A stretch of 33,337 bases of DNA from an uncultured Bacilli bacterium (GTDB taxonomy: Bacteria > Bacillota_I > Bacilli_A > RF39 > UBA660): contig CANRDL010000012.1 of assembly GCA_947629405.1 (NCBI GenBank), positions 1 to 33,337 on the forward strand, written 5' to 3'. Of the stretch, positions 1-33,337 are shown piece after piece. A program made the translations under genes and the position numbers. The notes beneath the pieces are model-generated. The model worked only from the letters and a program-made list of their open reading frames with translations. It did no database searches and had not been told where the DNA came from. Position 1 is the first letter of the stretch; the number at the start of each line of letters is the position of its first letter.

Positions 1-206
1 ACATCTTCTCGAAATTCGCATTCAAAATCATCAAGAGCATGAGTCATTGGTTCAACTTTATCAATACCAGGAATTTTATTGACTAAATCTATATTTTTAT
101 CAATAATTTCAAATTCATCTAATACCATTTTATTTTCTTCTTCAGTAAGACCAATTAGAAGTTTATCAGCATAATCGTCTACCATTTCTTTTGTAAATTT
201 ACTCAT
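1..206 (-). CDS. gatC: GatC, amidotransferase subunit C (partial, 3' end outside window)
   Basis: Subunit C of the Asp-tRNA(Asn)/Glu-tRNA(Gln) amidotransferase, the small stabilising partner of GatA and GatB in indirect Asn/Gln-tRNA synthesis. The frame opens with ATG at 206, 8 nt after a GGAGGT ribosome site (220-215), and runs off the left edge after about 68 codons. The visible protein begins MSKFTKEMVDDYADKL and contains NKIPGIDKVEPMTHALDDF, which matches the GatC core (the usual V.P..H.L spacing). It overlaps the end of aspS by 8 bp, so translation is probably coupled. gatA and gatB would be expected just to the left (inference). Confidence 0.9.
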   Translation of the reverse strand, partial: MSKFTKEMVDDYADKLLIGLTEEENKMVLDEFEIIDKNIDLVNKIPGIDKVEPMTHALDDFECEFRED

Positions 207-1956
207 CTTTTTTTACCTCCACCTTTAAGCTAAGTTCATTTAGTTGTTCTTTACTTACTATACTTGGTGCCTCGCTCATTAAATCACTTGCTGTTTGAGT
301 TTTAGGAAAAGCAATTACATCTTTAATATTATCAGTGCCGGTAAGTAACATAGTAGCTCTTTCAAGACCCATAGCAAGTCCAGCATGCGGAGGAGCGCCA
401 AATTTAAAGGCATCAGTAAAGAAACCAAATTTTTCTTTAATTTGTTCTTTAGTTAAACCTAAAGCATCAAAAACAATATTTTGCATTTTAGGATCATGAA
501 TACGAACAGAGCCACCGCCAAGCTCATAACCATTTAATACTATATCATATGATACACTTAGACATTTTTCTTTATCTTTTAAATCTTCAATACTTGATGG
601 CATCGTAAATGGATGATGCATAGCTTTATATCTCTTATCAGTTTCAGAATATTCAAACATTGGAAAATCAGTAACCCATAAGAAATTATATTTATCTTTA
701 GCAATTAAATTTAATTCATTACCAATTTTTAATCTTAAAGCTCCTAAGGAAGAATAAACGATTTTTGGCTTAGCAACAACTATTAAAATAAGATCGTTAT
801 TATCAATATTAAATTTTTCTTTAATAGCCAATAATTTTTCATCTTCTAAATTTTTAGCGATAACTCCATTAAATTGATCATTATCATATTTTAACCAAGC
901 CATTCCTTTTGCACCGTAAATTTTGACAAATTCTATCATGTGTTCAATGTCACTTCGAGAATATTTATCACCATTATTTTTAACTATTAAACACTTGGCA
1001 ATTCCTCCATCTTTTATGCTTTCGGAAAAAACACGCATAGATGAATCTTTTAAAATGTCGGTAATATCATTTAAATATAATTCAAATCTTGTATCTGGTT
1101 TATCGGAACCATATTTATCCATAGCTTCATGCCAAGTTAGTCTTGGAAATTTATCAAGTTCAATATTTTTAACCTTTTTAACTACATATTTTAGCATTTC
1201 TTCAGTTAAATTCATTACATCTTCATCATTTGCAAAACTCATTTCCAAATCAATTTGGGTAAATTCTGGTTGACGATCAGCACGCAAATCTTCATCTCTA
1301 AAGCATTTAGCTATTTGATAATATTTTTCAAACCCTGAAACCATTAAAAGTTGTTTAAAGATTTGAGGACTTTGAGGAAGAGCGTAAAAAGATCCGGGAC
1401 TAATTCTAGATGGTACAATGTAATCTCTTGCTCCTTCTGGTGTTGACTTACATAAAATTGGTGTCTCAATTTCTAAAAAGTCTTTTTTATTTAGAAATTC
1501 ACGAACAGCAGCCGTTATTTGGTGACGAGTTATTATTGTATTTTGTAATTTGTTTTTTCGAAGCTCTAAATAACGATATTTAAGCCCAACTGCTTCATTT
1601 ACATCACTATCTTCATAAATATTAAATGGAACTGGTTCAGCTTCCGATAAAATATTTAAATTTTCTACCATCAATTCTACTTCACCAGTAGGAATTTTAG
1701 GATTAATCATTTCTTCATCTCTTTTTTGTAAAATTCCAGTTACTTCAATACAAAATTCATTACGCAAACTTTCAGCTTTTAAAAAGTCATCCTTTAAATA
1801 TTCACGATTAAATACAATTTGTAAAAATCCACTTCTATCGCGTAAATCAATAAATATTACACCGCCCATGTCGCGTCTTTTATTAACCCAACCATAAACA
1901 GTTATTTTATTTCCAACATCTTTTAATCTAAAATCTCCATTATTATATTTTTTCAT
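199..1956 (-). CDS. aspS: Aspartyl-tRNA synthetase
   Basis: Class IIb aminoacyl-tRNA synthetase charging tRNA-Asp, cytoplasmic. It has the N-terminal OB-fold anticodon-binding domain (GWVNKRRDMGGVIFIDLRDR), class II motif 2 (FRDEDLRADRQPEFTQID), a bacterial GAD-type insertion in the middle, and motif 3 (GLAMGLERATMLLTG) near the C-terminus. About 585 residues is the normal bacterial length. Two in-frame ATGs exist at 1962 and 1956; the AAAGGA ribosome site sits about 8 nt from the second but only 2-3 nt from the first, so 1956 is preferred. It starts 14 nt after hisS. The adjacent gatC suggests the enzyme may be non-discriminating and also make Asp-tRNA(Asn) for GatCAB (inference). Confidence 0.97.
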   Translation of the reverse strand: MKKYNNGDFRLKDVGNKITVYGWVNKRRDMGGVIFIDLRDRSGFLQIVFNREYLKDDFLKAESLRNEFCIEVTGILQKRDEEMINPKIPTGEVELMVENLNILSEAEPVPFNIYEDSDVNEAVGLKYRYLELRKNKLQNTIITRHQITAAVREFLNKKDFLEIETPILCKSTPEGARDYIVPSRISPGSFYALPQSPQIFKQLLMVSGFEKYYQIAKCFRDEDLRADRQPEFTQIDLEMSFANDEDVMNLTEEMLKYVVKKVKNIELDKFPRLTWHEAMDKYGSDKPDTRFELYLNDITDILKDSSMRVFSESIKDGGIAKCLIVKNNGDKYSRSDIEHMIEFVKIYGAKGMAWLKYDNDQFNGVIAKNLEDEKLLAIKEKFNIDNNDLILIVVAKPKIVYSSLGALRLKIGNELNLIAKDKYNFLWVTDFPMFEYSETDKRYKAMHHPFTMPSSIEDLKDKEKCLSVSYDIVLNGYELGGGSVRIHDPKMQNIVFDALGLTKEQIKEKFGFFTDAFKFGAPPHAGLAMGLERATMLLTGTDNIKDVIAFPKTQTASDLMSEAPSIVSKEQLNELSLKVEVKKDE

Positions 1957-1970
1957 TATCATTTTCCTTT

Positions 1971-3236
1971 CTAAATATGGGTATCTAAATATTCTACCAA
2001 ATCTAATTCTTTGATTTTTAATTCTTCTTTTGTAACATTATCTTTAATGGTAATTAAACTTTTTTTAAAGTCTTCAGAATTTAAAATAATTAAATATTTA
2101 GCTTTATATCTGTCCGCTTCTTTAAATTGCGCTTTTAAATTTTTATTTAAAGAATTTATTTCCGAACTAAAACCATTTAGTCTAAGTATCTGATTTAAAT
2201 AAATGGCTTTTTCTTTTTCTGTTTCATTGACATACATTATATATGCATCTATTTCATTTCTAATAGGAATATTTATCTCTTTTAATTTTAAAACAGAAAT
2301 TATCCTATCAACTCCTAAAGCAAATCCAACTGCGGAAGTTTCCGGACCACCTAAGGAATTTACTAAATTATTATATCTTCCACCAGCACCAATTACTTTT
2401 GAAGATCCTAATTCATTTGAGTTAACTTCAATTTCAAAAACTGTATCAGTATAATAATCAAGGCCTCTTACTAAATTTTCATCAATTTCATAATTTATTT
2501 CCAGTAAATCTAAATATTCTAATACTTTTTCTAAATGTTCTTTACTTTCTTTACTTAAATACTCTGATATTTTAGGAGCATTTTTTAATATATCTCCATC
2601 TTTATCTACTTTACAATCAAGTATTCTCAAAGGATTTTTTTCAAATCTTTCTTTACAGTCACTACATAAATCGTTTAGATGTGGTTTTAGATATTCTTTT
2701 AAGGCTTTTTTATAATTTTCACGAGATTCATTATCTCCAAGAGAATTAATTTTAACAATAGTATTTTCTATACCTAAAGAATTATAAATATTAATAGGAA
2801 GAGATATAACTTCTGCATCAATTAATGGATCATTTGATCCAAAAACTTCGACACCAATTTGGGTAAATTCACGAAGTCTTCCATTTTGAGGGCGCTCATA
2901 ACGATACATTGTACCATTATAATATAATTTTACAGGTTGAATTACATCAGCATACATTTTATTTTCAATAAAACTTCTAACAACTCCTGCTGTACCCTCA
3001 GGACGCAAAGTAATATTTCTATCTCCTCGGTCTTTAAAATCATATGTTTCTTTACGAACAATATCCGATGAATCTCCTACACCTCTATGAAACAATTCAC
3101 TAGATTCAAATATAGGTGTTCTAATATATTTATAATTATATTTTTCACAATAAGCATCAAATACATCGGAAATATACTTATAATATTCTGAATCAGTTTT
3201 GATAAAATCAACTGTACCTTTTGGTTTACTTATCAT
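1971..3236 (-). CDS. hisS: Histidyl-tRNA synthetase
   Basis: Class II synthetase charging tRNA-His. Visible signatures are motif 2 (YRYERPQNGRLREFTQIG), the HisRS-specific segment LVRGLDYYTDTVFEI, the glycine-rich GAGGRYNNLV and motif 3 (GFALGVDRI), followed by a C-terminal anticodon-binding domain. At 421 residues it is full length. ATG at 3236 lies 6 nt from a strong AAGGAGGAT ribosome site. It is the first gene of hisS-aspS-gatC and is preceded by a T-box leader and a sigma-A promoter, so expression probably responds to tRNA charging. Confidence 0.97.
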   Translation of the reverse strand: MISKPKGTVDFIKTDSEYYKYISDVFDAYCEKYNYKYIRTPIFESSELFHRGVGDSSDIVRKETYDFKDRGDRNITLRPEGTAGVVRSFIENKMYADVIQPVKLYYNGTMYRYERPQNGRLREFTQIGVEVFGSNDPLIDAEVISLPINIYNSLGIENTIVKINSLGDNESRENYKKALKEYLKPHLNDLCSDCKERFEKNPLRILDCKVDKDGDILKNAPKISEYLSKESKEHLEKVLEYLDLLEINYEIDENLVRGLDYYTDTVFEIEVNSNELGSSKVIGAGGRYNNLVNSLGGPETSAVGFALGVDRIISVLKLKEINIPIRNEIDAYIMYVNETEKEKAIYLNQILRLNGFSSEINSLNKNLKAQFKEADRYKAKYLIILNSEDFKKSLITIKDNVTKEELKIKELDLVEYLDTHI

Positions 3237-3256
3237 AATTATCCTCCTTAAAAATT

Positions 3257-3386
3257 AAAAAAGCCAAAAATATGTAGGGGCGAAAAAATTTCACGGTGCC
3301 ACCCTACTTTTTGGCTTAATCTTACTTTATCACATTTCTGCGTTCTACTTTTTATTTAAGGGCGTCACTCCTTAAGTAGAAATTAC
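3257..3386 (-). promoter_or_regulatory. Short T-box riboswitch leader of hisS-aspS
   Basis: Reading the minus strand, the T-box sequence AGGGTGGCACCGTG lies at 3305-3292. It is followed by an intrinsic terminator: the arm CCCUAC/UUUUUGGCUU side at 3317-3302 pairs with 3279-3261, then a T-run at 3262-3257. The T-box lies in the terminator loop and 5' arm, as in transcription-attenuating T-boxes. Upstream are a small CGCA-GAAA-UGUG hairpin (3342-3331, probable stem III) and a compact stem I: UUCUAC (3381-3376) with GUAGAA (3348-3343), enclosing UUAAGG/CCUUAA. Stem I is only about 40 nt, far shorter than the classical form. The specifier is not certain; GAC (Asp) occurs in the apical loop at 3366-3364. 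Confidence 0.85.
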
Positions 3387-3392
3387 AATCTT

Positions 3393-3422
3393 ATTTTAAC
3401 CTAAAATAGTTAATTTAGTCAA
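3393..3422 (-). promoter_or_regulatory. Sigma-A promoter of hisS-aspS
   Basis: TTGACT at 3422-3417 and TAAAAT at 3398-3393 are separated by 18 nt. The predicted start near 3386 falls only about five bases before the first helix of the T-box leader, which supports the leader being genuinely short. Confidence 0.7.
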
Positions 3423-3440
3423 GATAAAATTAGGATTTAT

Positions 3441-4103
3441 CTATATTCTATGTTTATTATAAATTTGCAATGATTTTTGATATGCTTTTTCATTATTTTG
3501 TAAAAAATATGGTTCTGATAAAATAACTTTATCAAGAATTTTAACATTATCGTCAAAGGATATTATTTTATAATTATCTGATTTCATAACATTACTATTT
3601 CTAAATCTTTTTTCTTCTTGTTGATCTTTAAAAATCAAGTATTTAATAAAACAGCCTTCTTTTTGACAAATATAAATTGTTTTAATTGAAATATCATATT
3701 TGTCTATATCTGCTAATTCAAAATTATATTTTTTTAAAAGATATAAGATAAATGGCTTTTTTTGTTTCAAATTTGTTTTTAAATTATAAAATCCTTCATC
3801 TAAACAAAATTTGATCCAGCTTGAAATTAATAATGAAGCAATGCCATTATTTCTAAATTCTTCTTTTACTCCAATGCCAATAAATTTACTTTCATTAAGA
3901 TTACTATTTAAATAAAAATATATATAACCTTGATTAATAATTTGCCCATTTTTTATAATGTTTAATCTTATATAATATCTATCATTTAAATCGCTATTAC
4001 AAATAGATTTTGCTAAAGTAATTTGTTGGTTATATTCCTGTGTTCCAATATCACTACTTAATAATATATTTTTTTTATATGGTAAAGTTTCAATTAAGCT
4101 CAT
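3441..4103 (-). CDS. GNAT-family N-acetyltransferase
   Basis: Probable acyl-CoA-dependent N-acetyltransferase of unknown substrate. Residues around 75-110 carry the GNAT core: a beta strand FIGIGVKEEFRNNGIASLLISSWIK split as FIGIGV, the pyrophosphate loop EFRNNGIASLL (R/Q-x-x-G-x-G/A type) and the following helix. The C-terminal third (residues about 140-220) has two cysteines and no family I recognise. At 220 residues it is somewhat longer than a single GNAT domain. ATG at 4103 follows AAGGGAT. It is monocistronic as far as I can see, lying just upstream of the hisS promoter. Confidence 0.75.
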   Translation of the reverse strand: MSLIETLPYKKNILLSSDIGTQEYNQQITLAKSICNSDLNDRYYIRLNIIKNGQIINQGYIYFYLNSNLNESKFIGIGVKEEFRNNGIASLLISSWIKFCLDEGFYNLKTNLKQKKPFILYLLKKYNFELADIDKYDISIKTIYICQKEGCFIKYLIFKDQQEEKRFRNSNVMKSDNYKIISFDDNVKILDKVILSEPYFLQNNEKAYQKSLQIYNKHRI

Positions 4104-4188
4104 AAAATCCCTTCATTTTTTATTTAATAATTATTCAAAATTTTTAATATATTACCATAATTAAGCAAATATTACAAATTTATTTATA

Positions 4189-4210
4189 TAAAAAAAGACT
4201 TTTATAGTCT
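4189..4210 (-). terminator. Weak intrinsic terminator after the SDR gene
   Basis: On the minus strand AGACT-ATAAA-AGTCT (4210-4196) is followed by seven T residues (4195-4189). The stem is only 5 bp. Confidence 0.5.
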
Positions 4211-4221
4211 ATGAAATTTTA

Positions 4222-5013
4222 TTAATTAACACCAACACTAATTGTTTCTGGTAATGTTGAACCACCATCAATTACAAATTCTCTTCCAGTTATATATGAA
4301 GATGCATCACTAGCTAAAAATGCGGCTAAATTACCAAGTTCATATATTGTTCCAAGTCTTCCCATAGGAATAGCATCCGCAATACCTTTAATAACATTGC
4401 TAGGATTTTTAGCATCAGTTTCTTTAGCAATACCGTCTACCATAGGAGTTTTAATATATCCAGGACAAATAGCATTTACAGTTATATTATTTTTTACAAC
4501 TTCAACCGCTAATGATTTAGTAAAACCAATTATAGCTGCTTTAGTTGTTGCATAAGCAACTTCGCCAGGATCAGCAACCATTAATCCCGTTACACTAGAT
4601 AAATTAATAATTTTACCATAGTTATTTTTTATCATATAAGGAAGAACTGCTTTAGTAACATTCCAAGTTCCAACAATATTTACATTGAAATGAAAATCTC
4701 TAATTTTATCACTCATTTTTACAAAAGGAACTAACTTAGCAACTCCGGCATTATTTACTAATATATCAATTCTTTTGTTTTTGCTAATTATATCCTTTAT
4801 ACATTTATCTACTAATTCTTTATTTGTTATATCAATATTATAACCAGTTACATTATATCCTTTTTTTCTTAATTCAATAATAGTATTTTTAAGTTCTTTA
4901 GAAACATCTAAAATAAACACTTTAGCCTTTAAGTTTCCAAATACTTCAGCAACTCCTTTGCCATTTCCCATTGCCCCGCCAGTTATTACAGCAATTTTTC
5001 CTTCTAAATTCAT
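4222..5013 (-). CDS. ucpA: UcpA-like short-chain dehydrogenase/reductase
   Basis: Classical SDR oxidoreductase, NAD(P)-dependent, substrate unknown. Cofactor motif TGGAMGNG (residues 11-18, TGxxxGxG), NNAG at 87-90, and catalytic Ser140, Tyr154 and Lys158 (SSVTG ... YATTK) are all present. The protein resembles the enterobacterial oxidoreductase UcpA unusually well along its length: DFHFNVNIVGTWNVTKAVLP, VADPGE.AYA, AICPGY..TPM and the C-terminus GGSTLPETISVGVN. That tail is distinctive, so the symbol is given as a family resemblance, not a proven function. 263 residues is normal. ATG at 5013 follows GAAAGG; the gene lies 27 nt behind the lipoprotein gene and probably shares its transcript. 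Confidence 0.85.
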   Translation of the reverse strand: MNLEGKIAVITGGAMGNGKGVAEVFGNLKAKVFILDVSKELKNTIIELRKKGYNVTGYNIDITNKELVDKCIKDIISKNKRIDILVNNAGVAKLVPFVKMSDKIRDFHFNVNIVGTWNVTKAVLPYMIKNNYGKIINLSSVTGLMVADPGEVAYATTKAAIIGFTKSLAVEVVKNNITVNAICPGYIKTPMVDGIAKETDAKNPSNVIKGIADAIPMGRLGTIYELGNLAAFLASDASSYITGREFVIDGGSTLPETISVGVN

Positions 5014-5040
5014 ATTATCAACCTTTCTAATTTTTAATTA

Positions 5041-5553
5041 CTAATATGGCTCAACACTTAAAACTATCTCGTCATGATAAATAATTGATGATGGATCACC
5101 TTTTTGCCAATCTTCATATCCACATGAAATAATTACATCCAGAATTTCATTATATTCCTCAGGATAATCAATATCTCTAAAGTTGGAAATTATATCATCT
5201 TCATATTTAAGATAAACAGGCAAATCCTCATGATCATTTACTACTAATTTTATAGCTGATTTGTTTTTATAAGTAGTAAGCTCATAAGTACCTTCAAAAT
5301 GTTTGTATCCTGAACAGAAATTTGTTTGTTTGAAAAAAGTTTTGTCTTTTTTAAATGTAAAATAATCATCATAGCCAGTAATACCACTACCGCTAGCAAA
5401 ATATGTTCCATCTAAATATTTTGTTTCTTCTTGATTAGTTATTTCTTTTGTTTGAGATTTTTTTTGACTAGATTTATTTTCAGTTTCTTTTTTATTTAAA
5501 CCACAACCAGTTAAGCATAAAAATATTAATAATAAACATAATATTTTTTTCAT
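5041..5553 (-). CDS. Small lipoprotein, function unknown
   Basis: A 170-residue secreted lipoprotein. The N-terminus MKKILCLLLIFLCLTGC is a type II signal peptide with lipobox LTGC, so Cys17 should be lipidated and anchor the protein to the outer face of the membrane. A Lys/Glu/Gln/Thr-rich linker follows (about 19-45), then a globular part rich in aromatic and acidic residues (FTFKKDKTFF, FEGTYELT), reminiscent of small beta-barrel lipoproteins, but I cannot assign a family. Four further cysteines are few enough that a disulfide is possible. Ribosome site GGAAGGAAG precedes ATG 5553. Likely co-transcribed with the downstream SDR gene. Confidence 0.75.
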   Translation of the reverse strand: MKKILCLLLIFLCLTGCGLNKKETENKSSQKKSQTKEITNQEETKYLDGTYFASGSGITGYDDYFTFKKDKTFFKQTNFCSGYKHFEGTYELTTYKNKSAIKLVVNDHEDLPVYLKYEDDIISNFRDIDYPEEYNEILDVIISCGYEDWQKGDPSSIIYHDEIVLSVEPY

Positions 5554-5581
5554 ATTTTAACTTCCTTCCATCCTCAGTTTA

Positions 5582-5590
5582 ATTATAACA
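5582..5590 (-). promoter_or_regulatory. Extended -10 promoter of the lipoprotein-SDR unit
   Basis: TGTTATAAT (5590-5582) is an extended -10 on the minus strand, about 30 nt before ATG 5553. No good -35 is visible. Confidence 0.5.
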
Positions 5591-5617
5591 TAATCTTAAA
5601 GTTATTTATAAAATAAT

Positions 5618-5646
5618 TTGTAAATTTTCAAAAAAAATGCTATAAT
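5618..5646 (+). promoter_or_regulatory. Promoter of tRNA-Lys
   Basis: TTGTAA (5618-5623), 17 nt, then TATAAT (5641-5646) with an upstream TGC giving an extended -10. The tRNA begins 11 nt later. Confidence 0.75.
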
Positions 5647-5657
5647 CGTTTTGTGAT

Positions 5658-5733
5658 GTCTCCTTAGCTCAGTTGGTAGAGCAACTGACTCTTAATCAGT
5701 GGGTCTAGGGTTCGAATCCCTAAGGGGACACCA
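5658..5733 (+). tRNA. tRNA-Lys (anticodon CTT)
   Basis: A 76-nt cloverleaf. Acceptor GTCTCCT pairs with AGGGGAC (one G-T). The D-arm is TAGCTCAGTTGGTAGAGC, the anticodon stem ACTGA/TCAGT encloses the loop CTCTTAA (anticodon CTT), and the T-arm contains GGTTCGAATCC. Discriminator A and CCA (5731-5733) are encoded. It stands alone between its own promoter and terminator. Confidence 0.97.
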
Positions 5734-5748
5734 AATGAATTTTTAAAG

Positions 5749-5777
5749 ACTAGTAAATAATAGTTGCTAGTTTTTTA
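5749..5777 (+). terminator. Terminator of tRNA-Lys
   Basis: ACTAG (5749-5753) and CTAGT (5767-5771) form a stem with a long loop, followed by a run of T. Confidence 0.65.
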
Positions 5778-5816
5778 TTTTAATTATTTTTTTAAAATTT
5801 TTGTGTTTTTGGAAAT

Positions 5817-5852
5817 AAAAAAGTATATAAGCAAGTTTGTTTATATACTTTT
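5817..5852 (-). terminator. Terminator of the zinc-ribbon operon
   Basis: A 12-bp perfect stem (5852-5841 with 5830-5819) and a 10-nt loop, followed by T residues on the minus strand. The TAA stop of the last gene (5853-5851) is partly inside the stem. The hairpin could also work on the plus strand, though its plus-strand T-run is short. Confidence 0.8.
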
Positions 5853-6366
5853 AATTATATATATGTAAATATACATCATTTTTTAATTTGCAATAATAAT
5901 ATTCCGCAGTAACTATTCCATATTTTTCACTTTTTATTGTTATTGTTTGTCTACCGGATATACAATTTCCTCCAGAAATAATGTCATTAAAATTTATATC
6001 TTCCCCATATATTAACTCAAGTCTGGATAATTGACTTATAGTTGTTGCTGTTTCATCAATTTTAGGTTTTGTTTTAAAACTAAAGACAATTATTATAATT
6101 AAAATTATTAAAATAATTCCAATTATAATACCAATTTTTTTATGTTTTTTATTATTTATTATACTATTTTTGGATTTTTTACTTGTATCATTTTTAGTGG
6201 TAGATATTGGAAAACCACAATTTTTGCAATACTCATCATTTAAGTTTATTTCTTTGCCACATTCTTTGCAAAATAATTTCTTTTCAACAGGGCACCCACA
6301 TTTAGGACATATTGTTGCTTTATCACTGATTTTATTTTTACATTCACTACATTTTATTAAAGCCAT
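5851..6366 (-). CDS. Double zinc-ribbon, single-span membrane protein, unknown function
   Basis: A 171-residue protein with two N-terminal zinc ribbons: Cys6/Cys9/Cys20/Cys23 and Cys33/Cys36/Cys47/Cys50. A Lys/Asn/Ser-rich linker (about 53-76) leads to one strongly hydrophobic span (about 78-97, IIIGIILIILIIIIVF) and an extracytoplasmic tail of about 75 residues with two cysteines (GGNCISG and YYYCKL). The ribbons should be cytoplasmic and the tail outside (inference from positive charges before the span). ATG at 6366 overlaps the stop of the upstream gene by 1 bp (TAATG) with GGTGGGGA as ribosome site. The first 23 residues are paralogous to those of the upstream protein. Function unknown. 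Confidence 0.8.
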   Translation of the reverse strand: MALIKCSECKNKISDKATICPKCGCPVEKKLFCKECGKEINLNDEYCKNCGFPISTTKNDTSKKSKNSIINNKKHKKIGIIIGIILIILIIIIVFSFKTKPKIDETATTISQLSRLELIYGEDINFNDIISGGNCISGRQTITIKSEKYGIVTAEYYYCKLKNDVYLHIYN

Positions 6367-6866
6367 TATTCCCCACCTAAACTTATTATAATAGCTATTA
6401 AAAAGCCAATTATTGGAGCAACTATTTGAGTTACTATTTTTATATTTGTTGGTACATCTTTATCTTTCCATATTTTTTTATAGATAAATGGGTAAAAAGG
6501 TATTCCAATTAATAAATAACTAATTCCAAATAAAAATTTTCCACCTGTTAAACAAATAAGAGCACCAAATGAGAAAATAATAGCAACAATATATCTTATT
6601 ATATTTATAAATATTATAAAATAGTTTTTCTTTTCTTTTGGGGCTTTTTTCTTTTCAATTTCTATTTCTTTTTCTAAGTTTTCAATTTTAGTTTGTTCTA
6701 ACTTTTTCTTCAATTCTTTTATTTTTTCGCTGTCTTCTTCTACACCATTTTTTTCTTCTTTTATTGTTTTTTTATTGTTTAAAAAATCAGTTGTTCCACA
6801 ATGAACGCATTTACTTGCTTTATCACTGATTTCTTTACCACAATTAGCACATTTAATTAAAGCCAT
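6366..6866 (-). CDS. Zinc-ribbon, coiled-coil, multi-span membrane protein, unknown function
   Basis: A 166-residue protein built from an N-terminal zinc ribbon (Cys6, Cys9, Cys20, Cys23; MALIKCANCGKEISDKASKC), a highly charged Lys/Glu coiled coil (about 35-78), and three hydrophobic segments (about 82-107, 108-130 and 145-163). It shares the MALIKC..C..xISDKA..C start with the next protein, and 18 bases within that start are identical between the two genes, indicating an old duplication. ATG 6866 has AGGAGTG upstream; that ribosome site overlaps the TAG stop of the preceding gene. No enzymatic motif is visible. Confidence 0.8.
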   Translation of the reverse strand: MALIKCANCGKEISDKASKCVHCGTTDFLNNKKTIKEEKNGVEEDSEKIKELKKKLEQTKIENLEKEIEIEKKKAPKEKKNYFIIFINIIRYIVAIIFSFGALICLTGGKFLFGISYLLIGIPFYPFIYKKIWKDKDVPTNIKIVTQIVAPIIGFLIAIIISLGGE

Positions 6867-6878
6867 AATATCACACTC

Positions 6879-7274
6879 CTAAACATAACTATAAAGTAAA
6901 ATAAATGCTATTGGTAAAATAACTTGTAGCCATTTTGGTACATTAAAGTTAAATAGTTTTTTAATAAATCTGTATGTTATTGGTAATATTGCAATAAAAC
7001 CTAAAAGTCCAATTAAACCATTTAAAATTGTTTTACTTCCTAAAATTGTTACAGACATACCACTTGCCATTATAAATCTTAAAAAAGACAGCCAAAAATT
7101 ATTATTATAATCTTTCATAGCTTTTAGTTCTTTATCAGCAAATATAAAAGTAATAATAGCACCAAATACAAAAACAATTAACATAATAGGTACATTAGGT
7201 AACAAGGTTAATGGAATAAAAAATAATGTAAGACCACCAACTATACTTAATAAGATTTTTTTAAAGATATTCAT
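6879..7274 (-). CDS. Small multi-span membrane protein, unknown function
   Basis: A 131-residue, very hydrophobic protein with about four membrane segments (roughly 7-28, 31-47, 62-98 and 112-131), and a short charged loop ADKELKAMKDYNNNF between the second and third. I do not recognise a family. It is the first gene of a three-gene operon with the two zinc-ribbon membrane proteins (12 nt then a 1-bp overlap). ATG 7274 follows AAAGGAG, and an extended -10 promoter lies about 27 nt upstream. Confidence 0.75.
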   Translation of the reverse strand: MNIFKKILLSIVGGLTLFFIPLTLLPNVPIMLIVFVFGAIITFIFADKELKAMKDYNNNFWLSFLRFIMASGMSVTILGSKTILNGLIGLLGFIAILPITYRFIKKLFNFNVPKWLQVILPIAFILLYSYV

Positions 7275-7300
7275 ACAACCTACTCCTTTCTTATACTAAT

Positions 7301-7309
7301 ATTATATCA
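7301..7309 (-). promoter_or_regulatory. Extended -10 promoter of the zinc-ribbon operon
   Basis: TGATATAAT (7309-7301) on the minus strand; the -35 region is poor. Predicted start about 7294, some 20 nt before the ATG. Confidence 0.6.
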
Positions 7310-7426
7310 TAGTTTAATAATTTCCATATTTTTTTTAAATGTTTCTTATTTTTCTATATATAACCGAATATTTAATTCTTTTTTAATATCTTTTGAAAGT
7401 TATACATGATAAATATAGACTTTTTA

Positions 7427-7454
7427 TTGCAATTAAAAATAATAGATGTATAAT
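7427..7454 (+). promoter_or_regulatory. Probable promoter of the 7484 gene
   Basis: TTGCAA (7427-7432), 16 nt, TATAAT (7449-7454). Predicted start about 7461, giving a leader of about 23 nt with AAAGAGG. Confidence 0.55.
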
Positions 7455-7483
7455 ATATTAAACTTTAATAAAAGAGGTTGTTT

Positions 7484-7909
7484 ATGAAATTGTTTTTAAA
7501 AAATGAATTAATATATCGTAAATACTTTGAAGGAATAATTCAGGCTCTTGCTTTAATAGAAACATGCCAAAAAGAAATTGCCAAAGGAAATTATAATAAA
7601 GAAAATTTAAAAGATATTTTTGATGGTAAAAAAAATATTAGAGTTAATGAATCTGATTCTATTGCTTTAAATAAACATGGTAAAATTGAATTTATAACAT
7701 GTTATACTGCTGATAAAATTAAAATATTAATATTTTCTAATAAAAATAATGATTTTCCAGTAACAATTTATTGGAATGAAAAAAGGTATTTTGAGGAATT
7801 AAAAAAAGATAATACTATAGACGAAAAATATTTTACAGCAATTAATAAATTATATAACGATCTAATAAATTATAATAATGATAAAAATAAACAGTTAAAA
7901 TTAAAATAA
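7484..7909 (+). CDS. Hypothetical soluble protein
   Basis: A 141-residue, Lys/Asn/Ile-rich, probably cytoplasmic protein that I do not recognise. The ribosome site AAAGAGG (7471-7477) is 6 nt from ATG 7484; a TTG at 7478 in the same frame lies directly against it and is unlikely. There are no membrane spans, signal peptide or metal motif. Residues about 60-100 look like alternating strands (GKIEFITCYTADKIKILIF), and the ends look helical, with a very Lys-rich C-terminus. It has its own promoter and sits alone between the divergent zinc-ribbon operon and the tRNA-Ile/tRNA-Glu pair. Confidence 0.65.
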   Translation: MKLFLKNELIYRKYFEGIIQALALIETCQKEIAKGNYNKENLKDIFDGKKNIRVNESDSIALNKHGKIEFITCYTADKIKILIFSNKNNDFPVTIYWNEKRYFEELKKDNTIDEKYFTAINKLYNDLINYNNDKNKQLKLK

Positions 7910-7922
7910 ATAAAAAAAATAC

Positions 7923-7951
7923 TTGCATATTTCCTATTTATGTTATAAAAT
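7923..7951 (+). promoter_or_regulatory. Promoter of the tRNA-Ile/tRNA-Glu pair
   Basis: TTGCAT (7923-7928) and TAAAAT (7946-7951), 17 nt apart, about 20 nt before tRNA-Ile. TATAAA at 7944 overlaps as an alternative -10. Confidence 0.55.
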
Positions 7952-7971
7952 GAAATAGGTCTTTCTTAAAT

Positions 7972-8048
<77 letters not shown>

Positions 8049-8055
8049 TTTAAAT

Positions 8056-8132
8056 GGCCCGTTGGTGAAGTGGTTGAACACACATGCCTTTCACGCATGC
8101 ATTCATGGGTTCAAATCCCGTACGGGTCACCA
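8056..8132 (+). tRNA. tRNA-Glu (anticodon TTC)
   Basis: Acceptor GGCCCGT pairs with ACGGGTC (one G-T), the anticodon stem ATGC/GCAT encloses the loop CTTTCAC (anticodon TTC), and the T-arm contains GGTTCAAATCC. CCA (8130-8132) is encoded. At 77 nt it is one base longer than most bacterial tRNA-Glu because of TTG in the D-loop region (GTGGTTGAACAC). It shares a transcript with tRNA-Ile. Confidence 0.96.
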
Positions 8133-8142
8133 ATTTTAAAGT

Positions 8143-8165
8143 AACAGTCAAATGACTGTTTTTTT
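8143..8165 (+). terminator. Terminator of the tRNA-Ile/tRNA-Glu transcript
   Basis: AACAGTC (8143-8149) pairs with GACTGTT (8154-8160) around a four-base loop, followed by a T-run. Confidence 0.85.
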
Positions 8166-8183
8166 ATGTTATTAAAAATAAAT

Positions 8184-8210
8184 AAAAAAAATAACCAGAT
8201 ATACTGATTA
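8184..8210 (-). terminator. Terminator of the 8208-8633 gene
   Basis: On the minus strand TAATCAG (8210-8204) pairs with CTGGTTA (8198-8192), then eight T residues. The gene's TAA stop is the first three bases of the stem. Confidence 0.75.
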
Positions 8211-8633
8211 CTTATCTTGTAATTGACTTAATAAATCAATTTTAAACATTTCTTTTGAAGCATTAGCTTTAGATATCATAACACCTTTATAAGTTGTAAG
8301 CTCTGCTTTATGTCCTTCAATTAAAATATCTTCTGGTGTAATAGTATCTAATAATACCATATGTTCTTTTTCATAGACTATATATTTTAACTTAACATCA
8401 CCATGTATTTGTGTAAACATTTGATCACTAGGTAACTTTAATTCATAAGTTTTAGTAGAATTCTTTTTGTTTTGAGAAACAAGTTCTCCTAAAAAGCTAC
8501 CATTTCTAAGTTCTGGATAATAATTAAAATTAAGTTTTTTAAAAGCAAGTCTATTATATTTTTTTAATGCTTTTTCTAACTTTCTAAATTTATTTTCGTC
8601 TACATAGTCTAAAATAAACCCTATTTTATTCAT
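8208..8633 (-). CDS. Hypothetical protein with strong promoter
   Basis: A 141-residue basic, probably cytoplasmic protein beginning MNKIGFILDYVDENKFRKLEK. It has a helical, Lys-rich N-terminal part, a strand-rich centre (KTYELKLPSD ... KLKYIVYEKEHMVLLD) and no transmembrane segment, cysteine cluster or nucleotide motif. I do not recognise the family. ATG 8633 lies 9 nt from GGGGG; a TTG 15 nt upstream in the same frame is less convincing. It is unlinked to its neighbours: its own near-consensus promoter lies upstream and its own terminator overlaps the stop codon. Promoter quality suggests an abundant housekeeping product (inference). Confidence 0.7.
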   Translation of the reverse strand: MNKIGFILDYVDENKFRKLEKALKKYNRLAFKKLNFNYYPELRNGSFLGELVSQNKKNSTKTYELKLPSDQMFTQIHGDVKLKYIVYEKEHMVLLDTITPEDILIEGHKAELTTYKGVMISKANASKEMFKIDLLSQLQDK

Positions 8634-8669
8634 AATCAAAACCCCCAATATATCCCTTAATATGTATTA

Positions 8670-8698
8670 ATTATACCATATCTCAGGAAATAAGTCAA
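8670..8698 (-). promoter_or_regulatory. Near-consensus sigma-A promoter of the 8208-8633 gene
   Basis: TTGACT (8698-8693), exactly 17 nt, TATAAT (8675-8670), plus TGG directly before the -10. One base from the consensus. Confidence 0.85.
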
Positions 8699-8748
8699 TA
8701 TTCGCATAGAATATTTTCTTATGTACATTGATAATATCATAATATTTC

Positions 8749-9048
8749 TTATTTGTCAACACTTAATTTTACAATTGTGACACCTAAATTATAATTATCT
8801 ACATGATACTCTATTACATTTTTATTTTTCTTTAAAATTTCATGAGTTTTATTTTTTATTTTTCCAGTTCCTATTCCATGAATAATTACAATGCACTTAT
8901 TTCCAAGTTTAATATTATCTTGAATAAAATCATTAATAATAAAAGAAATCATTGATGTTACTTCACCATGTAAATCTAAAGAAGGATATATATCAATAAA
9001 GGGATCTTTTTTATTTATTTGTTTCTGCTTGCGTCTTTTGAGTTGCAT
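8749..9048 (-). CDS. Stand-alone Smr-domain protein
   Basis: About 99 residues making up little more than a Smr domain, the DNA/RNA-nicking or binding fold found at the C-terminus of MutS2. Hallmarks are LDLHG near the N-terminus and HGIGTGKIK in the middle, with the closing strand GVTIVKL. The gene overlaps the 3' end of the pfkB-like gene in another frame. Two ATGs are possible: 9066 has no ribosome site, whereas 9048 has GGAAGTG about 9 nt upstream and is preferred, giving a 38-bp overlap (56 bp from the other). It is probably translated from the comN-rel-dtd-pfkB transcript. The substrate is unknown. Confidence 0.8.
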   Translation of the reverse strand: MQLKRRKQKQINKKDPFIDIYPSLDLHGEVTSMISFIINDFIQDNIKLGNKCIVIIHGIGTGKIKNKTHEILKKNKNVIEYHVDNYNLGVTIVKLSVDK

Positions 9049-9988
9049 TAGGTTTTGCACTTCCATTTTGATTTATATTTATTTGTGGTGGTTTTGGGGG
9101 ATTTAAGAAATCTTGTATTTCCGTTTTAGTTGGAGCTGAATTAGTAGTTCCAAATTTTGTTGTAGATAAAGATGATATAATATTAGCTAATTTTATAGTT
9201 TCCTCTAATGGTTTATTAAAGCCAACATAATAGGCAAATGCCGCGACAAAAATATCATGAGCAGATGTTAAATCAACTGAATTAACTTTAATATTTGGGG
9301 CAATTTTAACTTGATTATCTAAACTATATAATACCCCACCATTTTTTAAAGTTACAATAACATTTGCTTTAAAAGAATCTTTTAAAAATTGATAAATTTT
9401 AACAAAAGAACTATTGTCATTATAATTAAATGTACTATTACTGAATTTTTCAGCAAATTCTTGAGATACAATCATATAATGACTAATTTTAGCTAATTTT
9501 AATATATTATCATTAACTTCATAAGCATTTAATACTCTTATGGCACTATTAAATTGATTAAAAGCAATGTTAGTCGCATTCAAATCAGTGGCATCGGTAA
9601 TAATAACATTAGGTGTAATAGCGTATTTAGGCTTTTTTATTAAAAGATCTTTTGGTACAAATTTAAATGTAGTTTTCGTTTTATTTTTAATATTTATAAA
9701 ATTATACCTGACAAGTGTATCATTTTCATAATCTATTTCAAGATTATCTATATTAACATCAGCATTTTTTAAGGTTACAGTAATGTTTTTACCAAAAGTA
9801 TCATTTCCTACTACACTAGCTACCGAAACTTCACTTCCTAAATTACTTAAAACTCTAGCTGCCGTTAAAGGAAAACCACCTTCTACTTTTTCATATTTTG
9901 AAAAAGTTGTATTTAAATTATTTTCTAAATCTTTTTCAATAGGTATATTTATATCATAAAAACTTTCCCCTATTACTAAAAATTTCAT
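9011..9988 (-). CDS. PfkB-family carbohydrate kinase-like protein with altered active-site motif
   Basis: A 325-residue ribokinase-fold protein. The N-terminal signature is recognisable (EGGFPLTAARVLSNLG at about 36-51, then VASVVGNDTFGKN), and so is the C-terminal signature helix (IFVAAFAYYVG). The second PfkB signature, normally DTxGAGD, reads DLTSAHD (239-245). The Asp that acts as base is kept at 245, but the Gly-Ala-Gly anion hole has become Ser-Ala-His. The protein may therefore be a weak or inactive kinase or use an unusual substrate (inference). The last 35 residues are a Pro/Asn/Gln/Lys-rich disordered tail (NPPKPPQININQNG...) overlapping the smr gene. It lies 21 nt after dtd. Confidence 0.85.
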   Translation of the reverse strand: MKFLVIGESFYDINIPIEKDLENNLNTTFSKYEKVEGGFPLTAARVLSNLGSEVSVASVVGNDTFGKNITVTLKNADVNIDNLEIDYENDTLVRYNFINIKNKTKTTFKFVPKDLLIKKPKYAITPNVIITDATDLNATNIAFNQFNSAIRVLNAYEVNDNILKLAKISHYMIVSQEFAEKFSNSTFNYNDNSSFVKIYQFLKDSFKANVIVTLKNGGVLYSLDNQVKIAPNIKVNSVDLTSAHDIFVAAFAYYVGFNKPLEETIKLANIISSLSTTKFGTTNSAPTKTEIQDFLNPPKPPQININQNGSAKPNATQKTQAETNK

Positions 9989-10009
9989 ATTATTCCCTCT
10001 TTCTTTCTT

Positions 10010-10453
10010 TTATTTATTTTTTGAATCAATAAGTATAGTTATTGGTCCATCATTATTTATTAAAACATTCATATCTTCCCCAAAAATACCAGTTTTAACA
10101 TCAACAAATTTTTTTAATTTATTTGCAACATTTAAATAATCAGTTTCCGCGAGTTTATTATTTTTGGCCTTTATATAGCTTGGTCTATTGCCTTTTTTAG
10201 TATCCGCTTGTAAGGTAAATTGCGATACTAATAATATTTGTCCACCAAACTTAATTATATTATCATTCATTATACCATTTTCGTCATCAAATATCCGTAA
10301 ATTAATAATTTTTTTGACAATATAATCAATGTCTTCTTCATTATCATCTACATTAATTCCTAATAATATTACCATTCCTTTATCTATTTTGGCAACAATC
10401 TTATTTTTTACTAATACACTACTTTCCTTACTTCTTTGAATTAACGCTCGCAT
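10010..10453 (-). CDS. dtd: D-aminoacyl-tRNA deacylase
   Basis: Cleaves D-amino acids (and Gly from tRNA-Ala) off mischarged tRNAs, a chiral proofreading step. The two active-site motifs of DTD1 are visible: SQFTLQAD in the middle and the cross-subunit NDGPITILID (Gly-cisPro type) at the C-terminus. It starts MRALIQRSKESSV, the usual beginning. At 147 residues it is full length. It begins 2 nt after rel ends, the same rel-dtd linkage as in Bacillus, so the two are co-transcribed. Confidence 0.97.
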   Translation of the reverse strand: MRALIQRSKESSVLVKNKIVAKIDKGMVILLGINVDDNEEDIDYIVKKIINLRIFDDENGIMNDNIIKFGGQILLVSQFTLQADTKKGNRPSYIKAKNNKLAETDYLNVANKLKKFVDVKTGIFGEDMNVLINNDGPITILIDSKNK

Positions 10454-10455
10454 AT

Positions 10456-12594
10456 TTAAGTCCTTTCAATATGTTTAATAGATGATATTTTTAATAGTTC
10501 TTTGGAAATAGTTTTATATTCATCAATATTTTTTATTTTAATTTGCAATTTGTAATTATAAAAATTATCAATCTTATATTTTTCAAATGATACGACATTA
10601 ATTTTTAATAATGAAAATACTTTAATAATATCAAATAGAATATCTTTTAATGAATTTGTATTAATAGATATTTTGGTTAGATAATCATTTTCATTACTAT
10701 CATTCCAAGAAACATTTATCAATCTATCTTTAATTTCTTTAATATTAATACAATCTTTTTTGTGAACAGAAATACCTGATCCTTTAGTTACAAAACCAAT
10801 AATATCATCACCTTTTATCGGCATACAACATTTAGCTAAATTAACTTTAATATCATCTATTCCCTCTACTAATATATCACTGTTGTGATTAATTTTAGAT
10901 TCTTTAGGATGACTAATCATTTTATCAATTAAAATGTCTTTCTTGTTGCTCTTTTCATCAGTTAAAGAAATAATATAAGAGGCTGTATAACGAAAAGAAC
11001 CTATACTAAAGTACACTTCATTAATATCTTTTAGTTTTAATATATTTAATATTTTATTAATATTGCTTTCTACATTAAATTCATTAAATGATTTCTTTTG
11101 TTTGCGCAATTCTTTTTCTAATAATTTCTTACCTTTTTCTTCATAGGTATTTCTTTCTTGTTTAGAAAAATAAGCTTTAATTTTATTTTTAGCTTGTGAT
11201 GTTTTTATAAAGTTTAACCATTCTAAAGAAGGAGTTGCTGTCTTATTTGTTTGAATTTTGATAATATCTCCATCTTTTAATTCATAATTTAGAGGAACTT
11301 GTTTATCATTAACTATTGCTCCAACTGTTGTGTTACCAACTTCCGAATGAATTCGATAAGCAAAATCAACTGGTGATGATTTATCTGGTAATTCTACAAC
11401 ATCACCTTTAGGTGTAAAACAATAAATTAAATTACTTAAAAATTCTTGATTAATTGTCTCATTTAAATCTTTATCATCGTTATCAGAATTTTCATTAATT
11501 ATATTTCTAAAAATTTCTAATTTTTGTTCCATCATGCTTTGAATTTTAGCACTTCCATGTTCTTTATAAGACCAGTGAGAGGCAATACCATGCTCGGCAA
11601 TTTCATTCATTTCATGAGTTCGTAATTGAATTTCAAATATATATCCATCTACACCAAAGACAGTTGTATGTATTGATTGGTACATATTTTCTTTGGGCAT
11701 GGAAATATAATCTTTAAATCGATTAGGTAGTGGTCTAAATTTAGAATGAATAAGACCAACTGCTAAGTAACAATCACTTTCTTTTTCTAAAATTAAACGC
11801 AATGCTAAAATATCATATATATCTTTAAATTTATGATTATTTTGCATTTTATTATAAATACTATATATGCTTTTTACTCTTGCTTTTATTTCAAATTTAA
11901 TATCGTTTTCCAATAATAATTCGCAAATATTTTCTTTCATGTTTTGCAGTATTTCATTTAGTTCTTCTTCCGATGAGGCTAATTCTTCTTTAATTTCTTC
12001 ATAAACATCTGGTTTTAAATATTTTAAACATAAATCCTCTAATTCTACTTTAATACTATGAATACCAAGACGATGAGCAATAGGAATTAAAACATTCATT
12101 GTTTCATTTGCTTTTTGTTTTTGTTCATTTGGAGATAAAGCCCAAATAGTTCGCATATTATGAAGCCTATCAGCTAATTTTATAAATAAAACTCTAACAT
12201 CTTCTGATAAACCGACCACTATTTTTCTTAAATATATACTAGAACTTTCTCTATCATCATTTAATTTTAATTTATTGATTTTACTGACAATATTAACTAT
12301 ATTGGCTATTTCCTTCCCAAATGTTTCTTCAAGTTCAGTAAAAGTAGTTGCTCCATGATTTATAGTTTCGTGAAGCAATGCAGCACATATTGTTACATAA
12401 TCTACATTTAAATCAAGCAAAATTTCAGCAACCGCCACAGGATGAGTAATATATTCTTCATTAGTCTTTCGCATTTTATTAGCATGTTTTTGCTTAGCAA
12501 ATTCATAAGCTTTTGTTATTTTTTCAATTTCTTCAGTATTATAAATTTTTTCAATATTTTTTTTAAAATCATCAAATATTTTATCTTTTTTCAT
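10456..12594 (-). CDS. relA: Rel family (p)ppGpp synthetase with degenerate hydrolase motif
   Basis: Long RSH alarmone enzyme (712 residues) with all domains. A pseudo-HD hydrolase domain (about 40-160) comes first. The synthetase domain (about 235-340) has RVKSIYSIY, YDILALR, MYQSIHTT and EIQLRT, retaining the Arg/Lys, Asp, Tyr and Glu of the active site. Then come TGS (CFTPKGDVVELP), a helical and zinc-finger region (AKCCMPI ... HKKDC), and a C-terminal ACT. The hydrolase HDxxED motif reads HETINH: His75 is kept but Asp is Glu76, Glu is Asn79 and Asp is His80. His51 and Asp142 (LADRLHNMRT) remain. It therefore appears synthetase-competent but hydrolase-impaired. The second ATG (12594) is 7 nt from AAGGAG and preferred over 12597. 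Confidence 0.96.
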   Translation of the reverse strand: MKKDKIFDDFKKNIEKIYNTEEIEKITKAYEFAKQKHANKMRKTNEEYITHPVAVAEILLDLNVDYVTICAALLHETINHGATTFTELEETFGKEIANIVNIVSKINKLKLNDDRESSSIYLRKIVVGLSEDVRVLFIKLADRLHNMRTIWALSPNEQKQKANETMNVLIPIAHRLGIHSIKVELEDLCLKYLKPDVYEEIKEELASSEEELNEILQNMKENICELLLENDIKFEIKARVKSIYSIYNKMQNNHKFKDIYDILALRLILEKESDCYLAVGLIHSKFRPLPNRFKDYISMPKENMYQSIHTTVFGVDGYIFEIQLRTHEMNEIAEHGIASHWSYKEHGSAKIQSMMEQKLEIFRNIINENSDNDDKDLNETINQEFLSNLIYCFTPKGDVVELPDKSSPVDFAYRIHSEVGNTTVGAIVNDKQVPLNYELKDGDIIKIQTNKTATPSLEWLNFIKTSQAKNKIKAYFSKQERNTYEEKGKKLLEKELRKQKKSFNEFNVESNINKILNILKLKDINEVYFSIGSFRYTASYIISLTDEKSNKKDILIDKMISHPKESKINHNSDILVEGIDDIKVNLAKCCMPIKGDDIIGFVTKGSGISVHKKDCINIKEIKDRLINVSWNDSNENDYLTKISINTNSLKDILFDIIKVFSLLKINVVSFEKYKIDNFYNYKLQIKIKNIDEYKTISKELLKISSIKHIERT

Positions 12595-12608
12595 CATGTA
12601 TCTCCTTA

Positions 12609-12884
12609 TTATAAAACATTATCATCAGTTATAATTGATCGATGGAATTTATTCATTTCTTTTTTGATATAAGAATCAAAGAAACTATTTTCAGTATTTA
12701 ATATATCATCTACCATTTCACTTAATGTTAAATTAGATTTATATTGCCATTTATTAACTTTTAGGGCATTCCAAATATCTTCTTCTAAAATATAATTGAT
12801 GCCTAATCTTTTAATTTCTCTTTTTTTAGTTTTAAGTGCTTGCAATAATCTATTATATAGCTCTTCTTCACTATTAAATTTCAT
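12609..12884 (-). CDS. comN: ComN-like post-transcriptional regulator
   Basis: A 91-residue, all-helical, charged protein. The central block EEDIWNALKVNKWQYKSNLTL and the following SEMVDDIL resemble the ComN/YrzD family, which in Bacillus subtilis affects comE mRNA. The assignment rests on this motif and on the location just upstream of rel, close to where Bacillus carries yrzD; the function here is inferred. ATG 12884 has AAGGGAAG upstream, and rel follows 14 nt after the stop. It is the first gene of the comN-rel-dtd-pfkB-smr unit. Confidence 0.7.
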   Translation of the reverse strand: MKFNSEEELYNRLLQALKTKKREIKRLGINYILEEDIWNALKVNKWQYKSNLTLSEMVDDILNTENSFFDSYIKKEMNKFHRSIITDDNVL

Positions 12885-12915
12885 TAATATTTCTTCCCTT
12901 CAATTCTATATATTT

Positions 12916-12924
12916 ATAATACCA
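12916..12924 (-). promoter_or_regulatory. Extended -10 promoter of comN-rel-dtd
   Basis: TGGTATTAT (12924-12916) on the minus strand, immediately after the rpmA terminator. No convincing -35 is seen. Confidence 0.5.
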
Positions 12925-12925
12925 T

Positions 12926-12957
12926 AAAAAAAGCGATTATGCTACTTCATAAACGCT
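12926..12957 (-). terminator. Terminator of rplU-prp-rpmA, overlapping the rpmA 3' end
   Basis: AGCGTTTATG (12957-12948) pairs with CATAATCGCT (12941-12932), one T-T mismatch, loop of 6, then a T-run (12931-12926). The 5' arm and loop are rpmA coding sequence and the stop TAA lies in the 3' arm. Confidence 0.8.
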
Positions 12958-13224
12958 AACTTTTTTCTTATTCTTTCCCATTCTTTCATATTTTACTTTA
13001 CCATTAATTAAAGCAAATAAAGTATGATCTTTTCCCATTCCAACATTTTTACCTGGGAAAATTTTTGTACCGCGTTGACGATAAATAATACTTCCAGCAC
13101 TGACAATTTGTCCATCAGCAACTTTAGCGCCAAGTCTACGACCTCTTGAATCTCTATTATTTTGAGTAGAAGATTGTCCTTTTTTATGGGCAAATAATTG
13201 GATATTTAAAGAAATTAATTTCAT
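12937..13224 (-). CDS. rpmA: Ribosomal protein bL27 with cleavable N-terminal extension
   Basis: Large-subunit protein near the peptidyl-transferase centre. The Firmicute-type extension [11 protein letters not shown] precedes [15 protein letters not shown]; the [10 protein letters not shown] junction is the Prp protease cleavage motif, so the mature protein should begin at Ala12. The core [23 protein letters not shown] is typical. At 95 residues it is full length. ATG 13224 follows AAAGGAG, which overlaps the last codons of prp. The third gene of rplU-prp-rpmA. Confidence 0.97.
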
Positions 13225-13228
13225 AGTT

Positions 13229-13534
13229 TCACTCCTTTATTTGAATATTTTTAGGATATTGTTTTTTTAGTTCTTTAAATAACTCAATCATATTTAATAA
13301 AATTTTTTGAGTTACATTTTCATCTTTTATATCATATATTTCTAATAAACCATTTTTTTCAATATACTTTAACGATTTATTATCTATCAATAAAGCAGAA
13401 TTAATAGAACAAATTGCTATAGATGAAATAGAAGCGCACACAATATCATTACCATAGTCTGCATAATTTGCATGACCTTTAATTTTAACTTTTTTAATTA
13501 TATTATTACTAATCTCATAATTAATTTTTATCAT
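13229..13534 (-). CDS. prp: Prp, cysteine protease that matures bL27
   Basis: Ribosomal-processing cysteine protease (YsxB family), required where L27 carries an N-terminal extension. The catalytic pair is visible as His21 ([10 protein letters not shown]) and Cys33 ([12 protein letters not shown]). At 101 residues the length matches the family. It sits between rplU and rpmA, the conserved Firmicute order, 7 nt after rplU and with its TGA just inside the rpmA ribosome-site region. AAGG precedes ATG 13534. Confidence 0.95.
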
Positions 13535-13541
13535 ATATACC

Positions 13542-13844
13542 TTATTTTATATTAATTTTTTTAACAGTTAATTTAGTATATGGTTGTCTATGACCTTGTT
13601 TTTTACGATATTTCTTTTTTGGTCTATATTTAAATACGACAATTTTTTTATTTTTTCCATGTTTTTCAACAACACATTCAACACTAGCACCCTTTACAGT
13701 TGGATTACCAATTTTACCATCTACATATAAAACTTCATCAAAAATTACTTTATCTTTCGCATTTTTATTTAGTTTTTCAACGTAAATTACATCACCTTCG
13801 GAAACATAGTATTGTTTTCCTCCTGTTTGAAATATAGCTTTCAT
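13542..13844 (-). CDS. rplU: Ribosomal protein bL21
   Basis: Large-subunit ribosomal protein. It starts [23 protein letters not shown] and ends with the basic [17 protein letters not shown] segment, both typical of bL21; 100 residues. The frame stays open 120 nt upstream, but ATG 13844 lies 6 nt from GGAGGG and aligns with family starts, and the upstream stretch is an RNA leader, so the longer version is rejected. First gene of rplU-prp-rpmA. Confidence 0.97.
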
Positions 13845-13865
13845 AATTTTCCCTCCTTTATAAAT

Positions 13866-13952
13866 AAGACTCGCCTTAAAGGTACATAAATGTTTTAAAA
13901 ACCTTTTCAGTGCGGTATTAAAGAAAGCATTCCCTTCTTTTAAACACGTCTT
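13866..13952 (-). promoter_or_regulatory. L21-type ribosomal protein leader RNA
   Basis: The leader between the rplU promoter and ribosome site folds as a closing helix AAGAC (13952-13948)/GUCUU (13870-13866) that encloses two hairpins: UUAAAAGAA with UUCUUUAA, and AAAGGU with ACCUUU. Position and layout fit the autoregulatory L21 leader known in Firmicutes, with CCGCACUGA in the inter-helix segment. Identification by eye only. Confidence 0.55.
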
Positions 13953-13954
13953 TA

Positions 13955-13983
13955 ATTTTATCAAAAATGCTTATCTTTGTCAA
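13955..13983 (-). promoter_or_regulatory. Strong sigma-A promoter of rplU-prp-rpmA
   Basis: TTGACA (13983-13978), 17 nt, TAAAAT (13960-13955) with TGA before the -10. The -35 and spacer overlap the last codons of spoIVFB. Confidence 0.85.
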
Positions 13984-14737
13984 ATATCTTTGCTAATAAA
14001 TTTTTTTCGTTTACTAATTTATTATTTATTAAAAAATAATGTCGTTTCCCTTTTTGCATTTTTTTGATATTTTTGCCAAAAATTATTTTTCTTTTTTTAA
14101 ATTTATAATCATAAAGATATCTTTCTAATAAAAATAAATTAAAAGTATCTCTTATAGTATTTAAATAATTTAATAATTTATATATTAAAAAAACACAAAT
14201 CAAATAATTATCTAAATGGTTTATATAATTTAAAAATATAAAAAATATTAAAAAGATAATTGATAAAAATAAACAGATAAATATTGAATTATAAAAATTT
14301 TGAATTTGCTCAATTAATGATTTTAAAAAGAAAAAACCATCTAAGGGATAAATTGGCAGCAAATTAAATAAAAATATTGACCAATTATAATTTTTAAATA
14401 TTAAATAATAATTGGGATTTATATAACCTAAATTATATATGTATGAAATAATAAAATAAAATATTAATTGCAAAGATAATCCCGCTAAGGATATTAAGGT
14501 ATCATGATATATTGGTGAATTTATATTTTTGGAAATATTAACCTTACCACCAAAAGGTAAAAATTCTATATTTATAATTTCATATTTAAATAATTTAATT
14601 ACGATTATATGACCTAATTCATGGACTATAATTATTAATCCTAAAATAAAAATATAATTAAATAATCCACAAAAAAATGCTGATAATATTATAAAAATAG
14701 TTAAATAATTAATTTTTATTTTGTTTAATATATTCAT
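13961..14737 (-). CDS. spoIVFB: SpoIVFB-like intramembrane zinc metalloprotease
   Basis: Site-2-protease (M50) family; in Bacillus SpoIVFB cleaves pro-sigma-K in the outer forespore membrane. The zinc motif HELGH is at residues 39-43 in the second membrane segment, and the second metal motif [10 protein letters not shown] is at about 125-134. Around six hydrophobic segments are visible, and a charged C-terminal part (about 200-258) sits where the CBS domain lies in the family, but it is short. Its start overlaps spoIVFA by 29 bp. The order spoIVFA-spoIVFB-rplU-prp-rpmA is the Bacillus order, which supports the assignment. Ends in TGA. Confidence 0.88.
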
Positions 14738-15284
14738 CTAAATCTAAATTTTTACCATCTTTTTCTAAGACAAGATATAAAGTTTTTCCCTTAGTTTCTC
14801 CTATCATACTTTTCTTTTCAATATAATCATACATTTTTAAACTAGTCGTTGCTAAGTTGCAATACCAAATATCTACACCATCCATGCCTTGAATTATAAT
14901 ACATTTATTATATCCTTCTTTTTCGCCATTAAAAACTACTATTCCACTTTGAAGGGATGGAACTAAATAAGAATTATCTACAGTTAATTTATATCCCTCT
15001 TTATATTTAACTTTATTTTTGTAATTTATTTCTTCATTGAAAACTGATTGAACTTTGTTAGAAGTATCTTTTTTCATAAATAATACATCACCAATATATT
15101 TATCATATAAAGAATGAATTTTGGAAAATGATAATGAATCAGTAAAAATAGTATTTTTATATTTAAGTAAATTTTTATCACTAAAATTTATATAAATAAT
15201 ACTGACAAGTAAAAAAATAATACTTAATAAAATTCTAGTAAATACTCTTGCAACTATATTTTTTTTAGTCTTTTTTTTATTCAT
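14709..15284 (-). CDS. spoIVFA: SpoIVFA-like regulator of SpoIVFB
   Basis: A 191-residue protein with one N-terminal membrane span (about 15-32) after a Lys-rich start, and an outside domain resembling degenerate M23 peptidases: GIVVFNGEKEGYNKCIIIQGMD, then WYCNL, then GETKGKTLYLVLEKDGK. The M23 zinc residues are not evident, in line with a scaffold role. SpoIVFA holds SpoIVFB inactive until signalled. It is shorter than the Bacillus protein. ATG 15284 has AGGGTGA as ribosome site. Assignment rests on fold resemblance plus the position before spoIVFB and rplU. Confidence 0.82.
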   Translation of the reverse strand: MNKKKTKKNIVARVFTRILLSIIFLLVSIIYINFSDKNLLKYKNTIFTDSLSFSKIHSLYDKYIGDVLFMKKDTSNKVQSVFNEEINYKNKVKYKEGYKLTVDNSYLVPSLQSGIVVFNGEKEGYNKCIIIQGMDGVDIWYCNLATTSLKMYDYIEKKSMIGETKGKTLYLVLEKDGKNLDLDEYIKQNKN

Positions 15285-15300
15285 ATAATCACCCTAAATA

Positions 15301-15329
15301 ATTGTATGTCCAAGCTTATTTTTTTATGA
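15301..15329 (-). promoter_or_regulatory. Candidate sigma-E promoter of spoIVFA-spoIVFB
   Basis: TCATAAA (15329-15323), 14 nt, CATACAAT (15308-15301) on the minus strand, a very close match to mother-cell sigma-E promoters. The predicted start (about 15295) lies at the edge of the ribosome site, so the leader would be very short. Confidence 0.6.
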
Positions 15330-15359
15330 AAAAAAATAGAACAAATAAATTGTCCTATT
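15330..15359 (-). terminator. Terminator of the gdpP-to-rlmH operon
   Basis: AATAGGACAA (15359-15350 region) pairs with TTGTTCTATT (15344-15335), one G-T, loop of 5, then a long T-run. The rlmH TAG stop is inside the stem. Confidence 0.85.
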
Positions 15360-15789
15360 TATGATATAATTCATTATTATTTATTTTAAAAGCACGATAT
15401 ATTTGTTCAAGTAATATTCCCCTAAATAGACCATGAGGAAAAGTATTATCGGAAAATGATAGTAATAAATCAGCTTTTTCTTTAATTGTATTACTAATAC
15501 CATTAGATGCGCCAATAATAAAAGTTATTGTTCCATATTTATTGAATTTTTCATCTATTAATTTGGCAAAAGAAAGTGAATTTTTCTTATTTCCTTCTAT
15601 AGCCATTACAATATTGTAATCACTATCTTTAAATATTTTCAAAATACTTTTTGTTTCATCTTCTATTTTGCCATCTTTAAGTTCGATTATTTCAATTTTA
15701 TGGTATTTGGAAATTCTTAACTTGTAATCATCACATAACTCTTTTAAATAATTCTTTTTTAATTTCCCAATACATATAATTTTTATCAT
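15355..15789 (-). CDS. rlmH: 23S rRNA pseudouridine1915 N3-methyltransferase
   Basis: SPOUT-family methyltransferase that methylates pseudouridine 1915 in helix 69 of assembled 70S ribosomes. Start MIKIICIGKLKKNYLKE, the SAM-binding knot FIIGASNGISNTIKEKADLLLSFSDNTFPHGLFR and the obligatory C-terminus YHK are visible. The usual GGS.G is GASNG here. At 144 residues it is about 10-15 shorter than common homologues but complete. ATG 15789 overlaps the walJ stop by 4 bp. Last gene of its operon. Confidence 0.95.
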   Translation of the reverse strand: MIKIICIGKLKKNYLKELCDDYKLRISKYHKIEIIELKDGKIEDETKSILKIFKDSDYNIVMAIEGNKKNSLSFAKLIDEKFNKYGTITFIIGASNGISNTIKEKADLLLSFSDNTFPHGLFRGILLEQIYRAFKINNNELYHK

Positions 15790-16550
15790 ACAACATCAAC
15801 CTCAGTATTAATAAACTGTTTGGCACATTCAATATTATTAAATTTAATTCCACTTTCTTTTAAAATATCTTTTACAGTTTTTAAGGCTAATTCTTTATCG
15901 TTATTTTCTTCACTTAAATGCGCTAAAATTATTTTTTTAGTTTTGGGTCCTATAAGTTTAGAAAGATATGTCCCCGTCATTTGGTTAGATAAGTGACCAT
16001 AATCACTTAATATTCTATTTTGTAACCATACGGGGTACTTGCCTTCTCTTAATTTTTGCGGATCATGATTACTTTCGATAATATACATATCTTTATTATA
16101 TAATTTTTTAAATAATTTGGAATTAATATAGCCCGTATCCGTAACATATACTATTTGACTATTATTACTTTTAATAATAAAACCTCGCGAATCAGATGCA
16201 TCATGAGATGTTTTAAAAATTTCAATATTAAGATCATCTAATATTATTTCGTCATTATAAATTAAAATTTTATTATAGTTTTGTAATTCTTCTAAATCAT
16301 TAAACATTTTTTCTGATAAACATACAAACGGATTATTATTTTTTATAAAACCTTTAAGGGCACTTATATGGTCTTTATGAGTATGACTTATAAATATATA
16401 ATCTATTTTATCTGGTGAAAGGTTTACACTTTTTAGGGCATTTTTAATATATTTAAAAGTAGTACCTATATCAATTAAAATATTGTGATGGGAAGTTTTA
16501 ATTAAGCATGAATTACCTTTGGAACCAGACGCTAAAATATTTACATCCAT
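15786..16550 (-). CDS. walJ: WalJ/YycJ metallo-beta-lactamase-fold hydrolase
   Basis: A 254-residue MBL-fold protein of the WalJ (YycJ) group, probably a nuclease; in Bacillus it links DNA replication to division. The metal motif HTHKDH (about 56-61), SHDASDS, DTG (VTDTGY) and the later HLS motifs (DYGHLSNQ, LAHLSEENN) are in place. It starts MDVNILASGSKGNSCLI, diagnostic of the group. The ATG overlaps the previous stop by 1 bp (TAATG) and its own TGA overlaps rlmH. In Bacillus walJ also lies near rlmH, but there it follows walRK-yycHI, which are absent here. Confidence 0.93.
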   Translation of the reverse strand: MDVNILASGSKGNSCLIKTSHHNILIDIGTTFKYIKNALKSVNLSPDKIDYIFISHTHKDHISALKGFIKNNNPFVCLSEKMFNDLEELQNYNKILIYNDEIILDDLNIEIFKTSHDASDSRGFIIKSNNSQIVYVTDTGYINSKLFKKLYNKDMYIIESNHDPQKLREGKYPVWLQNRILSDYGHLSNQMTGTYLSKLIGPKTKKIILAHLSEENNDKELALKTVKDILKESGIKFNNIECAKQFINTEVDVV

Positions 16551-18085
16551 TAACTATATAATTTGGCCGGTGAAAAAGGCCTTCCTCCGCCATAAGGTTT
16601 TCCGGTATAAACTCCAAAATGCAAGTGAGTTCCCGTTGCTTGTCCAGATTTTCCCATCGTTCCAATTTTTTGCCCACCATTTACATTTTGTCCAGCATTA
16701 ACTAAAACTGTTGCCATGTGAGCATAAACAGTCCAATAACCATTAGGATGTTCAATAACTACATTATATCCTGCTGATCTTCCAAGGATTCCACCATATC
16801 CAGCACTTCTTACTACCCCGTTATTAGCCGCATAAATTGGCGAACCATATCCACAACCAGATATATCAAATGCTTCATGTAATTTTCCCCAACGATAACC
16901 GAATGGTGATGAAATAACATAAGGTGTTTGGGTTGGCCAAATCCATGAGCCATTTGATCCGTAAACTGGACCATCATAAGTTGAGTAAGAACCATTTCCA
17001 CCTCTTGTCGTAATTTGGGTTCTAGCCTCTCTTAAAACAGTTTTTTTAGTGATGACAACATTTTGAGTCTCACCATTGGAAATTTTAATTTTTTCAGTTA
17101 CACGATTTAATCCCTTAACTCCTTCTTGAGTTATTTCTGAATAACCTGGTCTTTTACTTGAATCATATTCTACTTTTTGTTCAAAGTCTGTTTCCAAATC
17201 TTCTACAACTTCTTCTTCATAAGTTAAAGTAAGAAGTGGATTAATTAAGGAAACATTTACAACTTGCCCTGGGGATAAAATATTATTAACACTAGTAATT
17301 TTAGGGTTAGCAATTAAAAATTCTTCAGAATTTAATTTATTATTATAAGCAACTGATTCAACAGTATCTCCTTGTTGAACAGTATATTCGGTATCTGCTC
17401 TATTTTTTCCATATAATAAATATTGACTTAGTTCATCAGCATCAGTATAAATTTTTTCTTTAGTACTGATTAAGGCCTCTTTAATTTTTATATTTTCATC
17501 AAAATAAACATTTTCAATATAACTTCCTGTTTCTTTGATTTCTGATTGAGTACCATTTTTATATGCTAAATATTTATCATAACCTAAAAATGCTTTAACA
17601 AATGATTCAACTGCTTTAGTAAATACTGTTTTATCAAGAACATTAATTGTAATTGTTTCATATTTTTGATTATTTTCACTTTTGGAATCACCAGTAGAAT
17701 TTTCATCATTATCAGTTGATATTGGTTTTTTTATGGTAATTTGATAGCCTTTAACTGTAAATGTATCATTTTTTTTGATTTCATTATATACATCATCAAC
17801 AGATTTAGCATCATCATCATAAGAAGTCACTTTATTTAATTTTAAAGTTGCTGGGGGATAAACTTTTTCTACACCATATTGATCTTTTATATTTTGTTGA
17901 TTTTTATCAATTAAATTATATAAATTATCGGCATTTTTAATTTTGCCAATTATGTTGCCATTTAAATATACTTGGTACAATGTTTTAGCTGTACTTTTTT
18001 GAGGATTAGAAAAAACCATTATTATTGTCAATAAAGATACAAAGCAAACTAAAATTATACTTAAAAATATACTTTTAAAATTCAT
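16550..18085 (-). CDS. Cell-wall M23 endopeptidase with LysM and G5 domains
   Basis: A 511-residue exported or membrane-anchored peptidoglycan hydrolase. In order: N-terminal membrane segment (7-25), an uncharacterised region (30-230), LysM (about 234-278, YTVQQGDTVESVA), G5 (about 285-358), a Gly/Ser linker (360-380) and the M23 LytM domain (395-510). The zinc and catalytic residues are present: His403 and Asp407 (HEAFD), His456 (YAHM) and HLHFG at 487-491. It should cut peptide cross-links in the wall. It sits between dnaB and walJ with 1-bp TAATG overlaps on both sides, suggesting tight coupling of wall cleavage with replication and WalJ (inference). Confidence 0.92.
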   Translation of the reverse strand: MNFKSIFLSIILVCFVSLLTIIMVFSNPQKSTAKTLYQVYLNGNIIGKIKNADNLYNLIDKNQQNIKDQYGVEKVYPPATLKLNKVTSYDDDAKSVDDVYNEIKKNDTFTVKGYQITIKKPISTDNDENSTGDSKSENNQKYETITINVLDKTVFTKAVESFVKAFLGYDKYLAYKNGTQSEIKETGSYIENVYFDENIKIKEALISTKEKIYTDADELSQYLLYGKNRADTEYTVQQGDTVESVAYNNKLNSEEFLIANPKITSVNNILSPGQVVNVSLINPLLTLTYEEEVVEDLETDFEQKVEYDSSKRPGYSEITQEGVKGLNRVTEKIKISNGETQNVVITKKTVLREARTQITTRGGNGSYSTYDGPVYGSNGSWIWPTQTPYVISSPFGYRWGKLHEAFDISGCGYGSPIYAANNGVVRSAGYGGILGRSAGYNVVIEHPNGYWTVYAHMATVLVNAGQNVNGGQKIGTMGKSGQATGTHLHFGVYTGKPYGGGRPFSPAKLYS

Positions 18086-19431
18086 TATATTTTCTCTCCT
18101 TCATCAGTTACTTTTAAAGGAACAAAATTACTGAGATTTTTTTCAAATAATAAATCAATTTTACCAGTTGTTCCTGCTCTATGTTTAGCAATAATAAATT
18201 CGGTTGGAGCATTTACTTCATTAGTATTTTTATAATAATCTTCACGATATAAGAAACCGACAATATCAGCATCTTGTTCAATAGAACCTGATTCTCTTAA
18301 ATCACTTAAGGTAGGTTTTTTATTTTCACGCGTTTCTACACTACGAGAAAGTTGAGCAAGAGCAATTACCGGAACTTTTAATTCCATTGCCATAGTTTTA
18401 AGACCACGAGAAATTTCAGTAACTTCTTGAACTCTATTTCCCGCATATTTAGAAGTTCCCTGAATTAATTGTAAATAATCAATTATAACAAGGCCTAAGT
18501 CTTTTTCGGTATTTTTAAGTTTACGACATTTAGCCTTAATCTCGGAAATTGTAAGACCAGATATATCTTCAATAAATAATTTTGTATCACCAAGTTGGCT
18601 TAAAGCTTCATTTACTCTTTTCCAATCATTATGTTCTAATCTCCCAGTACGCAATTTTTTAGAATCTACTCCCCCAACTGAAGAAATCATACGCATTAAA
18701 AGTTGTTCAACACTCATTTCCATATTAAATATAGCAACAGGTCTTTTAGTTGTAAGAGCAACATTAGTTGCAATATTTAAACTAAAAGCAGTTTTTCCAA
18801 CACCGGGACGAGCAGCAATTATAATAAGCTCATTTTCATGGAATCCAGTAGTTAATCTATCAAGATCGTTAAATCCGGATGGAATACCGGTAAGTTCACT
18901 TTTATTTTGGGCAAGATTTTCTAATATATCTTGAGTTTTTCTTATAGCCTCAGAAATAGGAATAAAATCACTCGTTTTGCGGTTATTTACGACTTCAGTC
19001 ATCTCTTTTGATGCACTGTCAAGCAAATCATTTAATGATCCTTCGGTATCATATGCTGATGTGGCAATATTATTAGCAGTATCAATTAAAAATCTTCTTG
19101 TCGCTTTTTCTTTTATAATATCAATATAATAATCAATGTTAGAAACAGAAGCAACGGAATCAATAATTTCCCCTAAATACTCTATTCCGCCAACTTCATT
19201 TAGCTCATTACTTCTATCAAGTTCATCAGAGATAGTAGTAATATCTAAAGATATATTTTTATCATATAATTTTTTAATTGCATTAAAAATAATTTGATGA
19301 GCCTTCTTATAAAACATATTAGTTGTAAGTTCATCATTTAATTTGACGATTAATTCATTATCAATAAATACTGAGCCTAAAATTGCCATTTCGGCATCAA
19401 TATTTTGAGGCATTTTACGAACTTGAGTCAT
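18085..19431 (-). CDS. dnaB: Replicative DNA helicase DnaB
   Basis: Hexameric 5'-3' helicase of the replication fork (DnaC in Bacillus naming). The N-terminal primase-binding domain starts MPQNIDAEMAILGS, and the RecA-like domain has Walker A ARPGVGKTA (about 207-215), FNMEMS, the Walker B VIIDYLQL and the DnaB motif LAQLSR. At 448 residues it is complete with no intein. It begins 4 nt after rplI and its stop overlaps the next ATG by 1 bp. The rplI-dnaB pairing is conserved in Firmicutes. Confidence 0.98.
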   Translation of the reverse strand: MTQVRKMPQNIDAEMAILGSVFIDNELIVKLNDELTTNMFYKKAHQIIFNAIKKLYDKNISLDITTISDELDRSNELNEVGGIEYLGEIIDSVASVSNIDYYIDIIKEKATRRFLIDTANNIATSAYDTEGSLNDLLDSASKEMTEVVNNRKTSDFIPISEAIRKTQDILENLAQNKSELTGIPSGFNDLDRLTTGFHENELIIIAARPGVGKTAFSLNIATNVALTTKRPVAIFNMEMSVEQLLMRMISSVGGVDSKKLRTGRLEHNDWKRVNEALSQLGDTKLFIEDISGLTISEIKAKCRKLKNTEKDLGLVIIDYLQLIQGTSKYAGNRVQEVTEISRGLKTMAMELKVPVIALAQLSRSVETRENKKPTLSDLRESGSIEQDADIVGFLYREDYYKNTNEVNAPTEFIIAKHRAGTTGKIDLLFEKNLSNFVPLKVTDEGEKI

Positions 19432-19435
19432 AATA

Positions 19436-19882
19436 TCACTTACTTTCTTCTACATTAACTAATATTTTTGCAATAACTTTTTTATATAAAATAATTTTTA
19501 CTTCAAAAGTTCCTAAAGAAGATATTGGAGTATCTAAAATAATGTCTTGCGTTTTAATAGAATACCCTTTATTTTTAAATTCTTCTTTAATTTGTGATTT
19601 AGAAATAGTTCCAAAAACTTTGCCTTTATCGCCGCAGTTTAAATTAAATTTTATTTTTTCTTTTTCAATTTTCTCTTTTAACTCTAAGGCTTTATTTATT
19701 TTTTGTTGTTCTTCATTTTCTCTTTCTTTTATTTCATTTTTTAAAATTTTACTACTTGTCTCACTATATTTTACAGCTAAATTATTTTTGATTAAATAAT
19801 TTTTGGCATATCCATCAGCGACATCAATTATATCATCTTTTTTTCCTTGTTTTTTAACATCACAAAGTAGTATTACTTTCAT
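19436..19882 (-). CDS. rplI: Ribosomal protein bL9
   Basis: Large-subunit ribosomal protein. The N-terminal domain MKVILLCDVKKQGKKDD..DVADGYAKNYLI is diagnostic, followed by the long connecting helix (about 45-75) and the C-terminal domain; 148 residues, normal length. Its ATG overlaps the upstream phosphodiesterase stop by 4 bp, keeping the widely conserved gdpP-rplI-dnaB order. Confidence 0.97.
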   Translation of the reverse strand: MKVILLCDVKKQGKKDDIIDVADGYAKNYLIKNNLAVKYSETSSKILKNEIKERENEEQQKINKALELKEKIEKEKIKFNLNCGDKGKVFGTISKSQIKEEFKNKGYSIKTQDIILDTPISSLGTFEVKIILYKKVIAKILVNVEESK

Positions 19883-20835
19883 TTTAAAACCTCCTTTAAT
19901 TTATCAACCATCTCATTTAAAGAGACAGATTTAAGTTGACATGCGGCATTATATTTATGTCCACCACCAGAAAATTTGGACATAATATTAGCAACATTTA
20001 TTTTAATACTGCGCGCACTGCAACCAATTTCCTCTTTAGAAATATGGCCAATTGCAAAAGCTGCTTCAACATTTTCAAACATTAATAATGTATCGCAAAT
20101 TTTGGCAAGTTCTTCTCTATCATATATTTTTTTATTATCACATTTTACAAAAGCATATTTTTTATTATAAAATTCTGTTTTAAATATAATTTTATGAATT
20201 TTTTGATATTCATTCATATCTACTTTATTAAAACTATGAGCAACGGTATTTTCTGCACCCCACTTTAATAAAGATTTAACGGAATCTAAAGTGTTAGCAG
20301 TAGTTTTTATACTGTAATTATTTGTATCAATAATTATTCCAGATAATAATACGGTTGAAGTATATTTATCAAATTTGATTTTTTTGTTTTTAAAAATTCT
20401 TAAAATTAGTTCACAAGTTGAAGAAACTTTCGTATCAATTATATAATCGTTATTTATTGGTTTACCAAATAGATGATGGTCTATAATTAATTTATTATTT
20501 ATTTTTGTAGTTAATTTATAAGATTGAGCTCTTCTTTCACTATAAGTATCAACAATGATACACAAAGATTCATCATTAATTAATTCTTCGGCTTCCTTAT
20601 ATTTTAAAAATGTATAATTAGTTTTTTCTTTTAAATATTCCATGGCTTTTTTAATTGATTCATCAAGTTTAGTATCTTGAAGAATAATATATGATTTACG
20701 GCGATTTCTTCTACAAATTGCAGCAATAGAAACACAAGCACCTAAAGCATCTAAATCTAAGTTTTTATGACCCATAATAAAGACATTTTTGGCTTTTTTT
20801 ATTTTTTTTAATATTATTTCTGCTCTATTTCTCAT
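19879..20835 (-). CDS. DHH-DHHA1 phosphodiesterase, GdpP catalytic core only
   Basis: A 318-residue soluble enzyme resembling the C-terminal half of GdpP, the c-di-AMP phosphodiesterase. Metal motifs are intact: MGHKNLDLDALG (Asp27 and Asp29), Asp96 (IVDTYSE), DHH at 119-121 and Asp170 (IIDTNNY); the DHHA1 signature GGGHKYNAA is at 290-298. It starts exactly where the GdpP linker precedes the DHH domain, so the two membrane spans, PAS and GGDEF of a normal GdpP are absent. Gene order with rplI-dnaB argues for GdpP descent. Alternatives are an NrnA-type nanoRNase or pAp phosphatase. ATG 20835 follows AGGTGA. First gene of the operon. Confidence 0.88.
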   Translation of the reverse strand: MRNRAEIILKKIKKAKNVFIMGHKNLDLDALGACVSIAAICRRNRRKSYIILQDTKLDESIKKAMEYLKEKTNYTFLKYKEAEELINDESLCIIVDTYSERRAQSYKLTTKINNKLIIDHHLFGKPINNDYIIDTKVSSTCELILRIFKNKKIKFDKYTSTVLLSGIIIDTNNYSIKTTANTLDSVKSLLKWGAENTVAHSFNKVDMNEYQKIHKIIFKTEFYNKKYAFVKCDNKKIYDREELAKICDTLLMFENVEAAFAIGHISKEEIGCSARSIKINVANIMSKFSGGGHKYNAACQLKSVSLNEMVDKLKEVLK

Positions 20836-20854
20836 AATTTTTCACCTATATAAA

Positions 20855-20863
20855 ATTATACCA
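20855..20863 (-). promoter_or_regulatory. Extended -10 promoter of the gdpP-rplI-dnaB operon
   Basis: TGGTATAAT (20863-20855), about 20 nt before ATG 20835. The -35 is poor. Confidence 0.6.
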
Positions 20864-20891
20864 TTTTTTTTACTAAATTGACACCTAAAAT

Positions 20892-20920
20892 AAATAAAAT
20901 ATAAAAATACTGACATAATA
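20892..20920 (+). promoter_or_regulatory. Possible forespore (sigma-F/G type) promoter of gerK
   Basis: CATAATA (20914-20920) fits a sigma-G -10, with AAATA (20892-20896) 17 nt upstream as a partial -35. A sigma-A-like alternative, TTGACA (20879-20884) with TATAAA after 16 nt, overlaps it. By-eye call only. Confidence 0.35.
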
Positions 20921-20942
20921 ATCTTAGATTAAGGGTGACTTT

Positions 20943-22340
20943 ATGAATAAGTTGGTTGAAAAATTAAAAACAGATACAGATAATATGAATGATATAATCT
21001 ATCGCAAAAAAATTATATCTAAAATTGAATTATACATTGTTTTTTCTGAATCATTAACAAACAGTGATAAAATTAGTGATTTTATTATAAGAAGTTTAAA
21101 TAAATTAAAAAAAGTAAATAAAAAAAATATTTTAGATAAGATTAAAAATAATATTAGCAATAATAAAGTTCAAGAAATCAATTCTTATCAAGAAATATGT
21201 CATTATTTACATTCAGGTTTTACTATTATAATTATTAATGGTATTGATACATATCTTGCTTTAGAAACCAAAGGAGAACTTTCAAGAAGTATTGATAAGC
21301 CGGAAAGTGAAAATACTTATCGTGGTGCTAAAGACGCTTTTACAGAAATTTATCAGACTAATATTGGGCTTATTAAAAGGAGAATAAAAAGTAATAAATT
21401 AAGAATTAAAAATTTTAATAAAGGAAATTACACGCAATCAGAAATTGGTTTATTATCACTCAGTGATAAAGTTCACAAAGAATCATATAATAATGTAATT
21501 AAACAATTAGAAAAATTAAATGTGGAAGATATTGTTAACTCTGGAGAAATTAAAAATCATATTGAAAAAGAAACGAAAAGTGCTTTTCCAACCATCCGAA
21601 CTACGGAAAGGCCCGACATTGCTAGTTTAGCATTACTATCTGGAAAAAGTGTTATTGTAATAGATAATTGTCCCTATGTTTTAATAATACCTGCCTGTTT
21701 AAATGACTTTTTTAAAACATCTGAAGATATTTATGGTAAAAATATTAATGTTACATTTACGAGAATATTAAAGTTATTAGCTTTTTTTATAGCATTACTC
21801 GTACCAGCAATTTATATTGCCATAATAACTTTTAATCAAGAAATGTTACCAACTGATCTTTTAATTAATTTTGCAATGCAAAGAGATGGTGTCCCCTTTC
21901 CGGCCTTTTTTGAAGCTATATTAATGATGATTTGTTTTGAAATACTAAGAGAAGGAGATTTAAGAGTTCCAGGTTTTTCAGGAAGTGCTTTATCAATTGT
22001 CGGAGCATTAATACTAGGTGATGCAGCAGTTAATGCCGGAATTGTTTCCCCTATTATGATAATAGTTATAGCCATAACTGCTATATCTTCTCTTTTATTT
22101 ACCGAACCTGAATTAATAAACGCTTTAAGAATTTGGCGAATATTTTTTATGATAGGTGCAACTATTATGGGAATAATTGGAGTATTAGTAGTATTCTTGC
22201 TATTAATAATTCATCTATCTTCATTAAAATCTTTTGGGGTACCTTATTTGCAACCATTTTCACCTATAAATAAAAAAGAATTAAAAGATAGTATTATCAA
22301 AGTTGATTCTCAAACTGGAGGTCAAAATGAAAAAAATTAA
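20943..22340 (+). CDS. gerKA: Spore germinant receptor subunit A (GerA family)
   Basis: A 465-residue inner-membrane subunit of a Ger-type germinant receptor. A soluble N-terminal part (1-270) includes YRGAKDAFTEIYQTNIGLIKRRI, equivalent to the GerA motif RGPREGF.E....N..LIRRRI, and RPDIASLALLSGKSVIVIDN. Four to five membrane spans follow (about 275-445), with VPFPAFFEA, FEILREGDLRVP and SFGVPYLQPFSP. The usual LREA.VRLP motif is LREGDLRVP here. It is a little shorter than Bacillus GerKA. ATG 20943 has AAGGGTGA. It overlaps gerKC by 14 bp. Which germinant it senses cannot be told; the K-type name is nominal. Confidence 0.9.
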   Translation: MNKLVEKLKTDTDNMNDIIYRKKIISKIELYIVFSESLTNSDKISDFIIRSLNKLKKVNKKNILDKIKNNISNNKVQEINSYQEICHYLHSGFTIIIINGIDTYLALETKGELSRSIDKPESENTYRGAKDAFTEIYQTNIGLIKRRIKSNKLRIKNFNKGNYTQSEIGLLSLSDKVHKESYNNVIKQLEKLNVEDIVNSGEIKNHIEKETKSAFPTIRTTERPDIASLALLSGKSVIVIDNCPYVLIIPACLNDFFKTSEDIYGKNINVTFTRILKLLAFFIALLVPAIYIAIITFNQEMLPTDLLINFAMQRDGVPFPAFFEAILMMICFEILREGDLRVPGFSGSALSIVGALILGDAAVNAGIVSPIMIIVIAITAISSLLFTEPELINALRIWRIFFMIGATIMGIIGVLVVFLLLIIHLSSLKSFGVPYLQPFSPINKKELKDSIIKVDSQTGGQNEKN

Positions 22341-23514
22341 AATATTGATTGTTGTATTATTTCTATTAGTAGTATCAGGATGTTATAATTACCGAGAATT
22401 AAATGAATTATCAATAGTATCCGCAATAGGAATTGACAAAGATAAAAATGATAATATTAAAGTAACAATTCAAGTAATCAATTCTAAAAAAGAAAGTTCA
22501 GATTCTTCACAATCTAATACTAATGCAACATTTATTACCTATGAATCAAGTGCTAAAACTATTCAAGAAGCTTTAAGAAAAGTAGTCTTATCATCACCTA
22601 AAAGATTTTTTGCCACTCAAATGCAAATTTTAGTAATAAGTGAAAAATGTGCTAAAGATGACATAACGAAATATATAGATTTTTTTACAAGAGACCCAGA
22701 AATCCAAATGAAATTTTTAACCTTAATTGCTAAAGATACAACAGCCAATAAAATATTAACTACTCTAACCCCTTTAGAAACTATTAATTCCACTAATATA
22801 AGAGAATCTTTAAAAACTAATACAAGATATTTAGGTATTGGTTATGAAATAACTTTTGAAGATGTAATTAATAATATGATAAATGATAAGATTGAAATTT
22901 CCATGCCGTCGGTAATAATTATCAATGAAAATAAAAATCAAGATAGCACTAAAAATTTAGAACAAGTTAAAAAAATTGCGGATTCTAAAATTTCGTCCAT
23001 TGCTGTATTTAAAAATAATAAATTAATTGGTTATTTAACCGACCAAGAATCAATTGCCTATTCTTTTATATTGGACAATATTGAAAATACGATTATTACT
23101 ACAAAATGTGCATCAGGACATATTTCATCAGAAATAATTGAATCACATACAAAAATTGATACTAATAAAAATAATATTTCTATAAATATTTCAGCAAATG
23201 CCAACATCAATGAAAGTACTTGTGAAACGGATTTAAATTCTAAAAAAGATTTAAATAAAATTAAAAGAAGCATAGAAAATAACATTAAAAATAATATAAA
23301 TAACACTTTAAATACAGTTCAAAAAAAATATAAATCAGATATATTTGGGTTTGAAGATTTAATATATAAAAATGATCCGAAATATTATAAGAATATTAAA
23401 AATTGGGATAACTTTTATCAAAATATTAATTTTAATGTCAATGTTGATATTGATACATTAGAAAAGGGAAATACATTATATACTCCAGAAAGGAAGTTAA
23501 AAAATGAAAAATAA
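22327..23514 (+). CDS. gerKC: Spore germinant receptor lipoprotein subunit C (GerAC/GerKC)
   Basis: A 395-residue lipoprotein of the Ger(x)C family. The signal peptide MKKIKILIVVLFLLVVSGC places the lipidated cysteine at 19, followed by YNYRELNELSIVSAIGIDKD, the family start. The rest is a three-domain soluble protein facing the outside of the inner membrane, Asn/Lys-rich with a helical segment near 300-350. GGAGGT lies 4 nt from ATG 22327; the frame is open 24 nt further but without a ribosome site. It overlaps gerKA by 14 bp and gerKB by 11 bp, giving the A-C-B order. Confidence 0.93.
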   Translation: MKKIKILIVVLFLLVVSGCYNYRELNELSIVSAIGIDKDKNDNIKVTIQVINSKKESSDSSQSNTNATFITYESSAKTIQEALRKVVLSSPKRFFATQMQILVISEKCAKDDITKYIDFFTRDPEIQMKFLTLIAKDTTANKILTTLTPLETINSTNIRESLKTNTRYLGIGYEITFEDVINNMINDKIEISMPSVIIINENKNQDSTKNLEQVKKIADSKISSIAVFKNNKLIGYLTDQESIAYSFILDNIENTIITTKCASGHISSEIIESHTKIDTNKNNISINISANANINESTCETDLNSKKDLNKIKRSIENNIKNNINNTLNTVQKKYKSDIFGFEDLIYKNDPKYYKNIKNWDNFYQNINFNVNVDIDTLEKGNTLYTPERKLKNEK

Positions 23515-24583
23515 AATAAGTATGTTACAACTTACATCAATAAATATTTTTATAATTATTTCTTCTTTTTTTGGAATTGGAATATATAATGTCTATAATG
23601 CCGCCAAAGTAGATGCTTGGATAAGCATTATATTTACAACTATATTATCTTTTTTAGTATTATTTATTGTTATTTATATCGTTAATTATAAAAAAGATTT
23701 AACAATTGGGGAAAAAATAAAATATCTATATGGTAAAAAATTGGGAACTTTTTTAAATATAATATTAATGTTGTTTGTAGTTTCCACTGCTATAAGCCTG
23801 ATTTTTAACTTAACACATTTTATAATTACCCAATTTTTATCGGAAACTACCGTAATAGCAATTGAATTAATCTTTAGTTTAGCAATCATTTATATTAATA
23901 TTAAAGGAATTGAAACTATTTCCCGCACTTCTTTAATTTTATTATTTTTTTCTTTGATTTTTTTACTTTTTTCGATGATTGGTTTACTGCCAAACATCGA
24001 ATTTAATAATTTTCAACCAATATTAGAATATGGATTTAAAAGACCACTTAATGGGGGAATAAGAGTATTCTTACTTAATTTTGTGCCTCTATTTTTAATT
24101 TTAATTGTCCCAAAGAATCAAATTAAAAATAATGATAAGTATAACAAATATACTTTTTTAGCCTATATGGTTGGCTGTCTTATTATTTTTTTAATAACGG
24201 CAATAACTTTAGGAAGTTTAGGAATTCACTTAACAAAAATATATCAATATCCAGAATATATTGTTTTAAAAAGAATTGAAATTTTTAATTTTATTGATCG
24301 AATTGAAAATTTAATTTCTATGCAATGGATATTTGGTTTATTTATCGTAATTTCTTTTTGTGTATATAACATCAATAATTTAATTAAACCTAATAATAAA
24401 TCAAAACTTTTACCAATTATCATTTTTATAATAATTACTACAACTACTAATTTAATATTTAAAAATATAACTATTTTTAATTATTATACATATTATATTG
24501 CCCCCTTAATTAGAATTGGATTTTTAATATTTATCTTGTTTATAGCTATAACAATAAAAATTAAAAGATCACTTAAATCTTAA
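23504..24583 (+). CDS. gerKB: Spore germinant receptor permease-like subunit B (GerAB/GerKB)
   Basis: A 359-residue integral membrane protein of the GerAB/ArcD/ProY family, with about ten hydrophobic segments, an amino-acid-transporter-like fold that binds germinants in related receptors. The N-terminal MKNKISMLQLTSINIFIIISS and GVYNAAKVDAW-like segment (GIYNVYNAAKVDAWIS) fit the family. It completes the receptor with gerKA and gerKC. Its stop lies 15 bp inside the 3' end of the convergent helicase gene. Confidence 0.92.
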   Translation: MKNKISMLQLTSINIFIIISSFFGIGIYNVYNAAKVDAWISIIFTTILSFLVLFIVIYIVNYKKDLTIGEKIKYLYGKKLGTFLNIILMLFVVSTAISLIFNLTHFIITQFLSETTVIAIELIFSLAIIYINIKGIETISRTSLILLFFSLIFLLFSMIGLLPNIEFNNFQPILEYGFKRPLNGGIRVFLLNFVPLFLILIVPKNQIKNNDKYNKYTFLAYMVGCLIIFLITAITLGSLGIHLTKIYQYPEYIVLKRIEIFNFIDRIENLISMQWIFGLFIVISFCVYNINNLIKPNNKSKLLPIIIFIIITTTTNLIFKNITIFNYYTYYIAPLIRIGFLIFILFIAITIKIKRSLKS

Positions 24584-25984
24584 ATATTCAATAAAATTTT
24601 TATAATTTCTTTTAAGTTCTTTAACAAATATAGATTCATTTTTCTTATTTATAAATAAATAAACACTATTTTTACTTCTAGTTAAAGCCACATAAAATAG
24701 CCGCCTTTCTTCTTCATATTTTATTGTGTCCTTTTTTGTAATAAAAGATAATTCCTTTGTATCTTTTATTTTTGATGGAAAACCTAATAAATTATTAGAT
24801 AAATTAATTAAAATAACTTCGTTACTTTCTAAACCTTTAGATTTATGAACAGTTAAATATCTTAATTTAGAATTTATTATTCCCAACTTATTTGGTTTAT
24901 AAAAAGGTAAAATATCGTTATTATTACGCCCTAAGATTAAAATTTCATTATTTATATAATCAATTAATTTATAAAGTTCATTTTCTTTTTTATAATAATA
25001 TATTTTAATTGGTTTAGAATTTGTTTTCAAAGATTTTAAATTTTTTTTAAATTGAAATTTATTTTTTGAAATAAAATCGCTAGAGATAAAAGCAAGTTCA
25101 TTACTAAAACGATAAGTATTTTCTAAATACATAATTTTCAAATTATTAATATACTTATTTGAATTTAAAAATATATTTATATCGGAACCACTAAATTTAT
25201 AAATTGATTGATAATCATCACCAACAAGCATTAATTTAGTTCCATTTAATTGCATTAATTTTTTAATTAATAAAAGTCTAATATAGGAAGTATCTTGAAA
25301 TTCGTCAATGATAATATATTTATATTTTTTATATTTATTTTTTAATAGTTTAGTAGCATTCAATATTAAATCATCAAAATCAATTAAATTTTGCGATTTT
25401 TTTTCTAATTCATAATTTACATAAATATATAATGTTATTGCTAAAAAAGTATTTATTTTTTTACTATTTTTCTTAAAAAAATTAAAATAATCATCAATAG
25501 ATAAACCTTTTGACTTAAAAATAGTTATAAAATGAAAAATAATATTTTTAAGATATTTTAAATTGTAGTATTTTTTAGCTAAAATTAATAATCTAATATT
25601 ATTATCACAATTACTTAAAAAAAATTCATTAATTATATATTTTAGTAGTTCTTCATTAACTAAATTAACTTTTTTATTATAATGATTAAAAATATTTATG
25701 GCTAATTTATGAAATGTAAAAACATCTATTATTATTTTTTTATTAAAACTTTTATTTATTTTATTTATTAAACTATTAACAGCATCATTAGTAAAAGAAA
25801 TACAAAGTATTTGATCACTTTTGTAACCTATATTTAATAAATATTTTATTTTACCAACAATTGTTAAAGTCTTCCCACTACCGGCTCCAGCAATAACTAA
25901 AATATTATTAGTTGTATTATAAACTACTTCTTTTTGATCATCATCTAATTTATATCCACAAATATTATTTAAATTTTCATTCAT
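24569..25984 (-). CDS. Compact UvrD/Rep-like superfamily 1 helicase
   Basis: A 471-residue SF1A DNA helicase. All ATPase/helicase motifs are visible in order: Q-motif (LDDDQKEVV), I (AGAGSGKT), Ia (SFTNDAV), II (DEFQDT), III (GDDYQSIYKFSG), IV (ENTYRF), V (LTVHKSKGLE) and VI (EERRLFYVALTRS). PcrA/UvrD proteins are about 650-750 residues; here only about 30 residues separate the ILILGRNN strand from motif V, so the 2B domain is absent, and there is no C-terminal tail. Lys, Asn and Ile are very frequent. Its role in repair or restart is inferred. Stand-alone gene, converging on gerKB with a 15-bp overlap. Confidence 0.85.
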   Translation of the reverse strand: MNENLNNICGYKLDDDQKEVVYNTTNNILVIAGAGSGKTLTIVGKIKYLLNIGYKSDQILCISFTNDAVNSLINKINKSFNKKIIIDVFTFHKLAINIFNHYNKKVNLVNEELLKYIINEFFLSNCDNNIRLLILAKKYYNLKYLKNIIFHFITIFKSKGLSIDDYFNFFKKNSKKINTFLAITLYIYVNYELEKKSQNLIDFDDLILNATKLLKNKYKKYKYIIIDEFQDTSYIRLLLIKKLMQLNGTKLMLVGDDYQSIYKFSGSDINIFLNSNKYINNLKIMYLENTYRFSNELAFISSDFISKNKFQFKKNLKSLKTNSKPIKIYYYKKENELYKLIDYINNEILILGRNNNDILPFYKPNKLGIINSKLRYLTVHKSKGLESNEVILINLSNNLLGFPSKIKDTKELSFITKKDTIKYEEERRLFYVALTRSKNSVYLFINKKNESIFVKELKRNYKNFIEYLRFK

Positions 25985-26049
25985 AATTTTAAATTACTAC
26001 ATTAGTTATTTTAAAGCAAATTACAATTTCTGTTTTTTGGTAGCGATAA

Positions 26050-26078
26050 TTAAAAAGAATTACATATTTTGTAATTCT
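26050..26078 (-). terminator. Terminator of ftsW
   Basis: AGAATTACA (26078-26070) pairs perfectly with TGTAATTCT (26064-26056), loop of 5, followed by T residues. The ftsW stop codon (26062-26060) is inside the 3' arm. Confidence 0.8.
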
Positions 26079-27214
26079 CTTTTTCTTTTTATATTTTTTG
26101 ATTCAATAACTACTCTTTGAACCAAAAATAAAAGTAATATTACAACTAAATTGAAACTTCCACCATAAGATAAAAATGGTAATGGCACTCCCGTTAATGG
26201 TATTAACCCAAGAATTCCCATCAAATTAATAAAAATATGTAAAATTAATAAAGAAAAAGTACCATAAGCAATAATTGATCCGCATAAAAATTCTGCATGT
26301 TTTGCAATATTTAATAATCGCAAAAGTATTATTATATATCCAATTATAACTAATAGGCCCCCTATTGCTCCTAATTCTTCTAAAACTATTGCAAAAATAA
26401 AATCAGTATGTGCCTCAGGTAAGTACAAATATTTTTGAGTTGAATTACCTAAACCTAAACCAAATAATCCACCATTAGATACCGATATTAAACTGTTGCA
26501 TACTTGATAACCCGTATCCTCAATATATCTTGAACAAGGATTTTTATATTGCAATCTTTTAGCTTGAGTTTCATTTAAAATTTTACCACCAAATTGAAAT
26601 AATATGACAAAACCAATTACCCCAATAACAGCACAAATTTTTAAAATTTTATTCATGTTATTTTTAGGTAAAGGTAATGAAAAGAAAATCATTACTACAA
26701 GACCTGCTAAAATAATTGAACCACCTAAATCGGGTTGTAAAATGATTAAAATAAAAAATATAATACTAACGACTATAGGAACAAATATTGCCCATTTATT
26801 TTTCATTTTATTTATCTTTTCTCCATAAAAAATAGCAAAATAAATAATTATAAAAGCTTTGACAAATTCCGTTGGTTGAATACCAAATGAGCCAATATTT
26901 AACCAACTTTTCGCTCCATTTACACTATTTCCACTAATTAATACATATAATAAAAGAATTAATAAAACTAAAAATCCCATTGAAATAAAATGGCGATACT
27001 TTTTGATTGGAAAATTTATAACAAAGAAAAATCCTAAAATTATTCCTACGACACTAAAAAATAATTGGCGTAAAAAATAATAATTAGTACTATAACCATA
27101 ACGCATAACAGCAGCAACTGATGAAGCACTAAAAATCATTACCAAGCCTAATAAAGTATATAGTAATGTTAGTATTAGTAATAATTTATCACATTTTCTT
27201 ATATTATTTCTCAT
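26060..27214 (-). CDS. ftsW: SEDS peptidoglycan glycosyltransferase, FtsW/RodA/SpoVE family
   Basis: A 384-residue membrane protein with about ten spans that polymerises lipid II together with a class B PBP. Family motifs are present: the first-helix FSASSVAAV, GAKSWLNIGSFGIQPTEFVK, ILQPDLGGSII, GGLFGLGLGNSTQKYLYLPE with HTDFIFAIVLEELG, and PLPFLSYGGSFN. Whether it serves division (FtsW), sporulation (SpoVE) or elongation (RodA) cannot be decided; division is the usual default. A GTG at 27223 is in frame, but ATG 27214 is better placed behind AAGGTGGAG. Stand-alone gene with its own terminator. Confidence 0.9.
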   Translation of the reverse strand: MRNNIRKCDKLLLILTLLYTLLGLVMIFSASSVAAVMRYGYSTNYYFLRQLFFSVVGIILGFFFVINFPIKKYRHFISMGFLVLLILLLYVLISGNSVNGAKSWLNIGSFGIQPTEFVKAFIIIYFAIFYGEKINKMKNKWAIFVPIVVSIIFFILIILQPDLGGSIILAGLVVMIFFSLPLPKNNMNKILKICAVIGVIGFVILFQFGGKILNETQAKRLQYKNPCSRYIEDTGYQVCNSLISVSNGGLFGLGLGNSTQKYLYLPEAHTDFIFAIVLEELGAIGGLLVIIGYIIILLRLLNIAKHAEFLCGSIIAYGTFSLLILHIFINLMGILGLIPLTGVPLPFLSYGGSFNLVVILLLFLVQRVVIESKNIKRKRELQNM

Positions 27215-27350
27215 ATACTCCACCTTATTTTTATAATATCATAAATTTATAATTTAAAAAATAGTAATTAAAAAAATTAGGCATTTTTAATGTCAAAAGT
27301 CAATCATTATTAATAAAATATAAATAGATACATTAAGGAGGTATAATAAT

Positions 27351-27530
27351 ATGTATTATTATGGAAATAATGGCTACTATGGCGGAGGATATGGAATGAA
27401 TCAATGCTGTCCTCAAGGTGGATATGCTGGATATTCTTCTGGATATGGCATAGGAGCTGCTATTTGGATTGTTTTATTCATCCTACTTGTAATAATAATT
27501 GGTGCTGGATGGTTTAACAATAATAATTAA
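27351..27530 (+). CDS. YjcZ-type Gly/Tyr-rich mini-protein with one membrane span
   Basis: A 59-codon gene. The protein starts MYYYGNNGYYGGGYGMNQCC, has a Gly/Tyr/Ser-rich head with a Cys-Cys pair, then one hydrophobic span (IWIVLFILLVIIIGAGWF) and ends in four Asn. This Gly-Tyr head plus a xVLFILLxIIGAxW span is the layout of the YjcZ-type small proteins found in spore-formers, often sporulation-associated. The ribosome site AAGGAGG (27335-27341) is 9 nt from ATG 27351, and a perfect terminator follows at once, so it is a genuine monocistronic gene. No promoter could be confidently assigned to a sporulation sigma factor. Confidence 0.88.
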   Translation: MYYYGNNGYYGGGYGMNQCCPQGGYAGYSSGYGIGAAIWIVLFILLVIIIGAGWFNNNN

Positions 27531-27531
27531 A

Positions 27532-27557
27532 AAGGAAGATTACTTCCTTTTTTTTAT
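27532..27557 (+). terminator. Terminator of the YjcZ-type gene
   Basis: AAGGAAG (27532-27538), loop ATTA, CTTCCTT (27543-27549) and a T-run, starting 2 nt after the stop codon. Confidence 0.9.
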
Positions 27558-27580
27558 AATTAATATAATCTAAAATATTT

Positions 27581-27618
27581 TTGACAAATTTGACAAAATC
27601 TTATAAAATACATATAAT
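27581..27618 (+). promoter_or_regulatory. Two overlapping consensus promoters of def
   Basis: P1 is TTGACA (27581-27586), 17 nt, TAAAAT (27604-27609). P2 is TTGACA (27590-27595), 17 nt, TATAAT (27613-27618), a perfect consensus. The two are offset by exactly 9 bp. Confidence 0.85.
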
Positions 27619-27645
27619 TTATTTAGTAGTTAAGGGGTGTTAAAG

Positions 27646-28197
27646 ATGAAATTACCTAATATTAAAATTTTAAACGAAAAAAATAAACTTTTACATAAAA
27701 TTTCTAATGAAGTTAAATTTCCTCTTAAAGAAGAAGATAAAAAATTAATAAATGATATGTTATTGTATTTAAAAATGTCACAAATTGAAAAATACTCCGA
27801 AAAATATAATTTACGACCTGGAATGGGTTTAGCATTTCCCCAAATTGGAAAATTAATGAGAATTTTTGTAATTTGTAATGAAGAAGAAGACGGAAGCTTT
27901 ACTAACTACACTATTATTAATCCCAAAATAAAAAGTGAATCAGAAGAATTAATATATGTTGGTGAGGGCGAAGGTTGTTTAAGTGTTGATCGAGATGTAG
28001 ACGGAATTGTTCCAAGACATGCTAGAATAACTTTAGAATATCAAGATGTAAATGGAAATAAACAGACTATTAGAGCTCGTGAAGATTTAGCTGTGGCTTT
28101 TCAACATGAAATTGATCACTTAAATGGTATTTTATTTGTTGATAAAATTGATAAAAAAAATCCATACAAAAACCAAGAATTAATGAGAGAAATTTAA
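27646..28197 (+). CDS. def: Peptide deformylase
   Basis: Iron/zinc metalloenzyme that removes the formyl group from nascent proteins. The three motifs are present: GMGLAFPQIG (motif 1, with Phe in place of the usual second Ala), EGCLSV (motif 2, metal Cys) and QHEIDHLNG (motif 3, two metal His and catalytic Glu). The 183-residue length and the insertion before motif 1 fit type 2 deformylases of Gram-positives. ATG 27646 is 8 nt from AAGGGG; an in-frame GTG at 27637 overlaps the ribosome site and is rejected. Very strong tandem promoters precede it. Confidence 0.96.
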   Translation: MKLPNIKILNEKNKLLHKISNEVKFPLKEEDKKLINDMLLYLKMSQIEKYSEKYNLRPGMGLAFPQIGKLMRIFVICNEEEDGSFTNYTIINPKIKSESEELIYVGEGEGCLSVDRDVDGIVPRHARITLEYQDVNGNKQTIRAREDLAVAFQHEIDHLNGILFVDKIDKKNPYKNQELMREI

Positions 28198-28220
28198 GAT
28201 GATTTTAATCGTCTTTTTTT
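28196..28220 (+). terminator. Terminator of def, containing stop codons of both convergent genes
   Basis: AAGATGAT (28196-28203) pairs with ATCGTCTT (28208-28215), loop of 4, then a T-run. The def TAA (28195-28197) and the vanY-like TAA (28207-28205) both lie in this hairpin. There is no T-run on the minus strand, so it acts for def only. Confidence 0.8.
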
Positions 28221-28750
28221 ATTTCTTCTAAACATAAGTTAGAAACATACATTTTTTTTGCTAAATTTTTACCGACATATCTTATATGCCAAGGTTCATA
28301 AGAAATCTTTGTAATTTTTTCTTTATCTTTCGGATATCTTAAGATAAAACCAAATTTATATAAATTATTATGCAATAAATTAAGAAAATCTTTATCTTTA
28401 ATATCAAAATCAAATAATGGTTTATTTTCTTTAATTAAAATTAAATCTATAGCAAGACCAGTATGATGTTCAGAATAACCAGGCAGCATCACATATTTTA
28501 AAGTATGATCAATGCCTTTTAAAGATAAAATTTCATAAAACAATTTTTCTTGTTCCAAAAAACTTCTATAACCTGATTCAACATCAATAATATATCCTAG
28601 TTTTTTTAAATATTTTTGTAATTTTAAATAATTTTTATAAGTCTTTTTTTCAACTTTAATTTCAGCATTACAAATATTTTTAAATTTAATCAATTTAATT
28701 TTAGGAAAAGAATATTTATGATCTTTATTAACAAGAATTTTATAATTCAT
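28205..28750 (-). CDS. D-Ala-D-Ala carboxypeptidase, VanY/M15B family
   Basis: A 181-residue zinc peptidase trimming the terminal D-Ala of peptidoglycan stem peptides. The zinc and catalytic motifs are SEHHTGLAIDL (SxHxxGxAxD) and EPWHIRYVG, preceded by the GYRSFLEQ substrate-region motif. No signal peptide or membrane anchor is visible: the start MNYKILVNKDHKYSF is not hydrophobic, which is unusual because most VanY-type enzymes act outside the membrane. ATG 28750 is 5 nt from GGAGG. Shared drug resistance should not be inferred from the family name. It converges on def. Confidence 0.9.
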   Translation of the reverse strand: MNYKILVNKDHKYSFPKIKLIKFKNICNAEIKVEKKTYKNYLKLQKYLKKLGYIIDVESGYRSFLEQEKLFYEILSLKGIDHTLKYVMLPGYSEHHTGLAIDLILIKENKPLFDFDIKDKDFLNLLHNNLYKFGFILRYPKDKEKITKISYEPWHIRYVGKNLAKKMYVSNLCLEEIKKDD

Positions 28751-28769
28751 GATTTCCTCCAATTAAATT

Positions 28770-28807
28770 ATATAAAAACAGAATTATATTTATTCTATAA
28801 TTCTGTT
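28770..28807 (-). terminator. Terminator of ezrA
   Basis: AACAGAATTATA (28807-28796) pairs perfectly with TATAATTCTGTT (28788-28777), loop of 7, then T residues. The ezrA TAG stop spans the end of the 5' arm and the loop. Confidence 0.85.
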
Positions 28808-30519
28808 TGGTAAGATTCAATTAATTTTTTATATGCTTCAGGTTCAATAATATTAATACTACTTATAGCATTTTCTAAAGCGTTTTTAAAATTACCTTTA
28901 TAAAACATGCCCTCAGCTTTTGCCAGACCAAAATCAATTTCTTTATTTACAGGACGATATCTATTACCATAAACTATAGCAATTTCTGCCATAGCCGCAG
29001 TTTTTATTATTTCATTAGAAGTATTATATAATTTTAAGACTAAGTCACGAGCAGTATCTACCCTAGTATTTAAAACTCTAATAGATATTGGTTTCTTTTC
29101 TAACTCTTTAATTATTTCTTTTATAGCTTCATTAGCTTCTTTTAGTTCTATATAATAATTCTTAGGAACAACAGGCAATTTATAAGAGTTCATTTTATCT
29201 TTAGATCTTCTCAAAATATCTTTTATATCATCTAATTGTTCTCTAGCTCTTATTTCATCTTCCTTTAATTGTCCAAGAGTTCTTAAAGCAATTTCTAATT
29301 TTTCTTCAGAATCAGTCACTTTGACATTTAAAAGTTCCATTTCTTTAGCCAACTTTGAATAAGGAAATGATTTATTTCGATGCATTGAAATTATTTGATT
29401 ATAATTATTTTTTTCAATATTTAATTCTTCTTTTATATTTTTAATAATATCAACATCTTCTTCAGATAAATCATATGAATATTTAATATCGCCAATTGAT
29501 TTATATAAATCTTTAACAGTTGAAGTTAACTTATTAATTTTTACACCTAATGTTCGAGAATATTCCTCAAATAATTTTCTAGTAACTTTTTCTCTTTCAA
29601 AATCATGATATAAACTTTCAAAATAGTCTAGAATTGTTTTAAGTTCAAAAATTGAATCTTCGACATTTAAAACATTTAATCTAGCAAAAATATCAGCAAT
29701 TTTTTTATTAGATTCTTCAATATTATATTCAATATTTAAATAATCTAATTGGTACCCTTCTTTAATCATTTTCTTTTTAATATTTAAAACATCTTTTTCT
29801 TTATTAGGAATAATTCCTTTTCCCATTAAAATAATACTAGGTGCTTCCTCAATAATTACTTCTAAATTACCTATCGTATCATCTAACGCTTTTACAATTT
29901 TACCGACTTCGGTAAAATTATTATTATCCATAGATTCTTCAAAAGCCGAAAATAGTTTATCAATATTATCAAATTGTAATTCAATAGGATTTTCAATTAT
30001 ATTATAACTATCTTTAGAATTTTTATATTTTAATAAAAGAGTACGATATTTAGTTTTAAGTCTTGTTACTGTTTCACGATTTTTTTCCTCACTTTGAGTA
30101 AGTTGTCTTATTTCATCAAGTAAAAAATTAGCCTTCATTTTAACATAATAAATTTGTAATTCAGCTCGAGCAATTAAAGTATCTAAATTTTTAAAATCTT
30201 TTTCTTTAAATTTATCTTCAATATCTAATAATAAATCAGTTATTTTAGGTACATCTTCATCTTTTATAATTTTAAATCTCTTTTGCCAATTATCATATGT
30301 TTCTTTTAAAGAATCATTATTAATTAAAGCTTCAACTTTATTAAGTTCAGATAGAATTGAAGCAGATATAATTAAATTTTTATCTCTCTCTAAAGAATTC
30401 AATTCATTTTCATATTTTTTAAATAGTCTATTGCGAATTAAATTTAAAACTACAATAATTATAATTATAGATAGAAAATAATATGTAGTAGCAATTAAAA
30501 TAAAAGTCGTTTTTGACAT
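28795..30519 (-). CDS. ezrA: Septation ring regulator EzrA
   Basis: A 574-residue negative regulator of FtsZ ring assembly, typical of Bacilli. One N-terminal span (about 5-27) with the N-terminus outside is followed by a long cytoplasmic coiled-coil, spectrin-like region. Typical sequence includes YDNWQKRFKIIKDEDVPKI near 80-98 and the Q.YYVKMKANFLLDEI segment. Length matches the Bacillus protein. ATG 30519 follows AGGAAGTGA. It stands between its own extended -10 promoter and a strong terminator. The neighbouring rpsD is divergent. Confidence 0.92.
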   Translation of the reverse strand: MSKTTFILIATTYYFLSIIIIIVVLNLIRNRLFKKYENELNSLERDKNLIISASILSELNKVEALINNDSLKETYDNWQKRFKIIKDEDVPKITDLLLDIEDKFKEKDFKNLDTLIARAELQIYYVKMKANFLLDEIRQLTQSEEKNRETVTRLKTKYRTLLLKYKNSKDSYNIIENPIELQFDNIDKLFSAFEESMDNNNFTEVGKIVKALDDTIGNLEVIIEEAPSIILMGKGIIPNKEKDVLNIKKKMIKEGYQLDYLNIEYNIEESNKKIADIFARLNVLNVEDSIFELKTILDYFESLYHDFEREKVTRKLFEEYSRTLGVKINKLTSTVKDLYKSIGDIKYSYDLSEEDVDIIKNIKEELNIEKNNYNQIISMHRNKSFPYSKLAKEMELLNVKVTDSEEKLEIALRTLGQLKEDEIRAREQLDDIKDILRRSKDKMNSYKLPVVPKNYYIELKEANEAIKEIIKELEKKPISIRVLNTRVDTARDLVLKLYNTSNEIIKTAAMAEIAIVYGNRYRPVNKEIDFGLAKAEGMFYKGNFKNALENAISSINIIEPEAYKKLIESYQTEL

Positions 30520-30548
30520 ATCTTCACTTCCTATTTTGTACTATTTTT

Positions 30549-30557
30549 ATTTTATCA
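30549..30557 (-). promoter_or_regulatory. Extended -10 promoter of ezrA
   Basis: TGATAAAAT (30557-30549) about 30 nt before ATG 30519; the -35 is weak. Confidence 0.5.
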
Positions 30558-30623
30558 TAAATTTTGAATAAAATGAAATATTTTACATTTTTTTTAAATA
30601 AATCGAATATAATATATAAAAAT

Positions 30624-30652
30624 TTGACAATAATGCTTATTTTTGGTATTAT
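30624..30652 (+). promoter_or_regulatory. Promoter of rpsD
   Basis: TTGACA (30624-30629), 17 nt, TATTAT (30647-30652) with TGG before it. Predicted start near 30659, leaving a leader of about 160 nt. Confidence 0.85.
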
Positions 30653-30658
30653 TTTAAA

Positions 30659-30819
30659 CGCAAGAAAGTGGCAGGACTATATAATTTTAATAATGTGTTT
30701 GAGCCAAATATGGATATTAGTAATTAAGACTGCCTTAATGAAAATATTAATTCAAACTCCCTATTAAAAATTATTAGTAAAAAACTTTATTTGTAAAATT
30801 TAAAAAAGGAGGAAAAAAT
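30659..30819 (+). promoter_or_regulatory. Structured rpsD leader, candidate S4 autoregulatory RNA
   Basis: The untranslated leader between the promoter and rpsD contains a long-range helix GGCAG (30670-30674)/CTGCC (30730-30734) closing about 55 nt of mixed stems, more G+C than the surrounding AT-rich sequence. Ribosomal S4 leaders with a similar location are known in Firmicutes. There is no terminator after it, so control of translation would be expected. It ends in AAAGGAGG 7 nt before ATG 30820. A 67-codon open frame across this stretch (from 30564) is judged spurious. Confidence 0.5.
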
Positions 30820-31419
30820 ATGGCAAGATATACTGGACCATCATACAAAAAATCACGTCATTTATCTTTCTCTACTCTTGAAAACGGTAAAGATCTTAAA
30901 AGACCTTACGGACCTGGTGTTCATGGTAAAGATAGAAGAAGAAAACCAAGTGAATATGGAATCCAATTAATGGAAAAACAAAAAGTAAGAATAATGTATG
31001 GTTTAAATGAAAAACAATTTAAAAAATTGTTTGAACGTGCTCAAAAAATGAATGGTGTTGCTGGTGAAAATTTCTTAAAGCTTCTAGAAAGCAGACTTGA
31101 TAATCTTGTTTATAGAATCGGCTTTGGAAATACTAGACGTGCTGCTCGTCAACTTGTTAACCATGGACATATTTTAGTAAATGGTAAAAAAGTTGATATT
31201 CCATCTTATCAAGTTAAACCTGGAGATGTAATTAGTATTAAAGAAAATTCACTTGAACATCCAGCAATTAAAGCTTCATTAGAAGCAGTTACTAATCGTT
31301 TAGGATTTATATCATATGATGCTAAAAAAATGGCTGGAACATATGTAAGACTTCCAGAGCGTAGCGAATTAAATGCCGAAATAAATGAAAGTTTAATTGT
31401 TGAATATTACAACAGATAA
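30820..31419 (+). CDS. rpsD: Ribosomal protein uS4
   Basis: Small-subunit primary assembly protein and usual autoregulator of its own mRNA. It starts MARYTGPSYKKSRHLSFSTL, has the RPYGPGVHGKDRRRKPSEYG N-terminal region and the S4 RNA-binding domain (SRLDNLVYRIGFGNTRRAAR, VNHGHILVNGKKVDIPSY). The metal-binding Cys motif of some S4 proteins is absent (Cys-minus type). 199 residues, full length. Codon use is better adapted (more ACTs, GGTs) than in neighbours, as expected for a highly expressed gene. Confidence 0.98.
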   Translation: MARYTGPSYKKSRHLSFSTLENGKDLKRPYGPGVHGKDRRRKPSEYGIQLMEKQKVRIMYGLNEKQFKKLFERAQKMNGVAGENFLKLLESRLDNLVYRIGFGNTRRAARQLVNHGHILVNGKKVDIPSYQVKPGDVISIKENSLEHPAIKASLEAVTNRLGFISYDAKKMAGTYVRLPERSELNAEINESLIVEYYNR

Positions 31420-31425
31420 TAAATT

Positions 31426-31449
31426 AAGGAATTTAAATTCCTTTTTTTA
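31426..31449 (+). terminator. Terminator of rpsD
   Basis: AAGGAAT (31426-31432), loop TTAA, ATTCCTT (31437-31443) and a T-run. Confidence 0.88.
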
Positions 31450-31451
31450 TT

Positions 31452-31460
31452 TGGTATAAT
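31452..31460 (+). promoter_or_regulatory. Extended -10 promoter of the YigZ-type gene
   Basis: TGGTATAAT (31452-31460), immediately after the rpsD terminator and 17 nt before ATG 31478. The -35 would lie in the terminator hairpin. Confidence 0.55.
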
Positions 31461-31477
31461 TTAATTAGGTGATAATT

Positions 31478-31831
31478 ATGCTTATAAAAAAATGTACAAT
31501 AGAAGTTAAAAAATCAAAATTTATAAGTTATTATTATAATGTTACAGATGTAAATCAAGTAAAAAATATATTAGAAAATATAAAAAAAGAGCATAAAAAA
31601 GCTGCTCATTTTCCTTATGCTTATAAAATAGGAAATAATGAAAAAAAATCAGATGATAAAGAACCAACTAACACTGCTTCCCTTCCTATTTATAATATTA
31701 TTAAACAAAAAGAACTTAATGATGTATTAATTATAGTTGTAAGATATTTCGGTGGAATTAAACTTGGTACTGGAGGACTTTACAGAGCATATCAAAATGC
31801 TGTACTTGAGTTATTAAAAAAAGAAAATTAA
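31478..31831 (+). CDS. YigZ/IMPACT N-terminal domain protein, short form
   Basis: A 117-residue protein consisting of just the IMPACT (UPF0029) domain. The diagnostic segment RYFGGIKLGTGGLYRAY and the earlier KKAAHFPYAYKIG with DDKEPTNTAS are present. YigZ proteins normally have about 200 residues with a second C-terminal domain; that half is missing here and replaced by a stop inside the terminator. ATG 31478 is 6 nt from AGGTGA; GTG at 31469 is part of the ribosome site and rejected. Function is unproven in the family, though a link to translation or stress is proposed. Confidence 0.88.
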   Translation: MLIKKCTIEVKKSKFISYYYNVTDVNQVKNILENIKKEHKKAAHFPYAYKIGNNEKKSDDKEPTNTASLPIYNIIKQKELNDVLIIVVRYFGGIKLGTGGLYRAYQNAVLELLKKEN

Positions 31832-31851
31832 TTTTTTAATTTTCTTTTTTT
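31816..31851. terminator. Bidirectional terminator between the YigZ-type gene and dnaJ
   Basis: AAGAAAATTA (31821-31830) pairs with TAATTTTCTT (31837-31846), loop of 6, with T-runs on both strands (31847-31851 and, on minus, 31820-31816). The stop of the YigZ-type gene (31829-31831) and that of dnaJ (at 31850) lie in or beside the hairpin. Confidence 0.85.
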
Positions 31852-32956
31852 ATAAATATTTATTAAAGGTCTTAAACTCAGATGAATTATCAAGAGATGT
31901 CTCATTAAGTTCATTTAATAATTCTTTTTGTTTTCTAGAAAGTTTTGTAGGTGTAATAATATTTAAAATAACATACATATCTCCAGTACCATCGTGTTCA
32001 GATTTAATCCCCTTACCTTTTAATTTTAATTTATCTCCAGATTGAACACCTTCTTTTATAGTTAAAATAACATTATCATAAACAGTAGGTATTTCTTTTT
32101 CGCAACCTAATGCAGCTTCCGTAATTGTCAATGGTACTTCTAGATAAATATCATTACCATCTCGTTCAAATAATGGGTGGTTTTCTACATTAAATTCAAT
32201 GTAAACATCACCAGGATATCCTCCATTTCTTCCAGCTGGTCCTTTGCCACTAAGTCTAAGTCTAGAACCAGTATCAACACCTTTTGGAACTTTAATAATT
32301 ATTTCTTTATTTTTCTTTTCTCTTCCAGTTCCATGACATTTAGAACAAGTTTTTTTCATAGTAGAACCAGATCCTTGACAATAAGGACAAGTAGTTCTAG
32401 ATTGAAATGAACCAAATAATGATGTTGATTGTTGTACAATAAATCCTGTTCCATGGCAATTACTGCACTCTACTTTATCAAAGCCACCATTACCATTACA
32501 TTCATCGCAATCTTCTTCTAAATCTAATTTTATACTTTTTTTACAACCTTCAATCGCCTCTTCAAAAGTAAGTTTCATTCTAACTAAAACATCTTCGCCA
32601 TCAACTGCTTGGTTTCCTTTAGATTTCTTTCTTCGGCCAAAATTCATTCCAAATAAGTCTCCTAATATATCATCAAGGTCGATATCCACACTAGAAAAAC
32701 CGCCAAAACCACCAAAACCAGAAGCACCACCACCAAAATTAGGAGCATCATGGCCAAATCTATCATATTGAGCCTTTTTTTCCGGATCCGATAAAACCGA
32801 ATAAGCTTCGGATATTTCTTTAAATTTTTCTTCACTACCCGATTCTTTATTTAAATCAGGATGATATTTTTTGGCAAGTTTACGAAATGCACTTTTAATT
32901 TCTTGTTCACTTGCCCCTTTTTGAAGACCTAAAACCTCATAGTAATCTTTTTTCAA
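31850..32956 (-). CDS. dnaJ: Chaperone DnaJ
   Basis: Type I Hsp40 co-chaperone stimulating DnaK ATPase. J-domain with HPD ([10 protein letters not shown]) in the first 70 residues, a Gly/Phe region ([13 protein letters not shown]), four zinc-finger repeats [24 protein letters not shown] and CSKCHGTG, and two C-terminal substrate-binding domains. At 368 residues it is full length. The start codon is TTG at 32956, about 6 nt from GGAGGT; no ATG or GTG is suitably placed. dnaK is not in the window. The upstream pepF-like gene ends 3 nt before the start. Confidence 0.97.
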
Positions 32957-32959
32957 ATA

Positions 32960-33337
32960 TTACACCTCCTCGCTATAAATGGAGTCAAATTCATCAATTA
33001 AGGAATCAAAATAATCTATAGCATTTTTGTATACATTTTTATCTTCTAAATCAATTCCCAAAATTTTAAATGCTTCAGTTGGCCATTTATCGGAGCCAGT
33101 TTTTAAGAATTTCATATAATCATCAAGCATTTTTTTATCACCATCAATGATTTTTGATGCTACATATGCTGCTACACATATACAAATTGCATAACTAAAT
33201 AAATAAAAATTATTATAAAAATGTGATCTAGGAACCCAATTATTTTTTAAAAATTTATTCAGTTTTACTGATTTACCATAATATTTTTTATAAGAATTAT
33301 ATGATAACTCATCCAAATAATCTTTAGTTAGTGATCC
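32960..33337 (-). CDS. pepF: Oligoendopeptidase F-type M3 peptidase (partial, 5' end outside window)
   Basis: C-terminal 125 residues of an M3-family zinc oligoendopeptidase; the frame stays open to the right edge, so the N-terminal part and the HExxH motif lie outside. The visible part matches the PepF end: KDYLDELSYNSYKKYYG, then RSHFYNNFYLFSYAICICVA, VASKIIDGD and YMKFLKTGSDKWPTEAFKILGIDLED. The gene is immediately upstream of dnaJ (stop to start, 3 nt), so they may be co-transcribed. Whether it cleaves signal peptides or peptides taken up cannot be told. Confidence 0.88.
   Translation of the reverse strand, partial: GSLTKDYLDELSYNSYKKYYGKSVKLNKFLKNNWVPRSHFYNNFYLFSYAICICVAAYVASKIIDGDKKMLDDYMKFLKTGSDKWPTEAFKILGIDLEDKNVYKNAIDYFDSLIDEFDSIYSEEV

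Follow-up and report, generated by a model that had tools for sequence, protein, structure and literature searches.

In Firmicutes, Rel is generally taken to have both activities and to be, as a rule, the main hydrolase. In the Moraxellaceae (Acinetobacter) a duplicated Rel has been split completely: RelA[hS] is a synthetase-only copy with a pseudo-hydrolase (pseudo-HD) domain and SpoT[Hs] a hydrolase-only copy with a pseudo-synthetase (pseudo-SYNTH) domain (PMC3153485, PMC9974481). RelA of beta- and gamma-proteobacteria is a long RSH that combines a synthetase with a non-catalytic HD domain; it has lost H77, D78 and D144 (F, P and E at these positions in our alignment of E. coli RelA) and carries the motif EFDD. 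RshC, described as [HS] from six Bacillus strains and of uncertain origin, is a second RSH in Bacilli that is truncated in the helical region after the TGS domain and has neither CC nor ACT (Atkinson et al. 2011, PMC3153485), and RshB of Bacteroidetes stems from a lineage-specific Rel duplication with one divergent-HD copy (PMC3153485). Finally, SAH/MESH1 proteins balance synthetases by hydrolysis in trans.

Here we describe what is apparently a new and independent variant of the RelA/SpoT-type division of labour, in RF39, an order of gut bacteria with tiny genomes. The window (the whole stretch of DNA that was analysed, 33,337 nucleotides) encodes a long Rel with an altered hydrolase site, and a second RSH, the paralogue, is encoded elsewhere in the same genome. 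The Moraxellaceae pair likewise derives from a duplicated Rel, but RF39 belongs to another phylum and its duplication is a separate one; moreover, the window Rel keeps RFKD and the metal-ligand positions, the hydrolase copy has no C-terminus after the TGS domain, and the family shows many losses of the HD instead of one. Like RshC, the paralogue is a second copy in Bacilli that is truncated after TGS, but it forms the sister group of the RF39 Rels and carries the predicted synthetase-inactivating replacement E324Q; RshC was compared by its description, and a plasmid search for it returned only ordinary Rel/SpoT. In the case of RshB the divergent HD belongs to the additional gene, whereas in RF39 it belongs to the original Rel, which sits at the dtd locus. 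The role that we propose for the paralogue resembles that of SAH/MESH1, and some RF39 family members carry SAH-like HD_4 proteins; unlike SAH/MESH1, the paralogue still has a pseudo-SYNTH and a TGS domain and derives from Rel. Searches of the open-licence PMC literature yielded the proteobacterial RelA/SpoT split, SpoT[Hs] of Moraxellaceae, RshB and RshC, but neither a Rel limited to synthesis nor a Rel paralogue limited to hydrolysis from RF39 or Bacilli.

The Rel of the window

The rel gene (10456..12597, minus strand) encodes a long RSH of 713 amino acids that scores 668.5 bits with TIGR00691 in the family profile search (cut-off 499.2). All domains of a long RSH were found, all on the minus strand: an HD_4 domain (12061..12510, E 3.9e-41), a RelA_SpoT synthetase domain (11554..11880), a TGS domain (11251..11427), a helical/RIS region with the conserved Cys-Cys pair C590 and C591 (10738..11208) and an ACT/RRM domain (10462..10689). 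Directly downstream is dtd, encoding D-Tyr-tRNA deacylase (10010..10453, minus strand; PF02580, E 7.3e-50), which is also the gene order of B. subtilis (relA-dtd).

Residues 74-82 of Rel read LLHETINHG in place of LLHDxxEDT (12352..12378, minus strand). This substitution had been noticed in an initial annotation of the window, whose interval of 12352-12372 corresponds exactly to HETINHG, and its statement that three of the four HDxxED residues are changed is correct: the His is kept, Asp is replaced by Glu, Glu by Asn and Asp by His. At the positions of the B. subtilis Rel hydrolase set (H53/H77/D78/E81/D82/D144) the alignment thus shows H/H/E/N/H/D, and R44, K141, R145 and N148 (B. subtilis numbering) are kept as well. 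The flanking metal ligands are indeed retained, as is LADRLHNMRT, but the residue numbers originally given (51, 75 and 142) are one too low because the second ATG had been used as start; the ligand positions are His52 (12442..12444, minus strand), His76 and Asp143 (12169..12171, minus strand). Judged from the alignment, the metal-ligand positions are kept while the catalytic Glu-Asp pair is gone; the absence of ppGpp hydrolysis is a prediction, and residual hydrolysis is conceivable. An AlphaFold model retains the HD fold with good confidence (pLDDT mostly 75-93).

The synthetase site is complete, also as originally annotated: every residue checked is present, including the RFKD motif and the catalytic Glu322 (11632..11634, minus strand), which corresponds to E324 of B. 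subtilis Rel and E323 of RelSeq. Rel of the window is a predicted ppGpp synthetase with a pseudo-hydrolase domain, Rel[hS], and the usual annotation of such RF39 Rels as bifunctional is probably wrong. The proposal that hydrolysis was lost independently of proteobacterial RelA holds: neither of two RelA traits, EXDD instead of RXKD and loss of the HD metal ligands, was found (RFKD and the ligands are kept, with D78E), the score with the proteobacterial RelA equivalog NF008124 is 440 bits (cut-off 728), and the protein groups with the Rels of its own family.

Translations of other genes in the window include three that resemble a spore-germination receptor operon (GerA/GerC/GerB-like, 20943-24583) and a SpoIVFA/SpoIVFB-like pair (13961-15284); they suggest that a bacterium with a very small genome, 1.1 Mb, forms spores. 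An N-terminally extended ribosomal protein L27 is encoded beside a 101-amino-acid Prp-like protease (12937-13534), which we take to be the known L27-processing arrangement of Firmicutes.

A second RSH in the same genome

A synthetase-only Rel had been expected to demand another alarmone hydrolase, to be looked for as a SAH or a second RSH. A profile search of the window's own genome (a draft metagenome assembly of 1.13 Mb in 44 contigs, 88.7% complete) found exactly one candidate, a further RSH whose HD is intact and whose synthetase is broken. HD_4 is present in only two proteins and RelA_SpoT above cut-off in only two, Rel and the paralogue. With these two profiles no small alarmone synthetase was found in this genome, and no SAH or third RSH above or near the threshold; a sub-threshold RelA_SpoT match on contig C35 reaches 12.9 bits.

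The paralogue (contig C5, ~28663-30078, minus strand; 471 amino acids from its ATG) consists of HD_4, a weakly matching RelA_SpoT (68.7 bits) and TGS, and then ends: the rest of the C-terminus, with the ZFD/RIS and ACT parts, is lost. It shows HHDEDD at the hydrolase positions, with the motif LLHDTLEDT, and its synthetase reads DKNNKKTDYQHQQK, that is D264N and E324Q, with other losses evident in the alignment. According to PMC13299517, which cites Hogg et al., E323Q and D264G abolish the synthetase activity of RelSeq; the two proteins are thus reciprocal in sequence, Rel with HHENHD and a complete synthetase, the paralogue with HHDEDD and a broken one. The paralogue shares the intact HD site and the replaced synthetase catalytic residues with [Hs] proteins but not their full C-terminal domains. 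In structure predictions its Core segment is ordered, whereas the Core of the window Rel is of low confidence, a difference that would be weakly in line with the IDR trend of PMC9974481; Acinetobacter SpoT relies on TGS and Core for the stability of its HD-active state (PMC9974481), and TGS is a part that the paralogue retains.

The origin of the paralogue was examined with two quick trees that contain some long branches, one of them leading to the paralogue of the window genome. Both in the HD-only tree (intact Rels only) and in the HD-SYN-TGS tree all paralogues fall into a single clade (SH-aLRT 92 and 99) that is sister to the long Rels of the family, and both groups together exclude the outgroup with a support of 97-99. 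This topology is consistent with a single duplication close to the base of the family. Orthologues of the paralogue are found throughout the family, and no second RSH copy turned up among about 200 genomes sampled from other families in this class. A horizontal origin from another family is not favoured, given the sister position in both trees. The search for a conserved operon found none in 21 loci; in several genera valS (valyl-tRNA synthetase) lies directly beside the paralogue (L328, G099:C1:76500-96400; L330; L337), and the neighbourhood is otherwise unconserved.

We consider it probable that Rel is a synthetase only and that the paralogue hydrolyses (p)ppGpp in trans, a RelA/SpoT-like division of labour that arose independently in Bacilli. 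The ordinary long Rel of the family would have lost ppGpp hydrolysis with the change of the catalytic Glu-Asp pair to Asn-His and of D78 to Glu. With TGS, RIS and ACT kept, it would sense uncharged tRNA on the ribosome and make (p)ppGpp, as characterised Rel and RelA do; its HD, having lost the Glu-Asp pair, would be unable to cut and is probably kept as the regulatory half of an N-terminal switch, comparable to RelA (PMC8012599). The paralogue, born by duplication near the base of the RF39 family, would hydrolyse (p)ppGpp with its intact HD; its synthetase is predicted to be dead (E324Q, D264N and others) and, by comparison with characterised relatives, loss of the parts that hold Rel at the ribosome would leave it uncoupled from there.

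Altered hydrolase sites and the paralogue across the RF39 family

A survey of 117 genomes of the same family (order RF39), representing 116 genera, yielded 107 long Rels that could be classified. The change in the hydrolase site is not peculiar to the window genome: of these Rels, 47 have an intact hydrolase set and 60 an altered one. The synthetase residues considered were R241, K243, D264, R269, R295, K297, D298, Y308, H312, E324, Q326 and R328; D264, R295, K297, D298 and E324 are each present in 107/107, as is RFKD, and eleven synthetase residues are invariant or nearly so, with Q309 varying in two Rels. Parsimony on the long-Rel tree requires about 18 changes to account for loss of the hydrolase set, of which at least 6 fall on well-supported branches. 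Outside the family the hydrolase site is intact in 20/20 Rels from 17 other families of the class, and in 75/75 Rels of a named set that was fetched with HD-domain patterns and is therefore biased toward intact domains; the contrast with the 60/107 altered Rels of the family exceeds chance. A scan of named genomes with generic Rel motifs gave outgroups and a few named relatives, not the paralogue. One of these relatives, Candidatus Aphodocola (L228), belongs to this group; it has been assigned to the GTDB order RF39 (PMC8035907).

The survey found 54 copies of the paralogue. HD is intact in 53 or all 54 of them, E324 is replaced by Q in 52 (the remainder have K or R, or the position is not covered) and R269 by K in 48. 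Mean pairwise identities of HD and SYN are 0.48 and 0.62 for degenerate Rels, 0.65 and 0.74 for intact Rels and 0.61 and 0.47 for the paralogues, indicating that each protein conserves the half that it is predicted to use. The ratio of HD to SYN on terminal branches is 1.51 for degenerate and 1.12 for intact Rels (p 0.039, with the scored residues left out and relatedness ignored). Two genomes carry two hydrolase-only copies each (L071 and L076 in G066; L028 and L038 in G028). In one paralogue-bearing genome the long Rel is broken by an in-frame TAA (L356, G124:C1:74325-74765), either a pseudogene or an assembly error.

Loss of the hydrolase site and presence of the paralogue are imperfectly paired. 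The paralogue accompanies 35/60 degenerate and 18/47 intact Rels (Fisher p 0.052), and any second HD 46/60 and 26/47 (Fisher p 0.023); in phylogenetically independent pairs the paralogue does not track HD loss (sign test p ~ 1), and a strict dependence of HD loss on the paralogue is unsupported after this correction. About half of the sister lineages of paralogue-bearing genomes keep a bifunctional-looking Rel, and within the genera g38 and g70 some species have the paralogue and others lack it. No other HD_4 protein was found beside the degenerate Rel in any sampled species of g67 (three: G067, G168 and G179; Rel motifs LHDTIEY, LSEIITE and LHDVTSE) or of g39 (two: G039 and G150). Assembly gaps explain some absences but hardly three of three. 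Elsewhere in the family ppGpp may be removed by SAH-like or HD_4-AAA proteins, so that the paralogue would be one solution among several. Several family members encode proteins of ~450-650 amino acids in which an HD_4 with intact HDxxED is fused to an AAA_28 (NadR-kinase-like) ATPase domain (L193:942-2291, L191:934-2283, L195, L186, L187 and L357), possibly another alarmone or dinucleotide hydrolase.

The derived motif and its possible meanings

The hydrolase motif of the window Rel had been called ruined, a description that does not fit its conservation. In the long-Rel tree the protein lies within a clade of 30 members (SH-aLRT 95), all degenerate. Within a subclade of 20 genomes, H53, H77 and D144 are present in 20/20, E78 in 18/20, N81 in 16/20 and N148 in 19/20, while synonymous codons vary at the motif residues (for example CAT/CAC, GAA/GAG, AAT/AAC). 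Alignment with close relatives, suggested at the outset, shows the same motif in the congener G035 and in at least six other genera. Conserved residues with varying synonymous codons argue for a derived motif, HETxNHG, that is under selection, not for error or simple decay. Between two congeners dN/dS is 0.13 for HD and 0.035 for SYN (range 0.03-0.15): the HD domain is relaxed relative to the synthetase yet constrained. E78, N81 and G83 are conserved to roughly the same degree as the HD domain on average, which argues for a maintained domain but falls short of proving a new function.

This maintenance, together with the retained metal-ligand positions and R44, K141, R145 and N148, would also be expected if the HD still hydrolysed ppGpp, with Glu78 binding the metal along with H53, H77 and D144, and Asn81 and His82 replacing Glu and Asp; in favour of this reading, some degenerate genera have no other RSH hydrolase. 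We think this unlikely, as the Glu-Asp pair is invariant in the sampled Rels outside the family and in all paralogues, its loss kills hydrolysis by SpoT (which was made hydrolase-inactive by substituting Y51, E82, D83 or N147; PMC9974481), and in degenerate Rels the HD changes at a higher rate than the synthetase. Improbable, too, is that the remodelled HD took on another substrate, or that it binds an alarmone or nucleotide uncut as a sensor gating the synthetase. The pseudo-HD of RelA regulates its synthetase (PMC8012599) and, unlike RelA, the window Rel keeps its pocket residues and a conserved derived motif, but position 82 is conserved to only 45%, the motif as a whole no better than its domain, and the other degenerate clades share no common replacement. 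The second RSH could itself be diverging in a different role, such as one on another nucleotide substrate, with its retention or loss having unrelated causes: its distribution is patchy, it has no fixed gene neighbourhood, it tracks HD loss poorly on the phylogeny and the copy of the window genome sits on a long branch. With hydrolase residues conserved in essentially all 54 copies, HD as the paralogue's most conserved domain and no further HD_4 protein in the window genome, this is very improbable. That the finding is an artefact, be it a sequencing error, a pseudogene or a contaminant contig, has only the draft state of the assembly in its favour and can practically be dismissed, since the motif recurs with different codons in independent genomes of other genera, the open frame is full-length, dN/dS is low and the paralogue has orthologues across the family.

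The preferred reading thus remains a synthetase-only Rel with a hydrolase acting in trans. A bolder possibility, of which we are rather doubtful, is that the HETxNHG domain has been repurposed as a metal-binding, non-hydrolytic sensor that gates the synthetase on binding an alarmone or nucleotide and that RF39 is a natural series of many hydrolase losses after one duplication, including genera with a synthetase but no RSH hydrolase. The genera g67 and g39 can be named as those in which removal of ppGpp would need another route than an RSH hydrolase, and the paralogue is predicted to be a ppGpp hydrolase without the ribosome-binding parts. In one family, about a hundred genera would represent different stages of splitting both activities between paralogues, with many separate losses, and how opposing activities in one enzyme separate may be tested in RF39 by comparison and assay.
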